Assembly (NCBI GenBank): GCA_001897525.1
Contig: MKTB01000002.1
Coordinates: 70,196 to 134,195 of the forward strand
Direction: 5' to 3'
Source of the DNA: Bacteroidetes bacterium 43-16
Lineage (GTDB): Bacteria; Bacteroidota; Bacteroidia; Chitinophagales; Chitinophagaceae
Length of the DNA stretch: 64,000 nt
The notes below the pieces were generated by a model. It saw only the letters and a list, made by a program, of their open reading frames with translations, had not been told where the DNA came from and searched no databases. Shown piece after piece: positions 1-64,000 of this stretch. The number at the start of each line of letters is the position of its first letter. Position 1 is the first letter of the stretch. Made by a program: the position numbers and the translations under genes.

Positions 1-1230
1 GGCTCCAGTCAACCGTTTGCACCGCTGTAGCCGGTAGCACAGTAGCCGTCATTTGCAAAGAACCGGCATTGCCTGTAATCGTTGCGGGAACACCTCCCTG
101 GGTAGCTACAACCAAACTGGTAATGGGTACTACCTGGTTGCTGATCGTGATCAGCATAGAATCTTTCTTCGTAGCATCAACCGTAGACACTGCCCTGGCC
201 CATACCGTACCGTTGGCCTGTGCAGCAACCAGGCCACTTCCGGATATTGTGGCCGCGCCGGTAACCGGAACAATACTCCAGAGAACCGTCTGGGTTGCCG
301 TTGCAGGAAGCACAGTAGCCGTCATTTGCAAAGAACCGGCATTGCTCGTAATCGTAGCAGGCACACTGCCCTGGGTAGCTACACTCACACTGGCAACCGG
401 GGGAATCTGGTTACTGATTGTAATAAGTGTAGAATCTTTTTTGGTGACATCAAAAATTGATACGCCCTTAGCCCATACAGTACCATCAGTCTGTGCGGTC
501 ACTAATCCTGTAGCCGATATTGTGGCAGTACCCGTTACTGGAATAATGCTCCAGGTAACTGCAGATCCTGCACCCAAGGGACTGACCAATACAGCCATTT
601 GCAAAGTCCCGCCATTGGTGGTAATGTCAGGCGATACCAATCCGTAAGGGAATACCGAAAGCATTGTGGGTGGAGGGGTCTGGTTGCTCAATGTAAGCTG
701 CATGGAATCTTTTTTGCTCGGATCTGCATTAGATACTGCTTTAACCCACACAGTACCATCGAGCTGCGCAGTCACTAATCCACTGGCAGAGACCGTTGCT
801 GTACCCGAGAAAGGGATAATACTCCAGGTAACAGCCTGTGAAGCAGTAACAGGAAGCACTGTTGCTACCATCTGTAAAGTGCCGGCATTGGTGGTAATCG
901 TTGGTGGTACATTGCCTTGCGTACTCACCGTCAAGCCGGTTACGGTAACCTGGTTACTCAAGGTGATGAGCAGGGAGTCTTTTTTAGTTAAATCTACTAC
1001 AGATACCGCCTTAGCCCATACAGTACCATTTGTCTGTGCCGTTATTAACCCACCGGCAGATATGGTAGCCGTTCCTGTAACCGGAACGATACTCCAGTTG
1101 ACTGTTTGCGTTGCAATAGCCGGCAGGACAGTTGAAGTCATTTGTAAAGTACCCGCATTGGTGTTGATACTGGCCGGAGCAGCCCCCTGGGTAGCCACAC
1201 TCACACTCGTTACCGGTATGCCTGCTTGTA
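1..1230 (-). repeat. Tandem BIG2 domain-coding repeats, about 270 bp unit
   Basis: Four complete and one partial unit are visible at 270, 273 and 273 bp spacing, measured on the repeated GA(A/G)TCTTTTTT-like block at 975, 705, 432 and 159 (plus-strand coordinates). Each encodes an Ig-like BIG2 domain. Units share long near-identical stretches at the DNA level, consistent with expansion by unequal recombination. Confidence 0.8.
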
Positions 1231-1768
1231 TATTAAGGGTATAATCCTCTACTTCTCCAATAGCAAAGCCAATTGAATTACAAGGAAGCCCGAAGGTAAA
1301 GTTAGCCATGTCCAGTATAATCCTCATGCGTGTATTGCCGGGCAAAGCATTTGCAGGAGCCACGATAGAAAGCATCTGGGTCCCGCCTGCAGCTATCCCT
1401 GATCCCAAAATATACTGCTCACCTGCATCATCTAAAACACCATTCTGGTTCCAGTCAATATAGGCATAGATATAATAATTACCAAATATAGGATTCGAAT
1501 GAAAGGATACACTTAAATTTCCGGGAGTACCTACAGTAAGCTGCCCAGGACTCACTGTAGTAGTAAAATCACTATAGGCATCTACACTTGCAGCCACGCT
1601 AGAATTATTCATTCCCCCAAAACTGACATTGGTAATCCAATCTGTCGTGTTATCAAAGCCCGGGGCAGGCGGGCAATAGGTCACCTGTGCAATGGATTTA
1701 CTACTTATAGAGCAAAGGCCGATAGAGGCGAGCAGTGCTGCATACAGCACCTTAATGTTTTTTTTCAT
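1..1768 (-). CDS. Secreted GEVEDY/BIG2-repeat adhesin-like protein (C-terminus beyond window)
   Basis: This is an open frame of 589 codons running off the left edge; the stop and presumably a T9SS sorting domain lie outside. The ATG at 1766-1768 begins MKKNIKVLYAALLASIG, a signal peptide ending near SIAQ. A GEVEDY-type domain follows (residues about 30-185; WNQNGVLDDAGE calcium-loop-like segment, GNTRMRI, then GEVEDYTL). After it come at least five BIG2 Ig-like repeats at a 270-273 bp pitch, each with a VATQG...LQMTATVLPATA...TVWAKAVS...KKDS pattern. It is paralogous to the next two minus-strand genes. By analogy it is a cell-surface or secreted adhesin; the ligand is unknown. The leader before the ATG (TTTTACAAT) matches that of the neighbouring paralog. 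Confidence 0.85.
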   Translation of the reverse strand, partial: MKKNIKVLYAALLASIGLCSISSKSIAQVTYCPPAPGFDNTTDWITNVSFGGMNNSSVAASVDAYSDFTTTVSPGQLTVGTPGNLSVSFHSNPIFGNYYIYAYIDWNQNGVLDDAGEQYILGSGIAAGGTQMLSIVAPANALPGNTRMRIILDMANFTFGLPCNSIGFAIGEVEDYTLNIQAGIPVTSVSVATQGAAPASINTNAGTLQMTSTVLPAIATQTVNWSIVPVTGTATISAGGLITAQTNGTVWAKAVSVVDLTKKDSLLITLSNQVTVTGLTVSTQGNVPPTITTNAGTLQMVATVLPVTASQAVTWSIIPFSGTATVSASGLVTAQLDGTVWVKAVSNADPSKKDSMQLTLSNQTPPPTMLSVFPYGLVSPDITTNGGTLQMAVLVSPLGAGSAVTWSIIPVTGTATISATGLVTAQTDGTVWAKGVSIFDVTKKDSTLITISNQIPPVASVSVATQGSVPATITSNAGSLQMTATVLPATATQTVLWSIVPVTGAATISGSGLVAAQANGTVWARAVSTVDATKKDSMLITISNQVVPITSLVVATQGGVPATITGNAGSLQMTATVLPATAVQTVDWS

Positions 1769-2028
1769 ATTGTAAAATTTAGGCATAAAATACTAAAATA
1801 AATAAATAATTATATATAAAATAAATAATTATTAAATTTTAACAAGCCGGAAACATTATCAAACAATGCACAGCTATATTCCGGGTAATAGTCGTTCCAA
1901 AACGGGATACAAGAAATGCGGGGAATATCAATCGCATTTATACAACCAATAGTTCGCTCCGATTGATATACCTTCTTCCCCTATAATGCATAGAGAGCAT
2001 GGGAAGTTGCTCCTTATACATTATAAGA

Positions 2029-3120
2029 CTATTTGCTGATTTTTATAGAAGAGCGGTTTCCGCCCGGATCTTGAATACTTAAGATATAAGTCCCGCTTAC
2101 GAGGTGCGCCAGGTGATGGCTGCTACGCTTATTGTTTATATGTGCATGATACACTTCCTGTCCCAGTAAGTTGAGCACAGTCAGCTCAAATCCGTCCGTA
2201 TATTCTTGCTCAAAATTAATGTTCAGCTCATTGATTACCGGGTTAGGATATATGGATACAAAGCCAGAGGAAAATAAATCATTCACTGCTGTACCCTGAT
2301 TAGTGAGTTGAATTTGAAGAGAATCTTTTTTACTTGCATCAGCAGTAGAAATGGCTTTGGCCCATACAGTACCATTGGTTTGTGCCGTTACTAATCCACT
2401 GGCAGAGATCGCGGCTGTACCTGTACCCGGTACAATACTCCAGGTAACCGTTTGCGGCGCAGTAGCCGGCAGCACGGTGGCGGTCATTTGTAAGGTACCA
2501 GAATTACTTGTTATCGTTGCAGGAACACCGCCCTGTGTAGCCACAGTAACACTGTTAACTGTGGGGGTAGTAGACTGAACCGTTATGCTATAATCTTCCA
2601 CTTCTCCAAATCCTATCTGCGTTACATTGGTATTCCCCAAGCAAGGATCTCCGGCATTCATATTGCCCTGGTCCAGTATAATTCTCATCCGTGTATTACC
2701 CCCCAATGCAGTCGCAGGCGGAGTAATTGAAAGCGTATGAGGACCAGTTGTACCAACCAATGAAGCGACTAAATAACTTTCCCCTGAAGCTTCTAAAACA
2801 CCATTTTGATTCCAGTCAATAAAAGCATATACATATTGATCCGTGCTCGTACCCGGATTAATGGAAACACTCAATGTGTAGGCCGATCCCGTAGTAAGCT
2901 GCGTAGGGTTCACTGTGCTGGAAAAATCACTATAAGCTGTAGGACCTCCGGCAGAAGTGTTATTGATACTCCCAAGAGTTACATTGGTGATCCAGCTAAA
3001 AGAATTGTCCATAGAAAAGGCTGGCTGGCAATAGGACTGAGCAAAGGATTGGTGACTCATAGCACCGAAACCAATAGAACTTAATAGCGCTGCGTACAGC
3101 ACTTTAATACTTTTTTTCAT
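2029..3120 (-). CDS. T9SS-secreted GEVEDY protein with one BIG2 domain
   Basis: The protein has 363 residues. An N-terminal signal peptide ends near QSFAQ. A GEVEDY-type domain follows (about 28-180: IDWNQNGVLEASGE, NTRMRI, FGEVEDYSITVQ), then one BIG2 Ig-like repeat (about 188-275). The C-terminal type A T9SS sorting domain (about 283-363) shows IYPNPVINELNI, LLGQEVY, SGTYILSI and a basic SSIKISK end. It is the shortest of three paralogs here and shows the basic architecture without repeat expansion. The family is exported through Sec and then the type IX machinery; sorting domains are usually cleaved, leaving the protein surface-bound or released. A role in adhesion is inferred only. Confidence 0.88.
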   Translation of the reverse strand: MKKSIKVLYAALLSSIGFGAMSHQSFAQSYCQPAFSMDNSFSWITNVTLGSINNTSAGGPTAYSDFSSTVNPTQLTTGSAYTLSVSINPGTSTDQYVYAFIDWNQNGVLEASGESYLVASLVGTTGPHTLSITPPATALGGNTRMRIILDQGNMNAGDPCLGNTNVTQIGFGEVEDYSITVQSTTPTVNSVTVATQGGVPATITSNSGTLQMTATVLPATAPQTVTWSIVPGTGTAAISASGLVTAQTNGTVWAKAISTADASKKDSLQIQLTNQGTAVNDLFSSGFVSIYPNPVINELNINFEQEYTDGFELTVLNLLGQEVYHAHINNKRSSHHLAHLVSGTYILSIQDPGGNRSSIKISK

Positions 3121-3286
3121 ATTGTAAAAATTAAGTTTTTGAAAGTCTAAAATAAAGAAATAAATATATGTTTTTCATATCATAACCCTCTTTATTTTCA
3201 GCTTGTCAGAATCTCTTAATCCTCACAGGCATACACTTATTGCACAATATTCATATAACAAAAAAATCCTATCAAAAAACAACATA

Positions 3287-3483
3287 CTGTCCGACCTATT
3301 AGCGAAGCGCATGTCGAACAAAAGATATAGAGGATTTGAAATCCTGTTTAATTACAAGTCCGGAGATGCCTAAAGGAACACCCTGCTGTTCGATATGTTA
3401 GCGAAGCGCATGTCGAAGAAAAGATATAAAGGATTTAAAATCCTTTAAATTACAAGTCCGGAGATGCCTAAAGGAACACCCTG
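3287..3483. repeat. 98-99 bp intergenic tandem duplication with internal hairpins
   Basis: Copy A (3287-3385) and copy B (3386-3483) abut directly and are nearly identical. Both contain GCGAAGCGC, a palindrome around GGATTT/AAATCC (AGGATTT-G-AAATCCT in A, AAAGGATTT-A-AAATCCTTT in B) and end ACAAGTCCGGAGATGCC...ACACCCTG. Copy B also has TTCGA/TCGAA outer arms. No coding frame is evident. The composition looks like a dispersed intergenic element, and a short similar ACAAGTCCG stretch recurs near 55930. Confidence 0.75.
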
Positions 3484-3500
3484 AACGCTACACCCTTAAA

Positions 3501-3534
3501 TAAAAAAAGGGTGATACCTGCCTGGTATCACCCT
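3501..3534 (-). terminator. Rho-independent terminator of the 3541-5175 gene
   Basis: Read on the minus strand, a perfect 11-bp stem (AGGGTGATACC against GGTATCACCCT, plus-strand 3508-3534) is followed by a run of seven T. It lies immediately after the stop codon of the adhesin-like gene. Confidence 0.85.
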
Positions 3535-3540
3535 TAGGGA

Positions 3541-5175
3541 TTATTGTTTAATGATCTTTATTCCGGATCGATGTCCTCCCGGATCCTTAATACTTAAAAT
3601 ATAAGTTCCGCTTACCAGCTGTGCCAGCTGATGCGTAGTTTGTTTACTGCTCAACCGCGCGCGGTACACTTCCTGTCCAAGCAGGTTAACAACAGTCAGT
3701 TCAAAACCATCAGTATATTGTTGGTCAAAATTAATGACCAGTTCATTGATCACCGGGTTAGGAAATACAGATACAGCACCAGAGGAAAACAGGTCATTTA
3801 CAGCTGTACCCTGGTTAGTAATCTGGATTTGAAGAGAATCTTTTTTACTTACATCTGCAGTAGATACCGCTTTGGCCCACACAGTACCATTGGTCTGTGC
3901 CATCACTAAACCATCGGCAGAGATCGTTGCAGTACCCGTACCCGCTACGATACTCCAGGTTACCGTTTGCGTTGCCGTAGCAGGCAATACTGTTGCCATC
4001 ATTTGTAAAGTACCTGCATTGGTACTTATAGCAGCCGGAACACCACCCTGCGTGGATACATCTACGCTATTCACCGGTACTGCCTGGTTGCTGATGGTGA
4101 TTTGTAGAGAATCCTTTTTATTGACATCTGCAGTAGATACAGCCTTAGCCCATACCATTCCATTAGTCTGTGCGGTCACTAGTCCAGCCGCAGAGATGCT
4201 TGCAGTACCCGTACCCGGAACAATACTCCAGGTTACCGTTTGAGGGGCAGTAGCAGGAAGTACTGCTGCCGTCATTTGTAAAGTTCCTGCATTAGTGCTG
4301 ATGGCAGCGGGCACAGCACCTTGTGTAGCTACTGTAACACTGGTAACAGGAATCACCTGGTTACTGATCGTGATTTGTAAAGAATCTTTTTTACTTACAT
4401 CTGCAGTAGATACCGCTTTTGCCCAAACGGTACCATTGCCTTGTGCTGTCACTAATCCGCCGGCAGAGATCGTTGCAGTACCCGTGCCCGGAACGATACT
4501 CCAGGTTACCGTTTGAGGTGCAGTAGCAGGAAGCACTGTGGCCGTCATTTGTAAAGTTCCGGCATTGGTGCTTATAGCAGCCGGCACAGCACCTTGTGTA
4601 GCCACACTCACACTAGTCACTACAGGATTAGAAGACTGAACAGTGATGGTATAATCTTCGGTTTCTCCATATCCGTCCCACCAGAATTCTGTTTCTCCCA
4701 GGCAGGGATCCCCGGCATTTGTATCATCCCAGTCCAGCATAATCCTCATCCGGGTATTACCTGTTAAGGCAGTAGCCGGAGGAGTTATAGAAACCGTATA
4801 AGGTCCTGTACCGGAAACATCGGTAGCCACTACATATTTTTCACCGGCATTATCCAAAACACCATTCTGGTTCCAGTCAATAAAAGCATAGATATACTCA
4901 TCCGCATCCGGAACGATGGAAACACTCAGGGTATAAGAGGTACCAATGGTGACCTGTCCCGGGCTTACCGTAGCGGCAAAATTACTGTAGGCCGTTAAGC
5001 CTGCTCCCGTAGTATTATTGATCCCGGCAAAAGTCACATTGGTGATCCACTCATAAGTATTATCCTGCCAGGTGGAAGGTGTGCAATAAGTTTGGGCCGA
5101 AGCTTCCGGGCTTGCAAAACCAAATGCCAATACAGCACATAATCCTGCACTCAATTGTTTAAGTTGTTTTCTCAT
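3541..5175 (-). CDS. T9SS-secreted GEVEDY protein with three BIG2 domains
   Basis: About 544 residues. I chose the ATG at 5173-5175 (MRKQLKQLSAGLC), which gives a standard signal peptide; an in-frame ATG two codons earlier (5181) is also possible. After the signal peptide comes a GEVEDY-type domain (variant YGETEDYTITVQ), then three BIG2 repeats at about 90 residues each with SKKDSLQI ends, then a type A T9SS sorting domain (VFPNPVINEL, LLGQEVY, SGTYILSI, IKIIKQ). It is paralogous to the two genes to its left and differs mainly in repeat number. A TATATTTG box lies upstream at 5201-5208 and a strong terminator follows. Confidence 0.88.
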   Translation of the reverse strand: MRKQLKQLSAGLCAVLAFGFASPEASAQTYCTPSTWQDNTYEWITNVTFAGINNTTGAGLTAYSNFAATVSPGQVTIGTSYTLSVSIVPDADEYIYAFIDWNQNGVLDNAGEKYVVATDVSGTGPYTVSITPPATALTGNTRMRIMLDWDDTNAGDPCLGETEFWWDGYGETEDYTITVQSSNPVVTSVSVATQGAVPAAISTNAGTLQMTATVLPATAPQTVTWSIVPGTGTATISAGGLVTAQGNGTVWAKAVSTADVSKKDSLQITISNQVIPVTSVTVATQGAVPAAISTNAGTLQMTAAVLPATAPQTVTWSIVPGTGTASISAAGLVTAQTNGMVWAKAVSTADVNKKDSLQITISNQAVPVNSVDVSTQGGVPAAISTNAGTLQMMATVLPATATQTVTWSIVAGTGTATISADGLVMAQTNGTVWAKAVSTADVSKKDSLQIQITNQGTAVNDLFSSGAVSVFPNPVINELVINFDQQYTDGFELTVVNLLGQEVYRARLSSKQTTHQLAQLVSGTYILSIKDPGGHRSGIKIIKQ

Positions 5176-5200
5176 GACCATAAAATTTAAGGATACAATT

Positions 5201-5208
5201 CAAATATA
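5201..5208 (-). promoter_or_regulatory. Candidate -7 element of the three-BIG2 adhesin gene
   Basis: TATATTTG on the minus strand fits the Bacteroidota TAnnTTTG -7 box, 25 nt upstream of the chosen ATG. No TTG at the ideal 19-21 nt spacing is seen, so confidence is moderate. Confidence 0.4.
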
Positions 5209-5256
5209 CAATAATAAACACATAAAAATGAAACAACAATAGTATTACTATGTCCC

Positions 5257-6345
5257 TCAGGATGCCACATCATTTCTTTTGCGCCATATAACACCATCAA
5301 TCACATAATGGGTCAATTGAGGCACTGCCAGCAAGGGCACAATAAATCTGAGCCAGGAAGCCCGTACAGGTACACTTTTAAAATGATCAAATACCCCGAA
5401 CAATTCACCATTATCTTTCCAGACCCATACATCCCATAAACCTTCTTCCAGGAAGGCCAGCAGGAAAATGATGAGTAAAAAAAGGATAATGCCCGATGGC
5501 CTGTAGATCATTTTCCAAAAAGAAGAAGCCTTTGCATATGCCCTGTTTTCTTTCCTGGAGAATATCCAGATCAAAGCCATATAAGGAATACCATGAGACA
5601 CTACATTGAGCAGGGTAAAAGCCAGGTCGCCGTTAAAATACACAATGCCCATATACCAGGAAAAAAGGGTGCCGCTAATCACCAGTATCCTCAAAATATT
5701 TATCGTCTTAAACCTGGAGATGACGAATACTTCTTTCACCAGATAAACAGCAATCAATACAAAATATAAGATGGAAAAAAAAATCCGGACAGCAGGCAGG
5801 TCCCTCAGGATAAAATCACCTTCAACAAACCAGTTAAAATTTCTCGGTCCGCTGAAGTGCCAGTACAATATAGGGTAAATAGTCGCCGCATAGATCGTCA
5901 GCACATCAATGCGCTTGCACCAGGCAGGCACTGCCTGCTCTGCCCGGGAATAGAGCTTCATGATTCCATACTGCTGGCGGATGAAATGAAAAACGGCAAT
6001 ATAGGCCATCACGGTCCAGAACAAGGCCATGCTCACACTGCAGAGCATAATGCCAAAGAGCAGGGAGGCCAGGGGAACCAGGGTCATGGGCACTTTATAT
6101 TGCTGCCAGGCGCTTTTACTGAAATAAGTACGGAACAAGGTACTGTAGACGTGTGCTACATCAATAAACAGGATCAGCAGCACCCACCAGTAAAGCGGTA
6201 TATCTTTTACATCCCGGAACAATTGCGGAAATGCCGCAATAAAGGCCAGGCAAAGGAAAGGCGGCGCGATAATAAACAGCAGGTCTACCCAGGGCTTACC
6301 CAGCCAGGGCTTCGTAAAAGATATAGAGGACTTTAACTCACTCAT
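5257..6345 (-). CDS. Polytopic membrane protein, last gene of the polyamine-like operon
   Basis: The protein has 362 residues and about nine hydrophobic segments (near 20-42, 52-70, 85-120, 150-165, 185-205, 218-240, 285-300, 330-350). I do not recognise a named family with certainty. Polar motifs inside or beside membrane segments stand out: DVAHVYST (about 62-69), AVFHFIRQQYG (about 120), VVSHGIPYM and, at the C-terminus, LTHYVIDGVIWR. This spacing of histidines is reminiscent of membrane-bound oxygenase or desaturase proteins, but that is inference. Its start overlaps the stop of the FAD enzyme gene by 4 nt (ATGA), so it is almost certainly co-translated with the operon. Confidence 0.8.
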   Translation of the reverse strand: MSELKSSISFTKPWLGKPWVDLLFIIAPPFLCLAFIAAFPQLFRDVKDIPLYWWVLLILFIDVAHVYSTLFRTYFSKSAWQQYKVPMTLVPLASLLFGIMLCSVSMALFWTVMAYIAVFHFIRQQYGIMKLYSRAEQAVPAWCKRIDVLTIYAATIYPILYWHFSGPRNFNWFVEGDFILRDLPAVRIFFSILYFVLIAVYLVKEVFVISRFKTINILRILVISGTLFSWYMGIVYFNGDLAFTLLNVVSHGIPYMALIWIFSRKENRAYAKASSFWKMIYRPSGIILFLLIIFLLAFLEEGLWDVWVWKDNGELFGVFDHFKSVPVRASWLRFIVPLLAVPQLTHYVIDGVIWRKRNDVAS

Positions 6346-7949
6346 AAAAATCGTTTTACCTGCTTAGCCGCATTCAATCCCTGGTAAAAGGCTTCCTCGA
6401 AAATACTGATCCCGGCAATATCGGTATGTGCAAAATGTATTGTATCACCGATGCTTTGCTGTAGTTTTTTTCGGGTCTCGCCCCAGATCCATCCGGGTAA
6501 AGGTTGTATCATCGCATGACCCCATAAAGCAATGTCCACTTGTAACAATTGCTGCTCCAGGTTGGGATGCACTTTTACCAGGTCAGACAATACCTCGGCT
6601 ACCCATTCCTGGTGTTGCTTAGCCAGGGCTGCCTTCCGGGCTTCGGCATTTGAGCTGCCTTTAAGCGGTTTATAATAAGTAAGGTTTTTCACCGGCTGCG
6701 ATAGGCTGATCTTTTGATGACCGGCATCCACATAGCCGAGGCCATTGCCCTCATAGAGCACATTATCCCAGGAGAGGTCTACACCATTCCGCTCCTCCAG
6801 CCCTGCTTTCACTTTAAGATTGGCCACGATCCAGGGGCTGTATTCCATATGACTCTTTACCAATCCTACCCTTTCCGGCTCGCTACGGGACAGCATACGG
6901 GCATTTATAAACTGTGGCGCAGCTACAATACATTGATCACAGCGCAGGCCCAAGACCTTCTGCTGCTGCACATCAAAATAGCTGAGCTCCACTTTTCCGT
7001 TCATTTCTTCAATAGAGATCACCAGGCTATTGGTACGTATCTCTGCCTGCGTTCTATTACGTAATTGTGCTGCAAGAAAGCCGTTGCCTTCCTCCCAGGT
7101 CAGTACATCATCATAATGTGCATTAGCTGCCTTACCCTTCCTGGCGGCAAAGTAGTGGATACCGGCCCAGGCACTGATCAGCTCTATAGTTGTACCAAAA
7201 TCATCCAGGGTACAGTAATTGGCGTACCACAACAATTCTTTGGCAGTAAAACTTTCCTGCTCCAGCCATTGTTTAAAAGTTATGGTGTCCAGCCCGGTAT
7301 AGACAGGGTCACTACTGGAAGTGTCTATAGGAATGGCAAAGGCATCTTTCCCATCTTGGCCTTTAGCAAGGCGAAGGGCCGCCATCTTTTCAAAAAAACG
7401 GGCAAATTGCTGCCGTGCATCCTGGCCCAATCCATAATTGGGCACAATACCTTCCTGCCACTTGCCATTGATGTACAGCCGGTCTTCAGGATCATGGCAT
7501 AAGTAGAGTTCATTGTATACAGGCAGGTCATTTTCATAACCTGTGATCACACCGGCTTCTTCCAGGAAGGCGGTATAGTCTTTTAGTTCATTATTGGGAA
7601 TGGGCACATAGTGTGCCCCATAAGGAAATTTTGAATATTCATTACTGCCACTGGCAGCATTACCACCCGTATACGCTTCCAGCTCGAGCAGCACAAGATC
7701 ATCCACACCGGCTTTGCTCAGGTGCATCGCAGCAGATAGTCCGCTGATGCCCCCGCCTATGATCACCACTTGCTTTTCTTCAAACACTGTGGGTGCTTCA
7801 AAAGCCTTATCCCTCAGCATATGGCCGATTGCAGCACTTGCGCCTACGATACTACCGGGAATTTTTCTTTGCGCCCGGCAAGCCTGCATACCTAAGCCCA
7901 GCCCACCGGAAACGGTCATCATCCATCGTATAAATTGCCTGCGTTCCAT
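6342..7949 (-). CDS. Tat-exported FAD-dependent amine-oxidase-like oxidoreductase
   Basis: About 535 residues from the ATG at 7947-7949, one base after the upstream stop; the longer in-frame start at 7985 would overlap the previous gene by 35 bp. The N-terminus MERRQFIRWMMTVSGGLGLG is a twin-arginine-type signal, so the enzyme probably acts in the periplasm. A Rossmann FAD site follows (VVIIGGGISGLSAAMHLSKAG). The rest resembles the flavin amine oxidase/NAD(P)-binding superfamily, with a C-terminal segment near HFAHTDIAGISIFEEAFYQG that would complete FAD binding. Beside an aminopropyltransferase-like gene, an amine or polyamine substrate is a reasonable inference. It overlaps the next gene by 4 nt. 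Confidence 0.85.
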   Translation of the reverse strand: MERRQFIRWMMTVSGGLGLGMQACRAQRKIPGSIVGASAAIGHMLRDKAFEAPTVFEEKQVVIIGGGISGLSAAMHLSKAGVDDLVLLELEAYTGGNAASGSNEYSKFPYGAHYVPIPNNELKDYTAFLEEAGVITGYENDLPVYNELYLCHDPEDRLYINGKWQEGIVPNYGLGQDARQQFARFFEKMAALRLAKGQDGKDAFAIPIDTSSSDPVYTGLDTITFKQWLEQESFTAKELLWYANYCTLDDFGTTIELISAWAGIHYFAARKGKAANAHYDDVLTWEEGNGFLAAQLRNRTQAEIRTNSLVISIEEMNGKVELSYFDVQQQKVLGLRCDQCIVAAPQFINARMLSRSEPERVGLVKSHMEYSPWIVANLKVKAGLEERNGVDLSWDNVLYEGNGLGYVDAGHQKISLSQPVKNLTYYKPLKGSSNAEARKAALAKQHQEWVAEVLSDLVKVHPNLEQQLLQVDIALWGHAMIQPLPGWIWGETRKKLQQSIGDTIHFAHTDIAGISIFEEAFYQGLNAAKQVKRFL

Positions 7950-7950
7950 A

Positions 7951-9486
7951 TTATCGGTCTGTATAGTGCCGCCACTCCTGCTCAAAGTATTTGACCAGGA
8001 CCTGGTTATTCAGTTTATTGATCTCTAAAGTATCTTTAGGCAACATATCATTGGAGAAAGTCATCATCTGCAGAAACACAGGAGTACTGATATAGCGCAC
8101 CGGAACGGCAAATGTATCGGGAACGTTTAATGGTGCCTGCTGGCTGGCCATAATATAACCCCATTCTCCAAAAGAGGGTACAAAATTGTGGTAAGGCAGG
8201 GTCCGGAATCCGCAAGCCTGCAAGGTCTTGTTGACACACCAGAAACTCTTTGGAGCAACCAGCGGAGAGGTGCTCTGGATCACGATCACCGACAAGGGAT
8301 GCAACACCCGCTTCAATAAATTGTAAAAGGTATTGGAATATAATTTACCCAATCCGAAACTGGAAGGATCCGGGAAGTCAATAATCACACAGTCATAAAC
8401 GGTGCGGCTTTCTTTCAGCCAGATAAAAGCATCCTTATTTTCAATAGTAACTTTAGGCTGTTTCAGTGAGTTTTCATTCAAGCCGGCCAGCATCTTGTGT
8501 GAGCTGAACAGGCGGGTCATTTCCGGGTCCAGGTCTACCAGGTGAATGTTTTCCACGCCGGGATATTTAAGGATCTCTCTTACGGCCAGCCCGTCTCCAC
8601 CACCTAAGACCAATACATTTTTCACCTGCTTCACATTGCTCATAGCCGGATGCACCAGGGCTTCATGATAGCGGTATTCGTCCCGGGAGCTGAACTGCAG
8701 GTTACTGTTGAGGAACAAACGAAGTTCTTCCCTGTTTTTAGTAAGTACGATCCTTTGATAAGGGGTTGATTTGGCAAAGACCACTTTATCCTGGTAAGAA
8801 AGTTCATCACCGTAATCCATGATCTCATCTGCGAAAGCAAAGGCCAGGACCTGCCCGATCAATACAAGAAAGGCGCTGAACTTAAGCAGGGCCACTCTTT
8901 TGATCTGTTTCTGGAAGTAATAACACAGTATGATGCTGACCACAACATTGATGATGCCAAAGAAAAGGCTGGTGCGGATGAGGCCAAGATGTGGTACAAA
9001 CAGTAAGGGAAAAACAATAGAAGCCAGCAGAGCGCCGATGTAGTCAAAGGTGAATACCCGGCTCACCAGTTCATTAAAAGAAAGTTTGTCTTTAAGTATT
9101 TTTAAGAGCAAAGGAATCTCTATGCCGACCAGCGTACCTATGATCACGACCAGGAACAGGAGCAAAAACTGGAATCCGTCAATAACCGGAAACAGGACAA
9201 ATAACAAGGGCGCAGAGATGCCCCCGATAAGCCCTACCAGCAGTTCTACCTGCACAAACCAGGTCAGCAGGTCCTTATTAAAATATTTGGATAAGAAAGA
9301 ACCGATACCCATAGAAAACATATAAGTACCGATGATTAAACTGAACTGTGTAATGCTATCACCCAAAACATAGGAGGCCAGTGTCCCGGCGATCAATTCA
9401 TAAATAAGGCCGCAAACGGCAATGATCAGTACCGAAAAAAGAAGTAACCATTGTGTCCGGACCACCTGCTTCTGCGTACTATCCAT
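7951..9486 (-). CDS. Membrane-fused spermidine-synthase-like aminopropyltransferase
   Basis: The protein has 511 residues. The N-terminal half (about 10-225) holds six to seven membrane segments. The C-terminal half (about 235-480) is a spermidine synthase fold: STPYQRIVL, YHEALVHPAM, the nucleotide-binding GGGDGLAVREIL, VDLDPEM and IIDFPDPSS, which carries the catalytic Asp region. In this family decarboxylated AdoMet donates an aminopropyl group to an amine; here the catalytic domain is tethered to the membrane, so the acceptor may be membrane-associated. The N-terminus overlaps the DUF350 gene by 8 bp. Longer than soluble SpeE (about 280-310) because of the membrane domain. Confidence 0.87.
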   Translation of the reverse strand: MDSTQKQVVRTQWLLLFSVLIIAVCGLIYELIAGTLASYVLGDSITQFSLIIGTYMFSMGIGSFLSKYFNKDLLTWFVQVELLVGLIGGISAPLLFVLFPVIDGFQFLLLFLVVIIGTLVGIEIPLLLKILKDKLSFNELVSRVFTFDYIGALLASIVFPLLFVPHLGLIRTSLFFGIINVVVSIILCYYFQKQIKRVALLKFSAFLVLIGQVLAFAFADEIMDYGDELSYQDKVVFAKSTPYQRIVLTKNREELRLFLNSNLQFSSRDEYRYHEALVHPAMSNVKQVKNVLVLGGGDGLAVREILKYPGVENIHLVDLDPEMTRLFSSHKMLAGLNENSLKQPKVTIENKDAFIWLKESRTVYDCVIIDFPDPSSFGLGKLYSNTFYNLLKRVLHPLSVIVIQSTSPLVAPKSFWCVNKTLQACGFRTLPYHNFVPSFGEWGYIMASQQAPLNVPDTFAVPVRYISTPVFLQMMTFSNDMLPKDTLEINKLNNQVLVKYFEQEWRHYTDR

Positions 9487-9694
9487 GAATTGATGCGGCG
9501 ATAATAATAGCTAAAGATAAAAGAAAGAAACCGACGAGCAGGGCCGCGGCTTTATTTTGCTTTTCGAATACTTCTCTGAACAAATTATGCTTGGGCGTTA
9601 CCACTTCTATGATGATAAAAGCGACGATCAGGGCCACAATACCAATACCGGCAAACATTAATGAATTGATTACACTTGCTGTCATTATGATCAT
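9479..9694 (-). CDS. DUF350 family small membrane protein
   Basis: About 71 residues from the ATG at 9692-9694 (MIIMTASVINSL); a second ATG at 9685 is equally plausible. A longer frame exists but would run back into the preceding gene. Two hydrophobic helices (FAGIGIVALIVAFIIIEVV and AALLVGFFLLSLAIIIAASI) flank a polar loop TPKHNLFREVFEKQNKA, the usual half-unit of the DUF350 (YjfL-like) family. Members are known mainly from membrane-stress and polyamine-linked gene clusters; no biochemical activity is established to my knowledge. The stop overlaps the aminopropyltransferase start. Confidence 0.78.
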   Translation of the reverse strand: MIIMTASVINSLMFAGIGIVALIVAFIIIEVVTPKHNLFREVFEKQNKAAALLVGFFLLSLAIIIAASIHG

Positions 9695-9704
9695 TTTTAA
9701 TATT

Positions 9705-9887
9705 TTATTTATGATAAAAATAGGTCCTTCCAGTACGTGCATTACTGCCACCACCGGCATTGGTCTCATTGCTCTGCCAGGGCCATATAGAGAAGCCCAT
9801 ATAGTCGGCCCCGGCCTTTGCTCCGGTTATCCCTAAAACAAAGAGGATAAACCATTTCATTTTTTTTATAGTATCCAGGATCTTCAT
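9705..9887 (-). CDS. 60-residue exported small protein of the operon
   Basis: Sequence begins MKILDTIKKMKWFILFVLG with a hydrophobic segment (about 12-25) that serves as signal peptide or anchor, followed by AGADYMGFSIWPWQ and a glycine/asparagine-rich tail (NETNAGGGSNARTGRTYFYHK, in part). No recognised domain. It sits 16 nt after the DUF4178 gene and just before DUF350, where related clusters in other phyla often carry a small DUF4247-type protein; I cannot show homology. It may be a structural partner or a substrate of the surrounding enzymes. The position and spacing make it a convincing gene despite its size. Confidence 0.65.
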   Translation of the reverse strand: MKILDTIKKMKWFILFVLGITGAKAGADYMGFSIWPWQSNETNAGGGSNARTGRTYFYHK

Positions 9888-9903
9888 GGAATTGCTGTTT
9901 TAA

Positions 9904-11790
9904 TTAAGCCCATCTTTTTTGCTCTGTTGAATAATTGCGGATCATCAAAATGACCGGCCAGCTGATGATAATCAGTAAAGGAAACCAGAAATTCAGCGCC
10001 CTTTTTGAACCTGCCTGTGCTTTAACATATATGGTAGCGACTGAGCCCGCATCTGTACCTTTCTCCGCTTCTATGTTGAGCACATACTTTCCTTTAGGCA
10101 AGGCCGTAAACAAGTGATCATAGCTATTACTACCCTCCGACCAGCTTTCTCCACCATCATTCCCGGAATAGTATTCCAGGTCTTTACCGGCATTGTACTC
10201 CTGCCCCGTCCCTGTATTCACCAGTGAAAAGTCAAGAGATACCCAGTTGTTCTGCACATCAGAACTGATGTCCACCGACACATTCGTTCGGAAATTATTC
10301 AAATCAAAAGGTTCTGAGGTAATTTCTATGTTCTTTATCGTATCGGAAAAGCTGTAATTATTAGAAAGGACCACCTTTGAAGGCATACCCGTGAGATCGA
10401 TGGCCAGATGCACCAGGATAAACAGGATCACCGCAAGTGCCCCCGCAACGATCAGTTGCTGGTTGCTGAACTTAGAACCCGGCTCTACAGTACCCAGGCC
10501 TACTTTTTTAGGCAATTCAATTTTAGTGTCCTGTTGCAGCAATTCTTTACGGTCTACATACTCCCCTTTAAACCAGTAGTTATTTTTATCCCCGTCTCTT
10601 TCCAGGCTGATCAGGTAAGGAGGTGCAATATAATCATATGCAAAGCCCCTGCGATTATTCCCGGCAAAGTCATCAAACACATAGCCTTCTGCCCACAAAA
10701 GCTTAACCGTATAATCATTATAAAACCGGTAATGCCTATCGTCAAAATAGATAAAGTCCTGCCCGGGATTAGGTAATAAAGGAAACTCCATGGTTTCCTG
10801 TACCAGCATAAAGTTCCCGTTAAAGGCACTTAAGAAAGCAAAGCCCCCATCCGTTTCACAATACAGGGTAAACTCCTGCCATTGCGCATCCTCATTATCT
10901 TCTTTAATGGTAGCGCCAATGACTTTAAAGTCATCGCCCAGCAAATGCAGTTGCGTACCCAGGGGAATTTTAGTAGCTGAGTTATGGGTCAGCCTCATCA
11001 CTTTACGGTCCTTCTCCCAGCGCCATTTTTCAGTAAAACTGTTGAAGGTATTGCAATGCGGACAAACAAAATTCTTGACCAGCGGGAAGTAAGGGATCGT
11101 CACTTCTTTACCACAGGAAGCACAGTCTACATAATCTTTTTCATTGAAAGCAATAGACTGGCGCATACCTGAAAGTTCCAGCTCCTCCAGGCTTTCAACA
11201 GGTTCCTGCTTAAAGATCCGGCATTCTTTCCCGGCCAGCCATATCTCAATGTACTCTTCCCCGTTTTTACTTTGAAATAAGAATCTTTCCTCCGCGCCTA
11301 TCACCTCTGCGGCACTTTCTCCTTTGACATCAAAGCCCCAGAAATCGTCCAGCTGCACCAGCCTGAAGGTGCCCAGGCGATCGATAATAGTATCTTTAGT
11401 GGTCGAGGCCCTGCCTAAACGCTCATACAGGCCTTTGGTATTAATATCCGTAACCGGCGTTAACACGGTCTGGAAGCCATAAGACTCTTCCAGGAATTTC
11501 ACAGTACCGTCCTGCAGTTGCATGGTCCAGAAATTCAGGGAGGCATTTTTAAACACGACGACAAGCGCACCGCTAAGGCTAAAGCGCTGATCCCTGAAGC
11601 GCCCTGTAGTATCCTGTTGAAAACGGGAATACAGGGGTATTTTTCTTAGTTTTTGATTATTTTCAGCATGCAGATAAGGCCGGATACGATTTACCTGGCC
11701 ACAGGTACAACTGTAGTGCATGGCTTCCGTGCTTACCTGCCGGTAAGCGGCACTGCATTTCGGGCAGGTCAATGTCTTGGGTAGCTCCAT
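9904..11790 (-). CDS. DUF4178 zinc-ribbon membrane protein
   Basis: The protein has 628 residues. It opens with a zinc ribbon (C9, C12, C28, C30) and has a second Cys4 ribbon at about 222-245 (CASCGK...CPHC). Between and after these lie two DUF4178-like beta-rich segments (about 70-190 and 265-395, with ESAAEVIGAEERFLFQS and QEFTLYCETDGG typical of the domain). A membrane helix (LIVAGALAVILFILVHLAI) begins near 448, followed by an exported beta domain and a last helix (FWFPLLIIISWPVILMI). This suggests a cytosolic zinc/DUF4178 part linked to a periplasmic domain. Genes of this type accompany SpeD/SpeE-like and DUF350 genes. Five bases separate it from speD. Confidence 0.8.
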   Translation of the reverse strand: MELPKTLTCPKCSAAYRQVSTEAMHYSCTCGQVNRIRPYLHAENNQKLRKIPLYSRFQQDTTGRFRDQRFSLSGALVVVFKNASLNFWTMQLQDGTVKFLEESYGFQTVLTPVTDINTKGLYERLGRASTTKDTIIDRLGTFRLVQLDDFWGFDVKGESAAEVIGAEERFLFQSKNGEEYIEIWLAGKECRIFKQEPVESLEELELSGMRQSIAFNEKDYVDCASCGKEVTIPYFPLVKNFVCPHCNTFNSFTEKWRWEKDRKVMRLTHNSATKIPLGTQLHLLGDDFKVIGATIKEDNEDAQWQEFTLYCETDGGFAFLSAFNGNFMLVQETMEFPLLPNPGQDFIYFDDRHYRFYNDYTVKLLWAEGYVFDDFAGNNRRGFAYDYIAPPYLISLERDGDKNNYWFKGEYVDRKELLQQDTKIELPKKVGLGTVEPGSKFSNQQLIVAGALAVILFILVHLAIDLTGMPSKVVLSNNYSFSDTIKNIEITSEPFDLNNFRTNVSVDISSDVQNNWVSLDFSLVNTGTGQEYNAGKDLEYYSGNDGGESWSEGSNSYDHLFTALPKGKYVLNIEAEKGTDAGSVATIYVKAQAGSKRALNFWFPLLIIISWPVILMIRNYSTEQKRWA

Positions 11791-11795
11791 GGTCC

Positions 11796-12155
11796 TTATC
11801 TTTTTACTTTAACCAGGTCATGCACTACACCTCCGAAGTAATCCTGCAAAGCAGCAAAGAGCTGCTCTACTACCGCGTCGTTAACTCTCGAAAAATTGCT
11901 GAGGTAGATATCCATGTTCAGCAAAGCGTATTCGGGCCAGGTATGAATGGAAATATGACTTTCACTCAGGCATACTACTGCCGTAAAACCACCGCCTTCA
12001 AAATTATGGAACACAGAACCCAGATCTTTAAGATCATGCGCTGTTATTAATGCTTGTATTAATAAAGCAAAAGACTCGTATGTACTTAATTTATCCATTG
12101 CCACTTCTTTCAAAGTCGCCAGGATATGCAGCCCTTCTTTATAGATATTGCTCAT
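11796..12155 (-). CDS. speD: SpeD-like pyruvoyl-dependent decarboxylase, catalytic Cys replaced by Ser
   Basis: 119 residues, the size of the short bacterial AdoMet decarboxylases. It carries the self-cleavage motif LSESHISIHTWPE: E65-S66, with S66 expected to become the pyruvoyl group, and H71 in the place of the catalytic His. Twenty residues after S66, where characterised enzymes have the catalytic Cys (TCG motif), it reads IYLSNFSR, so the residue is S86. Family knowledge: SpeD decarboxylates AdoMet for spermidine synthesis, while some homologues have changed to ornithine or arginine decarboxylation. It heads the operon ending at 5257 and has its own -7 element. The gene symbol marks family, not proven substrate. 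Confidence 0.85.
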   Translation of the reverse strand: MSNIYKEGLHILATLKEVAMDKLSTYESFALLIQALITAHDLKDLGSVFHNFEGGGFTAVVCLSESHISIHTWPEYALLNMDIYLSNFSRVNDAVVEQLFAALQDYFGGVVHDLVKVKR

Positions 12156-12178
12156 AGGTTTTCATGCAACGAATGCCA

Positions 12179-12186
12179 CAAATGTA
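12179..12186 (-). promoter_or_regulatory. Candidate promoter (-7 TACATTTG) of the speD operon
   Basis: TACATTTG on the minus strand matches TAnnTTTG and lies 23 nt upstream of the speD ATG, in the only sizeable gap (55 bp) between the pterin dehydratase stop and speD. No perfect TTG -33 is visible. It suggests that the seven genes from speD onward can be transcribed separately from the sensor kinase unit. Confidence 0.5.
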
Positions 12187-12210
12187 AGATTTTTTCAAAA
12201 AATTAACAGC

Positions 12211-12447
12211 CTATGCCAATAACGCTTCGATCTGGGTAGCCAGGGCATGATCTCTTTCAGTAATGGCATTGACATCATGAGAGAAAAGCTCTATCCTGAG
12301 CCGATTCCATTTATGCAACAGCATATCAGGATGATGATTGGCCTTATCGGCCAGCTGCGCAATGCGGAGCACCAGTTCTGCAACGGCTGTCTGATCTTTT
12401 AACTGGATATCCCAGACCAGTTTTCCTTCTGTTTCTTGATACGGCAT
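12211..12447 (-). CDS. phhB: Pterin-4a-carbinolamine dehydratase
   Basis: 78 residues from the ATG at 12445-12447; a TTG six codons upstream would overlap the regulator gene and is less likely. The family signature is clear: ADKANHHPD, then WNRLRIELFSHDVNAITERDHALA. The enzyme dehydrates 4a-hydroxytetrahydropterin in pterin recycling after aromatic amino-acid hydroxylation and can act as a dimerisation factor. The first His pair and the SHD motif that form the active site are present. No phenylalanine hydroxylase gene lies in the window. It follows the response regulator by 10 nt and is probably co-transcribed with the two-component pair. Confidence 0.85.
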   Translation of the reverse strand: MPYQETEGKLVWDIQLKDQTAVAELVLRIAQLADKANHHPDMLLHKWNRLRIELFSHDVNAITERDHALATQIEALLA

Positions 12448-12457
12448 AATCTTTATT

Positions 12458-13207
12458 TTAAGCAAATGAATTAATAAATGATTCTTTATAGGTGGCAGAG
12501 ACTTCTATCTCGCTGCCATCCTGCAATACAACATAGCCACCTGCACCTTTATGATACTTGGCCACGTGGTTGATGTTAATGATATGAGACTTATGTATGC
12601 GCACAAAAGGGTATTCCAGCAATTCCTCAAAATGCTTCAGGAAGCGGCAAACCATCTTTTTAGAACCGTCTTCCAGGAAGATGTCGGTAAAGTTGCCATT
12701 CCCCTTCAGGCGGATGATCTGGCGGTGATGCACCACCTCAAAGCCATCTATAGTAGGCAATATAAGTTTTTGATTATTGAAATCAACTTTTGAATTTTCC
12801 AGGAGGACCTTATTCCGCTCCAGGCTGTCTTTCTGCGCGATGGATTGGGTCACTTTATTCACCGCCAGTATCAGTTCCTCTATCGCCAGAGGTTTCAGCA
12901 GGTAATAAGCCGCGCTTTGGTTCAATGCCTTTAAGGCATACTCAGAATAAGCGGTTACGAATATCGTTTCAAAAGACAGGTCCTGGCATCCTTCCAATAC
13001 GTCAAAGGCATTGCCATAAGGCATTTCCACATCCAGGAACACCAGGTCGGGCTTTACTTCATTAATCATGGTTATCGCATCCTTTGCCTGGTGGGCCATG
13101 GCCACGACCTCCACCTGCGGGCAATATTTTTTCAGGTAGGCTTTGAGTGCATTGACCGCCGCCATCTCATCTTCTACAATCACCGTCTTAAGCGTGTTCA
13201 ATTTCAT
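12458..13207 (-). CDS. LytTR-family response regulator
   Basis: The protein has 249 residues. The receiver domain (1-125) has the acidic pocket VEDE, phospho-acceptor D59 in LVFLDVEMP, a Thr/Ser in FVTAYSEYALKAL and the KP pair in YYLLKPL. A linker leads to a C-terminal LytTR DNA-binding domain (about 145-245) with VRIHKSHIININHV. It is the partner of the histidine kinase whose end it overlaps by 20 bp. Such pairs are usually autoregulatory and may control the adjacent pterin dehydratase and polyamine-like genes, though no binding site was identified. Confidence 0.93.
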   Translation of the reverse strand: MKLNTLKTVIVEDEMAAVNALKAYLKKYCPQVEVVAMAHQAKDAITMINEVKPDLVFLDVEMPYGNAFDVLEGCQDLSFETIFVTAYSEYALKALNQSAAYYLLKPLAIEELILAVNKVTQSIAQKDSLERNKVLLENSKVDFNNQKLILPTIDGFEVVHHRQIIRLKGNGNFTDIFLEDGSKKMVCRFLKHFEELLEYPFVRIHKSHIININHVAKYHKGAGGYVVLQDGSEIEVSATYKESFINSFA

Positions 13208-15095
13208 AACTGTATTTTAAAATAGGTAAACTAATTTCGATCAATGTGCCCTGCCCGCCCGATGCAGAAAGGTCGGTGACCGTATATACAATGCCGGACT
13301 GGTACAATTGATTGAGCAGGGTAATACGCTCTTTCGTATTGGCCATGCCCAAAGATTTATGTTGCTTCTGATGGGCCGTTTTCAGAGCCATACTTTGCGC
13401 AATACCGATACCATCGTCCCTGATGCTGATCTGCAGTTGCTCTCCCTTCTTTTCAATCTTTAAGCTAAGCAAACCTTTATCTTGTTTATAACGAAGCCCA
13501 TGCCAGACGGCATTTTCCAGGAAAGGCTGGATCACCATATTGGGAACGGCAACTTCCATCTTATCAATCGCAGGGTCTACAATAATGTCATAGTTAAACT
13601 GGGTACTGAAGCGCTGGTACTCCAGAGACAGGTATTTCTCCAGGTGGCCCAGCTCTACGCCCAGTGGCACAAAATCTTTGCCCGAATGTTCCATCACCGT
13701 GCGCATCAGCGTGGAGTAGGAACTCAGGTATTTATTGGCCTTGATCTCATCATTCTCTGCGATGAACTGGTTCACACTGTTCAGGCTGTTGAACACAAAA
13801 TGTGGGTTCATCTCTCTTCTCAAAGATTGTAAACGGATCTTTTTGTTCCTTTTTAATATCGTATAATAGGCTTTAGCGATAAATACCAGCGACACCAAAA
13901 TGACCAGTGCTACCGCGATCAATAAATAATTATTCCTCCGGGTTTGCTCCAGCAGGGTAGCCTGCAGGGCCTTTTCTTCCTCCAGCTTCTGGATGCGGCC
14001 TTCTATCTCTTCAAAAGCTTTCATATCCAGCAGGCTGCTGTCCCTGGCGAGCAGCTCATCCAGCTTGTCCAGGAAGCCCATAGAGGCTTGCTGCGCCTTG
14101 GCCTGCCTGCCGGTATTATTGTACAGGTCCACTAATTGCAGCAAGGCATCTTTGGCCGGTTTGGTCAGGTGTAGCGATGTGGCCAGCTGATAAGCAGCGA
14201 GCAGGTTGCGCTCTGCAGCCGTATCCATCTTTTGTTGCGCATATAACATCCCTAACTGTGTCAAGGTATTGATCTTCAGCAGCTCATTCTTTGTACTGTC
14301 CGCAGCCGATAGCAGGTTTAATTGTAAGGCTATGGCCTCCTCAAATTTATTGTTTTGCACCAGGTCTTTAGACAAGTCACCGATCACTTTTTCGGCACTG
14401 GCTTTAGGCTGATCATCCAGGGCAATAGAACGCGACAGGGTCTTCACGGCTTCCTCCTGCTTATTCTGGAGCCTTTGCGTGACCGCCAGTTGATTTAAGG
14501 CATCAGACATTTCTACTTTCACCTGGGATACCCCTTTCTCTGAACGGGACAGCATCTCTACATTCCTGCGCGCAAATTCTTCTTTACGCTCCAGGTCATT
14601 CGTCTGCATCCTTTGCTGGTCATTTGCGTTCAGGCTTTTGGCCATCGGGTCTTCCTGGTTGGAAGCCGCTTTTCCATAGTTACCAATAGCCTCCTTTACC
14701 TTATTCTGCTCCTCCTGCACTTTGGCCAGTTTACGCTGCACCGTGGCCAGTTCCTCTTTCGAGCCGGAAGATTGATAAGCCTCTGCGGCACGCTTATAAT
14801 AAGTCTCGGCCTTTTGATACTCTCCTTTCCCCGAAAGATCATCGCCTATCTGAACAAAACTCCGGGCCGTTGCCTGATCGTCTACACCATAGCTCTGCTC
14901 AGCCTGTTTCGCTTTCTTATACAACTTGCTGTTACCCGCAGATTTGGCACCTGCTTTTTTATTAATGAATTTATCTTTCTCCGGCTCCGCCTGCACGGGT
15001 AAAGATTGGGCAAAAGCACTTAAGCTACTGCTCAGCAGTAACAGGTAAAGGATAAATAGATACAGGCTTTTAGGGCCAAGCTGTTTAAGCCGCAT
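13188..15095 (-). CDS. LytS-type sensor histidine kinase with TPR-rich sensor
   Basis: The protein has 635 residues. A signal peptide ends near SAFAQ, then a long alpha-helical periplasmic region (about 40-380) contains TPR-like repeats (AETYYKRAAEAYQSSG, AERNLLAAYQLATSL). A transmembrane helix NYLLIAVALVILVSLVFIAK (about 390-410) precedes a His-kinase domain of the LytS/YehU type: LRREMNPHFVFNSLNSV (phospho-His), then an HATPase region with NMVIQPFLENAVWHGL, RDDGIGI and GMANTKERI. It is a membrane sensor paired with the LytTR regulator. The signal is unknown. It is divergent from the SIMPL gene. Confidence 0.92.
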   Translation of the reverse strand: MRLKQLGPKSLYLFILYLLLLSSSLSAFAQSLPVQAEPEKDKFINKKAGAKSAGNSKLYKKAKQAEQSYGVDDQATARSFVQIGDDLSGKGEYQKAETYYKRAAEAYQSSGSKEELATVQRKLAKVQEEQNKVKEAIGNYGKAASNQEDPMAKSLNANDQQRMQTNDLERKEEFARRNVEMLSRSEKGVSQVKVEMSDALNQLAVTQRLQNKQEEAVKTLSRSIALDDQPKASAEKVIGDLSKDLVQNNKFEEAIALQLNLLSAADSTKNELLKINTLTQLGMLYAQQKMDTAAERNLLAAYQLATSLHLTKPAKDALLQLVDLYNNTGRQAKAQQASMGFLDKLDELLARDSSLLDMKAFEEIEGRIQKLEEEKALQATLLEQTRRNNYLLIAVALVILVSLVFIAKAYYTILKRNKKIRLQSLRREMNPHFVFNSLNSVNQFIAENDEIKANKYLSSYSTLMRTVMEHSGKDFVPLGVELGHLEKYLSLEYQRFSTQFNYDIIVDPAIDKMEVAVPNMVIQPFLENAVWHGLRYKQDKGLLSLKIEKKGEQLQISIRDDGIGIAQSMALKTAHQKQHKSLGMANTKERITLLNQLYQSGIVYTVTDLSASGGQGTLIEISLPILKYSYEIEHA

Positions 15096-15209
15096 TATTG
15101 AGATGATTTGGAAGGATAAAATTAAGACTAATTATTATACCGGCTTTATCATTCACCAAGTCGGATATGCATTTCACCATGTAGCCCTTATAAAATCTGC
15201 GCCAGTAGA

Positions 15210-15217
15210 TATTTTTG
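15210..15217 (+). promoter_or_regulatory. Candidate -7 element for the SIMPL gene
   Basis: TATTTTTG fits TAnnTTTG and lies 24 nt upstream of the ATG at 15242. It also supports that ATG over an in-frame ATG at 15215, which would fall inside the box. The -33 region lacks a perfect TTG. Confidence 0.45.
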
Positions 15218-15241
15218 AACTTCAGAAACATTAAATCAATC

Positions 15242-16192
15242 ATGAACAAATTCCTTTTTACCCTTGTAAGCTGTAGCCTTACTGCACTGCAACTCTCCGC
15301 ACAGATCGCAGGAAACATTAATAATGAACCTTATGCCGTAGCTTACCCGGACAATATGATCAATGTGTCTTATCCATCAGGTACGGCAACTTATTTATCG
15401 GTAAAAGGAATGGCCAATATAAAGCCTGATGCACTCGTAGCCATCTATGCCGTGCAGCAGACCGGGAAAACGGTTCAGGAAACCAATGAACTGATGGACA
15501 ACCGGATCAGGGAGGTGGAAGCCGGGCTTAAAAAGTTTCCTGAGGTAAAGGTGTACACAGATATGATCACTATGGTGCCGCTCTATGAATTGCAGGCGGA
15601 AAAAAAACTGTTCAGTAAAAAAACCTACAATGAAGTACCGGCCGGATTTGAACTGAAAAAGAACATTCATATACAATTCAAAAAAGGAGAGCAGATCAAC
15701 GAGATCATGAAGGTCTTATCTGAATTTGAGATCTATGACCTGGTAAGGGTCGACTATACCATCAATAATATAGACAGCATAAAAAAGGAATTGATCAGTA
15801 AAGCCAGGGCGATGATGCTGGAAAGGATCAAGAACTATGAAATGCTTCTCGGGGATAGTTTCAGCAATAAAGAGAAAAATGTAAATGATGGCTTTAAACT
15901 CTATCTCCCTACTGAGATGTACCGTAAATACACCATTTACCAAAATACCTCTTTGGGCAAAAACCTGAACCCCGACCGCATTAATGCGACTTATAAATCA
16001 AGTACCAATTTTTATATGCCGGTATCCAATAAGGACTTCGATTTCGTGATCAACCCTACCCTGTTAGAACCTGCCGTGCAGGTACTCTATGAATTAAAAT
16101 GGTCGGCCACACCCAAAGTTGATGAGAAAAAGAATAACCTGCTCTTTATGAACCAGAATGGAGAACTGAAATCTATCCCTGTAAATAACTAA
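15242..16192 (+). CDS. Secreted SIMPL (DUF541) domain protein
   Basis: 316 residues from the ATG at 15242 (MNKFLFTLVSCSLTALQLSAQ), a clean signal peptide. The body resembles the SIMPL/DUF541 domain: YLSVKGMANIKPDALVAIYAV, TVQETNELMDNRIREV, and the Lys/Met-rich ISKARAMMLERIKNYEM helix. These proteins are periplasmic or outer-membrane-associated and often of unknown function. It does not obviously form an operon with the vWA gene 98 nt downstream, although both are on the plus strand. Confidence 0.75.
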   Translation: MNKFLFTLVSCSLTALQLSAQIAGNINNEPYAVAYPDNMINVSYPSGTATYLSVKGMANIKPDALVAIYAVQQTGKTVQETNELMDNRIREVEAGLKKFPEVKVYTDMITMVPLYELQAEKKLFSKKTYNEVPAGFELKKNIHIQFKKGEQINEIMKVLSEFEIYDLVRVDYTINNIDSIKKELISKARAMMLERIKNYEMLLGDSFSNKEKNVNDGFKLYLPTEMYRKYTIYQNTSLGKNLNPDRINATYKSSTNFYMPVSNKDFDFVINPTLLEPAVQVLYELKWSATPKVDEKKNNLLFMNQNGELKSIPVNN

Positions 16193-16290
16193 TACATTTT
16201 GGCCTACACCTGTTTTATTAGCACAGCAGGTATGGAAACCGGGAAAGAAATGCATCTTTTGGTAGTAGACAATTTTTAAAATCATTTATT

Positions 16291-17466
16291 ATGAATAAGC
16301 TTTTTAAAAGGGGTATCCTTACCCTCTCTTTCGGACTGGCCGCCTGCTGCAGTTATGCCCAAAGGCCCATCAGTTCATTTGACCGCCCGGTACGCCCCAC
16401 TTCCCGTCCGGCACCCGACAATACACGCATCCAGGTAGCTCTCTTGCTGGACACCTCCAATAGTATGGATGGCCTCATCGAGCAGGCGAAATCCAGGCTG
16501 TGGAATATTATCAATACGCTGAGCACGCTCAGGTATGGCGGCAAAGTACCCACGATTGAAATAGCACTGTATGAATATGGCAATTCCAACTTAAGCGCTG
16601 CCAGTGGCTACATCCGTCGGGTACTGCCCCTGAGTACCGACCTGGACCTGATCTCGGAACATTTATTCGGATTAAGCACGCGCGGCGGAGAAGAATACTG
16701 TGGGGCTGTGATCAGGAAAGCGACACAGGAACTTGAGTGGAGCAACCGGGCCAGTGACATCAAGCTGATCTATATTGCCGGGAACGAACCCTTTAACCAG
16801 GGGAACATTTCTTACCTGAATGCACTTAGCAGCAGTGTACAGAAAGGCATCAGCACGACTACAATCTACTGCGGCGATTACCAGGAAGGGATTGATGGTA
16901 AATGGAAAGCCGGGGCGGTGAAAGGCAATGGCAAGTATTTCAACATTAATTCAGACCGTAAAATTCAATTCATCGAAACACCTTATGATGACCAGATTGA
17001 TGTGTACAATAGCAAATTGAATGACACTTATATCGGTTATGGCTCATCGGGCTCTTCTAAAAAAGCTATGCAGGTGCGCCAGGATGCCAATGCAGGCACC
17101 CTCAGTAAAGCAAACGCGGTAGAACGTAGCGTGAGCAAGTCAAAATCTGCTTATACCAATAGTTCCTGGGATCTGGTAGATTATGAGAAAGCCAATCCCG
17201 GAGCTGTAGAGCAGGTAGACAAGAATACCTTGCCTGCTGAGTATAAAAACAAATCGACTGCCGAAATAAAAGTTGCCATCAAAAAGAAACAGGAAGAACG
17301 CGAAACATACCAGAAGAAGATAGGCGAACTGGCCAAACAAAGGCAGGAATACATCGATAAAAAACAGAAAGAAACATCCGGTGCAGCAGCAGATGACCTG
17401 GGCACTGCGATCAACAACTCTATTCTTGACCTGGCCAAAGTTAAAGGCTATTCGGTCAGTAAATAG
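16291..17466 (+). CDS. Secreted von Willebrand factor A domain protein
   Basis: The protein has 391 residues. The signal peptide ends near CCSYAQ. A vWA domain (about 45-235) shows a MIDAS motif DTSNSM near residue 55, GLSTRGGEEYCG and KLIYIAGNEPFNQG. The C-terminal third is low complexity and helical (IKVAIKKKQEERETYQKKIGELAKQRQEY, partly coiled coil). vWA proteins of this type bind divalent metal and mediate protein-protein contact outside the cytoplasm; a specific role is not evident. A perfect bidirectional hairpin follows the gene. Confidence 0.85.
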   Translation: MNKLFKRGILTLSFGLAACCSYAQRPISSFDRPVRPTSRPAPDNTRIQVALLLDTSNSMDGLIEQAKSRLWNIINTLSTLRYGGKVPTIEIALYEYGNSNLSAASGYIRRVLPLSTDLDLISEHLFGLSTRGGEEYCGAVIRKATQELEWSNRASDIKLIYIAGNEPFNQGNISYLNALSSSVQKGISTTTIYCGDYQEGIDGKWKAGAVKGNGKYFNINSDRKIQFIETPYDDQIDVYNSKLNDTYIGYGSSGSSKKAMQVRQDANAGTLSKANAVERSVSKSKSAYTNSSWDLVDYEKANPGAVEQVDKNTLPAEYKNKSTAEIKVAIKKKQEERETYQKKIGELAKQRQEYIDKKQKETSGAAADDLGTAINNSILDLAKVKGYSVSK

Positions 17467-17540
17467 CTATGCTAAGTATTCCGGTAAGTTATCGTGTAAA
17501 CCCTATCACAATACTTATTGTTTGTAATAGCTGAATGCTT

Positions 17541-17596
17541 AATTTAAATACCTGCTTTTCCTGTAAGATGAAAGAAAAAAAGCAGGTATTTAAATT
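17541..17596. terminator. Bidirectional terminator between vWA and methyltransferase genes
   Basis: A perfect 19-bp inverted repeat (17541-17559 and 17578-17596; AATTTAAATACCTGCTTTT and its complement) with an 18-nt loop lies between convergent genes. The A/T-rich outer ends give T-runs on both strands. Confidence 0.8.
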
Positions 17597-17612
17597 ATGG
17601 AATAGGTTAAGC

Positions 17613-18392
17613 TTAGCCGGAATGCTTACTGCATATATATAATTGTTCTCCTTTCTGTAAGGCGTATCTTTCGATCTCTGCTTCTGTAAACTGAGCTATA
17701 AAATTGCATACTTCTACTGTAAAACCTGCATCCATAAGGCGGTCTTTATAGTCCAGCCCGTATAATCTCACATGATCTTTTTGGCCGAAGTGTTGCGCTC
17801 TTTCTTCTGCAGAAGTTATCTCCGGATCTTCAAAGGTATGCTCTAGGCCGGGATCTAAAGGCACCTGGAAAATGCCCCAGCCACCGGGCTTCATGACACG
17901 GAACAATTCCTGCATACACTGCCGGTCATCGTTTACATGTTCCAGCACATGATTACAAAATACCACATCAAACTGATCATCGTCCAGAGGTATCCGGTGC
18001 AAATCAAAATGCATGTCTGCAATGGGTGAGTTATAATCTGCGGTTATATATTCCAGGTTGCTCATTTTTCTAAAATACTTATAAAAGCATTGTTCCGGTG
18101 CAATATGCAACACTTTGATTTTATTTTTTTGAAAGTCTTGCCTGCCTGCCAGGTAGAGCCACATCAAACGGTGCCGCTCCAGGGATAAGGTGCCCGGTGA
18201 TAATACATTATTCCTCCGTCGGCCTTTCAGTTGGCCATAGGGTAAAAAATAGCTGTAGCTTTTCCCGTTTATAGGATCGGTAAATTTATGACCGCGCAGC
18301 AGCAATCCCAGTATGGCTTTCAGGAAGAGGCTGCACCTGATCAACACAGGACGAGGAATAGTATACAATAGAAAATGATATAATTTTCTCAT
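17613..18392 (-). CDS. SAM-dependent methyltransferase (type 11)
   Basis: The protein has 259 residues. The class I methyltransferase core shows VLHIAPEQCFYKYF (motif I variant), ITADYNSPIADMHFDLHRIPL (acidic motif II), FDVVFCNHVLEHVND (motif IV) and RVMKPGGWGIFQVP (motif VI). The first 45 residues are hydrophobic/basic and may associate with the membrane. Family members methylate small molecules or lipids; no neighbour reveals the substrate. It stands alone between convergent and divergent neighbours. Confidence 0.85.
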   Translation of the reverse strand: MRKLYHFLLYTIPRPVLIRCSLFLKAILGLLLRGHKFTDPINGKSYSYFLPYGQLKGRRRNNVLSPGTLSLERHRLMWLYLAGRQDFQKNKIKVLHIAPEQCFYKYFRKMSNLEYITADYNSPIADMHFDLHRIPLDDDQFDVVFCNHVLEHVNDDRQCMQELFRVMKPGGWGIFQVPLDPGLEHTFEDPEITSAEERAQHFGQKDHVRLYGLDYKDRLMDAGFTVEVCNFIAQFTEAEIERYALQKGEQLYICSKHSG

Positions 18393-18826
18393 GTTAATTA
18401 ATTTTAAAATATGACGAATATTTGTCCATATACCCCTACTTCTTATTAAACTTTTTTATCATAAATTGACAATCAATTCTTTGAAGATGCACTTGCCTGA
18501 TCATATGCAGTAAAAAAACTGAAAATAAGACTTGAAAAATGTGCCTGAATGGAGTATAGTTGAGGAAGCATATGATTAAATACAGTCTGTTTGTGCATCC
18601 AGGAGTAAGTCGGGGTCCTGGTCATTTACCCTTTTTGGGAGAACAGTATTAATGCTACTTTACCTTACTTTTAAACTTTGTAATAATTTTATAATATTCC
18701 TGCAAAAGCACAGCCCTTAAAGATATCGGGCGGTGCTTTGTTGTTTTATGCAGTCCTTTTATAAGGCTATTTTTATTGCTTCGGAATATTTTTTGTAAAT
18801 TGGCTTAAAGCCAAAATATAAGGAAT
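18393..18826. other. 434 bp divergent intergenic region with an orphan hairpin and a leader dyad
   Basis: No convincing ORF. On the plus strand, 18705-18739 forms a hairpin (AAAGCAC/GTGCTTT plus GCCC/GGGC, one internal mismatch) followed by TTGTTTT, which looks like a terminator although no plus-strand gene precedes it. A 15-nt dyad TTGGCTT-A-AAGCCAA (18800-18814) lies 12 nt before the GNAT-nitrilase ATG and could influence its translation or transcription. Confidence 0.5.
18705..18746 (+). terminator. Orphan terminator-like hairpin
   Basis: A stem of 7 plus 4 bp (AAAGCAC-A-GCCC against GGGC-G-GTGCTTT) is followed by a T-rich tract. With no upstream plus-strand ORF for more than 1 kb, it could end an unannotated small RNA or simply insulate the downstream promoter. 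Confidence 0.45.
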
Positions 18827-20338
18827 ATGAATATAGTAGTACGAAAATTAAGACTGGAAGATTATGAAGGACTGAAGCAATCGATGATAGAGGCATACGG
18901 CAATGTAGGTGGCTATTGGCATCAAAGTTCCATCAATAAATTAATAGAGATTTTTCCAGAAGGACAGTTCTGCGTAGAAGTGGACGGCAAAGTAGCGGCC
19001 TGTGCCTTATCTATTGTGGTCCTGTATGAGCTTTATGGCAACGACCATACTTACCAGGAGATCACCGGAGATTTTTCTTTTGATACCCATACCGATGACG
19101 GCGATATCTTGTATGGCATAGAAGTCTTTGTAGGCCCGGAATTCAGGGACCTGAGACTGGGCAGAAGATTGTACGATGCCCGGAAAGAATTGTGTGAGAA
19201 GCTGAACCTTAAAGGCATTATCATTGGCGGCCGACTGCCCAATTACCATAAATACAGCGGCGAACTATCGGCCAGGGAATACATCAATAAAGTACGCTCC
19301 AAGGAGATCCATGACCCCGTATTGAACTTCCAGCTGGCCAATAATTTCCATGTGATCAGGATACTGAAAAACTACCTGAAAGGTGATACACAGTCGGAGG
19401 AATATGCAGCCCTGCTGCAATGGCATAATATTTATTATTCCAGGAAAAAGAACGCGATGACGGACAGTATCATCCGCCTGGGACTGGTACAATGGCAAAT
19501 GCGCCCGTTCAAGGATATTGAGGCCTTCTTTGAGCAGTGCTTGTTCTTCATTGACGTACTCGCAGACTATAAGTCCGACTTCGTGATGTTCCCCGAGTTT
19601 TTCAATACACCTTTGTTATCAGCCTACAACCATATGCCCGAACATGAGGCTATGCGCGCTTTATCGGACGATACGGAAGCGATCAAAGCCAAACTTTCAG
19701 AGTATGCTATTGCTTATAATGTGAACATCATCTCGGGTAGTATGCCCTATGTAGAAGAGGGCCTGCTCTATAATGTATCTTATGTACTCCACCGGAATGG
19801 TAAGATCAGCGAGTACAGGAAGATCCACATCACACCGAACGAGAAAAAATACTACGGTATTACCGGTGGCGATAAGATCAGGGTGATTGATACCGACTGC
19901 GGCAAAATAGGCGTACTCATTTGTTATGATGTTGAGTTCCCGGAACTGTCCCGGCTACTGGCCGACCAGGGCATGAAGATCCTCTTTGTACCCTACCTTA
20001 CCGATACGCAAAATGCCTACACCCGCGTGAGGGCCTGTGCACAGGCGAGGGCCATTGAAAATGAGTGTTACGTCGCCATTACGGGTTGTGTGGGCAATCT
20101 CCCGGGCGTGAGCAATATGGATATCCAGTTCGGACAGGCTGCAGTATTCACGCCTTCTGATTTTGCCTTCCCGGTTAATGCCACTAAGGCCGAAGCAACG
20201 CCGAACACAGAGATGACCATCATTGTAGATGTAGACCTCAATCTTTTAAAAGACCTGCACTATAACGGTTCTGTGAGAACGATGACGGATCGCAGAAAAG
20301 ATCTTTATGAATTAAAAATAAAAGAAAAAAGCCTCTAA
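18827..20338 (+). CDS. GNAT acetyltransferase-nitrilase fusion protein
   Basis: The protein has 503 residues. Residues 1-205 form a GNAT domain (EVFVGPEFRDLRLGRRLYDARKEL with the acetyl-CoA loop near 104-117). Residues 215-500 form a carbon-nitrogen hydrolase with the Glu-Lys-Cys triad visible as E257 (FPEFF), K332 (YRKIHITP) and C366 (VLICYDVEFPEL). This fused architecture is known in bacteria; the nitrilase part hydrolyses amides or nitriles and the GNAT part acetylates amines, but the joint substrate is unknown. It is followed 45 nt later by an ICL/PEP-mutase-like gene. Confidence 0.92.
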   Translation: MNIVVRKLRLEDYEGLKQSMIEAYGNVGGYWHQSSINKLIEIFPEGQFCVEVDGKVAACALSIVVLYELYGNDHTYQEITGDFSFDTHTDDGDILYGIEVFVGPEFRDLRLGRRLYDARKELCEKLNLKGIIIGGRLPNYHKYSGELSAREYINKVRSKEIHDPVLNFQLANNFHVIRILKNYLKGDTQSEEYAALLQWHNIYYSRKKNAMTDSIIRLGLVQWQMRPFKDIEAFFEQCLFFIDVLADYKSDFVMFPEFFNTPLLSAYNHMPEHEAMRALSDDTEAIKAKLSEYAIAYNVNIISGSMPYVEEGLLYNVSYVLHRNGKISEYRKIHITPNEKKYYGITGGDKIRVIDTDCGKIGVLICYDVEFPELSRLLADQGMKILFVPYLTDTQNAYTRVRACAQARAIENECYVAITGCVGNLPGVSNMDIQFGQAAVFTPSDFAFPVNATKAEATPNTEMTIIVDVDLNLLKDLHYNGSVRTMTDRRKDLYELKIKEKSL

Positions 20339-20383
20339 AAAATACAGTAACTATTATCATTTAACTTAAAAACAAAACAGATT

Positions 20384-21163
20384 ATGAGTATAGAACCATC
20401 AGCAAAAACAAACCCCATTCAATTCAAGGCATTACATCAAAAGAACGAACCGCTGTTGATCGCTAATGTATGGAATGCACACTCTGCGCGCTTAGCCGAG
20501 AAAGCCGGCTTTTCGGCAGTAGCTACATCCAGCCATGCCATTGCCAATGCGCTTGGTCATGAAGACGGTGAAGAGATGAGTGTACAGGAATTATTATTTA
20601 TCGTTAAAAGGATCAAATCTGCGGTGCGTATCCCCGTTTCTGTTGACTTTGAGGCCGGGTATTCCAATGATCCTATAGAAGTAGCCGAATACGTCAAACA
20701 ATTATCAGACCTGGGTGTGGTAGGGATCAACCTGGAAGACGGTACGGTACAGAACGGCAAAAGACTTTTAGGTGATGCTGATCTGCTGGCCGAGAAGATC
20801 CGGGTGATCAAATCCACAATTGACATCTTTATCAATGCGCGCGTGGATACCTTTACGACAAAACATCCTAATGCCCTGGAAGAATCCATCAGGAGAGCAC
20901 AGCTTTACCAGGCTGCAGGTGCAGACGGCATCTTTGTCCCACTGATCGAAAAAGAAGCAGATATAAAATCCTTCGTGGAAAAAGTGAGCTTACCCCTGAA
21001 TGTATTTACAACTCCTGATCTTCCCGATTATGAAAGATTGGGAACACTGGGCGTAAAACGCATCAGCCACGGAGCCAAGCAATATGAGCAACTCATGAAA
21101 AAATCGGAAGAGATCTTTGTCAGCTATTTCAAAACAAAAGATTATTCCATTATTCTGGGATAG
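20384..21163 (+). CDS. Isocitrate lyase/PEP mutase superfamily enzyme
   Basis: The protein has 259 residues. It has the superfamily's TIM-barrel pattern: LIANVWNAHSARLAEKAGF, AVATSSHAIANALGHEDGE, IPVSVDFEAGY (metal-binding Asp/Glu), VGINLEDG and INARVDTF. The substrate may be a 2-methylisocitrate-like, oxaloacetate-like or phosphonate compound; residues here do not decide. Lies 45 nt after the GNAT-nitrilase gene and is probably co-transcribed, then ends at a hairpin terminator. Confidence 0.87.
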   Translation: MSIEPSAKTNPIQFKALHQKNEPLLIANVWNAHSARLAEKAGFSAVATSSHAIANALGHEDGEEMSVQELLFIVKRIKSAVRIPVSVDFEAGYSNDPIEVAEYVKQLSDLGVVGINLEDGTVQNGKRLLGDADLLAEKIRVIKSTIDIFINARVDTFTTKHPNALEESIRRAQLYQAAGADGIFVPLIEKEADIKSFVEKVSLPLNVFTTPDLPDYERLGTLGVKRISHGAKQYEQLMKKSEEIFVSYFKTKDYSIILG

Positions 21164-21187
21164 CAGTAATACATAATACAAGTAATA

Positions 21188-21222
21188 AAGCAGGACAGTT
21201 TTCACTGTCCTGCTTCGTTATT
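21188..21222. terminator. Hairpin terminator after the ICL-like gene
   Basis: A perfect 12-bp stem (AAGCAGGACAGT and ACTGTCCTGCTT, 21188-21215) with a four-base loop lies between convergent genes. The following tract is only moderately T-rich. Confidence 0.7.
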
Positions 21223-21238
21223 ATACTATTGACAGGGT

Positions 21239-22936
21239 TTATTGTTTAATGAATTTTTGTGTATATAAACCATCTTTACCGGTAGCTTTCAGGAAGTAAA
21301 CGCCCGGAGCCAGGTGCTCAATGGAAAGGAAAGACTTAGTGGTTTTAGGCTGTGCTACTTCTTGTCCTAAAGAGTTAACGATGATCACATTTTTAAACTC
21401 GCTTAAGCCTTCCACATACAATTGATCATTTGCAGGGTTAGGATAAACATTAATGGATTTATTTCCTTCTGTTTTACGAATGCTTACATTCTTAGGTATC
21501 CTGTTTTTCGCCGTATTGGTCACAACTGCAGGATTAATATCAAAATAAATATGGGCGGTATTATTCACCTCAGTTCCTGCTGCCAGGCCGGTTTTCGCCT
21601 TGATCTGGTAAGTTACAAATCCTTTATTTTCATTTGGTGCACTGGCATCTGCCAGTAAGATATTGGCAAAATCAAATCTTAAGGTATTGATAGCTCCATT
21701 GTGGATCAGTTGTGTACTTAAAGGATGAGAACTGCTGATCACTTTAAAGGTTGCGGGGTCAACATGAGCAGACAGGGTATCCAGGATATGAATATTAAAT
21801 GCCGTGTCATTACCCAGGTTCTCAAAATGGATCGTATAAGTCAGTAAGGCTCCCTGCGCAATCTCCCCGATAGGATTTACATGCTTCTCATTCGGGTCAA
21901 ATGAAGTCCTGACCGAATCGATCATCGCATAGGTATTATTCGCGGTGTTCAGGTCACCGGTAGTAGGACTGATGCTTAAAGTGTTCATCACGGTATCTCC
22001 TATACTCAGTGTACCTACCGGGTCCAGCGTAACATAAATTTCAGAAGTACTGGTATTAGACATATTATTGAGGTTCCAGGTTATTGTATTACCGCTCACA
22101 CTGGCAGGGGTAATATTGGCACTGGAAAATGAGTATTTCGGGCTAAGGTTTAAGGTAACTACTCCATTAGTTCCCACACAGGCACTGTTTCTCGGGTAAA
22201 TGTAGATGTATGAATTAGCAACAGGTCTGAAGAAACCGGAACCGGTTACAGACATATCAAATCCGGTAACCGCAGGGGCACAATCGAAAGCAAATTCAAA
22301 TCCATCAAAAGTCGCATAGTCAAGAGTATCAAATTTAAAGGTATAAGCACTCACCGGACAAGCTGCCAAGGTGCCATTAGGGGTACTCAATAAATGTAAA
22401 CTAAATACAGAAGTCAGATCTGCCCCGTTAATGATTTTAAAAAAGCCCCCGTTGGCCTGTATCGTATCCACAGGTATACCTGCTTTACGCACTTCAATGG
22501 AGAAAGGAGCATTAATGAGAGGCTCCGTTAATGGATTCCTGGAGCAATTATTATCGGCACGTTTATAAGCATATCCCATCACCATAGAGCAGAACGACTG
22601 CACCGTTTTATACATCGTATCCACCGCAGTTGTACCGTTGAACAGCACTGCTGCTATAGTATAGGTACCTGCACTCGTGTAATTGTGTGAACTACCAAAA
22701 TGTCCTTGCCCTCCATTATACAGCAGGTCTGAGGAACCATCACCCCAGTGCACTTCAACAGAAGTATTGGCTCCTGCATTATTGATATAAGTACTTACCA
22801 CAATCGAATTGATCCCTATTACATTAAAGCAGGAATCAGTAACGGCCGTAAAGCTGTTAAAAGCGGGCGGCTGCGCAAAGCTTGCAAACCTGGCAAGCAG
22901 CAGTACCGTGAGTAAAAGAATTGATTTTTTCAACAT
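21239..22936 (-). CDS. T9SS-secreted protein with PKD-like and DUF11-like domains
   Basis: About 565 residues from the ATG at 22934-22936 (MLKKSILLLTVLLLARFASFAQ); the longer start would add a non-signal leader. A PKD-like region (VEVHWGDGSSDLL...HNYTSAGTYTIAAV) is followed by beta domains, a DUF11/DUF7619-like repeat (SFDPNEKHVNPIGEIA...LTYTIHFENLGNDTAFNI) and a type A T9SS sorting domain (VYPNPANDQLYVEGL, NSLGQEV, PGVYFLKA, TQKFIKQ). The protein is surface-exposed or secreted, with a structural or adhesive role inferred from architecture. Confidence 0.88.
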   Translation of the reverse strand: MLKKSILLLTVLLLARFASFAQPPAFNSFTAVTDSCFNVIGINSIVVSTYINNAGANTSVEVHWGDGSSDLLYNGGQGHFGSSHNYTSAGTYTIAAVLFNGTTAVDTMYKTVQSFCSMVMGYAYKRADNNCSRNPLTEPLINAPFSIEVRKAGIPVDTIQANGGFFKIINGADLTSVFSLHLLSTPNGTLAACPVSAYTFKFDTLDYATFDGFEFAFDCAPAVTGFDMSVTGSGFFRPVANSYIYIYPRNSACVGTNGVVTLNLSPKYSFSSANITPASVSGNTITWNLNNMSNTSTSEIYVTLDPVGTLSIGDTVMNTLSISPTTGDLNTANNTYAMIDSVRTSFDPNEKHVNPIGEIAQGALLTYTIHFENLGNDTAFNIHILDTLSAHVDPATFKVISSSHPLSTQLIHNGAINTLRFDFANILLADASAPNENKGFVTYQIKAKTGLAAGTEVNNTAHIYFDINPAVVTNTAKNRIPKNVSIRKTEGNKSINVYPNPANDQLYVEGLSEFKNVIIVNSLGQEVAQPKTTKSFLSIEHLAPGVYFLKATGKDGLYTQKFIKQ

Positions 22937-23107
22937 AAATTTTAAGTTTAAAAGATTAATAGGTATATGATTATAAATAACTTTATTATTCACTTTAAAT
23001 AAGACGTAAATTTATGCTATTACCCTTACTCAAATATTAATTTTTTTCATTTATTCTTTCCATCATGCATGACAACTCCCATAAACACGGTTATTTTACC
23101 GTATAGA

Positions 23108-24364
23108 TTAAAACCTGGCCCTTGACCGGAACAGGTAAAACCGGAGTCCGATCTGAAAACCGATCCAGTTCCTGGATGCATTTGCTCTGGAAGGAGAAAA
23201 GTTATCTGAAATGGTCAGGATATTAGGAAACAACTGGAAATCGGCTCCCCTCAATACAGTTAAAGGGTTGATAAAGCTATAAGGGGCAGCAGCTACATCA
23301 TTGTATAATATTTCAGTCTGCGACCTGTTATAGCTCAATCCGGAGAATAGTTCCAGGTTTTGCCCCAGCTGCCAATCCATATTAATACCAATTTTTAAGG
23401 AATTACCGCTTATCGCATAAGCTGCCGTTCTCTGAACATTAATAATAGTGGTGGTATCCGGCGGAATTATGACTACACTGTCAAATTGATAATTCAATAC
23501 TTTAGCCTGCTTAGGCATAGCCCCGTAATTACCCCATAAGGTAATATGGACATTATTATTTATAGCTTGTGTGTAACTCGCTCCAAACCTGAAATGAGAA
23601 AGGCTGCCTTTTATTGCATAATTACCCGTTACTGCAAATTTATCCCAATGCAAACTGACACCGGGATTCAGGTAGAAGATCTCATCTCCGGATAAATTAA
23701 AAGATAATTCAAACCGTTCATACCAGGAAGGATTAATATCTATTACCTGCGGTTTATCTAAACGATCTATATCATTTTGTGTCTCCGAAAAATTTGCGGC
23801 TGCAGGAGCTATATTCCAGCCAAATTGTGCAATGACCTTTTTATCTACCGTAAACGTATCTGCAAAACTAGATATCGTGTCGAGTACCGCTTCCTCTAAA
23901 ATAACTACCGCGTTTTCCTGGGCTACATTACCCGTAGTACTTACGGGAGTGACAGCTACTTCTTTTGGGGTCGCTTTCTTCTTTTTCGCACCTGCCTTTT
24001 TAGGTTTTGCCCGGCCAGGCGCTTTATGCTCCTTTTTTAAAAGAATATGTGTTCCTATAAACTTGGATTGGATCTGGTAATTTTTTTGCAACAAAACAGC
24101 AAGTTCCTTTGCCGTCATGACCTGTTTAGGCAAACGGACCCTGGTATTGCTTTTAATTTTCTGCGCATCGTAAGAAATGGAAATATCTGCCTGTTGCTGC
24201 ATCACCATCGTCAGCTCGTTGATCGTATAGCTTTGCTTTGAAAAACTATACGACTGCTTCAGCAAAGGCCCGTGAGCCCTTGCCGCTAAAGTAAATAATA
24301 GCAGACCAGCAAGGATAATGAGCCTGTACTTAATTTGAACTAAAGATGATGGTATCGTTTGCAC
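23108..24364 (-). CDS. STN-domain outer-membrane barrel-like protein of an ECF/FecR unit
   Basis: The protein has 418 residues from a GTG start that overlaps the FecR gene by 35 bp. After a signal peptide comes an STN-like domain (about 40-110: YTINELTMVMQQQADISISYD), a Lys/Ala/Pro-rich linker (about 115-135), then a C-terminal region of alternating beta strands ending in RFYLFRSRARF with a terminal Phe, as in outer-membrane barrels. STN domains normally signal from TonB receptors to FecR anti-sigma factors. Here the plug and large barrel are absent, so this is a compact receptor-like partner for the FecR beside it. Confidence 0.75.
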   Translation of the reverse strand: MQTIPSSLVQIKYRLIILAGLLLFTLAARAHGPLLKQSYSFSKQSYTINELTMVMQQQADISISYDAQKIKSNTRVRLPKQVMTAKELAVLLQKNYQIQSKFIGTHILLKKEHKAPGRAKPKKAGAKKKKATPKEVAVTPVSTTGNVAQENAVVILEEAVLDTISSFADTFTVDKKVIAQFGWNIAPAAANFSETQNDIDRLDKPQVIDINPSWYERFELSFNLSGDEIFYLNPGVSLHWDKFAVTGNYAIKGSLSHFRFGASYTQAINNNVHITLWGNYGAMPKQAKVLNYQFDSVVIIPPDTTTIINVQRTAAYAISGNSLKIGINMDWQLGQNLELFSGLSYNRSQTEILYNDVAAAPYSFINPLTVLRGADFQLFPNILTISDNFSPSRANASRNWIGFQIGLRFYLFRSRARF

Positions 24365-25250
24365 CTGAATTATATTTTATATCCAAAGTTTCCGTGATGA
24401 TGTCCAGTACCTGTTTAAAACTTAAATCCTTGCCTCTCAGGGTAAGCGTCCTGCCGGCAAGGGCAGGGTCTCCTGTACGCAGTTCGGTATGAAAATAAGC
24501 CCCGATATGCTCACACACCTGTTGCAAAGAATAATCTTTATAATCAAAATCGCCCAGCAAGGCGCTTTTGGAAAAACCCGAAGCGGTATAGCTCAGCACT
24601 TCATGTTTATTGACGACAATCGTATCCCTGAGACTCCATACCTCCACTACGCCTTTATACACACTTATTTTTGCAGCCTCTTTGGTGCTCTCTACAAAAA
24701 ATTCCGTACCTATATCACGCAGACAGATCCCGGATGAAAGTTGCAGCCTGAAACCAGGATATTCCTGCTTAAAGTTAAACAAGGCATTGCCGCTTAAGCT
24801 GAACAAGGTATCCTCCCCATTAATCTCTCTTTGTAAAACAGCACCCGGCTTCAGGCTGACCAACAGCCCTTCTTTAAGTTCAAATTCATTTAAATCTGTA
24901 CTATAAGTAAACACAAGAGGTTGATCCGCGACACTTTGGTTATATTGCCAGATACCGATCCCCAATGCTACCACCAGCAGAGCCGCATAAGGCAACCATT
25001 TCAGGCGTTTAGGCCTTTGTTTAAGCGGTACAGAGGCGGCGGCTGTTTTATGCTCAAATGCTTTCCAGAGTTGCTCCACATCTGGTGCCGTATAATTTTG
25101 TTCTGCCATCCAGCTGGCTGCCAGCTCCTGGAAATAGGACTCATGATCGGGATCTTCCCTGCGCCACTCATCTATATACAAAGCCTCTTCAGGACTGGAA
25201 AGTCCCGAAAAATACCTGATCAGCACATCCGTATTAACAGAATAGTTCAT
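24330..25250 (-). CDS. FecR-family anti-sigma factor
   Basis: The protein has 306 residues. The N-terminal part (1-85) holds the anti-sigma region (YSVNTDVLIRYFSGLSSPEEALYIDEWR). One membrane helix (LPYAALLVVALGIGIWQY, about 86-104) follows. A FecR domain (about 115-215: ALFNFKQEYPGFRLQLSSGICLRDIGTEFFVEST) and a C-terminal DUF4974-like domain (about 235-303, LSFKQVLDIITETLDIKYN) complete the usual architecture. It overlaps the sigma gene by 17 bp and the STN/barrel gene by 35 bp, so the three genes form one translationally coupled signalling unit. Confidence 0.92.
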   Translation of the reverse strand: MNYSVNTDVLIRYFSGLSSPEEALYIDEWRREDPDHESYFQELAASWMAEQNYTAPDVEQLWKAFEHKTAAASVPLKQRPKRLKWLPYAALLVVALGIGIWQYNQSVADQPLVFTYSTDLNEFELKEGLLVSLKPGAVLQREINGEDTLFSLSGNALFNFKQEYPGFRLQLSSGICLRDIGTEFFVESTKEAAKISVYKGVVEVWSLRDTIVVNKHEVLSYTASGFSKSALLGDFDYKDYSLQQVCEHIGAYFHTELRTGDPALAGRTLTLRGKDLSFKQVLDIITETLDIKYNSGANDTIIFSSN

Positions 25251-25776
25251 ATAACATTACTATTTGTATAAGACTCAGTTTATCCCTGTTTACCCTTATA
25301 AATTCCTGGATTATTTTTAAAGCTTTAGACATATGTGCCTCTACGGTTTTAACAGAAAGGCCCATTTCGGCTGCTATTTCGCGGTATTTCCTGCCCCCGG
25401 TCCTGCTTTTCAAAAAAACAATTCTGCATTGTTCCGGTAACTTGTCCAAGGCTCTGGTGATGAGCACCTGCAGCACAACATCCCTTTCTTTTTCTATCCT
25501 CCGGTCCTCAGCACTTATTGCAACATCTGCTCCGGCCAATGATACATACTTATCAGCTAGGGCTTTTTTCCTTAATTCACTCACCGCAGTATGATGCACA
25601 ATTTTGTACAGGTAAGCTCTATCATATGCGATCTGCTTACCCTTTTCTACCTGCTGATAATATTTCACGAAAGCATCCTGTACCGTATCAGCAGCCCATT
25701 CCGAATCGTTCAGAATGGTAAATGCATAGCGATGCAGATCCGGGAATAGCTGGCGGTATAGTTGCTCGAAAGACAA
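25234..25776 (-). CDS. ECF RNA polymerase sigma factor
   Basis: The protein has 180 residues. Region 2 (FEQLYRQLFPDLHRYAFTILNDSEWAADTVQDAFVKYY) and region 4 (LPEQCRIVFLKSRTGGRKYREIAAEMGLSVKTVEAHMSKAL) are clear. The start is TTG at 25774-25776; an in-frame stop lies just upstream and no ATG precedes region 2. Paired with the FecR gene, it should be held at the membrane and released by a signal from the outer-membrane partner. Targets are not visible; the unit may regulate itself. Confidence 0.92.
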   Translation of the reverse strand: MSFEQLYRQLFPDLHRYAFTILNDSEWAADTVQDAFVKYYQQVEKGKQIAYDRAYLYKIVHHTAVSELRKKALADKYVSLAGADVAISAEDRRIEKERDVVLQVLITRALDKLPEQCRIVFLKSRTGGRKYREIAAEMGLSVKTVEAHMSKALKIIQEFIRVNRDKLSLIQIVMLYELFC

Positions 25777-26328
25777 AAAAATCGTTTGATTGTAAAATTA
25801 AACTCCGGCAAAATAGCAAAAAATATATAAAGCCTCAAACATAAAACCTTAAGCCTTGAGTATGAATAAGAAGCATTTCTACTTTAAGATTTATTTCACC
25901 AAATAGTGACAAATCTATGATCTTTTGGACGGATCGGGGAAATTATGGAGATAATTTTTGAAACCAGGCCTGTGGTTTCCACAAGTCTTTCTTGTCGTTT
26001 TTTACGAGTACTCCGGCATAATTTTTTGCTACTCATATCATTTGGCTTTTATTAGACAAAGAATAAGGAGCGCATCCTATTTTGGATTAATTTGTTTAAT
26101 TTTAAAGGACTATACATCTAATATGAAAAAACTAAATTTGCAAAATGGAAAACGCTTTCGTGAGATGCCGGGATTGAAGCAGGATGAACCGGGCGAAAAT
26201 CGCCCACGGAAAAAAGAGCTTTCTGTTGGAAGCGAAATGTAGGACAGATATGACCTGTACAGTATATTGATATTAAGGATTTGATTGTATCCGATCAGGA
26301 AAGTAAATGATCATATAAAGAAATAACA
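25777..26328. other. 552 bp intergenic region with one very small ORF
   Basis: AT-rich. It contains a short hairpin GAAACCA/TGGTTTC (25960-25979) and a possible 39-codon ORF at 26123-26242 described separately. No terminator or RNA gene is evident. The low G+C continues into the DUF4062/AlbA_2 pair, which fits an inserted segment. Confidence 0.5.
26123..26242 (+). CDS. Possible 39-residue peptide gene
   Basis: ATG with the start MKKLNLQN, followed by a charged, proline-rich tail (FREMPGLKQDEPGENRPRKKE) and a TAG stop. The first residues resemble leader starts seen in Bacteroidota small secreted peptides (MKKL-L-N), but no Gly-Gly cleavage site or core with Cys/Ser/Thr is seen. It may be chance or a decayed peptide gene. 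Confidence 0.25.
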   Translation: MKKLNLQNGKRFREMPGLKQDEPGENRPRKKELSVGSEM

Positions 26329-26949
26329 ATGAGTGCAAAGAGGAACCATATTAAGGTATTTGTAGCTTCCACAATTTATAATTTTGAGTACCCACTCAAG
26401 CAAATTTATGAATTGTTAGATGGCTACGGTTATGATGTTTTAATGTCTCATCAAGGCACCATTTTATTGGATAGCCTACAATCAAATCTGCAAAACTGTC
26501 TTAACGGTGTCGAAGAATGTGACATTTTCTTAGGCTTTATTCGCCCTGACTATGGGTCTGGTGTACTTGAAAAAGATGGTTTATCAATAACACATCAGGA
26601 GTTTGAAGCCGCTTATATGCGCAATATCCCAAGATTTGTATTAGCAGATTATAGGGTTGCATTTACAAGATCACTTTTCAAAGACAGCTTTATTATTGAA
26701 GATATGACCTCGAAAAGAATTGACTTTGACAAGGTTTCATTTGAAAATAGTAAAGTAATGGACACGCGATCTATTCGTATGTACAATCAAGCAATAAAGG
26801 ACAAAGAAAGACCCGCCTCTAAACGTACCGGCAATTGGGTTCAGGAATATGTAAATCCTGAAGACATAAAAATGCACCTGGACAGCCAGTTCAAATATCC
26901 GGAGCGCATTCAGAAACTGATCGACAAATCAAAAGGAATAGCATCATGA
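26329..26949 (+). CDS. DUF4062 domain protein
   Basis: The protein has 206 residues. The N-terminal half matches the DUF4062 pattern: KVFVASTIYNFEYPLKQIYELLDGYGYDVLM, then CDIFLGFIRPDYGSG and SITHQEFEAAYMRNIPRFVLAD. DUF4062 is often placed near TIR-like or other effector/NTPase genes and has been suggested to sense or process nucleotides in defence, but its activity here is unproven. It overlaps the AlbA_2/ATPase gene by 4 nt (ATGA), so the two are a coupled pair. Both are AT-richer than the surrounding genes. Confidence 0.85.
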   Translation: MSAKRNHIKVFVASTIYNFEYPLKQIYELLDGYGYDVLMSHQGTILLDSLQSNLQNCLNGVEECDIFLGFIRPDYGSGVLEKDGLSITHQEFEAAYMRNIPRFVLADYRVAFTRSLFKDSFIIEDMTSKRIDFDKVSFENSKVMDTRSIRMYNQAIKDKERPASKRTGNWVQEYVNPEDIKMHLDSQFKYPERIQKLIDKSKGIAS

Positions 26950-28343
26950 GTATCAATTCTTTTATAAATGAATTAGTGCGGCAACAAGAGGATGCGCAAA
27001 TAGAATTTCTGACGGAATTCAATATTGCTCATATTTTAAAGTCAATTTGTGCTTTCCTTAATACTGAGGGAGGCTGGATTGTGATTGGACATACCGGAAA
27101 AAAATTAGTAGGTGTTGCTGATTTTACAGAGCTTGACATTAAACAACTTAAAGATAATATTAATGACAAAATTTTTCCACAGCCCTTAGTATATGTACAA
27201 AGAGAGGAATTTGAAGACAAAACAATATCCTTGATCAATGTTCTTAAAGGAGCCCGTCAACCCTATTCACTAGACAGGAAATACTATATCAGATCAGGAA
27301 GTCGCTTAAAAGAAGCCGGCCCTGATGACATTAGTTTATTACTTCGCTCCTCAAATGAATATACATCAACCTGGGAAAAACTAACAACAATTGATGCATC
27401 TTTTGAAGACCTGAAATCTTCAGAAATCAAACATACCGTTTCAGAGGCAAACAAAATTGGCAAAGGGAATAACCTCCCTGATAGTTCAGAAGAATTTCTC
27501 AGTTACTTCCAATTATTTGACTATGGAGCTGTGAAAAATGGAGCTATCCTCTTATTTGGGCTATCTCCCACGAGGTTTCTTGCACAATGCAGAATTCGCA
27601 TTACGGTACTTCCTGAAGGGAAAACAGGTAATAGATATGAAGATACTGTTTTGATTGAAGATAATTTATTTACTTCTTTTGAAAGAATAAGCGATTATTT
27701 TAGAAAAAATCTTCCCATGATCAGTGAGTTTAACAACGATAACTGGAACCGGATAAATCGCGAAAAATTTCCTTCAGATGCTCTGGATGAAGCAATTGTA
27801 AATGCAATGGTACACAGAGATTATGGAGATATGTCCGGAGATATTACGATCAATATTTACCCTGATAAAATTGAGATCATCAATTCTGGAGAAATCCCTC
27901 CCGATATAATTAAAGGGAAAAGTACTATTGAAGCGCATCATTCCGTTTTGCGTAATCCAACCATTGCTCACATGTTTTATTTAAGAGGTAAAATGGAGAA
28001 ACTGGGACGTGGATTGTCCTTGATTAAAGAACGATTTGTCGATTTAGGCTTGCAGACTCCGGAATGGTCCACTCAAAGTGGCTATACCACGCTCACACTT
28101 TATGGTGTACCTAAAGCAATTGAGATCAATGAACGAATGCATATTTTTTTGAAACAGCTTGATGCAAAGAAAAAATTCACACGGGATGAATATATGGAAT
28201 TTTTCAAAGATGAAATTAAAGAAAGAACAGCAAGATTGGATTTGCAAAAAATGGCTGATGGAGGTTGGTTATCGAAGATGGGAGATGGCCCCACTACACA
28301 TTATGCTAAAACGGCAAAAAAATTGCCGGATATTGCCGGATAA
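26946..28343 (+). CDS. AlbA_2 (Schlafen-type) and HATPase_c_4 protein
   Basis: The protein has 465 residues. N-terminal AlbA_2 domain (about 10-130: DAQIEFLTEFNIAHILKSI, AFLNTEGGWIVIGHTGKKLVGV, YYIRSGSRLKEA). The C-terminal half has the ATP-dependent-helicase RecG-related HATPase_c_4 signature (DALDEAIVNAMVHRDYGDMSG, IEIINSGEIPPDI, MFYLRGKMEKLGRGL) and a winged-helix-like end. This architecture is common in putative transcriptional regulators and in accessory or defence loci; AlbA_2 may bind nucleic acid. The last codons are formed by the first copy of a 23-nt direct repeat (28322-28344). Confidence 0.88.
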   Translation: MSINSFINELVRQQEDAQIEFLTEFNIAHILKSICAFLNTEGGWIVIGHTGKKLVGVADFTELDIKQLKDNINDKIFPQPLVYVQREEFEDKTISLINVLKGARQPYSLDRKYYIRSGSRLKEAGPDDISLLLRSSNEYTSTWEKLTTIDASFEDLKSSEIKHTVSEANKIGKGNNLPDSSEEFLSYFQLFDYGAVKNGAILLFGLSPTRFLAQCRIRITVLPEGKTGNRYEDTVLIEDNLFTSFERISDYFRKNLPMISEFNNDNWNRINREKFPSDALDEAIVNAMVHRDYGDMSGDITINIYPDKIEIINSGEIPPDIIKGKSTIEAHHSVLRNPTIAHMFYLRGKMEKLGRGLSLIKERFVDLGLQTPEWSTQSGYTTLTLYGVPKAIEINERMHIFLKQLDAKKKFTRDEYMEFFKDEIKERTARLDLQKMADGGWLSKMGDGPTTHYAKTAKKLPDIAG

Positions 28344-28430
28344 GTACCAATAAATCTAATCTTTCCCTTATTTATCACTTGGATAAAAGTCCTTTTTGAC
28401 ATCTACCATTGCCGGATAATGCCGGATAAG
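28322..28430. repeat. 23-nt direct repeats flanking the end of the AlbA_2 gene
   Basis: Two copies (28322-28344 and 28408-28430) match at 22 of 23 positions; each is itself built from two TTGCCGGAT-like units ending in AAG. The first copy encodes the last residues and stop of the AlbA_2 gene. They could be a local duplication or a recombination/integration footprint. Confidence 0.6.
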
Positions 28431-28746
28431 AAAACTGGAAGTTGAATTCATCTATCCAATAATCCCAACTAACGCCATCTATAAAATTAAGCAAAAATAA
28501 TTGATTTTATATTATAAGAATTAGTTCAAACGATGCAACTATCTACTAAGAAGAAATTCATCTTTTGAGCTTAGAGAGGAATGCTCCACTATGAATCCAT
28601 TGTCGGCAAATTTAAAAGCTATGCACTTTAATCCCTACCTATACCTGCCTGATATAATGATTCTATTAACATAAAGCCTCAAAACACGCTCCCGGCCTTT
28701 CAGGAATAGATCGTATTTTTGAGTAAAGAAGCAATACAAAATAAGG
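28344..28746. other. 403 bp intergenic region after the DUF4062/AlbA_2 pair
   Basis: AT-rich, no convincing ORF. The left part carries the second copy of the 23-nt repeat. The right end has a promoter box for the alpha/beta hydrolase gene. Nothing else recognised. Confidence 0.5.
28714..28721 (+). promoter_or_regulatory. Candidate -7 element of the hydrolase-uvrB unit
   Basis: TATTTTTG fits TAnnTTTG, 25 nt before the ATG at 28747; no TTG at the ideal -33 spacing. Confidence 0.4.
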
Positions 28747-29529
28747 ATGTTATATTTCAATAAAGTAGGTGCCGGTCCACCTGTGGTGCTGGTACATGGT
28801 TTTCCTAATGACGGCAGTACCTGGGATACTATTCTACCCCTGCTGTCTACAGGCTATCAATACATCATCCCGGACCTTCCCGGAGCTGGAAAAAGTGAAC
28901 CTCTAGCCGAGCTGAGCATGGAGCAGATGGCCCGGTCGGTACTTGAGGTACTCGACCATGAATCTATTGATAAGGCCATATGGGTAGGACACTCTATGGG
29001 CGGCTACACGACATTGGAAGCTGCACAGCATTTCCCGGAACGTATACAGGCCATATCCCTGGTACACTCGCTCGCTTCCGGAGATAATGAAGAAAAGCTA
29101 GAGGCCCGCAGAAAATCTATTAAACTGCTGCAAAACGGGGACTCCGGTAAAAGCGTTTTCCTGAGAGCAATGGCCGATAACCTCTTTGCCAAAGAGTTTA
29201 AAACAAAGCACCCGGAAGCTGTGGCAACGGTCGCCGACAAAGGCATGGAATTGCCGGCCGATACCCTGGCCGCTTTTTATAATGCCATTATGCTCCGCTC
29301 CGATAAAACAGAATGGCTCAGGACCAATAATAATATCCCCGTTCAGTGGATCATAGGAGAAGAGGACAATGCCACTTCGATGAAAGAAGGCCTGGCACAA
29401 TGCTACCTGGCCTTCCTCAATGAAGTACAGCTCTACCGGTCCGTAGGGCATATGTCTATGATGGAAACCCCAAAAAGATTGGCCAAAGACCTGAATAGTT
29501 TTTTTGATTTTGCCTGGAACAGAAAATAA
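28747..29529 (+). CDS. Alpha/beta hydrolase
   Basis: The protein has 260 residues. VVLVHGFPNDGSTW (oxyanion-hole HG), the nucleophile elbow GHSMGG (S83), an acidic residue in IIGEEDN and a C-terminal His in SVGHMSMME form the expected catalytic set. No signal peptide, so cytosolic. The substrate cannot be read. It lies 5 nt before uvrB and is probably co-transcribed. Confidence 0.88.
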   Translation: MLYFNKVGAGPPVVLVHGFPNDGSTWDTILPLLSTGYQYIIPDLPGAGKSEPLAELSMEQMARSVLEVLDHESIDKAIWVGHSMGGYTTLEAAQHFPERIQAISLVHSLASGDNEEKLEARRKSIKLLQNGDSGKSVFLRAMADNLFAKEFKTKHPEAVATVADKGMELPADTLAAFYNAIMLRSDKTEWLRTNNNIPVQWIIGEEDNATSMKEGLAQCYLAFLNEVQLYRSVGHMSMMETPKRLAKDLNSFFDFAWNRK

Positions 29530-29534
29530 ATTAT

Positions 29535-31568
29535 ATGCAGTTTAAACTTGAAGCACCTTATCAACCCTCGGGAGATCAGCCCTCTGCCATTGCACAACTC
29601 ACTGAAGGTTTGCAAAGCGGGGAAGCCTTCCAGACGCTTTTAGGGGTTACCGGCTCCGGTAAGACTTTTACCATGGCCAATGTCATTCAAAACCTGCAAA
29701 GGCCGACCCTTATTTTAACGCATAATAAAACACTGGTAGCCCAGTTGTACGGAGAGTTCAAGCAATTCTTCCCCGACAATGCAGTGAACTACTTTGTTTC
29801 CTATTATGATTACTACCAGCCGGAAGCTTATATGCCGGTGAGCGATACCTATATCGAAAAAGACCTGGCCATCAATGAAGAACTGGAGAAACTGCGCTTA
29901 CGCACCACTACAGATCTGCTGAGTGGCCGCCGCGATATTCTGGTGGTAGCTTCCGTATCCTGTATTTATGGTATGGGTAATCCTACCGATTATGAGAACG
30001 GTATTACCCGCATCTCCGTAGGTGATGAAGTATCCCGTAACGGTTTTTTACATAACCTGGTCAATGCTTTATACAACCGCTCCCAGGGAGAATTTTCAAG
30101 AGGAACTTTCCGGGTGAAAGGCGATACTGTAGACATTAATCTGCCTTATGTCGATTACGGCTACCGCATCACTTTCTTCGGTGATGAGATTGAAAGCATA
30201 GAAAGCTTCGATGTGGAGAACGGGAAACGCATCCTCAGTATTGAGAATGCCGCTATATTCCCCGCCAATCTCTATGTAGCCCCTAAAGACCAGATGGGCC
30301 AGATCATCATCGAGATACAGAATGAGCTCTATGCACAGATAGAATATTTCAAAAGGGAAGGTAAACACATCGAAGCACAAAGGATCAAAGAGCGTGTAAA
30401 CTACGACCTGGAGATGATCCAGGAACTGGGCTATTGCAGCGGCATCGAGAACTATTCAAGATTCCTGGACCGGAGAAACCCCGGGGCACGCCCCTTCTGC
30501 CTGATCGATTATTTCCCTAAGGATTTCATGCTCTTTGTAGATGAAAGCCACGTGACCATTCCCCAGATCTCCGGTATGTATGGCGGAGACCGTTCCCGTA
30601 AGATGAACCTGGTGGACTTCGGTTTCCGGCTGCCTTCCGCATTAGATAACCGGCCTTTAAGTTTTAATGAATTTGAGAGCCTGCTGAACCAGGTTGTTTT
30701 TGTGAGCGCTACACCCGGTAGCTTTGAATTGACGACCACCGAAGGATTAATCGTGGAACAGGTAGTAAGACCTACCGGGCTGCTCGACCCGCCTATTCAC
30801 ATACGTCCGAGCCTTAACCAGATCGACGATCTGCTGGACGAGATCGATCAAAGGGTGCAACGCAACGAAAGAACATTGGTCACCACGCTCACCAAGCGTA
30901 TGGCAGAAGAACTGGATGCTTACCTCAAGCGGATCAATGTCAACTCCAGGTATATCCACAGCGAGGTAGATACCTTGGAGCGGGTAGAGATCCTCCGGCA
31001 ATTGCGCCTGGGAGAGATCGATGTACTTGTGGGCGTTAACCTCCTGCGCGAAGGCCTCGATCTGCCGGAAGTGACCCTGGTTGCCATCCTGGATGCCGAC
31101 AAAGAAGGATTTTTAAGAGATGAGCGCTCACTGACTCAGATGGCCGGAAGGGCCGCACGTAATGTAGACGGCATGGTGATCTTCTATGCAGATAAGATCA
31201 CAGACAGTATGCAACGTACGATTGACGAGACCCAGAGAAGAAGGGAAAAGCAAATTGCCTATAATGCCGAACATGGCATTACGCCAAAGACTGTCATCAA
31301 ATCTGTGGAGCAGATCATGAAGCAGACTGCCGTACTGGACATTAAAGGCTATGATGAAGACAATCCTCTGGCCGTTTATGATGTAGATGGTAATGTAGCC
31401 GCTGAAGACTATACAGAATATACTTCCTCTGCTGAAGCACAGAAAGCAGTGGATAAAATCAAAAAAGCCATGCAGAAAGCAGCTAAAGACCTCGACTTTA
31501 TGGAAGCCGCCAGGCTAAGGGACGAGATGTTTGTCCTGGAGAAAAAGCTGGAGCAATTAAAAAAATAA
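29535..31568 (+). CDS. uvrB: UvrABC system protein B
   Basis: The protein has 677 residues, the usual UvrB size. Walker A GVTGSGKT (37-44), the beta-hairpin region YYDYYQPEAYMP, helicase motif DESH, motif VI QMAGRAARN and a C-terminal UVR motif (AAKDLDFMEAARLRDEMFVLEKK) are all present. UvrB forms the damage-verification core of nucleotide excision repair with UvrA and recruits UvrC. It acts in the cytoplasm on damaged DNA. Mfd, which couples this pathway to stalled RNA polymerase, is also in the window. Confidence 0.98.
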   Translation: MQFKLEAPYQPSGDQPSAIAQLTEGLQSGEAFQTLLGVTGSGKTFTMANVIQNLQRPTLILTHNKTLVAQLYGEFKQFFPDNAVNYFVSYYDYYQPEAYMPVSDTYIEKDLAINEELEKLRLRTTTDLLSGRRDILVVASVSCIYGMGNPTDYENGITRISVGDEVSRNGFLHNLVNALYNRSQGEFSRGTFRVKGDTVDINLPYVDYGYRITFFGDEIESIESFDVENGKRILSIENAAIFPANLYVAPKDQMGQIIIEIQNELYAQIEYFKREGKHIEAQRIKERVNYDLEMIQELGYCSGIENYSRFLDRRNPGARPFCLIDYFPKDFMLFVDESHVTIPQISGMYGGDRSRKMNLVDFGFRLPSALDNRPLSFNEFESLLNQVVFVSATPGSFELTTTEGLIVEQVVRPTGLLDPPIHIRPSLNQIDDLLDEIDQRVQRNERTLVTTLTKRMAEELDAYLKRINVNSRYIHSEVDTLERVEILRQLRLGEIDVLVGVNLLREGLDLPEVTLVAILDADKEGFLRDERSLTQMAGRAARNVDGMVIFYADKITDSMQRTIDETQRRREKQIAYNAEHGITPKTVIKSVEQIMKQTAVLDIKGYDEDNPLAVYDVDGNVAAEDYTEYTSSAEAQKAVDKIKKAMQKAAKDLDFMEAARLRDEMFVLEKKLEQLKK

Positions 31569-31657
31569 AGAGCAATAAGCGGTTCTGGAACAATAGCCAT
31601 TACCGGTAAGATATTATGTAATTCAGGCAATTTCTGCTCCCGGAAAATTGAGGATGA

Positions 31658-31706
31658 GATTGCTCCATTTCGCTACAATAAGTGGAAATGGAGCAAACAA
31701 TCTTTT
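31658..31706. terminator. Hairpin between uvrB and the orphan plug gene
   Basis: Arms TTGCTCCATTTC (about 31660-31671) and GAAATGGAGCAA (31685-31696) form a 12-bp stem between convergent genes, followed on the plus strand by CAATCTTTTAT. Confidence 0.6.
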
Positions 31707-31723
31707 ATACAGCCTATTTTCAA

Positions 31724-32524
31724 CTATTGAGACAGCCTGATATTGCCGCCTCTCTTCGTATTGATCATGATAACCCCGTTGCCGCCTCTCATGCCATAAA
31801 CAGACTTGCCGATACCATCCTTTAAAACGGTTGCACTAGCTACATCAAAAGGATTTATGGTATGCAAAGGAGCAGAATAGGGAGTTCCGTCTACCAAGAT
31901 CAAAGGTTCATTACTACTTAAAATAGATCCTCGTCCCCGGATCCTTAAATTCAACTGGCTGCGCACACCATTTTCTACCCCGGTAACGCTAAGGCCGGGT
32001 ACCGTACCCTCCAAGATTGTGCCCATGCTTACCCCTGCCCGGCTCCTGATCTCCTCTGCACTCACAGTGGTATAAGCACCGTTGTAGGAGCGCCGGTCAA
32101 GGCTCATGCCATAAAGATGCTCCGTAGCACCCGGATCATGCTCCACCATGAGCTTCACCTCATAGTGATGCTCTTCAGACAATGGAAAGAAGCGCTCTTC
32201 TATACCTGCTGCACCTACAATCAGGTTGGTCTCTTCACTAGGAACATTCATACTGAAATACCCCTGGTCATTCACAAAGGCAAATACACGGGTATCCTGC
32301 CCCATCACATAAGGTCTTTCCAGGTAACCATCCATACTTATTTTGCCCGTGATGGTCCTGAACGTTCCCTGGCGCAAAGCAGGCTTTTTAGCAAACAGGT
32401 CCTGGAGTGCACCCACCAGTGTACCTTCATTCGGATTATTTTTTAAAGGCATCTTTTGCGCCTTAGCCCCTAGAGATCCGAGAGCAATAGCAGCTACCAG
32501 AAAAGTAAGTCTAAAAGTTTTCAT
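31724..32524 (-). CDS. Orphan TonB-receptor plug-domain protein
   Basis: The protein has 266 residues. A signal peptide (ends near GAKAQ) leads into a beta-rich region (about 55-130), then a SusC/RagA-type plug domain (about 150-265): SAEEIRSRAGVSMGTILEGTVPGLSV, LRIRGRGSI, PLILVDGTPYS, and GGNGVIMINTKRGG. The protein ends there, with no beta-barrel. Complete plug with signal peptide but no porin suggests a periplasmic partner or decoy rather than a truncated receptor; no disrupted barrel sequence is seen downstream. It lies beyond a terminator from the sigma/anti-sigma genes. Confidence 0.85.
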   Translation of the reverse strand: MKTFRLTFLVAAIALGSLGAKAQKMPLKNNPNEGTLVGALQDLFAKKPALRQGTFRTITGKISMDGYLERPYVMGQDTRVFAFVNDQGYFSMNVPSEETNLIVGAAGIEERFFPLSEEHHYEVKLMVEHDPGATEHLYGMSLDRRSYNGAYTTVSAEEIRSRAGVSMGTILEGTVPGLSVTGVENGVRSQLNLRIRGRGSILSSNEPLILVDGTPYSAPLHTINPFDVASATVLKDGIGKSVYGMRGGNGVIMINTKRGGNIRLSQ

Positions 32525-32652
32525 ATAAAAAGATTTAAGGATACTTATTTCATAGCATTATTTACCACATAAAGTTACGAATAATATGATAAATATCACT
32601 ACTATATAATCATCATCCGGCTATGCGAGCGGACAGTATTAAGATGCAAGAG

Positions 32653-32687
32653 CAGCTTGAATGGTTGGAGCAAGCTGAAGTTTTTTT
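32653..32687 (+). terminator. Plus-strand terminator-like hairpin without an obvious gene
   Basis: CAGCTTG (32653-32659) and CAAGCTG (32671-32677) are followed by seven T (32681-32687). No plus-strand gene lies upstream since uvrB, which already has its own hairpin. Confidence 0.4.
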
Positions 32688-32690
32688 CAA

Positions 32691-32718
32691 ATAAAAAGGT
32701 GAAGCCTGCGCCCCACCT
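32691..32718 (-). terminator. Terminator of the sigma/anti-sigma operon
   Basis: On the minus strand AGGTGGGGC and GGCTTCACCT pair (outer stem AGGTG/CACCT), followed by TTTTTATTT. It lies about 45 nt after the stop of the anti-sigma-like gene. Confidence 0.6.
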
Positions 32719-32762
32719 CTTTCTTACATACCCAATATTTCTATGGCCGGTATTGCCTTAAA

Positions 32763-33947
32763 TTATTTTTTATCAGTACTTATCGGGATAAGTTGCTTTC
32801 CTTTTTTCAAGGTGATCAGGATCACACCATTACTGCCCCTATTGCCGTATAAAGCCCTGGCTGCAGCTTCTGTCAGCACTTTGATCTCTTTAATATGCCG
32901 GGTATTGATATCAGAGATACTTCCGGAATAAGGTACTCCGTTCACCACGATCATGGGATCTTTTGAAGCGATCTTTACAGAGCTGAGTGCCTGCTTGCGT
33001 TGTTTACTTGCCAGCTGTTGTGCATAGTTGTTGGCCTGCTCCTGTGTGTTGGTGAGCCCTGCAGTTCTTTGGCGGCCGTAGGTAGTGATATCATTCAGTA
33101 AGGCTACATTATTTCTATCCGGCGATACCTCTATTTTATAGTTGACACGTTCACCAATCCGTACAGATTTGGTTTCATTTCCATAAGAATGCACGAGGAT
33201 AAACTCAGCAGTATCCGGCACCTGTAAGGCAAATTTACCCTGGGCATCTGAAGTCGCCAGCCGCTCTGTACCTTTAATACTTACTTTAGCATTCGGTAAG
33301 GGAATGCCAGCTTTATCTACAACAACCCCCTGGATATTAAACAGCCTGTCTGCCGGGAATTCATTGGCCGGCTCAGCAGGCTGTGGCGTAGCAGCTATAG
33401 AAAGATCATGATCAGATAATGGCTCCTTATTGTGCTCAAATCTATAGTTAAAATCCTCCGGCCCTTTATTAAAATTATGTAACACTAACCGATTGGGCAG
33501 CTCTTCAATAACAGTTTCTTCCTTTTCCGGCATGACCGCAACTTCCTCTTGCGCCACCACTACAGAGGGCTTGGGGCGAGGGCTACTACCCGGCTGCTTT
33601 GGGGCTAATTCCTCCACATGTTCAGGAAGGCTTAATACCGGTTTTTCCAGCTTAACCTGGCTTGGGGCAGGTACTCTTTCTTTAACCAACAGGCTATTTT
33701 CATTATCCTTAGCCGGGAAGAGGAGATTCCAGCTTAAGGCAATACCAGCAATTAATAATACAGCAGCAGCCATATATTTAATCCCGTTAAACGAGAACAT
33801 TTTTATACTTTTTTGCTCTTCCTTGTCCAGTTGCTGCTCTATCCTTCCCCACAGTTTATCCTGAGCAAGAAAAGTCGTTTGCTCATCTGCGGCAGCGGCA
33901 GCTTTAAACTCTTCAAACAACTTATTTTGCGATTCCATTTTCTTCAT
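32763..33947 (-). CDS. Anti-sigma-like protein fused to carboxypeptidase-regulatory and plug-like domains
   Basis: The protein has 394 residues. A cytoplasmic N-terminus (1-52, EEFKAAAAADEQTTFLAQ) precedes a membrane helix (GIKYMAAAVLLIAGIALSWN). A proline-rich periplasmic linker is followed by a carboxypeptidase-regulatory-like domain (about 205-275: FNIQGVVVDKAGIPLPNAKVSI, TSDAQGKFALQVPD) and a C-terminal part like the end of a TonB plug (PMIVVNGVPYSGSISDINTRHIKEIKVLTEAAARAL, GNRGSNGVILITLKKG). Its start overlaps the ECF sigma gene by 26 bp. The combination would put a receptor-plug-like module on the anti-sigma factor itself. Confidence 0.8.
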   Translation of the reverse strand: MKKMESQNKLFEEFKAAAAADEQTTFLAQDKLWGRIEQQLDKEEQKSIKMFSFNGIKYMAAAVLLIAGIALSWNLLFPAKDNENSLLVKERVPAPSQVKLEKPVLSLPEHVEELAPKQPGSSPRPKPSVVVAQEEVAVMPEKEETVIEELPNRLVLHNFNKGPEDFNYRFEHNKEPLSDHDLSIAATPQPAEPANEFPADRLFNIQGVVVDKAGIPLPNAKVSIKGTERLATSDAQGKFALQVPDTAEFILVHSYGNETKSVRIGERVNYKIEVSPDRNNVALLNDITTYGRQRTAGLTNTQEQANNYAQQLASKQRKQALSSVKIASKDPMIVVNGVPYSGSISDINTRHIKEIKVLTEAAARALYGNRGSNGVILITLKKGKQLIPISTDKK

Positions 33948-34476
33948 TTTTTAGATCATAGTGCTGTTTCACCAACTTTTGCAATTTTACCCGCGCCACA
34001 TTTACCTGCGATTTAGAGGTACCTTCAGAGATCTGCAGTAGTACCGCAATCTCTTTATGGCTATAGCCCTCTATAGCAAACAGGTTAAATATGGACCGGC
34101 ACCCGTCCGGCAGATAATCCAGCAGTTTCAGCAGGTCTTTATGCTCCAGCTGCTGGGTGGTCGATTGCTCAAATACCGGTTCGTGCTTTATATCATCCAG
34201 CGACAAATTGAAATTAACTTTTTTACGCAGTTGCTGTAAACATTGGTTTACGGCTACCCTTTTAGCCCACCCGAACAAAGCTTCCGCATCCTTCAGGGTA
34301 TTCATCTTAGTAAAAATGAGTACAAAAGCTTCCGCCAATGCATCTTCAATTTCCATCTCCGCCTTCAAATAACGCTTGCATACGCTATGCAACATAGGAG
34401 CAAGCTGCAGATACAAAGTATGCTGCGCTTTTCTATCTCCCGAGATACATGCTTTTATAATTGCTTCGTTGTTCAA
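33922..34476 (-). CDS. ECF RNA polymerase sigma factor
   Basis: The protein has 184 residues. Region 2 (HTLYLQLAPMLHSVCKRYLKAEMEIEDALAEAFVLIF) and region 4 (LPDGCRSIFNLFAIEGYSHKEIAVLLQISEGTSKSQVNVARVKL) are evident. The start codon is TTG at 34474-34476; no ATG or GTG fits before the conserved N-terminus. Coupled by overlap to the anti-sigma-like gene. It is distinct in sequence from the ECF factor at 25234-25776. Confidence 0.92.
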   Translation of the reverse strand: MNNEAIIKACISGDRKAQHTLYLQLAPMLHSVCKRYLKAEMEIEDALAEAFVLIFTKMNTLKDAEALFGWAKRVAVNQCLQQLRKKVNFNLSLDDIKHEPVFEQSTTQQLEHKDLLKLLDYLPDGCRSIFNLFAIEGYSHKEIAVLLQISEGTSKSQVNVARVKLQKLVKQHYDLKNEENGIAK

Positions 34477-34542
34477 ATTTCGCCTGTTTGTTTACTTAGA
34501 TGCAGCGCCAGAAAGAAAGGTTGGAAAGGTGTAAATAAAAAA

Positions 34543-35514
34543 TCAGATCAGGCCCTCGCGGATCATATCATGCAAATGTACCATACCTCTGTACTGCCCC
34601 TGGTGGGTCACCAGCAACTGGGAAATATTATAAGTACGCATCAATTCCAGGCCTTCAACCGCCATAGCCTCCTCTTCAATTGATTTGGGGTTTAAAGTGC
34701 AGATGTCTTTAGCCTGTATCCCGGCTAAGTCCTCGTGCTTTTCCAGCATCCGGCGCAGATCTCCATCTGTGATCACGCCGAGCAAAACCTCATTTTCCAG
34801 GACCGCGGTAGCGCCCAGTCGGTTAGATGATATGGCAATGATGATCTCCTTCAGTCCTGCCGATGCCTTAACACTCGGCGCTGCATTTTGACTACTTAGA
34901 TCTTTGATACGTAAATAAAGTCTTTTACCTAAAGCTCCTCCGGGATGAAAACGGGCAAAATCTTTTGAAGAAAAGCCTTTTAACTGCAAGAGGCAGACAG
35001 CGAGTGCATCGCCCATCACCAACTGTGCGGTAGTACTGGTGGTAGGGGCCAGGTTATTAGGACAGGCCTCCTGGTCGATGGTGGTATCTAAAAAAATATC
35101 AGCTTGTAAGGCCAGGAAAGAAGCCGCATTCCCACAAATGGCAATGATCGGGTTGCCAAAGTTTTTAATAAAAGGGATCAGTGCTTTGATCTCGGGGCTC
35201 TCGCCGCTCTTGGAAATTATGATCACGATATCGCCCTGCTGGATCATGCCCAGATCACCATGGATGGCATCTGCAGCATGCATGAATAAAGCCGGTGTAC
35301 CCGTTGAGTTCATCGTCGCCACGATCTTTTGAGCGATAATGGCACTCTTGCCTATCCCTGTGATCACTACCCTTCCAGACACAGTGTGCAAAAGCCGCAC
35401 GGCATCTTCAAAACGATGATCGATGGAAGCGGTCATCTGTACCAGGGCCCTGGTCTCATTCTCAATGGTAGATTTGCCTAACTGTACTATATCTATATGA
35501 TCGGACATGCTCAT
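34543..35514 (-). CDS. kdsD: Arabinose-5-phosphate isomerase (SIS and CBS domains)
   Basis: About 323 residues from the ATG at 35512-35514 (35508 also possible). A TTG further upstream (35529) lies inside a TAATTTTG promoter box and is rejected. The SIS domain (about 25-170) shows GRVVITGIGKSAIIAQKI, STGTPALFMHAADAIHGDLGM and SKSGESPEI. Two CBS domains follow (about 205-320). The enzyme converts ribulose-5-phosphate to arabinose-5-phosphate for KDO, part of lipopolysaccharide synthesis. No other KDO genes are adjacent. Confidence 0.93.
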   Translation of the reverse strand: MSMSDHIDIVQLGKSTIENETRALVQMTASIDHRFEDAVRLLHTVSGRVVITGIGKSAIIAQKIVATMNSTGTPALFMHAADAIHGDLGMIQQGDIVIIISKSGESPEIKALIPFIKNFGNPIIAICGNAASFLALQADIFLDTTIDQEACPNNLAPTTSTTAQLVMGDALAVCLLQLKGFSSKDFARFHPGGALGKRLYLRIKDLSSQNAAPSVKASAGLKEIIIAISSNRLGATAVLENEVLLGVITDGDLRRMLEKHEDLAGIQAKDICTLNPKSIEEEAMAVEGLELMRTYNISQLLVTHQGQYRGMVHLHDMIREGLI

Positions 35515-35526
35515 GAGTTCAAAACG

Positions 35527-35534
35527 CAAAATTA
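35527..35534 (-). promoter_or_regulatory. Candidate -7 element of kdsD
   Basis: TAATTTTG on the minus strand, 12 nt upstream of the chosen ATG; it overlaps the alternative TTG start and so argues against it. No TTG -33 at ideal spacing. Confidence 0.4.
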
Positions 35535-35567
35535 AAACCTAAATCTGACTTTAGCGGTGAATATAAA

Positions 35568-36608
35568 TCATTCACTGATCCCGGCCGCCTTATCCAGCCG
35601 CTTCCGGATCTGCTCCAGCTTTTTGCCGATCAGCCAGAAGGACAGAGCCAGGATGGCAAAAAAGATGCCTTTATTGGTCACATCCCAGAAATATTCAAAA
35701 TAACGGGTATATAGATTCAGGATCAGGAACAGTAAGACCATATCCCGAAGGCTCTTGTCCTTGGCCTTGATCGCATAATACAATAGTCCGGCTAAGATAA
35801 TCGTATAAGCAACGGCCCATCCTAAAACCCTGGCCTGGCGCATACTGAACCACTGGTCCAGGTCAAAGTTGCCAAAGACCGAAACGCCCCAGGCCGTGGT
35901 AAAGAACATGACCCATACCGCAAAATAGTTGACACTAACAAAGGACTGCAGCCAGGCCCTTCTGCAGATCGCGTAGTGAATCCCCAACAGTACCAGGCTC
36001 AAAACAAATAAGCGTACCGGCATATTCATGCCCCAGAAAAAAGGTTCGCTCATCTCAAATGTAAAAGAAGCCCACCACCCAACGATGGCGGCTATCATAC
36101 AGGCCCACAACAGATTGGACCGGACAAAAAATGCTTCTATAGCGAAGAAAGCCCCGGCAGCAAGAATAAGCCAGTAATAGCCCTCACTGTTCTGGCTTAA
36201 GGCTTTGCCAAAATAAGTAATGGCAATACAGGTACTTAATGCGAGCAAAATGCTTAAAGATTCATTGGCCCATATAGCATTCAGGTATTTCTTCTTGCGC
36301 TTGCGGATATACCAGACCAGGAAAAAAGACAGGCCGGCAAACAAGGCCGCTATCGTAAACTCTGAAAAGGAGAAATAGCTGCGCATCCGCTCAATCCACT
36401 TCTCATCCAGCACCAGGGCACCAAAGGCCAGCAAAGCGCAGGAGATAGCCGCGAAAAAAGCATAAAAAGTAAGTGTCTTATAGTCTCCGGCATCAGATTG
36501 ATAGCTTGCCTTCAGTTGATCGGCCTTAGCTTTATCCAGCAATTCCTGGTCTTCCCATGCCTCTATCACCCTGTTGAGCAAAGCCGCTTCTTTATTGTTC
36601 AATCTCAT
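35568..36608 (-). CDS. DUF2157-like polytopic membrane protein
   Basis: The protein has 346 residues. A soluble N-terminal helix-rich region (1-40, NNKEAALLNRVIEAWEDQELL) precedes about nine or ten hydrophobic segments from residue 45 to 335, ending with a basic tail (IGKKLEQIRKRLDKAAG). The pattern resembles DUF2157-type inner-membrane proteins, but the match is by architecture only. It stands between kdsD and the divergent enoyl-CoA hydratase gene. No function is known. Confidence 0.75.
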   Translation of the reverse strand: MRLNNKEAALLNRVIEAWEDQELLDKAKADQLKASYQSDAGDYKTLTFYAFFAAISCALLAFGALVLDEKWIERMRSYFSFSEFTIAALFAGLSFFLVWYIRKRKKKYLNAIWANESLSILLALSTCIAITYFGKALSQNSEGYYWLILAAGAFFAIEAFFVRSNLLWACMIAAIVGWWASFTFEMSEPFFWGMNMPVRLFVLSLVLLGIHYAICRRAWLQSFVSVNYFAVWVMFFTTAWGVSVFGNFDLDQWFSMRQARVLGWAVAYTIILAGLLYYAIKAKDKSLRDMVLLFLILNLYTRYFEYFWDVTNKGIFFAILALSFWLIGKKLEQIRKRLDKAAGISE

Positions 36609-36729
36609 AGGAAAGCAATTATTTTACTCAAAGATAAATGATTTTGAAAGAACCTATTACCCGGCAAGATGAGGCTCCTTTACTGTTTAAAGCCACACAT
36701 TTCCTGCTCCGGATTAGTAGGATAAGCAT

Positions 36730-36737
36730 TATCTTTG
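36730..36737 (+). promoter_or_regulatory. Candidate -7 element of the enoyl-CoA hydratase gene
   Basis: TATCTTTG fits TAnnTTTG, 25 nt before the ATG at 36763; -33 not clear. Confidence 0.4.
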
Positions 36738-36762
36738 AGATCAAAATAAAAATTCCCTGAAA

Positions 36763-37539
36763 ATGAGTTTCATATTAAAAGAAGTTAACGATCACGTAGC
36801 CTATATCACCTTCAACCGTCCCGAAAAATTCAATAGTTTCAACCGGGAGATGGCCATGGACCTGCAAAAAGCCTTAGACGAATGTATGTCTGATGAAAAC
36901 GTGAGAGCAGTGTACATTACCGCAACGGGTAAAGCATTCTGTGCCGGACAGGACCTGGCAGAAGCCATGGACCCCAACGGACCCGAATTGCGTGCTATCG
37001 TACACGGGCATTACAACCCGATCATTGAACGCATCCGCAATATTGAAAAACCTGTGGTATGTGCCGTAAATGGAGTGGCAGCCGGTGCCGGTGCCAACCT
37101 GGCCCTGTGCTGTGATATAGTAGTAGCGGCAGAACAGGCTACTTTTATACAGGCATTCAGCAAGATCGGTTTGATCCCCGATTGTGGCGGCACCTACTTC
37201 TTACCGCGCCTGATCGGTTTCCAGAAAGCCTCTGCACTGATGATGATGGGCGACAAGGTAGATGCTAAGGAAGCAGAACGCTTAGGCATGATCTACAAAT
37301 ACTTCCCTGCCGATACTTTTGAAGAAGAAAGTAAAAACATAGCCCGTTACCTGGCCACTATGCCGACACAGGCATTTGCCTATACCAAACTGGCCCTGAA
37401 TGACAGCTTCCAGAATAACCTGACCCAGCAACTAGCTTTGGAAGAAGACTACCAGGCCACTTGCGGAGAAACGGCTGACTTTGCGGAAGGGACTGCTGCA
37501 TTCCTCGAAAAGAGACAAGCTCAATTTACAGGAAAATAA
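36763..37539 (+). CDS. Enoyl-CoA hydratase/isomerase, PaaG-like
   Basis: The protein has 258 residues. Crotonase fold: AYITFNRPEKFNSFNREMA, GKAFCAGQDLAEAM (oxyanion-hole loop), AVNGVAAGAGANLALCCDIVVA, and FSKIGLIPDCGGTYFLPRLIG with Asp rather than Glu in the catalytic region, as in 1,2-epoxyphenylacetyl-CoA isomerase. It may act in phenylacetate or fatty-acid degradation, but no other genes of either pathway are adjacent, so the PaaG assignment rests on sequence motif alone. Confidence 0.88.
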   Translation: MSFILKEVNDHVAYITFNRPEKFNSFNREMAMDLQKALDECMSDENVRAVYITATGKAFCAGQDLAEAMDPNGPELRAIVHGHYNPIIERIRNIEKPVVCAVNGVAAGAGANLALCCDIVVAAEQATFIQAFSKIGLIPDCGGTYFLPRLIGFQKASALMMMGDKVDAKEAERLGMIYKYFPADTFEEESKNIARYLATMPTQAFAYTKLALNDSFQNNLTQQLALEEDYQATCGETADFAEGTAAFLEKRQAQFTGK

Positions 37540-37599
37540 AATATTTCAGGCCTTAGTGTATGTCTCTGTTCACTAAGGCCTTTAATCTAATACTAAGGA

Positions 37600-38253
37600 A
37601 TGAAACTAAAACATCTCGTCGTTGTCCTCTTATTACTTGCCTTACTCTCCTGGCTGGCCTATTTCTTCGGGAAACAGCAAGGCAGCGTACAGGTAACGAA
37701 TATTGCTACTAATGAAATCCTCATCAAAGAGATCGCCGAACTGGCTGCGCTTGAAGTGCAGGGCAATGCCCAGATCACGGAAAGCAATGTAGACAATAGT
37801 GATGGCTTTTTCCAATCCATCCGCAAGGCCTTTATCGAAAAGACGATCAACATCAGCATTCCTTATGTGGCCAAGTACGGCATCCAGGCAGATAGTACCA
37901 CCATGAGCATTAATGTAGAAAAGGATAAAACACTCCTGATACGCCTGCCCGAAGCAAAACTGCTGAGCTATGAAATGCGCCTGGATAAGGCAACACAAAG
38001 CAGTACCCAGGGATGGCTTAAAACCGAGGACTACAACAGCTATAATGCCGTGCAGCAGAAACTCTACAAGCAAAGTAAAGCAGAAGCTGAAGCCAGCCTT
38101 AAGAATAAGGAACTGGCACAGGAAAAGATCATCGGTATCCTTAAAAATTACTACAAGCCTTTGGGCTACCAGGTACAGGTACAGTTTGGCAGCAACAAAA
38201 GCATTGAACTTTTCCCTTTGCTGGAAGCTCCTTCCATACAATCAGATAATTAA
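37600..38253 (+). CDS. DUF4230 family membrane-anchored protein
   Basis: The protein has 217 residues. An N-terminal membrane helix (HLVVVLLLLALLSWLAYFFG) is followed by a domain with ISIPYVAKYGIQADSTTMSINVEKDKTLLIRLPEAKLLSYEM, typical of DUF4230, and a helical Lys/Glu-rich end. It lies 60 nt after the enoyl-CoA hydratase gene but separately in function. Envelope location inferred; activity unknown. Confidence 0.8.
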   Translation: MKLKHLVVVLLLLALLSWLAYFFGKQQGSVQVTNIATNEILIKEIAELAALEVQGNAQITESNVDNSDGFFQSIRKAFIEKTINISIPYVAKYGIQADSTTMSINVEKDKTLLIRLPEAKLLSYEMRLDKATQSSTQGWLKTEDYNSYNAVQQKLYKQSKAEAEASLKNKELAQEKIIGILKNYYKPLGYQVQVQFGSNKSIELFPLLEAPSIQSDN

Positions 38254-38474
38254 ATTTTAGCCACCACAGAACGAATCTCCTGCTGTTGATACCAGCGGTC
38301 TTCTTGCCCTGAATTCGAAAATAATGGCAAAAAGACCGCCAAATGGACGTGCTCCTTCTCCCACGGGAATATTGTGCTCAGCATTTAAATACTTAACAAA
38401 TAAACTGTTCTATAAAAAGTGCTACCCGGCACTTCAATAAAAAAACAGGAAAGTATCTTCAAATTGCTCAGCAT

Positions 38475-38505
38475 TTGCTTCGGCCAAAGTATTCTATTAA
38501 TTTTG
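38475..38505 (+). promoter_or_regulatory. Promoter of the DUF3857 gene pair
   Basis: TTG (38475-38477), 20 nt, then TAATTTTG (38498-38505) is a near-ideal Bacteroidota promoter. It overlaps the first ATG of the longest ORF (38474-38476 region), which therefore cannot be the translation start; the TTG at 38529 gives a proper signal peptide 24 nt downstream of the -7 box. Confidence 0.75.
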
Positions 38506-38528
38506 CACAACAAAACCAAAGAAGCAAA

Positions 38529-40532
38529 TTGAAAAAAAATAACTTTAACGCAGCGATACTTTTCGCTATCCTATTCTTTTTATGTCCTTTTATATCCATG
38601 GGGCAGATTAAGCCTGACCTGGACAATCAAACTACGCTGATTCATTATTTGAGCATGAAAGAGCATCCGGAGCATCCGGAAGCTTCCGCTTTTTATATTC
38701 ATGATATCGTTGAACAAAACATCGGCATTTATTTCTATGATACGGAACTCAATATTGATGTTGCCTTAAAAGTATTCAAAGCAAATGATGCACAGGAATA
38801 TGCCAAATTAATTCTTCCGAAATTCTCCAACAGGACCAGGCTGGTAAACCTCAAAGTAACCACCTACAATTTAGAAAATGGCGTGGTGCAGACAAAGGAA
38901 TTAAATAAAAAGGCATTACAGGATGCAGAGATTGGTAAGAACCAATCTGTTCAATTACTTAATGCGGCCAATTTGAAAGACGGTTCTATCATTCGTTTTC
39001 AAATTGTGATAAAAGATGCGCAATATATCCAGGATTTTAACTTCCAGAAAGAACTCCCGGTTGAATATGCCTCTTTTGAACTTACTGCATTAAAAAAGAA
39101 AAAAATTGATATAAAAACATCTGTCAAAATGCCCTTTAAAGAATTCCGGGACATTGATGCTTTTAATCAATCATCCTTACCTTCCATTGCACTTATTTAT
39201 CCGCAAAACAGGCATATTACTTATAAATGGGTAAGACGGAATATCTCGCCTTTTATAAAAGAAGCATTTGCATCCGAACAACCTTTAGAGCATGTAAAAG
39301 TCAACTTTACCGTCAACGAGGTGGAGGAGTTTAAAAAAGTATATGAATCAAGCTTAAAGAATGCAACATGGGATGAATACAACAAAAGACTTTATGATAC
39401 GGCATTTAGTTATGCCTTTGCAAAGAGTGATTTTTTATACCAACATCTGCCCCCCATTATCGGGCAGGATACAGACAGTTTTCAAATTGCCAAACACTTG
39501 TTCAAATATGTCCAGGACAGTTTTGCTACTGTACCGCAACATTGGGCCAATAACTTCCAGGACTTAATTAAAAATAAAAAAGCGACTGCTCCTGATTTAA
39601 ACCTGCTCTTATGTGCCTTATTCCGGCACGCCGGTTTGTCCAGTGACCTGGTCTATGTTTCTACAAACCGGAAAAGCCCGCTTTCTCCTGATACGGTTCA
39701 AAAAAAGGATACAGAGATTGCCGTACGTGTAGTAATCAATAATGTATCTTATCTATGTAATCCAGCGGTAAAAGATCTCCCTTTTGGCTATTTACCCTAC
39801 AGGTATTATAATGGTTATGCCCGCTTAATCAACAAAACCGGTGGCGCAATAATGTTAAGCCCTGAGTTGGCAAAAAACAGGTCTGAGGTCGAGGTAAACA
39901 TTAGTCCTGCAGATACCGTAAACAATAAATTCAAGATCAGCTTCAGGAAAAGTTTTGGTATATACTATTCTATAGGTGAGAGAGCAGAGTATAAAAAAGA
40001 CGCTCTTTCATATAAAGATTTTTACAAAAAAATCCTGGCCCGGTTTTACCCTAACTTAGAGATCAGTAATTATACGCTTAAAGTCGATCATCTCGACAAT
40101 ATGGACCAATCTTTCACCATAACAGCAGAAGCAGAAATTGAAATGGGAGATAATGCGCCTATGCTATTTTTAGACCCCTTTCTGCAAAAAATATACAATG
40201 GAGAAAATCCTTTTCAAAAAATAAACAATAGAAGTACTGAAGTTGAAATGGACTTTTGCTTAAATTTGAACTATATATTTCGTTTCAAACTCAATGATGC
40301 TTTAACCGTTGAAGAACTCCCTTCCAAAAGTTCACTTCAATATTCCAACCCGGCCACTATTCAATATACGCAAAATGCTCATTATAATGCGCCAACGAAT
40401 ACAGTGGAAATAAGATACAACTATGATATCGTTCCGGTAGCTTATTTACCCGAAGAAGTAAAAGATCTAAATGCTTTTTATACTGCATTAATGAAAGCCA
40501 CCAATCAAAAGTTATTGCTCAACAAAAAATAA
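38529..40532 (+). CDS. Secreted DUF3857 protein with a degenerate transglutaminase domain
   Basis: About 667 residues from a TTG start (MKKNNFNAAILFAILFFLC... signal peptide to SMGQ). The longer ATG at 38475 overlaps the promoter. Domain order: DUF3857-like beta region (about 30-280), then a transglutaminase-like core (about 310-440), then a beta C-terminus. Where the next gene has the catalytic Cys (GYGDCKGLSNY), this one reads KNKKATAPDLNLLLCALF, with no Cys or the partner His. It is likely a non-catalytic paralog. It lies 7 nt before its active-looking relative, so they probably work together at the cell envelope. Confidence 0.85.
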   Translation: MKKNNFNAAILFAILFFLCPFISMGQIKPDLDNQTTLIHYLSMKEHPEHPEASAFYIHDIVEQNIGIYFYDTELNIDVALKVFKANDAQEYAKLILPKFSNRTRLVNLKVTTYNLENGVVQTKELNKKALQDAEIGKNQSVQLLNAANLKDGSIIRFQIVIKDAQYIQDFNFQKELPVEYASFELTALKKKKIDIKTSVKMPFKEFRDIDAFNQSSLPSIALIYPQNRHITYKWVRRNISPFIKEAFASEQPLEHVKVNFTVNEVEEFKKVYESSLKNATWDEYNKRLYDTAFSYAFAKSDFLYQHLPPIIGQDTDSFQIAKHLFKYVQDSFATVPQHWANNFQDLIKNKKATAPDLNLLLCALFRHAGLSSDLVYVSTNRKSPLSPDTVQKKDTEIAVRVVINNVSYLCNPAVKDLPFGYLPYRYYNGYARLINKTGGAIMLSPELAKNRSEVEVNISPADTVNNKFKISFRKSFGIYYSIGERAEYKKDALSYKDFYKKILARFYPNLEISNYTLKVDHLDNMDQSFTITAEAEIEMGDNAPMLFLDPFLQKIYNGENPFQKINNRSTEVEMDFCLNLNYIFRFKLNDALTVEELPSKSSLQYSNPATIQYTQNAHYNAPTNTVEIRYNYDIVPVAYLPEEVKDLNAFYTALMKATNQKLLLNKK

Positions 40533-40539
40533 GATTTTT

Positions 40540-42474
40540 ATGCCTATCAACACCAGGTATTTTATCACCGCTCTATTGGTGGTCATCTTATCTATACCCG
40601 GCTATGCCCAGAAATATAACTGCGACAATATACCCGATTCATTAACCCAGAATGCGCATGCCATTGTTCGCTTAGATAGTACCAGGATCGAAATAAGAAA
40701 TAATGAGTTCACGAAGTATGTGACTTATGTAATTACCGTCCGCTCAGAAAAAGGAGATGAATTTGCATCATTTGCAGAAGACTATGACTCTTATAGTCAT
40801 TTTTACAGGTTGAATGCCGTACTCTATGATAAAGACGGGAAAGAAATACAAAAAAAGAGCCGCTCAGACTTTAATGATATATCAACTTTTGGCATCAGCA
40901 ATACTTTTCTGCAGGATGACCGGTACAAAATATTTGATTTTCAATATCGCACTTACCCGTACACCGTAAAATATGAATATGAAAAAAAGTACAAAAGTGT
41001 GTTTTTTCTGCCTACCTGGCAAGCCCAGGGCGATGCAGGCATTGCTGTAGAGAAAGCAGTCCTTGAAGTCAACTTTCCCTATGACAACCGCATCCGGTAC
41101 AAATGTGTTAACTTCAGGGAACACGATAATTCCTACCTCAGTAAATCCTTTACCGCAACGCAGGAATGCAAATGGGTGTTTACGAATATGAAAGCATTTG
41201 AATACCAGCCTTATTCGAGGACCTTTCAATTACAAAAGCCCTTTATTCAATTATCTGTAAAAAAAATAAGCTTAGAAAACTATGAAGGAACAACAAGCAC
41301 CTGGAATGGTTTCGGGAAATTTTTCTACAACCTGAATAAAGATAAAGATATACTGTCTGCACAAAGCATTAAACAAGTAGAAGCGCTCACTAAAGATGTA
41401 ACAGATGAAAAAAAGAAGGTCGAGATCTTATATAAATATTTACAAAAAAACACACGCTATGTCCTCAACTCAAGGGGCATTCTGGGATGGCAAAGTATAG
41501 CGGCAGAAAAGGTACACGAGTCAGGATACGGTGATTGTAAGGGACTGTCTAACTATATGAAAGCGATGCTAAAAGCGACAGGCATCAAGTCTTATCAAAC
41601 TTTAGTATATGCAGGTGATAAACTAACGAATGTTATGGATGTTGATTTTCCTACTAATTCGTTTAACCACGTTATTCTATGTGTACCACTGGAAAAAGAT
41701 ACCGTTTGGCTGGAATGCACCTCCAATGTATTTCCTGCCGGGTATCTCGGAGCATTTACACATGACAGAAATGTTTTAATACTTACAGAAGATGGCGGAC
41801 AGATCGCCAAAACTCCCGCTTACGACAAAAGTGACTCCTACCTGGATAGAAACATAAGTTTAAATGTAGATTTTGAAAAACCTGTACAAAATATAATCTG
41901 GAAATCTGATTACGCCGGCGACATGGCAGAAGACCTGCTTAACACTGCTGCAAACAAAGCTCAAAAAGCTTTTGAAGAGTCTGTGAGCGCATCTGCCCCT
42001 TATAAAAATTTCAAACTTAAAACCATAGCACTTGAGCATGCCGTTCAGCTCAAAAATACTCCGGTAATAAAGGAAGTGGCCGAATATGAAGTAGAGCATC
42101 TGATCACGGAAACTAAATCAAGATATTTACTCTCCTTACCTATAATGTCAGTCGGCCTTCCCGATATAGAGACAGAATCAGTTAGAACAGCCCCTTTTAT
42201 TTTCCCTTCAGGCATGAAGATTAACTATAATTATACCATAGCATACCCCAATACAGTAGTACCTGAAAATATTCCTAAGGCAATCGTGTTGAATTATCCG
42301 TTCGGGAGCTATGTGTATCAACCGGAACTTTCTGGAAACAAGATCACGTTCCATATAGCATTCCTTATAAACGATGGTACATATGATGCAGATCAATATG
42401 CTAACTACCTGAAATTTTATAAGACCGCAATAAGCAATACTAAGCAAATAACACTTTCTTTCCTTAAAAAATAG
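40540..42474 (+). CDS. Secreted DUF3857/transglutaminase-like protein
   Basis: The protein has 644 residues. The signal peptide ends near SIPGYAQ. DUF3857 domain (about 45-250) is followed by a transglutaminase-like core with SGYGDCKGLSNYMKAMLKATGI (Cys nucleophile) and FNHVILCVPLEKDTVWLECTS (His region), then a C-terminal beta domain (DUF3858-like). Paralogous to the gene before it. These proteins are periplasmic or outer-membrane-associated; the peptide substrate is not known. No terminator is evident before the convergent Na/Pi transporter gene. Confidence 0.88.
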   Translation: MPINTRYFITALLVVILSIPGYAQKYNCDNIPDSLTQNAHAIVRLDSTRIEIRNNEFTKYVTYVITVRSEKGDEFASFAEDYDSYSHFYRLNAVLYDKDGKEIQKKSRSDFNDISTFGISNTFLQDDRYKIFDFQYRTYPYTVKYEYEKKYKSVFFLPTWQAQGDAGIAVEKAVLEVNFPYDNRIRYKCVNFREHDNSYLSKSFTATQECKWVFTNMKAFEYQPYSRTFQLQKPFIQLSVKKISLENYEGTTSTWNGFGKFFYNLNKDKDILSAQSIKQVEALTKDVTDEKKKVEILYKYLQKNTRYVLNSRGILGWQSIAAEKVHESGYGDCKGLSNYMKAMLKATGIKSYQTLVYAGDKLTNVMDVDFPTNSFNHVILCVPLEKDTVWLECTSNVFPAGYLGAFTHDRNVLILTEDGGQIAKTPAYDKSDSYLDRNISLNVDFEKPVQNIIWKSDYAGDMAEDLLNTAANKAQKAFEESVSASAPYKNFKLKTIALEHAVQLKNTPVIKEVAEYEVEHLITETKSRYLLSLPIMSVGLPDIETESVRTAPFIFPSGMKINYNYTIAYPNTVVPENIPKAIVLNYPFGSYVYQPELSGNKITFHIAFLINDGTYDADQYANYLKFYKTAISNTKQITLSFLKK

Positions 42475-42526
42475 ACGGTAAAAGTTTGTAAGCGAGTCAT
42501 CCTTCCGGAAGCACGTTTCATGGGCC

Positions 42527-43495
42527 TCAGATAAATAACTTCTTATCTGCCTCTGACCTTACCATCGACTGCTTATACCAGCGGTGTTGCTGTAAAAGCT
42601 TAAGAGTAGGCCGTAAAAAGACAAGGAAGAATACGGAAACATAAGTATTAGAAATCGTAAAAGCCGCGGCTACCTGTATCGCCGGATCATGGGTAAAATG
42701 GCGGGCAATGCCTGCCAGCAGGCCGAAAAATGGATAAGTGATCAATACGCCCAGCAGGTTAAAGGTAGAGGCCGACATCGCCACCAGCCTGGACATAGGC
42801 TTCAATCTCAGGCTCACTAAAAGCGCTGTAGAGGTAGTCCCGATATTTGCGCCCACAACTATAGGAATAGCCGTTTCCAGGCTCAGGGTTCCCTGCCCCA
42901 TCAATACGATAACCAAACCCACTACTACTGAACTGGACTGTATAATGACGGTAATGATGATGCCGTACAAGATACCCATCAAGGGATGCTGTGCTTTTAC
43001 CAGCAGCTCTGCCAATACCGGGTCGGTCTTGATCGGTTCCATAGCCTGACCGATGTACCACAGCGAAAAAAAGATAAAACCAAAATAGAAAACAGGTTTC
43101 CCTGCTATGGATATTTTGCCGGGAATCATACTGATCAGCGTGCCCAGCACCAGGAAGAAAGGCCCCAGAAATGAAGACTGGAAACTCGCGATCCATGCCG
43201 TAGAAGTATTGCCGATATTGGTTCCCAAAACAATCAATAAACTATCCCGGAGGGACAATACACCCGTGCTGGCCAGCGAGACCGTCAACGAGGACACCAG
43301 TGTACTCGATTGAATGATGGAGGTAACCACAGCACCCAGGAAAAATCCGCCTAAAGGGAAACGGGTCACCTTGCTGATCCAATGGCCCAGCTTATCCCTG
43401 CCAAAACTCTCTATCTCTTTACTGAAACTTTGCAGGCCGTAGATAAATAAAGTGATGGCTGCAATAATGGCGATGATCGATTGAAATTTATCCAT
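42527..43495 (-). CDS. Na/Pi-cotransporter family protein
   Basis: The protein has 322 residues. Two inverted-repeat halves each carry the signature QSSTLVSSLTVSLASTG (about 64-80) and QSSSVVVGLVIVLMGQG (about 188-204), with hydrophobic helices between. This is the PF02690-type sodium-phosphate cotransporter core. The C-terminal PhoU-like domain found in longer members is missing, so it is a minimal member. Inner-membrane location. Confidence 0.92.
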   Translation of the reverse strand: MDKFQSIIAIIAAITLFIYGLQSFSKEIESFGRDKLGHWISKVTRFPLGGFFLGAVVTSIIQSSTLVSSLTVSLASTGVLSLRDSLLIVLGTNIGNTSTAWIASFQSSFLGPFFLVLGTLISMIPGKISIAGKPVFYFGFIFFSLWYIGQAMEPIKTDPVLAELLVKAQHPLMGILYGIIITVIIQSSSVVVGLVIVLMGQGTLSLETAIPIVVGANIGTTSTALLVSLRLKPMSRLVAMSASTFNLLGVLITYPFFGLLAGIARHFTHDPAIQVAAAFTISNTYVSVFFLVFLRPTLKLLQQHRWYKQSMVRSEADKKLFI

Positions 43496-43730
43496 TCAAA
43501 ATAAAAAAATTGTAACATGAAAGTCTTTAACAGAAGCAGGTCCGGCAATAGTTCAAATCTACTAAAAAACACAAAGATTTAAAATACTATTAAATTTCTC
43601 CGGCTTCTTTGCAGGCTAAAGATAGCTGGTGTACATTCGCTTAGAATAACAACAAGCACCTTCACCGGGAAAAAGACCAACCACACTGCGAAGAACCGGA
43701 CAAATTTATTTTATCTTCTTAATATTTTTC

Positions 43731-44516
43731 ATGATGGAAAAGAGAGTGTTTATTGTTACAGGTGCCGCTGTCGGACTAGGCTTTGCCACCGCAGACCAGC
43801 TAGCTTCTACAGGAGCAGAATTAACCTTAGTAGACTATGATGCAGCCGCATTGAAAACGGCGAAAAAAACGATCGGTGAGAAATACCCCGACATCGCTAT
43901 CGTCACGGTTGTAGGAGATGTGTCCAAAGAAGAGACCGCGAAAAACTATGTTACTGAAACCCTGAAGGTCTTTGGCCGTATAGACGGGCTGTACAACAAT
44001 GCCGGTATCGAAGGCCGCCAGGCACCTTTAGTGGAATATAACCTGGAGACTTTTGAAAAAGTAATTGATATTAACTTAATGGGAGTTTACTTTGGTATGC
44101 GTTATGTGATCCCTGTGATGCAGGAGCAAAAATATGGTCGCATTGTCAATGTCGCCTCTGTAGGCGGTATACGCGGTGTAGTCAACCAGACCGCTTATGT
44201 GGCCTCCAAGCATGCTGTTGTGGGCATGACCAAAAATGCAGCAATAGAATATGCCAAAGACAATATTTTAACCAATGCAATTGCTCCCGGCGCTATCCTC
44301 ACACCGATGGTAGAAGAAGCCTTTAAACAAGTTAACCCCGCCGATCCTAAAGCCGCTGAAGCGACTTATGCCAGCCGAAATCCTACAAGAAGATTAGGCG
44401 TACCTGAAGATGTAGCTAAAGTAGTGGCTTTCCTGTTAAGTGAAGACAATGGCTATGTAAACGGCCAGACCATCGCGATAGATGGCGGTGAGTCTGAATT
44501 ATATGGTAATGCATAA
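43731..44516 (+). CDS. Short-chain dehydrogenase/reductase
   Basis: The protein has 261 residues. TGxxxGxG at residues 10-17 (TGAAVGLG), NNAG at 89-92, catalytic S143, Y156 and K160 (YVASK), and GGE near the C-terminus after LSEDNGYVNGQTIAIDGG identify a classical SDR. The acidic D36 after the second strand suggests NAD preference. Substrate unknown. Ends at a hairpin terminator. Confidence 0.93.
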   Translation: MMEKRVFIVTGAAVGLGFATADQLASTGAELTLVDYDAAALKTAKKTIGEKYPDIAIVTVVGDVSKEETAKNYVTETLKVFGRIDGLYNNAGIEGRQAPLVEYNLETFEKVIDINLMGVYFGMRYVIPVMQEQKYGRIVNVASVGGIRGVVNQTAYVASKHAVVGMTKNAAIEYAKDNILTNAIAPGAILTPMVEEAFKQVNPADPKAAEATYASRNPTRRLGVPEDVAKVVAFLLSEDNGYVNGQTIAIDGGESELYGNA

Positions 44517-44521
44517 CAACA

Positions 44522-44553
44522 AAAGCCTGTAACCTTAACCGGCTACAGGCTTT
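44522..44553 (+). terminator. Terminator of the SDR gene
   Basis: AAAGCCTGTA (44522-44531) and TACAGGCTTT (44544-44553) pair as a 10-bp stem just after the stop. Confidence 0.7.
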
Positions 44554-44563
44554 CATCAGGGCA

Positions 44564-44598
44564 ACAACCTATGAGGTTTCAGAAACCTTATAGGTTGT
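44564..44598. repeat. 35-nt near-perfect palindrome
   Basis: Arms ACAACCTATGAGGTTTC (44564-44580) and GAAACCTTATAGGTTGT (44582-44598) pair over 17 positions with one G/T wobble and a one-base centre. It looks like the dispersed palindromic elements common between Bacteroidota genes, here between convergent SDR and ARPP-like genes. Confidence 0.6.
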
Positions 44599-44605
44599 CT
44601 TTGTT

Positions 44606-45559
44606 TTAAAAAGCACTTATCTTTAAATTCTTACCATTCGATTTCAGGGAAGAACCTTTCTTGTTCAGTATTTCCACCTGTTGCGCTTCATTGGCTAATA
44701 ATTCCTCCAGGTATTGATTAACGGCAGCATCGCTGATCGTCACCTCGGCCCCGTTTAATACGGCTTCTGTAGCATAGCTGTTCAGCATTTGCCGCACATT
44801 TGCCTGGAAGAGCTTAGTAGTACCAAAGATATCGCAGCCGATGATCTGGTCGCCCGAAACGGCCAGCAGTCCTACAATATCTTTGCTTCCTTTAAACGCT
44901 TTCAGGTAAAAATCCACATACTGCTGTATCTCATTTTGGGTAGCTTCATTTTTAGAGATCGCTGCATAAGTACCGCTGGAGCTGCCAGTCTTGTTTTTAC
45001 TGTTCACCTTGGCCACATCTCTCCATACCGCCTGCTGCGACTGCTCCTTAACCATCGTCCGGCGCACATCATTAGAGATTTTGCTATGATATGCTTTAAA
45101 CTGTGCGGTACCGGCACTACCACTGTTCCACCGGCCCTGCTCCACACAATATACCCCTACAAAAGCCTTTTCGCCCGGCTTCAGTATTTTCTCTTCCTTT
45201 ACCACCCTATCCTGCTTGCCGCCCGTGATCACATCACCCATCTGCAAGATCACCGTACTTTTTGAAGTGTTCTCAAACAAAAGCTGGTTCACTTCACCAC
45301 CCTGCGATACCTCGGTGATCTTGATCCAGTTATTGCTGATTGCCGTTTCCAGGGGAGCATAATCCGTTTTATCATCCACAGCTTTGTCCAGGGAGGATTT
45401 ACCTTTTATCACATAAAGCTTCAACTTCTCACGCACATACACGTATTCTTGTTTAGGCGTATGATCGGTAGTAAACCCGATGTCTAAATGTTCAAGGGTC
45501 ATTTGTGCCCGGCCGGACAGTACTTGCAGCAATAGCGCACAGGAGAGTAAGTATTTCAT
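44606..45559 (-). CDS. ARPP-1/DUF6569-like secreted protein
   Basis: The protein has 317 residues. A signal peptide ends near SGRAQ. The body has the ARPP-1/DUF6569-type pattern: YAPLETAISNNWIKITEVSQGGEVNQLLFENTSKSTVILQMGDVITGGKQDRVVKEEKIL and LKPGEKAFVGVYCVEQGRWN. These domains are known from secreted or periplasmic proteins, with no established biochemical role. Single gene between two hairpins. Confidence 0.75.
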   Translation of the reverse strand: MKYLLSCALLLQVLSGRAQMTLEHLDIGFTTDHTPKQEYVYVREKLKLYVIKGKSSLDKAVDDKTDYAPLETAISNNWIKITEVSQGGEVNQLLFENTSKSTVILQMGDVITGGKQDRVVKEEKILKPGEKAFVGVYCVEQGRWNSGSAGTAQFKAYHSKISNDVRRTMVKEQSQQAVWRDVAKVNSKNKTGSSSGTYAAISKNEATQNEIQQYVDFYLKAFKGSKDIVGLLAVSGDQIIGCDIFGTTKLFQANVRQMLNSYATEAVLNGAEVTISDAAVNQYLEELLANEAQQVEILNKKGSSLKSNGKNLKISAF

Positions 45560-45692
45560 AATCTGCTTGTTTATTTATTGTAAACTTAGCATCAGGAATA
45601 CTATGCATCCGGCCACACTTGGCAAACGATAAGAATGAATGGGTAAAAAAAGGAGCAGGCTGTTTATCTTAAACCAGCTCCTTATAAAATTT

Positions 45693-45908
45693 CTATTTAT
45701 GCAACCAGTTCTTCAGCAATTTCTGAACGGCCGGGAGCATGACAAAGACCATCATCGGGACCAGGATAATTGTTAGCACCAAAGTACGCAGGGGTACAAA
45801 TTCAATTTTACCGATATGTGGTCCTACGATCAGGGAAACTATAGTGATCAGCGGATAAATAGCCAGCCAGATGACAATGGCCATTTTCCATCTTTTAGGT
45901 GCTTTCAT
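45693..45908 (-). CDS. Small two-helix membrane protein
   Basis: 71 residues with two hydrophobic helices (VIWLAIYPLITIVSLIVG and LVLTIILVPMMVFVMLPAV) and a basic tail (LLKNWLHK). The pattern PLRT...VPMM...MLPAVQKLL resembles the membrane part found in antibiotic-biosynthesis-monooxygenase-associated proteins; this is weak. It precedes mfd on the minus strand, separated by about 60 bp. Confidence 0.7.
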   Translation of the reverse strand: MKAPKRWKMAIVIWLAIYPLITIVSLIVGPHIGKIEFVPLRTLVLTIILVPMMVFVMLPAVQKLLKNWLHK

Positions 45909-45966
45909 GCCTCTTTGTTACATTTTTTAAAATAATAAAATACCTGTCGCTTGTTCTATACCGCTC

Positions 45967-48900
45967 TTATAAAGCACCCTCCAGGAAGAATTTCACATCA
46001 TCCATAGAATGAATATGGTTCACAACCAGTAAAAATACAGTACCCATCTGCTTCATCTTAGCCTGGTTGGTACCCGTTTGTATATAGCCCATGATCTTAT
46101 GGAAAGTCTCACTTTCATAATAAGGAGAGTCCGGGTTATTGATAAAATACAGGCGCATCACCTTATTCTTGATGATCAGCTTCTCAAAACCAAGGTCCTT
46201 AGCTATCTTACGGCAACGAACTACGGTGAACAGGTCTTTCACCTCGCGCGGTATCGGTCCGAAACGGTCGATCAGCATCGCTTCAAATGCCTGCAACTCT
46301 TCTTCCGTCTCCAGGTTATCCAGTTGAGTATAGAGCGACAAACGTTCCGTAATACTCCCTACATAAGTTTCCGGGATCAGGATCTCCAGGTCCGTATCAA
46401 TCGTACAGTCGGAGACATAATCTTTTTTGCGTTCCAGTTCTTCGGCAAACACTTCCTTGAAGTCACCTTGCTTCAATTCACGGATCGCCTCTGCCAATAT
46501 CTTCTGGTACATCTCGAAACCGATATCTGCAATAAAGCCGCTCTGCTCGCCACCCAAAAGGTTACCGGCTCCACGGATATCCAGGTCACGCATAGCGATC
46601 TGGAATCCACTCCCCAGCTCATTGAACTCTTCCAGTATCTGCAAACGCCTGCGGCTGTCATTCGGTAAGGTGAGCAAAGAAGGAGCTACCAGGTAGCAGA
46701 AGGCCTTTTTATTACTACGCCCTACCCGGCCACGTAACTGGTGCAGATCGCTCAATCCGAACTGGTGCGCATTATTGATGATAATCGTATTGGCATTACT
46801 GATGTCCACACCTGATTCTACAATATTGGTACAGCAGATCACATCATACTTATGCGCAATAAAGTCCATCAGCGTCTTCTCCAGTTTGGCACCTTCCATC
46901 TGCCCGTGCGCCACGGCAATTTCCAGGTCAGGGCACAGCGCCTTGATCTTCTCTGCCATAGAGGGCAGGCTCTGCACGCGGTTATGTATAAAATAGACCT
47001 GGCCGCCACGCTCTGCTTCATAATAGATCGCATCGCGGATAAAGTCTTCATCAAAACCGATCAGCTCTGTATGCACCGGCTGGCGGTTAGGCGGCGGTGT
47101 ATTAATAATACTCAGGTCCCTTGCAGCCATTAAAGAAAACTGCAGGGTACGTGGTATCGGCGTTGCGGTAAGCGTGAGCGTATCCACGTTCAGCTTACGC
47201 TCTCTTAATTTTTCTTTAGCGGCTACGCCGAATTTCTGCTCCTCATCTACGATATAAAGGCCCAGGTCTTTAAACTTCACATCCTTACCCATCAGGGCAT
47301 GAGTACCTATGAGGATATCGATCTTTCCTTCCTCCAGCTTCTGCAAAGTCTCTTTTTTATCCTTGGAAGATTTAAAACGGTTCAGGAAATCCACATTCAC
47401 CGGGAAGTCTTTCAGGCGTTCGCTAAAGGTCTGGAAATGCTGGTAAGCCAGGATAGTAGTCGGCACCATGACCGCCACCTGTTTGCTATCCGTAACCGCC
47501 TTGAAGGCCGCACGCACGGCCACTTCCGTCTTACCGAAGCCCACATCACCACAGACCAGGCGATCCATAGGATTAGGCGATTCCATATCCCGCTTCACAT
47601 CAGCCACCGCCTTAGACTGGTCCGGGGTATCTTCATAAAAGAAAGAAGCTTCCAGTTCCGTCTGCAAATAAGAGTCCGGTGTAAACATAAAGCCCTCAGC
47701 CGCTTTACGCTTGGCATATAACTTGATCAGGTCGGCAGCTATATCCTTAACCTGCCGCTTGGTCTTATCTTTAAGCCGGTTCCAGACATCACTGCCCAAC
47801 TTATGTACCTTGGGCTGAGTGCCTTCTTTACCGGCATATTTAGAGATCTTATGCAGGGAGTTGATGCCCACATACAGCACATCATTATCCTTGTAAATAA
47901 TGCGCACCGCTTCCTGCCTGGCACCATTCACATCAATCGTCTGCAGGCCGCTGTACACGCCCACTCCATAATCGATATGGCTGACGAAATCGCCGGGCTG
48001 CAGTTCACGAAGAGATTTTATAGTGATCGCCTTCCCTTTACTGTAAGCCTGCTTGATCTTATATTTATAAAAACGCTGGAAGATCTGGTGATCTGTATAG
48101 ACCAGCACTTTTTTATCATGATCGATAAAGCCATTACTGATAGAGACCGGCACAGGAACAAAGCTCACACTCGCATTCGTGTCTTCAAAGATCACGCGCA
48201 GGCGTTCCAGTTGTTTTGCATTCTCCGCAAAAATATAAGCTGTATAGTGTTGCTCCGACCATTTTCTTAAATTGGCCGAGAGCAGGTCAAAATTGCGGTT
48301 AAAACTGGGCTGTGGCTCGGTACGGAAAGAAATCGTCGCATCGGCGGCCGTTTCTTTTCCTTCTGTATTAGAGAACTGCACCTGGTGAAAATCATTGATT
48401 CTGCCCTTCCAGGAAGTCGCCGATTCAAAGTCTTCTGCAGTTAATAACTTCGGCTCATCATCATCTTCTCCACGCTGCTCCAGTACTCCTTCATTGATTG
48501 CCAGCAACTCCAGTAATTTATCCTCATAATGGGCCAGTTTGCCCAGGAAGATGTCTTTATCTTTAAACCAAAAAACCGTATTTGCCGGCACAAAGTCCAA
48601 CAAGGAAACTTTTTCTTTAGCTTCAAAACGGGTTTCGATATTGGGCAATATAGATACCTGCAACAATTTTCGTTCCGACAATTGTGTCTCCGGGTTAAAA
48701 ATACGGATGCTGTCCACCTCATTACCGAATAACTCGATGCGATAAGGATGCTCATTCCCGAAAGAGTAAATGTCCAGGATACCTCCGCGCATGGCAAACT
48801 GCCCGGGCTCATATACAAAATCCTCGTGCCGGAATCCCAGGGCGACCAGGCGGGTGAGTATACCCTTTACATCCAGGTGGTTATTGACCGCGATCTGGAT

Positions 48901-49335
48901 CATGTTCTTGCTCAGGGTCTTTGCCTGTACCACTTTTTCAAAAAGCGCTTCAGGATAAGTAACCATCACTTTCTTGCGCACCTGCTCGCCGCTCCATTTA
49001 TTGAGCGCTTCGGTACGGAGCATGACGTGGCTACTGTTGACATCGGTGTACACGCCCGTTTTCTTGTAAGAATCGGGGAAAAAGAAAATATCCAGGGCAC
49101 CGCTCAGGTGCTCAAAATCGTTGTGAAAATAGGCAGCTTCGTCTTTATCATCCAGGATGAAGATATGGTTCAGCTCTGATTGCTCCCAGATACTATGGGC
49201 CACAAAACCGACCGCATTTGCTTTCAGGTTTTGAAGAAGTATACTTTGCTTGGGATCGGGCAATGAAAATGCGGCTGCCAGTTCTTTTAAACGGACATCA
49301 GACGAATATAAGCCTTGCAGTGTTTGCAGGTTCAT
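45967..49335 (-). CDS. mfd: Transcription-repair coupling factor
   Basis: The protein has 1122 residues, standard size. The N-terminal UvrB-like modules, RNA-polymerase-interacting (CarD-like) domain (around LQPGDFVSHIDYGVGVYSG), Walker A GDVGFGKTEVA, DEEQ box (IVDEEQKFG), helicase motif LTATPIPRTL, QLRGRVGRS and the C-terminal TRCF domain are all present. Mfd displaces stalled RNA polymerase and recruits UvrA. A TAATTTTG box lies only 8 nt before the ATG (49343-49350), which would give a very short leader. Confidence 0.97.
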   Translation of the reverse strand: MNLQTLQGLYSSDVRLKELAAAFSLPDPKQSILLQNLKANAVGFVAHSIWEQSELNHIFILDDKDEAAYFHNDFEHLSGALDIFFFPDSYKKTGVYTDVNSSHVMLRTEALNKWSGEQVRKKVMVTYPEALFEKVVQAKTLSKNMIQIAVNNHLDVKGILTRLVALGFRHEDFVYEPGQFAMRGGILDIYSFGNEHPYRIELFGNEVDSIRIFNPETQLSERKLLQVSILPNIETRFEAKEKVSLLDFVPANTVFWFKDKDIFLGKLAHYEDKLLELLAINEGVLEQRGEDDDEPKLLTAEDFESATSWKGRINDFHQVQFSNTEGKETAADATISFRTEPQPSFNRNFDLLSANLRKWSEQHYTAYIFAENAKQLERLRVIFEDTNASVSFVPVPVSISNGFIDHDKKVLVYTDHQIFQRFYKYKIKQAYSKGKAITIKSLRELQPGDFVSHIDYGVGVYSGLQTIDVNGARQEAVRIIYKDNDVLYVGINSLHKISKYAGKEGTQPKVHKLGSDVWNRLKDKTKRQVKDIAADLIKLYAKRKAAEGFMFTPDSYLQTELEASFFYEDTPDQSKAVADVKRDMESPNPMDRLVCGDVGFGKTEVAVRAAFKAVTDSKQVAVMVPTTILAYQHFQTFSERLKDFPVNVDFLNRFKSSKDKKETLQKLEEGKIDILIGTHALMGKDVKFKDLGLYIVDEEQKFGVAAKEKLRERKLNVDTLTLTATPIPRTLQFSLMAARDLSIINTPPPNRQPVHTELIGFDEDFIRDAIYYEAERGGQVYFIHNRVQSLPSMAEKIKALCPDLEIAVAHGQMEGAKLEKTLMDFIAHKYDVICCTNIVESGVDISNANTIIINNAHQFGLSDLHQLRGRVGRSNKKAFCYLVAPSLLTLPNDSRRRLQILEEFNELGSGFQIAMRDLDIRGAGNLLGGEQSGFIADIGFEMYQKILAEAIRELKQGDFKEVFAEELERKKDYVSDCTIDTDLEILIPETYVGSITERLSLYTQLDNLETEEELQAFEAMLIDRFGPIPREVKDLFTVVRCRKIAKDLGFEKLIIKNKVMRLYFINNPDSPYYESETFHKIMGYIQTGTNQAKMKQMGTVFLLVVNHIHSMDDVKFFLEGAL

Positions 49336-49708
49336 AAGGCTGCAAAATTAAGAAAATCAAGTTTAAGGAAATAATAATATTATCTTATCGGATTATATTA
49401 CCCTACATATGACTGTCCTTTTCTTCCGGAGCAAAAAATGCCTGTTTTCATCAAAGCTTAAGCTGCGCGGCACCATGCTACTCAATTTCCTGCTTTGATT
49501 TTTTAAAGGCTCAAGTCATCCTTAAATTAACCAAAACCATAATACTGTTTTAAGAAACTTTAATCCACGATAAAAGTTCATATGCATAAAATAAAATTTC
49601 AACAATCTACTATTATAACAACAGCCATTAAAACACAATTCTGTACCTACAGGAATTTTATCCTGGCAAAAACCCTTAATTTAGCGCCCCCGATTTTGAT
49701 ATTATTAC
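49336..49708. other. 373 bp divergent region between mfd and the SNF2 helicase
   Basis: AT-rich, no ORF with coding character. It carries the mfd-side TAATTTTG box (49343-49350, minus). A TTAATTTAG sequence about 30 nt before the SNF2 ATG could be its -7 element with one mismatch. Nothing else recognised. Confidence 0.5.
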
Positions 49709-52564
49709 ATGAGCAAGGATACTAAAGTGCAGATAGAATTATTACTAAACCCGGAAGCATTGAGCAGCGAGCAAAAGCCCTTTGCCGTACTTGCCGTGGA
49801 CAAGTCCTCCCAATATCCTTCCTTTAAAATGAGTGAACTCACCGATAAGGCCATAGACACACATTTCAAGAACTGGGATTGGATCGTTGCCGATAAGTTA
49901 CGACAGCTCAGTACCGAAGGTTTTGCCTTTGGCATCAGCCAACTGAAAAAGCAACACCTCAAAAACAAGTCTGGCATAAGTGTAGAGCGTTTCCTGGAAA
50001 AGGCTGCGCCCCGGCACCTGCAAACCTGCGTGGAAGAGCTACTGTATGCATTACCTTCTACCGCCTTATATCACCGGATCAAAAACCCGAAAACCGGCAA
50101 TTACCTCATCGCAAAAACAGTGGTCCATACCTCGAAGCTGAAACCTGTTTTCGAGATTGTTCGCACTGCCGGGCACCAGCTTGAGGTGCTCATATACCTG
50201 CAGACAGGTGAAGGGCTCTTCCCTTACGAAGCCTTTAGTCCTTTTGCCTTTTTATTATTAAAAGAGAACCAATATTATTTAATAGACAACCACAGCCGGC
50301 AAACGATAGCATGGCTACAGGAGGGCATCGTGGCCCAATACCGCGACAATGATGCACTTTTTGTAGAAAGGATCATCAAAAAGCTGGAAGCGCATTATAC
50401 CGTAAAGAAAGAGGGCATTTTCACCCAAAACCTGATCGAATCGCAACCGGCCAATTGCCTCTTCCTGAGTGAGCTCAGCGATACAATGCTTATGCTGACC
50501 CCGAGATGGGATTATGAAGGCATCCTGGTCGATATCCCTTTCCAGGCCCTGCACGATACCGTAAGGCAGGGAGTCAACTATTCCATCAAAAGGGATGAAG
50601 CGGCTGAAACAGGTTTTATCAATTACCTGAAAGCCTTGCATCCCACATTTGAAAAGCAAAACAACTTTCATTACCTGAGTTTTGAAGATGCCAAAAAGAA
50701 ACAATGGTTCCTGAAAACCTATCATCGCTTACTTGAAGATGATGTAGCCATTATCGGAATGGAAATGCTCCGTCATTTCCGTTATTCACCCCATGTACCG
50801 GAAACCCTTTTCGAAGTGATCGAGTCTACTGAAAAGCGGCTTACAGCAAAAATGGAAATAAGCTTCGGCACAGAAAAGGTGAAACTCGCAGAAGTACAAA
50901 AGTTATTGCTGGCCGGGCAGAATACCATTTTACTTAAAGATGATTCTATAGGCGTGTTTCCCGATGAATGGATGGAGCAATATGCCCGTATTCTCAAACA
51001 TGCCAAAGTGCGCAACCAGGAAATTTCCGTTTCTAAATGGCTGGCTATGGGCTTAAAACCCGGTACGGTAAAAGACACGCTACTACCGGTGATCACCGCG
51101 GAATGGCAAGCCAAATGGCTGCAATGGCAATCGGAAGAAGCCCCTGTATATCCATTACCAACTTCATTAAACGCGGAATTAAGGAACTACCAGCAAAAAG
51201 GATTTGAATGGATCAGCCTCCTGGCCGAGATCGGTTCCGGGGCTTGCCTGGCCGATGATATGGGCCTGGGTAAGACCCTTCAGACGATTGCTTATCTCTG
51301 CAGTGTGGTGGAACAAAACAAAGAGGCCCAAATCCTCATCACTTGCCCGATGACCCTGGTCTTTAACTGGCAGAGCGAGTTGCGTAAATTTGCCCCGGGA
51401 CTGAGCGCAACGGTCTATAATGGTCTGCAACGCAACCTGGGCGCTTATTTCGCAGATGGTCATCATATCCTCATTGTTTCTTATGGCACCCTGCGCAATG
51501 ATATCGATCAGCTCGCCGCCCTCAAATGGGATGTCGTGATCGCCGATGAAAGCCAGAATGTAAAGAATACGCAAGCCCTCACCACAAAGGCCTTACTCCA
51601 ACTGGAAGCCGATATGCGTATTGCGCTCACCGGCACACCGATTATGAACAATACGGCGGATATCTATTCACAAATGGAATTCCTGGTACCCGGCTTATTG
51701 GGCAGCCTGGAGTTCTTCAAAAAAGAATATGCCCAGCCGATCGATAAAGATGCCAACGAATACAAGATGCAGCAATTGCAACAGATCGTAGGACCATTCT
51801 TACTCAAAAGAGATAAAAAGCAGGTAGCATCCGATCTGCCGGAAAAAACGGAAAGCATACTCTGGTGCCAGATGAACGAGCGCCAGCAGATCTTATACGA
51901 AGCCGTCAAGGCACAGGTGGGTGAAAGCATTTTCCTGGACATCAGCAACCAGGGACTGGGAGGTAGTAAACTCAATATCCTGCAGGCCATCTTAAAGTTA
52001 AGACAGATCTGTGCCGCACCCCAGTTATTAGAGGAATATAAAGAAGAAAGCGCTTCAGTAAAACTGGAACTCCTGCTGGAGCAAATGGATAAACTGAAGG
52101 ATAAGAAAATGCTGGTCTTCTCCCAGTTTAAAGGGATGCTGCACTTAATTGCACAAGCCTGTCGTAATAAGGGCTTGGCATTTTATCATTTTGACGGGGA
52201 TACACCACTGGCACAAAGAAAAGAAATGGTCGAGCAATTCCAGGACCCGGGGAACACAACAAATATCTTCCTGATCAGCCTCAAGACCGGGAATGCAGGC
52301 CTGAACCTTACTGCCGCGGAATATGTATTCCTGGTAGATCCCTGGTGGAACCAGGCGGTACAGCAGCAAGCCATAGACCGCACGCATCGTATAGGGCAGA
52401 CAAAAAATGTCTTTGCCTACCAGATGCTGTGTAAAGACACGATCGAAGAGAAAATGGTCTTACTGCAACAGAAGAAAGCGAATATATCAGACGGACTGGT
52501 ACACGCTGAAGAAAATTTCGTGAAGAACCTGAGTGAAGAAGATGTGCAGTATTTGTTTAGTTAA
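49709..52564 (+). CDS. SNF2-family helicase
   Basis: The protein has 951 residues. The N-terminal half (1-450) is a bacterial SNF2-associated region without a clear zinc finger. The motor has motif I LADDMGLGKTLQTIAY, motif II VIADESQNVKN, motif III LTGTPIMNN and motif VI QAIDRTHRIGQTK, plus GLNLTAAEYVFLVDPWWNQ. It probably remodels nucleoprotein or RNA polymerase complexes. A strong terminator follows directly, so it is a single-gene unit. Confidence 0.95.
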   Translation: MSKDTKVQIELLLNPEALSSEQKPFAVLAVDKSSQYPSFKMSELTDKAIDTHFKNWDWIVADKLRQLSTEGFAFGISQLKKQHLKNKSGISVERFLEKAAPRHLQTCVEELLYALPSTALYHRIKNPKTGNYLIAKTVVHTSKLKPVFEIVRTAGHQLEVLIYLQTGEGLFPYEAFSPFAFLLLKENQYYLIDNHSRQTIAWLQEGIVAQYRDNDALFVERIIKKLEAHYTVKKEGIFTQNLIESQPANCLFLSELSDTMLMLTPRWDYEGILVDIPFQALHDTVRQGVNYSIKRDEAAETGFINYLKALHPTFEKQNNFHYLSFEDAKKKQWFLKTYHRLLEDDVAIIGMEMLRHFRYSPHVPETLFEVIESTEKRLTAKMEISFGTEKVKLAEVQKLLLAGQNTILLKDDSIGVFPDEWMEQYARILKHAKVRNQEISVSKWLAMGLKPGTVKDTLLPVITAEWQAKWLQWQSEEAPVYPLPTSLNAELRNYQQKGFEWISLLAEIGSGACLADDMGLGKTLQTIAYLCSVVEQNKEAQILITCPMTLVFNWQSELRKFAPGLSATVYNGLQRNLGAYFADGHHILIVSYGTLRNDIDQLAALKWDVVIADESQNVKNTQALTTKALLQLEADMRIALTGTPIMNNTADIYSQMEFLVPGLLGSLEFFKKEYAQPIDKDANEYKMQQLQQIVGPFLLKRDKKQVASDLPEKTESILWCQMNERQQILYEAVKAQVGESIFLDISNQGLGGSKLNILQAILKLRQICAAPQLLEEYKEESASVKLELLLEQMDKLKDKKMLVFSQFKGMLHLIAQACRNKGLAFYHFDGDTPLAQRKEMVEQFQDPGNTTNIFLISLKTGNAGLNLTAAEYVFLVDPWWNQAVQQQAIDRTHRIGQTKNVFAYQMLCKDTIEEKMVLLQQKKANISDGLVHAEENFVKNLSEEDVQYLFS

Positions 52565-52585
52565 GCTATTACCCTATTATTTCTT

Positions 52586-52616
52586 AAGTGCAAACCTTCC
52601 GGTTTGCACTTTTTTA
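52586..52616 (+). terminator. Terminator of the SNF2 helicase gene
   Basis: AAGTGCAAACC (52586-52596) and GGTTTGCACTT (52601-52611) form an 11-bp stem followed by TTTTA. Confidence 0.9.
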
Positions 52617-52634
52617 TAGAATAAAATAAAAATA

Positions 52635-52646
52635 CGGGAATTCCCG
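52635..52646. promoter_or_regulatory. Palindrome upstream of the zeta-like gene promoter, possible operator
   Basis: CGGGAATTCCCG is a perfect 12-nt palindrome three bases before the -33 TTG of the following promoter. The position fits an operator for a small regulator, perhaps the partner protein of the operon. Confidence 0.45.
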
Positions 52647-52648
52647 CA

Positions 52649-52678
52649 TTGTATTAAATAATAAATAATATAAATTTG
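52649..52678 (+). promoter_or_regulatory. Promoter of the zeta-like/partner operon
   Basis: TTG (52649-52651), 19 nt, then TAAATTTG (52671-52678) is a near-consensus Bacteroidota promoter. Transcription would start about 70 nt before the ATG at 52756. Confidence 0.65.
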
Positions 52679-52755
52679 TTTACAGATTGTAACAGATAAA
52701 GAAATATTACTACTACGATGCTACACACTAAAACATACTAATACTATCTACACAT

Positions 52756-53697
52756 ATGACACACATGACACACCCCTACTCGAGAAAATTAGACAATCTT
52801 GATTTAATAGAAGGTTTTTTAAGAGACGTAGTCAGATACGAAGACTATGATGATAATAACTTACTTACTAAAATCAAATCGGGAGAAGCAGAATTAAAAA
52901 ACTATGACAACAACTCCTCTACACTCAATAGCACGACCCACCGTTCCCGTAAATACAAAGAAGCTAATTCCAGGTGGAAGTTACGTGCTCAGATTGTCAA
53001 CGAACTTTATACGCTAAAACGGGAAGATGATGATGACAAAATAGAACTCCTGATTGGCGGAGCACTGCCAAACGGCATATTACAAAGTGAAAAGCAGGCC
53101 TATATTGTCATTGGTTTACCTGCTTCCGGGAAGTCTAATATTTCGAACCAGATTGCAGACCATTTTGGTGCAGTTATCCTGGACTCAGACTTTGCCAAAA
53201 GAAAACTCCCGGAGTTTAAAGATAATCCTGCCGGGGCCTCCTTGGTGCACGAAGAATCCGATAAATTGATTTTCGGTTTTGATCCTGCTACCTTACCTGA
53301 TGGCTTTCTCTCATTATTTGAATGTTGTTCTGAAAACGGAGATAACATTGTCATACCAAAAATTGGCCACAATCACCGGAGTATTAATAAACTGGCAACT
53401 TCTCTTGAACGTTTTGGGTATCAGGTGCATCTTATCCTTGTAAGTTTAGACAGGAGACTGGCTACCAAAAGAGCTATCAACAGATTTAAAGAAACCGGGA
53501 GGTATGTTCCTCTAAGTTTAATTTTTGACGGCTATGGAAATGACCCTATTTTAACTTTCTATAGATTAAAAGACGGCATATTAATTGATAAACAAGAATT
53601 TATTTCTTTTGGAAAGATATCTACAGATGTACCTAAAGGCCAAAAGCCCAAAATAATTTACAAAACTGATAACAGTCCTGTCACAATTTTTGAATAA
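52756..53697 (+). CDS. Zeta-toxin-like P-loop kinase
   Basis: The protein has 313 residues. An N-terminal acidic/helical part (1-110) precedes a P-loop domain with Walker A GLPASGKS (120-127), the zeta-family LDSDFAKRKLPEF (D143, D145, with K/LPE) and GASLVHEES, and a later basic RAINRFKETGRYVP segment. Zeta toxins phosphorylate UDP-N-acetylglucosamine and block wall synthesis, and are kept in check by an antitoxin; others act on different nucleotides or proteins. A second ATG at 52765 is possible. Small gene follows 22 nt after the stop. Confidence 0.82.
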   Translation: MTHMTHPYSRKLDNLDLIEGFLRDVVRYEDYDDNNLLTKIKSGEAELKNYDNNSSTLNSTTHRSRKYKEANSRWKLRAQIVNELYTLKREDDDDKIELLIGGALPNGILQSEKQAYIVIGLPASGKSNISNQIADHFGAVILDSDFAKRKLPEFKDNPAGASLVHEESDKLIFGFDPATLPDGFLSLFECCSENGDNIVIPKIGHNHRSINKLATSLERFGYQVHLILVSLDRRLATKRAINRFKETGRYVPLSLIFDGYGNDPILTFYRLKDGILIDKQEFISFGKISTDVPKGQKPKIIYKTDNSPVTIFE

Positions 53698-53719
53698 TAA
53701 TTTTTTTAATTTTACTGAT

Positions 53720-53932
53720 ATGAAAAATAACATTAATTCCGGTCGTCGCACAGGTGCTCGCAAAGTTGCAAAAAATGCACCTAAAAGAAGTAGACTTTTC
53801 GTGGCCAGAACTGGTTTTGGCTCCTCCAAAAAGTATATTATGGGAATTACCAGGATGTACAACCAGGAACTTGAAGATATCGAAAACTTTGCTGCTTTTG
53901 CTAAAAACAAGGTAGAAATGACCGCAGAATAA
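53720..53932 (+). CDS. Small partner protein of the zeta-like kinase
   Basis: 70 residues from the ATG at 53720; a TTG upstream overlaps the kinase gene and is rejected. The N-terminal half is basic (GRRTGARKVAKNAPKRSR) and the C-terminal half acidic/helical (YNQELEDIENFAAFAKNKVEM). No recognised fold. In classical epsilon-zeta loci the antitoxin comes first; here the small gene is second, which makes it a candidate antitoxin or accessory subunit of a non-canonical pair. A terminator follows. Confidence 0.7.
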   Translation: MKNNINSGRRTGARKVAKNAPKRSRLFVARTGFGSSKKYIMGITRMYNQELEDIENFAAFAKNKVEMTAE

Positions 53933-53982
53933 TCCTATTGTGATACAATCACATGAATTACCTTGTTTCAGAAATTTAACCA

Positions 53983-54030
53983 GAACTATTTACTGGAATT
54001 ATTATTCCCTGTAAATAGTTCTATTTTTTT
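53983..54030 (+). terminator. Terminator of the zeta-like operon
   Basis: GAACTATTTAC (53983-53993) and GTAAATAGTTC (54011-54021), with an inner GGAAT/ATTCC stem, are followed by TATTTTTTT. Confidence 0.85.
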
Positions 54031-54162
54031 GGCATAATTACCTTAAACCATAATACCCTTCAGCTTTACATAAAGCAAATTCAGCAAACCCATTTCTTGC
54101 CATAGCACAAGTTTTAAGTGCCCTGAAGCCGCTAATTTTGCTCCTGCAAATAAGCTGTTCCT

Positions 54163-54801
54163 ATGGTCCCATTAATATTCCTGCTCATAAGTATAACTGC
54201 ATTAATCCTATGCTACCTGGGCACCGGCCAAAACAGGAAAATAATGCTCTGTTTTTTCCTTTGGCAGTGTATCATCAGCGGGTTTGCTTTATGCGATGTA
54301 TTCCTGAAACATCCTGTATCATTCGCTTTGGTCATTGCAGGTACAGTAGCGCTCACCATTTTTGCACTTAAAAGATCAGCTACTGCCCCACTAAACAGTA
54401 ATCTATTACTTGCTGTTCATGTCCTGAGAATCCCTGTAGAACTGGTCTTATACCAACTCCACCTTCAAGGTAAAATTCCAATCAGCATGACTTTTAAAGG
54501 AATCAATTTTGATATACTGATGGGCATTTCTGCGTTGATATTATTGCTATATCAATTGTTCATTAAGCAAAAGATCAACTCTAAACTTTTCTTTGCCTGG
54601 AATATTACAGGCATAGCTTTCCTATTGTTTATTGTAGTACTGGCGATATTGTCCTCACCTTTACCCATACAACAATTCGCCTTCGATCAACCCAATATTG
54701 CGGTATTGATATTTCCTTATTGCCTTTTGCCGGGCTGTGTGGTCCCTATGGTGCTGATGGCGCATATTCTATTATTAAAGCAACCAAGAAAAAGAGATTA
54801 A
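54163..54801 (+). CDS. Polytopic membrane protein, unrecognised
   Basis: The protein has 212 residues and about seven hydrophobic segments, starting at residue 3 and ending near 200, then a basic tail (KQPRKRD). No signal peptide distinct from the first helix and no motif I recognise. Convergent with the YddG-like gene. Inner-membrane protein of unknown role. Confidence 0.65.
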   Translation: MVPLIFLLISITALILCYLGTGQNRKIMLCFFLWQCIISGFALCDVFLKHPVSFALVIAGTVALTIFALKRSATAPLNSNLLLAVHVLRIPVELVLYQLHLQGKIPISMTFKGINFDILMGISALILLLYQLFIKQKINSKLFFAWNITGIAFLLFIVVLAILSSPLPIQQFAFDQPNIAVLIFPYCLLPGCVVPMVLMAHILLLKQPRKRD

Positions 54802-54862
54802 ACATTTTGTATGAATCGAAACGCAAATCCACAACTGCAATTAATGGACATCTAAATAGCTT

Positions 54863-55774
54863 TTAAACATTAGGCTTACTCACCCTGTTAACTTGCCGGG
54901 TCGACAACCAGCATAGTACCGAGCCCAGGCAGACGAGTAAAGCTCCTTTCCAGAAAGATACCTCGAGCGAGGTCGATAAGAGCAAGGCTGAGAAAGCCGA
55001 AGAAAAAACGGGAATAAAATAAGAAGCCCCGGTAAGTATAGTTACATTCCCACGGAGCATACCCACGTTCCAGGCGGCATAACCAAAACCCATCACACAT
55101 GCAGCGAGTAACAGATAAGCAATAGAGTAAAAATGAATATCCATGGGCATCTGCTCTGATCCGAAAAAGTATTGTAACCACATCACCACAGCCACTATCA
55201 TAAAGAAAAGCGTTATTCCATTAACGCCCTTTGCCATTTTGATGGTCACCACACAGTAAGCAGCCCAGATACAGGCACCCAGGAAAGCCAGGGCATAGCT
55301 GAGCGGATTAGTATAAATATGTTGCCACATTACCGGCAGATCTATACCCTCTGCACCACCCAACACAAGGCCAACGCCCAGCATAGCTATAATAATACCC
55401 GGCACTATGAGCCAATTAGCCTTCTTTGAATGAAACACAACAGTAGCGACCATCGTAAAAGATGGCCAGAGATAATTGACCATCCCTATCTCAATAGCCT
55501 GCCGGCTGTCTGTAGCATAACCGATGGACAAAGCCAGGCAAACCTCATAAGCCACCATCAATACCCCTCCCAAAATCAGGTACCGCTTAGGAAACAGTTT
55601 TAAAGACACCCAGCCCACACTCAATAACAGGAAAATACTGGCTATAGAATAAATAAGCGCTGCGCCGCCCACCGCACCAAAAGATTGGCTCACCTCACGG
55701 ATCAGCCCTACAATAGTACTCCAGAGTACAATGGCACATAGACCTGTTAATGTTGCTTTCTTTTCTGAATGCAT
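54863..55774 (-). CDS. EamA/YddG-like DMT-superfamily exporter
   Basis: The protein has 303 residues and ten membrane segments in two EamA halves. LTGLCAIVLWSTIVGLIREVSQSFGAVGGAALIYSIASI matches the start of the aromatic amino-acid exporter YddG. It would export amino acids or related metabolites. No regulator adjacent. Confidence in family is high, in substrate low. Confidence 0.85.
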   Translation of the reverse strand: MHSEKKATLTGLCAIVLWSTIVGLIREVSQSFGAVGGAALIYSIASIFLLLSVGWVSLKLFPKRYLILGGVLMVAYEVCLALSIGYATDSRQAIEIGMVNYLWPSFTMVATVVFHSKKANWLIVPGIIIAMLGVGLVLGGAEGIDLPVMWQHIYTNPLSYALAFLGACIWAAYCVVTIKMAKGVNGITLFFMIVAVVMWLQYFFGSEQMPMDIHFYSIAYLLLAACVMGFGYAAWNVGMLRGNVTILTGASYFIPVFSSAFSALLLSTSLEVSFWKGALLVCLGSVLCWLSTRQVNRVSKPNV

Positions 55775-55913
55775 GCAGCGACTTCTTGAAGAGGATAGTT
55801 TATGATAACGAAAGTAGACAAATACAGAACACTAAAAAAGAAAGTAAAAATGTGATGGTTGGTCCTGGTTCAAAAAATGCAATACCTTCAAGGGATATAG
55901 GACTGAAATGGAT

Positions 55914-55921
55914 TAAATTTG
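55914..55921 (+). promoter_or_regulatory. Candidate -7 element upstream of the lipoprotein gene
   Basis: TAAATTTG, about 70 nt before the ATG at 55992; -33 unclear. An ACAAGTCCG stretch just after it resembles part of the 98-bp repeat at 3287-3483. Confidence 0.35.
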
Positions 55922-55991
55922 CTTAAAGACTACAAGTCCGAAAAACCTTAAATAATAGAACTTACTTATACTTAGCCCCTCTTCTTATGCT

Positions 55992-56522
55992 ATGAAACAT
56001 ATTCTCCTGCTATTCCTTTTTATATATACATTTTCCTGTACAGGCAATAGTAATACATCCGGTAAAATACCGGGAAGTACCGCCAATATTATTCCGGAAG
56101 CCTTTAGCACTTTCGAACATATGCTCAGCAGGCTAGATACCTATTCAAGAGACTCCTTTGATGTGCCTGACTTTTCTGCTGAAGGCGGTGAAATGATCGT
56201 ATATCATGTGAATTCGGGAAATCGCATCATTCAAATTGTGCTTTACGGAGAAACCGGTAAAATCCGATACAGGTACTTAACCGATCAACATTTTCATCAC
56301 AAACTTACCGAAATAACGCAATATCACTATGACCGGCCTTTTTATGAAGAAGAGATGAAGATGGATTCCACGGCACATTACCTAAGCTACTTTCCTGCAA
56401 CAAAGCTATTTGATAGTAAGAAAACAGAAATAAAAGAGGATAAAACAATAAAGCAATTAACAGAAAACGCTGAAACCCTTTTAAAAGACATACTGGTCCA
56501 GATAGACTTTTATAAACAGTAA
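55992..56522 (+). CDS. Small lipoprotein, unrecognised
   Basis: The protein has 176 residues. The signal MKHILLLFLFIYTFSC ends in a lipobox-like TFSC, so Cys16 is probably the lipidated residue. The mature part is polar, with alternating beta-like segments (GGEMIVYHVNSGNRIIQIVLYG). No domain recognised. An envelope lipoprotein of unknown role. Confidence 0.7.
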   Translation: MKHILLLFLFIYTFSCTGNSNTSGKIPGSTANIIPEAFSTFEHMLSRLDTYSRDSFDVPDFSAEGGEMIVYHVNSGNRIIQIVLYGETGKIRYRYLTDQHFHHKLTEITQYHYDRPFYEEEMKMDSTAHYLSYFPATKLFDSKKTEIKEDKTIKQLTENAETLLKDILVQIDFYKQ

Positions 56523-56662
56523 TCTATCTAATAATTATTATTGGCAGAATAGCTCAAAATAACAAGAACTGACTACCACACCATATTATGAAAAATAAAC
56601 TTTATTTTGTACGACAATAAGCACAATTGCCTGCAACAAAACTTTCAATAAAAACTAAACCG

Positions 56663-57259
56663 ATGAAATCAAAAGATCTTTTTCTAACACAGAGCTATGA
56701 TAAGCTGATGAATGCTATCCACGCTATCCCGGATGAAGTGGCGACAGATATCTATGCTTTATCCTTCTTCTATTATGCAGAAGAAGACGATCCGCGCTTC
56801 CCTTCCATTGAAGTGAGCTACAATACGACCGAACAATATAAAAAAGAAACGGCAAAGGCCTCAGATGAAACAGAAGCACAATGGAACTATGCATTCTGGC
56901 TACAGGAAGCGATCGAAAAAATAGGAGGCGCAGCAGATAAATCACTCCAACAATGGTTTAAAGAAACGCCCTACTATTATTCTGAAGCAGAAAACGAAGC
57001 AGCAGAAGAAGACGATGAATTATTCGATAAACTCTTAGAGCAGGGAGGCAATTTCGAAACAGAATTTACAGAAAGCATCATCAGCCTGGCCCGCAAACTA
57101 TTTAAAGAAAATATAATCGAAAAGAAGTTTGGAAAAGATATTCCCATTATCATCCATGAACTCGAGTACTATGATCAACCCGTCGCCTGGACACAAAAAG
57201 CCAATAAACCCGGCCTCATAGAACCTTTTATAGCCGCCTATGAGAGCGGTAAACTATAG
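56663..57259 (+). CDS. Cytosolic acidic protein, unrecognised
   Basis: About 198 residues from the ATG at 56663 (MKSKDLFLTQSYDKLMNA); a TTG 12 codons earlier is less likely. Strongly acidic (EEDDPRFPSIEVSYNTTEQYKKET and EAAEEDDELFDKLLEQGG), no signal peptide or membrane segment. The size and composition are reminiscent of immunity-type proteins (DUF4303-like), but I cannot confirm it. It lies 94 nt before a small membrane protein gene with which it might be paired. Confidence 0.6.
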   Translation: MKSKDLFLTQSYDKLMNAIHAIPDEVATDIYALSFFYYAEEDDPRFPSIEVSYNTTEQYKKETAKASDETEAQWNYAFWLQEAIEKIGGAADKSLQQWFKETPYYYSEAENEAAEEDDELFDKLLEQGGNFETEFTESIISLARKLFKENIIEKKFGKDIPIIIHELEYYDQPVAWTQKANKPGLIEPFIAAYESGKL

Positions 57260-57353
57260 CTTACCTTTGAGTACAATGCTGCATTTAGAGCATTCTATGC
57301 TTAGCTAAAATTGAAAAACAATAAATCAAACAAATCATAAAACCGATAAAAAC

Positions 57354-57791
57354 GTGGAAGAAAATGTAATCTCGGCAGCACCTGCCTTTAAACTCTACAA
57401 AGATAGATCAATAAGCATGGCCACCTTCCTGGGAGGTCCCCTGGTAGCAGGCTATTTAACCGCTGACAATTTTAAAAAACTAGGACAATCCCGAAAAGCC
57501 GGAATCACCTGGCTCATCAGCATTACGTTTACCTTGCTGATGATAGCGATCATATTCCTGATCCCGGAATTGGAAAATATCCCCAATTATGTTATCCCCT
57601 TATTTTATACCGCAGTCACACAGACCGTAGTGCAAAAGCTTCAGGGCCCGGCCATAGAAGCACATATAGATGCAGGCGGGCAAACCTACTCTTCCTGGAG
57701 GGCAGCAGGTATCGGTCTCCTGGGATTGCTCATTTTAACGCTCCTCATCATCCTGATCGTGCTTTTACTAGACGAATCGGCCTTCCAGTAG
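57354..57791 (+). CDS. Small four-helix membrane protein
   Basis: 145 residues from a GTG start. Two or three hydrophobic helices (GITWLISITFTLLMIAIIFLIP, VIPLFYTAVTQTVVQ, AAGIGLLGLLILTLLIILIVLLL) with a polar N-terminus rich in Ala/Pro. No recognised family. Unit with the neighbours is uncertain. Confidence 0.65.
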   Translation: MEENVISAAPAFKLYKDRSISMATFLGGPLVAGYLTADNFKKLGQSRKAGITWLISITFTLLMIAIIFLIPELENIPNYVIPLFYTAVTQTVVQKLQGPAIEAHIDAGGQTYSSWRAAGIGLLGLLILTLLIILIVLLLDESAFQ

Positions 57792-57858
57792 GCAGCAAAA
57801 TTCAAATCCCATAAATTAGTATAAACAGGCAGCAACAAGCGCATTTTCAATTTAAACA

Positions 57859-59493
57859 ATGGACCTTATTTCACTCAGCATCGGGCTTCTCTCAGGAGCC
57901 CTTATTACTTATTTAATCCTCCATATCCTTCATAAGACAAAACACGTCTCCAAAGCAGATTTTGAGCAATTAAGCAAGACCTACAATGACACCAATACGC
58001 AATTAAAAATTTCGGAAGACCGGCTTAGTGCACAACAAATGGCCTGCACCGCACAGAACCTGAAGCTTGAAGACCTGCAACAAACCATGACAGGCCTGCA
58101 TAACAAATGCTCCAGCCTGGAAACAATGGTGAACAATAAATCTGAAAAGATCACGGAACTCAACAACACATTATCTGAGCAAACAAAAGCCAATACAGCA
58201 CTGCGCAATGAGCATGATATACTCCGGCAAAAGACCGCAGAAATTACGGCCAACTACAGCTCCGTAAGCAATAGCTTAAATACGCTGCAAGACCGCCACC
58301 AGCAACTGGAGGCGCAACTCAACCTCCTAAACACGCACAACAGTAAACTACAGGCAGACAACAGCGAATTAAAGGCCAATAATACCGGGCTACAGGACAA
58401 GCTTGCCACACAAAAGTCTGAAATAATTGAGCTCCAAAAAACAGCACACCTGCAATTTGAAAAAATAGCCCAACAGATATTTGAAGACAAATCAGGAAAA
58501 TTTACAGCAAGTAATAAAGAGAACATAGAGGCCCTGCTCAAACCGCTCGGCGAAAACATTGATCAGTTTAAAAAGAAAGTAGAAGAGACCTACGATAAAG
58601 AATCCAGGCAAAGATTCTCTTTAGAAGAAAAAGTGAAGGAACTGGTAGAACAGACCAATAAAGTCAGCAGCGAAGCCAATAACCTGGCTACTGCATTAAA
58701 AGGCCAATCCAAGAAACAAGGGAATTGGGGCGAGGTCATTCTAGAAAGTATCCTGCAGCAATCAGGACTGGTGAAAGACCGGGAATATTTCCTGCAGCAA
58801 ACGATAAAAGACGAAAACGGCAGAAGCCTGCGGCCCGATGTATTGGTGAAACTTCCCGATGAAAGGATCATCATTATTGATTCTAAAGTATCCCTGGTCG
58901 CCTATGACCGCTTCTCTGCCGCAGACTACCCGGAGCAGCAAGCCATACACGCAACAGAACACCTTAAATCGCTCTATACACATATCGATGAACTAAGCGA
59001 AAAGAAATACGACAACCTGGATGCCTCCCTGGACTTCACCATGATGTTTGTGCCTATAGAACCTGCTTACCTGGTGGCCATACAGGCCGACCAGGAGCTC
59101 TGGGCTTATGCCTATGGCAAAAGGATACTCCTCGTAAGTCCGACCAACCTGATTGCCTGCTTAAAACTGATGGCCGACTTATGGAAAAGAGAAATGCAAA
59201 GTAAAAACGCGATGGAGATCGTGAAGCGCGGAGAACTGCTCTATGAAAAGTTTGTTACATTCGTCAGCACTCTCGAGGACCTTGGCCGCCACCTCAACAA
59301 AACGCAGCAATCCTATACCGCCGCCATTGGCCAGTTAAACACCGGTAGCGGGCATCTCATAGGTCAAGCGATGAAACTAAAAAACCTGGGCTTAAAGTCC
59401 AATAAGAAAATACCGGCAGCACTGCTACCTGCAGGCCTTGAAAACGAAACGGACCCGGCAACCGGAAACGATGAAATAACAAGCGAAGATTGA
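57859..59493 (+). CDS. rmuC: DNA recombination protein RmuC
   Basis: The protein has 544 residues. An N-terminal membrane helix (ISLSIGLLSGALITYLILHIL) is followed by a long coiled coil (about 35-215) and a C-terminal RmuC nuclease-like domain (about 280-500: KGQSKKQGNWGEVILESILQQSGL, RPDVLVKLPDERIIIIDSKVSLVAY). RmuC proteins are linked to restricting recombination at repeats and, in some strains, to defence against mobile DNA. No other gene overlaps it convincingly. Confidence 0.94.
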   Translation: MDLISLSIGLLSGALITYLILHILHKTKHVSKADFEQLSKTYNDTNTQLKISEDRLSAQQMACTAQNLKLEDLQQTMTGLHNKCSSLETMVNNKSEKITELNNTLSEQTKANTALRNEHDILRQKTAEITANYSSVSNSLNTLQDRHQQLEAQLNLLNTHNSKLQADNSELKANNTGLQDKLATQKSEIIELQKTAHLQFEKIAQQIFEDKSGKFTASNKENIEALLKPLGENIDQFKKKVEETYDKESRQRFSLEEKVKELVEQTNKVSSEANNLATALKGQSKKQGNWGEVILESILQQSGLVKDREYFLQQTIKDENGRSLRPDVLVKLPDERIIIIDSKVSLVAYDRFSAADYPEQQAIHATEHLKSLYTHIDELSEKKYDNLDASLDFTMMFVPIEPAYLVAIQADQELWAYAYGKRILLVSPTNLIACLKLMADLWKREMQSKNAMEIVKRGELLYEKFVTFVSTLEDLGRHLNKTQQSYTAAIGQLNTGSGHLIGQAMKLKNLGLKSNKKIPAALLPAGLENETDPATGNDEITSED

Positions 59494-59755
59494 TCAACAC
59501 TAATGCCTCAATTGTGACAAAATTTAAATACAACACAAGGCCCGCTTTTACCCAATTATCAGTAATATCTATAATTATCAATTGTGCCTATAAATTATCA
59601 GGCATCCTTATAAATTACAGGATTTCCCTTATTGTTCTGTCAGGACAAATAGCAGAACTTTGCACAGAGCGATTACAGGAAAATAATAAGAAGCGGATTG
59701 GGGGTATCGTGTTTAATTAATTAGTCAGCAAAAAGCATTTCAATACTGTTGTTCA

Positions 59756-60454
59756 ATGAAAAATTTTACGATCAAAATATTCTTATTCACTTTATTACTG
59801 CACAGTATTTCTTTCAATAACTATGCACAGCAATTAGAGTACAGGGGCGTTGATTATTACCTGGACACCCTGCTGCATCTCGAAACAGAAGCATTGAAAA
59901 AAGAAGGTTTACTGGATAGCAGCGGCTTGAGAATCGCTAAACAATACCGCGTACCCGGTAAAGAATTCTTTACCCCGGAAGCATACCTTAAATATGAAGC
60001 CATAAGAACCGAAGTCAGGCTCTCTTTCTTCAAAGACTTTATGTACCAGCAGCATATTATATACGACAACGAAGCCTATGTGTTATATTTTTCAATGGAT
60101 GAAAATGAAGAAGCAGAATGGCAGATCATAAAATTTGATGCAAACGCCTGGAAACAACAGGAGAAAATTGATAAAAGATTACTGGCTTATTGCAATATCG
60201 CAGCCAACAAAGAGTGCAACTTCCAGCCCATAGCCTCTAATTACGGATCCGGAACGAGAAACGTCGAAAATGTAAAGATGTTTGTAAAAAATGATTTTTT
60301 AGTATTGGAGCGCGACGGATTGTACCAAAGCCTGTTTGACCTCAGGCATCAAAAATTAATGTTCAGGGCAGAAAACCCGGGTTATACATCTAATGAAGAG
60401 AGTGGGAACAATGAGCACCTACACCAAAAAATAGATAAGTTTATCAACAAATAG
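59756..60454 (+). CDS. Secreted protein, unrecognised
   Basis: The protein has 232 residues. A signal peptide (MKNFTIKIFLFTLLLHS... to NNYAQQ) precedes a polar protein with FTPEAYLKYEAIRTEVRLSFFKDF and a beta-rich C-terminus. No domain recognised. Followed by a strong terminator, so it ends a unit. Confidence 0.65.
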   Translation: MKNFTIKIFLFTLLLHSISFNNYAQQLEYRGVDYYLDTLLHLETEALKKEGLLDSSGLRIAKQYRVPGKEFFTPEAYLKYEAIRTEVRLSFFKDFMYQQHIIYDNEAYVLYFSMDENEEAEWQIIKFDANAWKQQEKIDKRLLAYCNIAANKECNFQPIASNYGSGTRNVENVKMFVKNDFLVLERDGLYQSLFDLRHQKLMFRAENPGYTSNEESGNNEHLHQKIDKFINK

Positions 60455-60470
60455 TGGCAGGATCAGGATG

Positions 60471-60516
60471 AAAAAAGCGAAAGAAAACCCTCACCGGGTT
60501 TTCTTTCGCTTTTTTA
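60471..60516 (+). terminator. Strong rho-independent terminator
   Basis: GCGAAAGAAAACCC and GGGTTTTCTTTCGC form a 14-bp stem with a TCACC loop, flanked by A6 before and T6 after, so it would work on both strands. Confidence 0.9.
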
Positions 60517-60570
60517 TACCCCCTCTCTCTTCCCGGTAAAAATTTACAATCCTTCTTATTTAAAGCCACA

Positions 60571-60612
60571 AATAGGTATAAATACCTATTAAATAGGTGG
60601 TACTTCCCTATT
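60571..60612. promoter_or_regulatory. Array of alternating inverted half-sites (candidate operator)
   Basis: AATAGGTATAAATACCTATT (60571-60590) is a perfect dyad with a two-base centre. Its right arm pairs again with the next AATAGGT (60592-60598), and that with CCCTATT (60606-60612). The last half-site overlaps the likely TTG -33 (60611-60613) of the gene that starts at 60663. The arrangement is typical of a regulator-binding array. Confidence 0.6.
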
Positions 60613-60641
60613 GCATGAATATATACTGTTGCTGAGCTTTG
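60611..60641 (+). promoter_or_regulatory. Candidate promoter of the 60663 gene
   Basis: TTG (60611-60613), 20 nt, then GAGCTTTG (60634-60641), one mismatch from TAnnTTTG at the first position. It lies 21 nt before the ATG at 60663 and overlaps the inverted-repeat array. Confidence 0.4.
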
Positions 60642-60662
60642 TACTTACAAAAAACAGGAATT

Positions 60663-61124
60663 ATGAAACACATCACCTTAAAGTTAATGCTCTTGTTCAG
60701 CCTGCTTTCCTGGACACTCAGCGCCGGTGCACAAGATGCCCAAAAGTTCAGTAAACAATTTGAAACATTAGCCACAGCGTCCATGGAAGAAGTGGTAGGC
60801 ACACTTAAAACCAAAGAAGATTATGTATATGATGCCGTCTATCACAGTAAAATATTCCTGGATGAATTTGAAACCTGTATTGGCATAAGAGGAGGTATAG
60901 GATTTTTATTTGCGACCTACAAAGCCAAAGCCACCAGCCAAGATTTCGATCGCATACTCAAGCAATTAAAAAGTCTGCCCTATGATTTTGAAATTAAAAA
61001 CGACAATAAATTGTATGAGAAAGAAGTGCTGATCAAATCGAAACCAAACGGGCAGAGAATAGCAGAAATGACATTAGATAATTTTGGCAGCATCAATATT
61101 GACTTTGCTTCTAAAATGTACTAG
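60663..61124 (+). CDS. Small secreted protein, unrecognised
   Basis: 153 residues from the ATG at 60663; a TTG eight codons earlier lies in the promoter region. A signal peptide ends near SAGAQ. The mature part is basic/helical (FSKQFETLATASMEEVVGTLKTKEDYVYDAVYHSKIF) with no recognised domain. The gene lies behind the inverted-repeat array and upstream of an orphan LuxR regulator on the same strand, 285 bp away. Confidence 0.65.
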   Translation: MKHITLKLMLLFSLLSWTLSAGAQDAQKFSKQFETLATASMEEVVGTLKTKEDYVYDAVYHSKIFLDEFETCIGIRGGIGFLFATYKAKATSQDFDRILKQLKSLPYDFEIKNDNKLYEKEVLIKSKPNGQRIAEMTLDNFGSINIDFASKMY

Positions 61125-61409
61125 AGCTACGGTTTTTAGGGGCGATCAACGATGTGCAACTTTCTACCATTCACCTGCATGAATTAATGACATAAATCCG
61201 GCAACATAAAACAGGTGAAAAATTATGTGTAAATTTCCAGTATGATTTATGCATTATGACATTCAGCTTAACCGCTTTGAGTCAGGTATCAGCAGTTTGC
61301 AGTAAAGCACTTAAAGGACCAAATACAGGAAACTTAGTACCAGATAGGTTATAGGCCCGGCAAAATATCAAAGCAAGTGTACATTTAACAGAACCCATTT
61401 TACCTGATC

Positions 61410-62060
61410 ATGGAACAAGAAAAAATTAAGCTCCTCATTACAGACGATCACCAGATGATGGTCGATGGCATTAAAAACCTGCTTGAAAAAGAAGACCTGT
61501 ATACCGTTGTAGCAGAAGCTAATAACGGGCAGGTTGCTTATGAGATGATAGAAGCTACACCGGAACAGTTCGATATCTTAGTGACCGATATCAGTATGCC
61601 CTTATTGACCGGGACCGAACTCTGCAAAATGGTCAAGAGCAAATTCCCGCATATACAAGTGCTCATCTTGTCCATGTACAACAATCCCACAGCTGTGAAA
61701 GAAGCCATAATCGCAGAAGCAGACGGATACATCCTCAAAAATGCAGGAAAAGCGGAGCTTCTGAAAGCCTTACACCGCATCAGCGATGGGGGTACTTATT
61801 TTGCAGAGGACATCGTACCGGTGATCTATAGCCAATACAACAAGCAAAAAATACAGGACCGGCAATTAAAAGAACTGAGCCAAAGAGAAAAAGAAGTATT
61901 GAACCTCATTGTAAAAGAATACACCAGCGAAGAAATTGCAAAAACACTCTTTATCAGCAAAAAAACAGTAGACAACCACCGCCAGCATCTACTTGAAAAA
62001 ACAGGCTGCAAAAGCACCGTAGGATTGGTCAAATTTGCCGTCAAACTGGGTATCGAATAA
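61410..62060 (+). CDS. NarL/LuxR-family response regulator
   Basis: The protein has 216 residues. Receiver domain: TDDH, phospho-acceptor D60 (ILVTDISMP), K in ILKNAG. HTH LuxR domain (about 148-210): LSQREKEVLNLIVKEYTSEEIAKTLFISKKTVDNHRQHLLEK. No histidine kinase lies beside it, so it is an orphan in this window. By family it would bind a short inverted site, and the TACCTAT/ATAGGTA arrays at 60571-60612 fit such a site in general form. Confidence 0.93.
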   Translation: MEQEKIKLLITDDHQMMVDGIKNLLEKEDLYTVVAEANNGQVAYEMIEATPEQFDILVTDISMPLLTGTELCKMVKSKFPHIQVLILSMYNNPTAVKEAIIAEADGYILKNAGKAELLKALHRISDGGTYFAEDIVPVIYSQYNKQKIQDRQLKELSQREKEVLNLIVKEYTSEEIAKTLFISKKTVDNHRQHLLEKTGCKSTVGLVKFAVKLGIE

Positions 62061-62212
62061 GATCCGTCAAGGCCCGGTTTACCAGGCATACACACAATTT
62101 TCACACTGCAAACAAAAACAGCCTGATCTTTTTGCTTAATTTAGTGCTCCTGAATAAACCCGGGAATGAATGACATTCAAAAATAAACCGGAGCTAAAAG
62201 ACAGATGATACC

Positions 62213-62977
62213 ATGTCCATAACCACACAAGCAGAATTAAGCGGTATGCAGGAAGCCGGCAAAGCCGTTGCCCATACCTTAAGAGCAATGATCAACTATG
62301 CGCAACCGGGCATGAGCACCCTCGAACTGGATGAGTTTGGGGCAAAATGCTTAGCAGGTTTCGGTGCCCGTTCTGCACCTTACCTGACCTATAAATTCCC
62401 GGGATGGACCTGCATCAGCGTAGGCAAAGAGTTCTGCCACGGCATCCCTTCCGGCAAAAGAATATTACAGGAAGGCGACCTGATCAATATTGACGTTTCC
62501 GCAGAGCTGAATGGCTTCTGGGCAGACAATGGAGCTTCATTTATTCTAGGAGAAGATATACACCGGCATCAGCAATTAGTCAATGCTTCAAAAGAGATCT
62601 TAAGAAAAGCCATCAGCGAGATCAAAGGCGGTGTCAAGATCGCGGATATCGGTCACCTGATGGAAACAGCCGCCAAAAAGAGTGGCTACAGAGTCATTAA
62701 AAACCTGGGTGGTCATGGTATTGGCAGAAGCCTGCACGAGCAGCCAGAAGAATTATTGAATTATAAAAACCGCTTCGATAACAGGAGATTCAGGAAAGAT
62801 TCAGTGGTTGCCATCGAAACTTTTATCGCTACAGATTCCAGCCTTGCCGTAGAACTGAGAGACGGATGGACCATGGTAGGTAACCGGGGCGGCTATATGG
62901 CCCAGCATGAGCATACCATTGTGATCACAGACGGTGCGCCCATCATCCTTACCGCAGACAATGAGATATTCAATTAG
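62213..62977 (+). CDS. map: Type I methionine aminopeptidase
   Basis: The protein has 254 residues. The metal ligands are in place: IDVSAELNGFWADNGASF (two Asp), GGHGIGRSLHEQPE (His), AIETFI (Glu) and QHEHTIVIT (Glu). It removes the initiator methionine from new proteins in the cytosol. The family has no extra N-terminal zinc finger here. A terminator follows. Confidence 0.95.
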   Translation: MSITTQAELSGMQEAGKAVAHTLRAMINYAQPGMSTLELDEFGAKCLAGFGARSAPYLTYKFPGWTCISVGKEFCHGIPSGKRILQEGDLINIDVSAELNGFWADNGASFILGEDIHRHQQLVNASKEILRKAISEIKGGVKIADIGHLMETAAKKSGYRVIKNLGGHGIGRSLHEQPEELLNYKNRFDNRRFRKDSVVAIETFIATDSSLAVELRDGWTMVGNRGGYMAQHEHTIVITDGAPIILTADNEIFN

Positions 62978-63020
62978 CCCATTGCTTCAAAACAATTCAG
63001 AGATATAGCATACATACAAA

Positions 63021-63046
63021 ATAAGGGAGCATAGGAGCTCCCTTAT
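63021..63046 (+). terminator. Terminator of map
   Basis: ATAAGGGAGC (63021-63030) and GCTCCCTTAT (63037-63046) pair perfectly; the tract after is T-rich (CTATTC). Confidence 0.65.
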
Positions 63047-63073
63047 CTATTCTATATACATACCACATTCCTC

Positions 63074-64000
63074 TTATTCTTCGGCCTTATTCTTAATGGC
63101 CATGAGCAGGCTGTAAGCCCCATAAGCCACGATCTGTTTATCTTTCAGGAAACCTGCATGTTCAACAACCGTAAAGCCATCAGCACTCGTTCCGCTGCGG
63201 ACTTCATGCATTTTAAAAAGGTTCTGCCCCAGGGCTTCAAAAACATAAGATTTACCTTCATAAGCCACCACTGCAGAGTCCGGCAATACCTCGGCATCAT
63301 AGCGCAGTATATCAAGATCCGCATTGATGTACATCCCGTTCATCAGTTCGGGTGCAGGCTGCTCCAGTTTCGCGATTATAGAGGCGGCACCATCGGCATC
63401 TATACCCGGTACAATACTAACGACCTTAGCCGCATATTTTTTATCCGGCCCCTGGTTGGTATAAGCCTGTAACAATTGCCCGATCCCGATGCCCGAAATA
63501 TCATTTTCAAATACCTTCAGGTTAATGAGCAATCCCTTAGGATCGATCAGTTCAAAAATAGGATCAGAAGGTGCAATATATTGTCCCGTTTTTACAAATA
63601 CCTTACTGACGATACCGCTGAAAGGTGCATAAATATTTATGCTCCGCACCATATGATGCGCACTCACCGCAGCAGGATCAATATGGATCAATTTCAATTT
63701 CTCCTCCAGCGCCTTCAGGGTAGCCAGTAAAGTTTTATAATCAGCTTCCGCTATTTGCAGCTCTTTATCGCTGCTGGCCTTGTTTTCATTCAACTGGCGC
63801 TGGCGCTCATAATTAAGCCTGGCCGCTACAATCTGCGCTTTACTCACCAGGTAATCCTGTTGTAGCTGGATGAAACTATGGTCCTCTATCCGCGCCAGGG
63901 CATGGCCCTTGCTGAACTTAGTGCCCGGCAAAACTTGTATAGCAGTAATATGCCCGCCGATCATAGCCGACAAAGCGCTGATATGAGAAGGCGCAATATC
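63074..64000 (-). CDS. Efflux RND periplasmic adaptor subunit (partial)
   Basis: The frame is open to the right edge, so the N-terminus lies outside; at least 308 codons are inside. The pattern HISALSAMIGGHITAIQVLPGTKFSKGHALARIEDHSFIQL is the barrel-sandwich hybrid of CusB/CzcB-like membrane fusion proteins. An alpha-hairpin (about RQRQLNENKASSDKELQIAEADYKTLLATLK) and a beta-barrel follow. It would connect an inner-membrane RND pump to an outer-membrane channel for metal or drug efflux. Confidence 0.88.
   Translation of the reverse strand, partial: DIAPSHISALSAMIGGHITAIQVLPGTKFSKGHALARIEDHSFIQLQQDYLVSKAQIVAARLNYERQRQLNENKASSDKELQIAEADYKTLLATLKALEEKLKLIHIDPAAVSAHHMVRSINIYAPFSGIVSKVFVKTGQYIAPSDPIFELIDPKGLLINLKVFENDISGIGIGQLLQAYTNQGPDKKYAAKVVSIVPGIDADGAASIIAKLEQPAPELMNGMYINADLDILRYDAEVLPDSAVVAYEGKSYVFEALGQNLFKMHEVRSGTSADGFTVVEHAGFLKDKQIVAYGAYSLLMAIKNKAEE

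Follow-up and report, generated by a model that had tools for sequence, protein, structure and literature searches.

A conserved seven-gene operon of Bacteroidota combining SpeD, a membrane-fused SpeE-like protein, and a lysine-ended membrane peptide as candidate acceptor

The DNA under study, hereafter the window, is a stretch of 64,000 nucleotides in which seven minus-strand reading frames were confirmed between positions 5257 and 12155 (Table 1). An earlier note on this DNA had described them as a tightly packed operon. The coordinates bear this out since, from speD to the last gene (POLY), successive genes are separated by 5, 16, and 10 nt, overlap by 8 nt, are separated by 1 nt, and overlap by 4 nt. 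The note had also given the operon its own promoter element. A single copy of TACATTTG, a Bacteroidota-type -7 element, was found ahead of speD. No copy was seen within 150 nt upstream of any of the remaining six genes, where 0.041 would be expected in a stretch of that length. The SpeD-like, DUF350, membrane-fused SpeE-like, and Tat-type FAD amine-oxidase-like assignments of the note were retained, as was the polytopic nature of POLY. Its DUF4178 assignment held for homologues of the 628-aa protein, whereas the protein of the window itself scored below the cut-off. Pfam and NCBIfam provided no family name for POLY, for the 60-residue peptide, or, directly, for the 628-aa protein.

Table 1. 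Features of the operon, with positions in the window.
Feature	Position	Strand	Evidence
-7-like promoter element TACATTTG	12179..12186	-	Begins 31 nt upstream of the speD ATG
speD-like gene	11796..12155	-	PF02675, 69.6 bits (cut-off 25)
628-aa zinc-ribbon protein, homologue of double-DUF4178 proteins	9904..11790	-	Homologues above the DUF4178 cut-off
HK-tail peptide, 60 aa, single TM, ends ...YHK	9705..9887	-	C-terminal HK in 101/101 loci
DUF350 membrane protein, half length	9479..9694	-	PF03994, 46.9 bits (cut-off 26)
7-TM domain fused to aminopropyltransferase (SpeE-like) domain	7951..9486	-	NF002956, 671.5 bits (cut-off 472)
FAO, flavin amine-oxidase/dehydrogenase-like, Tat-like and lipobox-like N-terminus	6342..7949	-	PF01593, 46 bits (cut-off 19.8)
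POLY, 10-TM protein, no fold match	5257..6345	-	AF2 model, mean pLDDT 90.6

The operon is a conserved unit, and the association of its genes is far from chance. The whole gene order was kept in 59 of 80 named loci, which are the 80 best-ranking ones among at least 546 POLY relatives. In a class sample of 247 genomes, it was kept in 11 of the 13 that have this type of operon. Random association, which would have contradicted the earlier note, is thus rejected. POLY was present in 17 of the 247 genomes, all within the 26 that encode a full-length 7TM-SpeE (p = 4 × 10–20, a nominal value since many loci are close relatives and the counts are not independent). Because the named loci were selected as the best POLY relatives, the question of an optional POLY can be addressed with the class sample and a phylum sample of 395 genomes but not with these loci. 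The phylum search retrieved 29 of the 395 genomes at E ≤ 1e-60, and the loci of 22 further genomes were taken in, together with 6 of 13 plasmid matches. Five of the loci (L091, L122, L128, L134, and L144) carry MAG labels outside Bacteroidota, which were taken as given and may reflect misbinning.

The SpeD-like protein scored above the cut-off of the class-1b AdoMet decarboxylase family and below that of the equivalog TIGR03330 (69.0 versus 75.65 bits). The pyruvoyl-forming serine is kept (ESH). At the position assigned to the active-site cysteine, the SpeD of the window has a serine (IYLSN), as do 10 of 12 SpeDs of this operon type (one has cysteine and one is incomplete) and, in a second set, 66 of 70 (four have cysteine); at loci of other types, cysteine was found in 6 of 6. 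The activity of the operon SpeD is uncertain because of this replacement. The serine would also suit a neofunctionalized ornithine or arginine decarboxylase devoid of AdoMet decarboxylase activity, and functional shifts of SpeD to other decarboxylases are on record in a passage of PMC10407285. Such a shift is nonetheless highly improbable here: SpeE requires decarboxylated AdoMet (dcAdoMet), and all five named genomes lacking the operon SpeD have a canonical SpeD-SpeE fusion elsewhere, so that the operon SpeD probably supplies dcAdoMet.

The AF2 model of the SpeE-like protein (mean pLDDT 89.6) confirmed the fused membrane domain, and its best Foldseek matches were 1uir/3anx. The model contains six long hydrophobic helices, one of which, with 54 residues, was counted as two, hence seven transmembrane segments. 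With six segments instead of seven, the catalytic domain would be cytosolic. The K+R content was higher in predicted inside than in predicted outside loops for 106 of 106 SpeEs, with loop borders set by the analyst. Together with seven helices, this bias argues for a catalytic domain located outside, and charge statistics predict that the SpeE domain and the tails described below lie on the outer face. Since dcAdoMet is cytosolic, an outward-facing SpeE would depend on the 7-TM domain or another carrier for its delivery. The donor-side residues are kept (GGGDG, D320, D352, D370, D373, Y273, and Q244). The acceptor loop differs from that of eight SpeD-SpeE fusions presumed to make spermidine: TYPTG is shortened by two residues to SF-G, and Thr takes the place of Glu in Q-x-E-S. 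The membrane-bound aminopropyl chemistry favored by the earlier note agrees with a transferase that keeps its donor side and has a changed acceptor loop.

The altered loop bears on whether the operon is simply a spermidine or norspermidine pathway of the usual kind, tethered to the membrane by chance. No SpeD or SpeE besides those of the operon was found in the genome of the window, and NF002956 is named polyamine aminopropyltransferase by NCBIfam, both of which would suit such a pathway. By gene content, however, another predicted polyamine route is present in 13 of 13 genomes with this type of operon (DS/SpeY-like in 11, nspC in one, and a SpeD-SpeE fusion in one). Spermidine is therefore unlikely to be the sole product of the operon, the outcome that would have spoken against the earlier note. 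According to a passage of PMC12803844, bacterial membrane-SpeE fusions are, moreover, uninvolved in spermidine or spermine synthesis. Taken with the acceptor loop, this makes a tethered spermidine pathway very unlikely. The genome of the window has a DS/SpeY-like gene, and a search for the carboxyspermidine route in this genome gave nothing over the cut-off. Matches to the SpeA family were discarded as non-discriminating since they occurred, all under the cut-off, in 28 of 28 genomes, whether these carried the operon or not.

The 628-aa protein consists of a double-DUF4178-like zinc-ribbon part followed by a transmembrane segment, a beta-rich segment, and another transmembrane segment; in other lineages, it is encoded by two adjacent genes. 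It gave no match to DUF4178 (PF13785) at the Pfam cut-off, which was passed by homologues from L066 (53.4 bits), both from L091, both from L144, and the larger protein of L098, and missed by the small L098 protein and the L138 protein. The DUF350 protein matches positions 3 to 66 of the 133 in the profile, i.e. its first half only. No DUF350 match was obtained in 7 of the 80 named loci, where the peptide is kept.

The 60-residue peptide reported by the earlier note is a real and strongly constrained gene. Its tail is rich in Gly, Ser, and Asn, and the invariant His-Lys end was counted in loci of this type holding SpeE, the runner-up ends in the same test being HG (70, the end of DUF350) and IH (13). 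The histidine is encoded by CAT in 50 and by CAC in 37 of 87 peptides selected for their HK end, and flanking charges predict an N-in/C-out orientation for 74 of the 87. Beyond this operon type, a membrane-anchored protein ending in Gly-Lys or His-Lys was found in 125 of 132 7TM-SpeE loci (113 by script and 12 read by eye), against a background of 9 in 941 proteins. Chance ends returned by the same script in the 132 loci were VL (36), LK (23), and KK (23); in 31 loci of other types, AL was found in 10 versus 18 for GK. One locus (L055) is truncated at the end of its contig. The three named loci in which SpeE is absent (L121, L123, and L131) were left out of both counts, and the soluble SpeD-SpeE loci L059 to L061 and the fragment L062 out of the 132. 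The HK end stays terminal in L044 and L085, where tail and DUF4178 protein form a single fusion, and a similar fusion in L058 ends in GK. The lysine end tracks the 7TM-SpeE family across very different anchors. No GK or HK tail was found in seven of the 132 loci (L045, L046, L047, L048, L056, L194, and L209). The tail of L209 ends in VK, and the tail candidate of L196 overlaps a DUF4178 frame and is doubtful.

In L047 and L194, a tail ending in YGG adjoins an ATP-grasp-like gene, with a PF03738 match in L047, the only one scanned. Pederick and co-workers reportedly described peptide-spermidine ligases of E. coli in 2023. In this species, YgiB and YjfM end in GG and adjoin YgiC and YjfC, the products of which are named peptide--spermidine ligases in RefSeq. 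The YgiB-YgiC and YjfM-YjfC pairs resemble the present loci in placing a polyamine-type enzyme beside an exported-looking tail protein, the tails being rich in Gly, Ser, and Arg, and the yjf operon also contains DUF350. They differ in combining an ATP-grasp ligase with a Gly-Gly end, in contrast to an aminopropyltransferase with a Lys end.

The earlier note had left the product and the membrane target open; the C-terminal lysine tail may be a concrete target. A conserved terminal lysine could instead serve in docking, as a signal for a metal or flavoenzyme, or in attachment to a partner such as peptidoglycan, with SpeE acting elsewhere. Braun lipoprotein is likewise exported, lysine-ended, and attached to peptidoglycan, and the tails are predicted to be outside. 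We consider this role improbable because the lysine end goes together with 7TM-SpeE over such different anchors and no extra gene, such as a transpeptidase, was common to more than 12 of 92 neighborhoods (unnamed clusters). A different acceptor, either a membrane lipid or a small amine, is unlikely without being far-fetched. The lysine-tailed protein would then be a sensor, scaffold, or stabilizing subunit of the transferase. Most other parts of the operon are membrane-linked, the DUF4178-tail fusions also suit a structural role, and the target is left open by the authors in a passage of PMC11237479. Such an acceptor would leave unexplained the lysine as last residue in all 101 loci of this type and the GG ends of four tails beside ATP-grasp spermidine-ligase-like genes.

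The N-terminus of the window FAO contains both an RR motif and a lipobox-like cysteine, and the protein is probably exported by the Tat pathway. Among 90 FAO homologues, the strict motif RRx[FSW] was present in 66 and the following cysteine in 81, and TatC is encoded by 13 of 13 genomes with this type of operon. Tat export of every FAO, our first assumption, was weakened by the 24 of 90 homologues without a strict RR motif, for some of which export is uncertain. FAO shows a weak, remote match to the spermidine dehydrogenase SpdH (7d9j), spanning the signal region and the FAD domain with its best stretch in approximately the first 110 residues; equally high scores were obtained with many other flavin amine oxidases.

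The AF2 model of POLY has 10 transmembrane helices, with H65, H120, H251, E300, E301, H346, and D350 as intramembrane residues of the His/Glu/Asp/Gln set; invariant columns were found in the POLY alignment. Foldseek searches of solved structures gave no match at E ≤ 0.001 (best 0.78), a profile search of the PDB none at E ≤ 1, and at most 2 of 49 members shared a match to any one Pfam family, the POLY of the window having no Pfam match. POLY would therefore be a membrane protein family without a solved relative found by Foldseek or profile search. Two loci have an HK tail without FAO and POLY (L190 and L193), and five have FAO without POLY (L184, L185, L188, L205, and L206), which indicates that both are accessory. 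A tight coupling of the HK peptide to FAO and POLY was dropped on the basis of L190 and L193.

Our preferred reading, plausible if just short of probable, is that the operon makes and uses dcAdoMet for envelope modification and not for free polyamines. SpeD would produce dcAdoMet in the cytosol, and 7TM-SpeE would transfer the aminopropyl group to the HK-tail peptide, at the epsilon-amine of its C-terminal lysine, with tail and catalytic domain both on the outer side of the inner membrane. DUF4178 and DUF350 would keep transferase and peptide together, and FAO, plus POLY where present, would further oxidize or cross-link the modified amine in this subset. In this scheme, we infer the acceptor, the membrane side, the role of DUF4178 and DUF350, and the FAO/POLY step. 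The mark would be deoxyhypusine-like, with a three-carbon aminopropyl arm. By analogy only, it would share with the deoxyhypusine and hypusine of eIF5A an amine arm on a lysine side chain; the donor would be dcAdoMet instead of spermidine, the arm C3 instead of C4, and the target a membrane peptide. More tentatively still, 7TM-SpeEs in general could be extracytoplasmic aminopropyltransferases acting on the C-terminal lysine of co-encoded, membrane-anchored tail proteins and forming, with YgiC/YjfC-type ligases that act on Gly-Gly tails, a general system of polyamine-type C-terminal marks on envelope proteins, to which FAO and POLY would add processing here. The lysine-ended tail provides a specific candidate acceptor for bacterial membrane-SpeE fusions. 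If correct, the proposal would define a new class of modification for envelope proteins, give a reason for the recurrence of DUF350 and DUF4178 with polyamine enzymes, and link them to the YgiC and YjfC ligases.

The closest known systems are clusters of SpeD, MFS/7TM-SpeE, and DUF350, reportedly described by Li and co-workers in the Biochemical Journal in 2019, and the PspA group-2 operons of Ravi et al. (2024; PMC11237479). Like the present operon, these systems combine 7TM-SpeE, DUF350, DUF4178, and often SpeD. The polyamine-independent role of such sets, which is the likely one here too, is already in print and is not new. The operon differs from these clusters by the addition of FAO and POLY and by a tail reduced to a tiny HK peptide. 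FAO and POLY are new additions to the described set; also new are the HK end of the peptide, the GK/HK tails at 7TM-SpeE loci, and the outer-face placement by charge. In PspA group-2 operons, a novel lipoprotein is remarked on in a passage of Ravi et al. (2024; PMC11237479), the main text of which contains no occurrence of 'C-terminal lysine'. The PspA-CesT/Tir dyad of these operons is not a standing part of the present one, no extra family being present in more than 12 of 92 neighborhoods. The commonest neighbor cluster beyond the seven genes occurred in 12 of the 92 loci and the next in 9 (unnamed clusters); 10 of the 11 named loci of the commonest cluster are from Hymenobacter.

The seven tightly packed minus-strand genes at window positions 5257-12155 are separated, in row order, by 5, 16 and 10 nt, an 8-nt overlap, 1 nt and a 4-nt overlap, as deduced from their coordinates. 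An element, TACATTTG, begins 31 nt upstream of speD, and none was found within 150 nt upstream of the other six genes. Coordinates, spacing and the presence of the element before speD alone confirm the close-packed operon with its own promoter-like element described in the earlier note. For the second product, labelled DUF4178 there, most scanned homologues passed the DUF4178 cut-off, and the window protein itself gave no match in the Pfam scan. Members of this family are encoded by a single fused gene in some genomes and by two adjoining genes in others. Downstream of the operon (window 2029-5181) lie two minus-strand proteins with Big_2-like repeats, the larger of which, when scanned, contained GEVED, Big_2 and a T9SS sorting tail. 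Upstream (12211-15095), a pterin carbinolamine dehydratase, a LytTR response regulator and a TPR/histidine-kinase-like protein were identified by eye.

Genes of the window's operon and of the two clusters with YGG-ended tails.
Feature	Position	Strand	Family evidence or composition
SpeD	First gene of the row	minus	PF02675 over cut-off
628-aa protein	Second gene	minus	DUF4178 homologue family
60-aa peptide	Third gene	minus	
DUF350 protein, 71 aa	Fourth gene	minus	PF03994 over cut-off
TM-SpeE fusion, 511 aa	Fifth gene	minus	PF01564 and NF002956 over cut-off
Flavin amine-oxidase-like protein (FAO), 535 aa (ATG at 7949 as start)	Sixth gene	minus	PF01593 over cut-off
Polytopic protein (POLY), 362 aa	Seventh gene	minus	
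YGG clusters	L047:7496-9242; L194:6882-8625		7TM-SpeE, ATP-grasp-like gene and Gly/Ser/Arg-rich membrane protein ending YGG

Comparison of gene neighborhoods indicated that the association is conserved. The class was sampled with 247 genomes; full-length 7TM-SpeE (E<1e-90) was present in 26 and any match (E<=0.001) in 66. Thirteen of the 26, including the window's genome, harbored the window's operon type (type A), with 52-58% SpeE identity in the other 12. The order SpeD-DUF4178-DUF350-SpeE-FAO-POLY was kept in 11 of these 13, the exceptions lacking SpeD and POLY at the locus in one case and POLY in the other. One order-keeping copy (L037, genome G057) contained several frameshifted genes, reflecting decay or sequencing error. 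POLY was detected in 17 of the 247 genomes, all among the 26. The distribution is patchy, since in the class sample 7TM-SpeE was missing from the one congeneric genome and from three genomes of the window's family, and it was likewise absent from further same-family genomes in the phylum sample. In named genomes searched with a POLY profile, the full order was found in 59 of 80 loci (the best 80 of at least 546). SpeD was not in the row in eight and was downstream in two, seven had no DUF350 match, three were cut or lacked SpeE, and one (L082, Solitalea agri) contained the DUF4178-HK peptide-DUF350 module twice in a single operon. No additional standing neighbor emerged around 92 loci, the commonest further cluster being common to 12 and the next to 9.

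The 60-aa frame represents a true gene, the homologues of which contain one transmembrane segment, a tail rich in Gly, Ser, Asn and Arg, and an identical His-Lys (HK) end. A hydrophobic frame ending in HK was found within 700 nt upstream of SpeE at all 101 SpeE-holding loci of the window's type, including four without POLY in the fetched stretch (SpeE of this clade), two of which also lacked FAO. By the same test, HG ends, corresponding to DUF350, were found in 70, IH in 13, and the rest in fewer. Among 87 start-defined peptides, chosen for ending in HK, the His codon was CAT in 50 and CAC in 37, and the remaining tail positions were highly variable. The peptide was retained in the seven named loci without a DUF350 match, and in L044 and L085 it made up the C-terminal part of a fusion with the DUF4178 protein, where HK remained the last two residues. 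In L099 (5147-6409), the DUF4178 protein ends in FYFHK although a separate HK peptide comes next. The HK end also occurred in metagenome-assembled genomes labelled Verrucomicrobia, Leptospiraceae, FCPU426, Thiobacillus and Melainabacteria, on a B. stagnalis plasmid, and on a Novosphingobium plasmid, where the NCBI entry is a 48-aa hypothetical protein. Since the N-terminal flank, its amine counted, was mostly more charged than the C-terminal flank (higher in 74 of the 87 peptides, lower in 4, equal in 9), the peptide is predicted to be N-in with its tail outside.

The SpeE model contains six long hydrophobic helices, one of which (54 residues, 137-190) was counted as two, giving seven; Ravi et al., 2024 (PMC11237479) likewise write 7TM. 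Lys and Arg were richer in predicted inside loops in all SpeEs of types A (90/90), B (7/7) and C (9/9), with loop borders set by us on the same alignments. This excess places the N-terminus inside and, given seven helices, the catalytic domain is predicted to be outside. Eight SpeD-SpeE fusions that presumably produce spermidine share the donor-side motifs of SpeE; relative to them, its acceptor loop displayed a two-residue deletion and several substitutions. In the SpeE tree, POLY-linked SpeEs did not group together but fell into two clades, with support values of 0.92 and 0.95. At L052 and L053 there are two 7TM-SpeE paralogues in convergent orientation; POLY-FAO accompanies one and DUF350 the other, which suggests separate partners.

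A lysine end was not confined to type A. A membrane-anchored ORF ending in GK or HK was present at 125 of 132 7TM-SpeE loci, 113 found by script and 12 missed by it and read by eye (L055, cut by a contig end, L066, L070, L087, L090, L105, L142, L190, L203, L204, L207 and L210). These comprised 101/101 loci of the window's type and 24/31 of other types (L045-L058 and L194-L210), the candidate of L196 being doubtful as it overlaps a DUF4178 frame. The seven remaining loci were L045 and L046 (SpeE alone), L047, L048, L056 (on a 7.4-kb contig), L194 and L209 (tail ending NRVK). Among control proteins of at least 100 aa outside the clusters, 9 of 941 ended in GK or HK and 135 in K. In the 31 other-type loci, the script returned GK in 18, HK in 3 and, next, AL in 10. 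Since its candidates include chance ORFs (VL ends in 36/132 loci, LK in 23, KK in 23), the case for other types rests more on reading the proteins, lipoprotein-like or transmembrane and often ending in lysine (GSGFGK, SGGFGK, STRGK, RGGK, PESGK or similar), than on the count. In one type B cluster, a protein resembling potassium channels (L053:4808-5650) also ends in HK.

The L047 and L194 tails end in YGG and each adjoins an ATP-grasp-like gene; the L047 product, which the scan covered, is a glutathionylspermidine-synthase homologue (PF03738). This arrangement resembles YgiB-YgiC of E. coli. In strain K-12, YgiB (ending MGG) adjoins YgiC and YjfM (ending WGG) adjoins YjfC, both enzymes being named peptide--spermidine ligases in RefSeq, a naming for which Pederick et al., 2023 is the source. 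Thus, ligases, which need a carboxylate, adjoin Gly ends, whereas the 7TM-SpeE transferase, which needs an amine, adjoins Lys ends. Chiefly because enzyme type matches tail end, we infer that the Lys-ended tail is a candidate acceptor of 7TM-SpeE. The membrane-bound aminopropyl theme put forward in the earlier note is supported, but was partly known. Ravi et al., 2024 (PMC11237479) report 7TM-SpeE, DUF350 and DUF4178 together in operons that also encode a lipoprotein, and, in other places, an AdoMet decarboxylase accompanied by a polyamine oxidase. PMC12803844, citing Li et al., 2019, states that bacterial homologues of a fungal membrane-SpeE fusion were shown to be uninvolved in spermidine or spermine synthesis. 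The phrase 'C-terminal lysine' does not occur in the main text of PMC11237479, and a literature search of limited scope found no report of the FAO/POLY/HK-tail set. New here are the extension by FAO and POLY, the prediction of an outward topology and the proposal of the Lys-ended tail as a candidate acceptor.

FAO and POLY are accessory, since L190 and L193 have an HK peptide but neither of the two, and L184, L185, L188, L205 and L206 encode FAO but not POLY. Among FAO homologues, 66 of 90 contained a strict RRx[FSW] motif and 81 of 90 a Cys after it; TatC was encoded by all 13 type A genomes. FAO is remotely related to flavin amine oxidases, SpdH being one among many. POLY contains ten transmembrane helices with conserved intramembrane His, Glu, Asp and Gln, and structure and profile searches returned no match to solved structures.

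The column of the putative active-site Cys of SpeD was occupied by Ser in 10 of 12 type A sequences in one count (one Cys, one incomplete) and in 66 of 70 in another (four Cys), versus Cys in 6/6 other-type loci. Each of the 13 type A genomes harbored a single SpeD copy. All five genomes lacking operon SpeD at L075, L098, L105, L106 and L133 encoded a SpeD-SpeE fusion elsewhere, with the Cys; SpeD was not found in the L128 genome, one of 11 searched. Hymenobacteraceae-type genomes without operon SpeD encode a fused SpeD-SpeE protein (L146-L150). Canonical arginine decarboxylase passed the cut-off in none of 28 genomes, with weaker matches in all 28. By gene content, each of the 13 type A genomes has another predicted polyamine route: a DS/SpeY-like gene in 11, a carboxyspermidine decarboxylase over the cut-off in one (G129) and a SpeD-SpeE frame elsewhere in the genome in one (G149).
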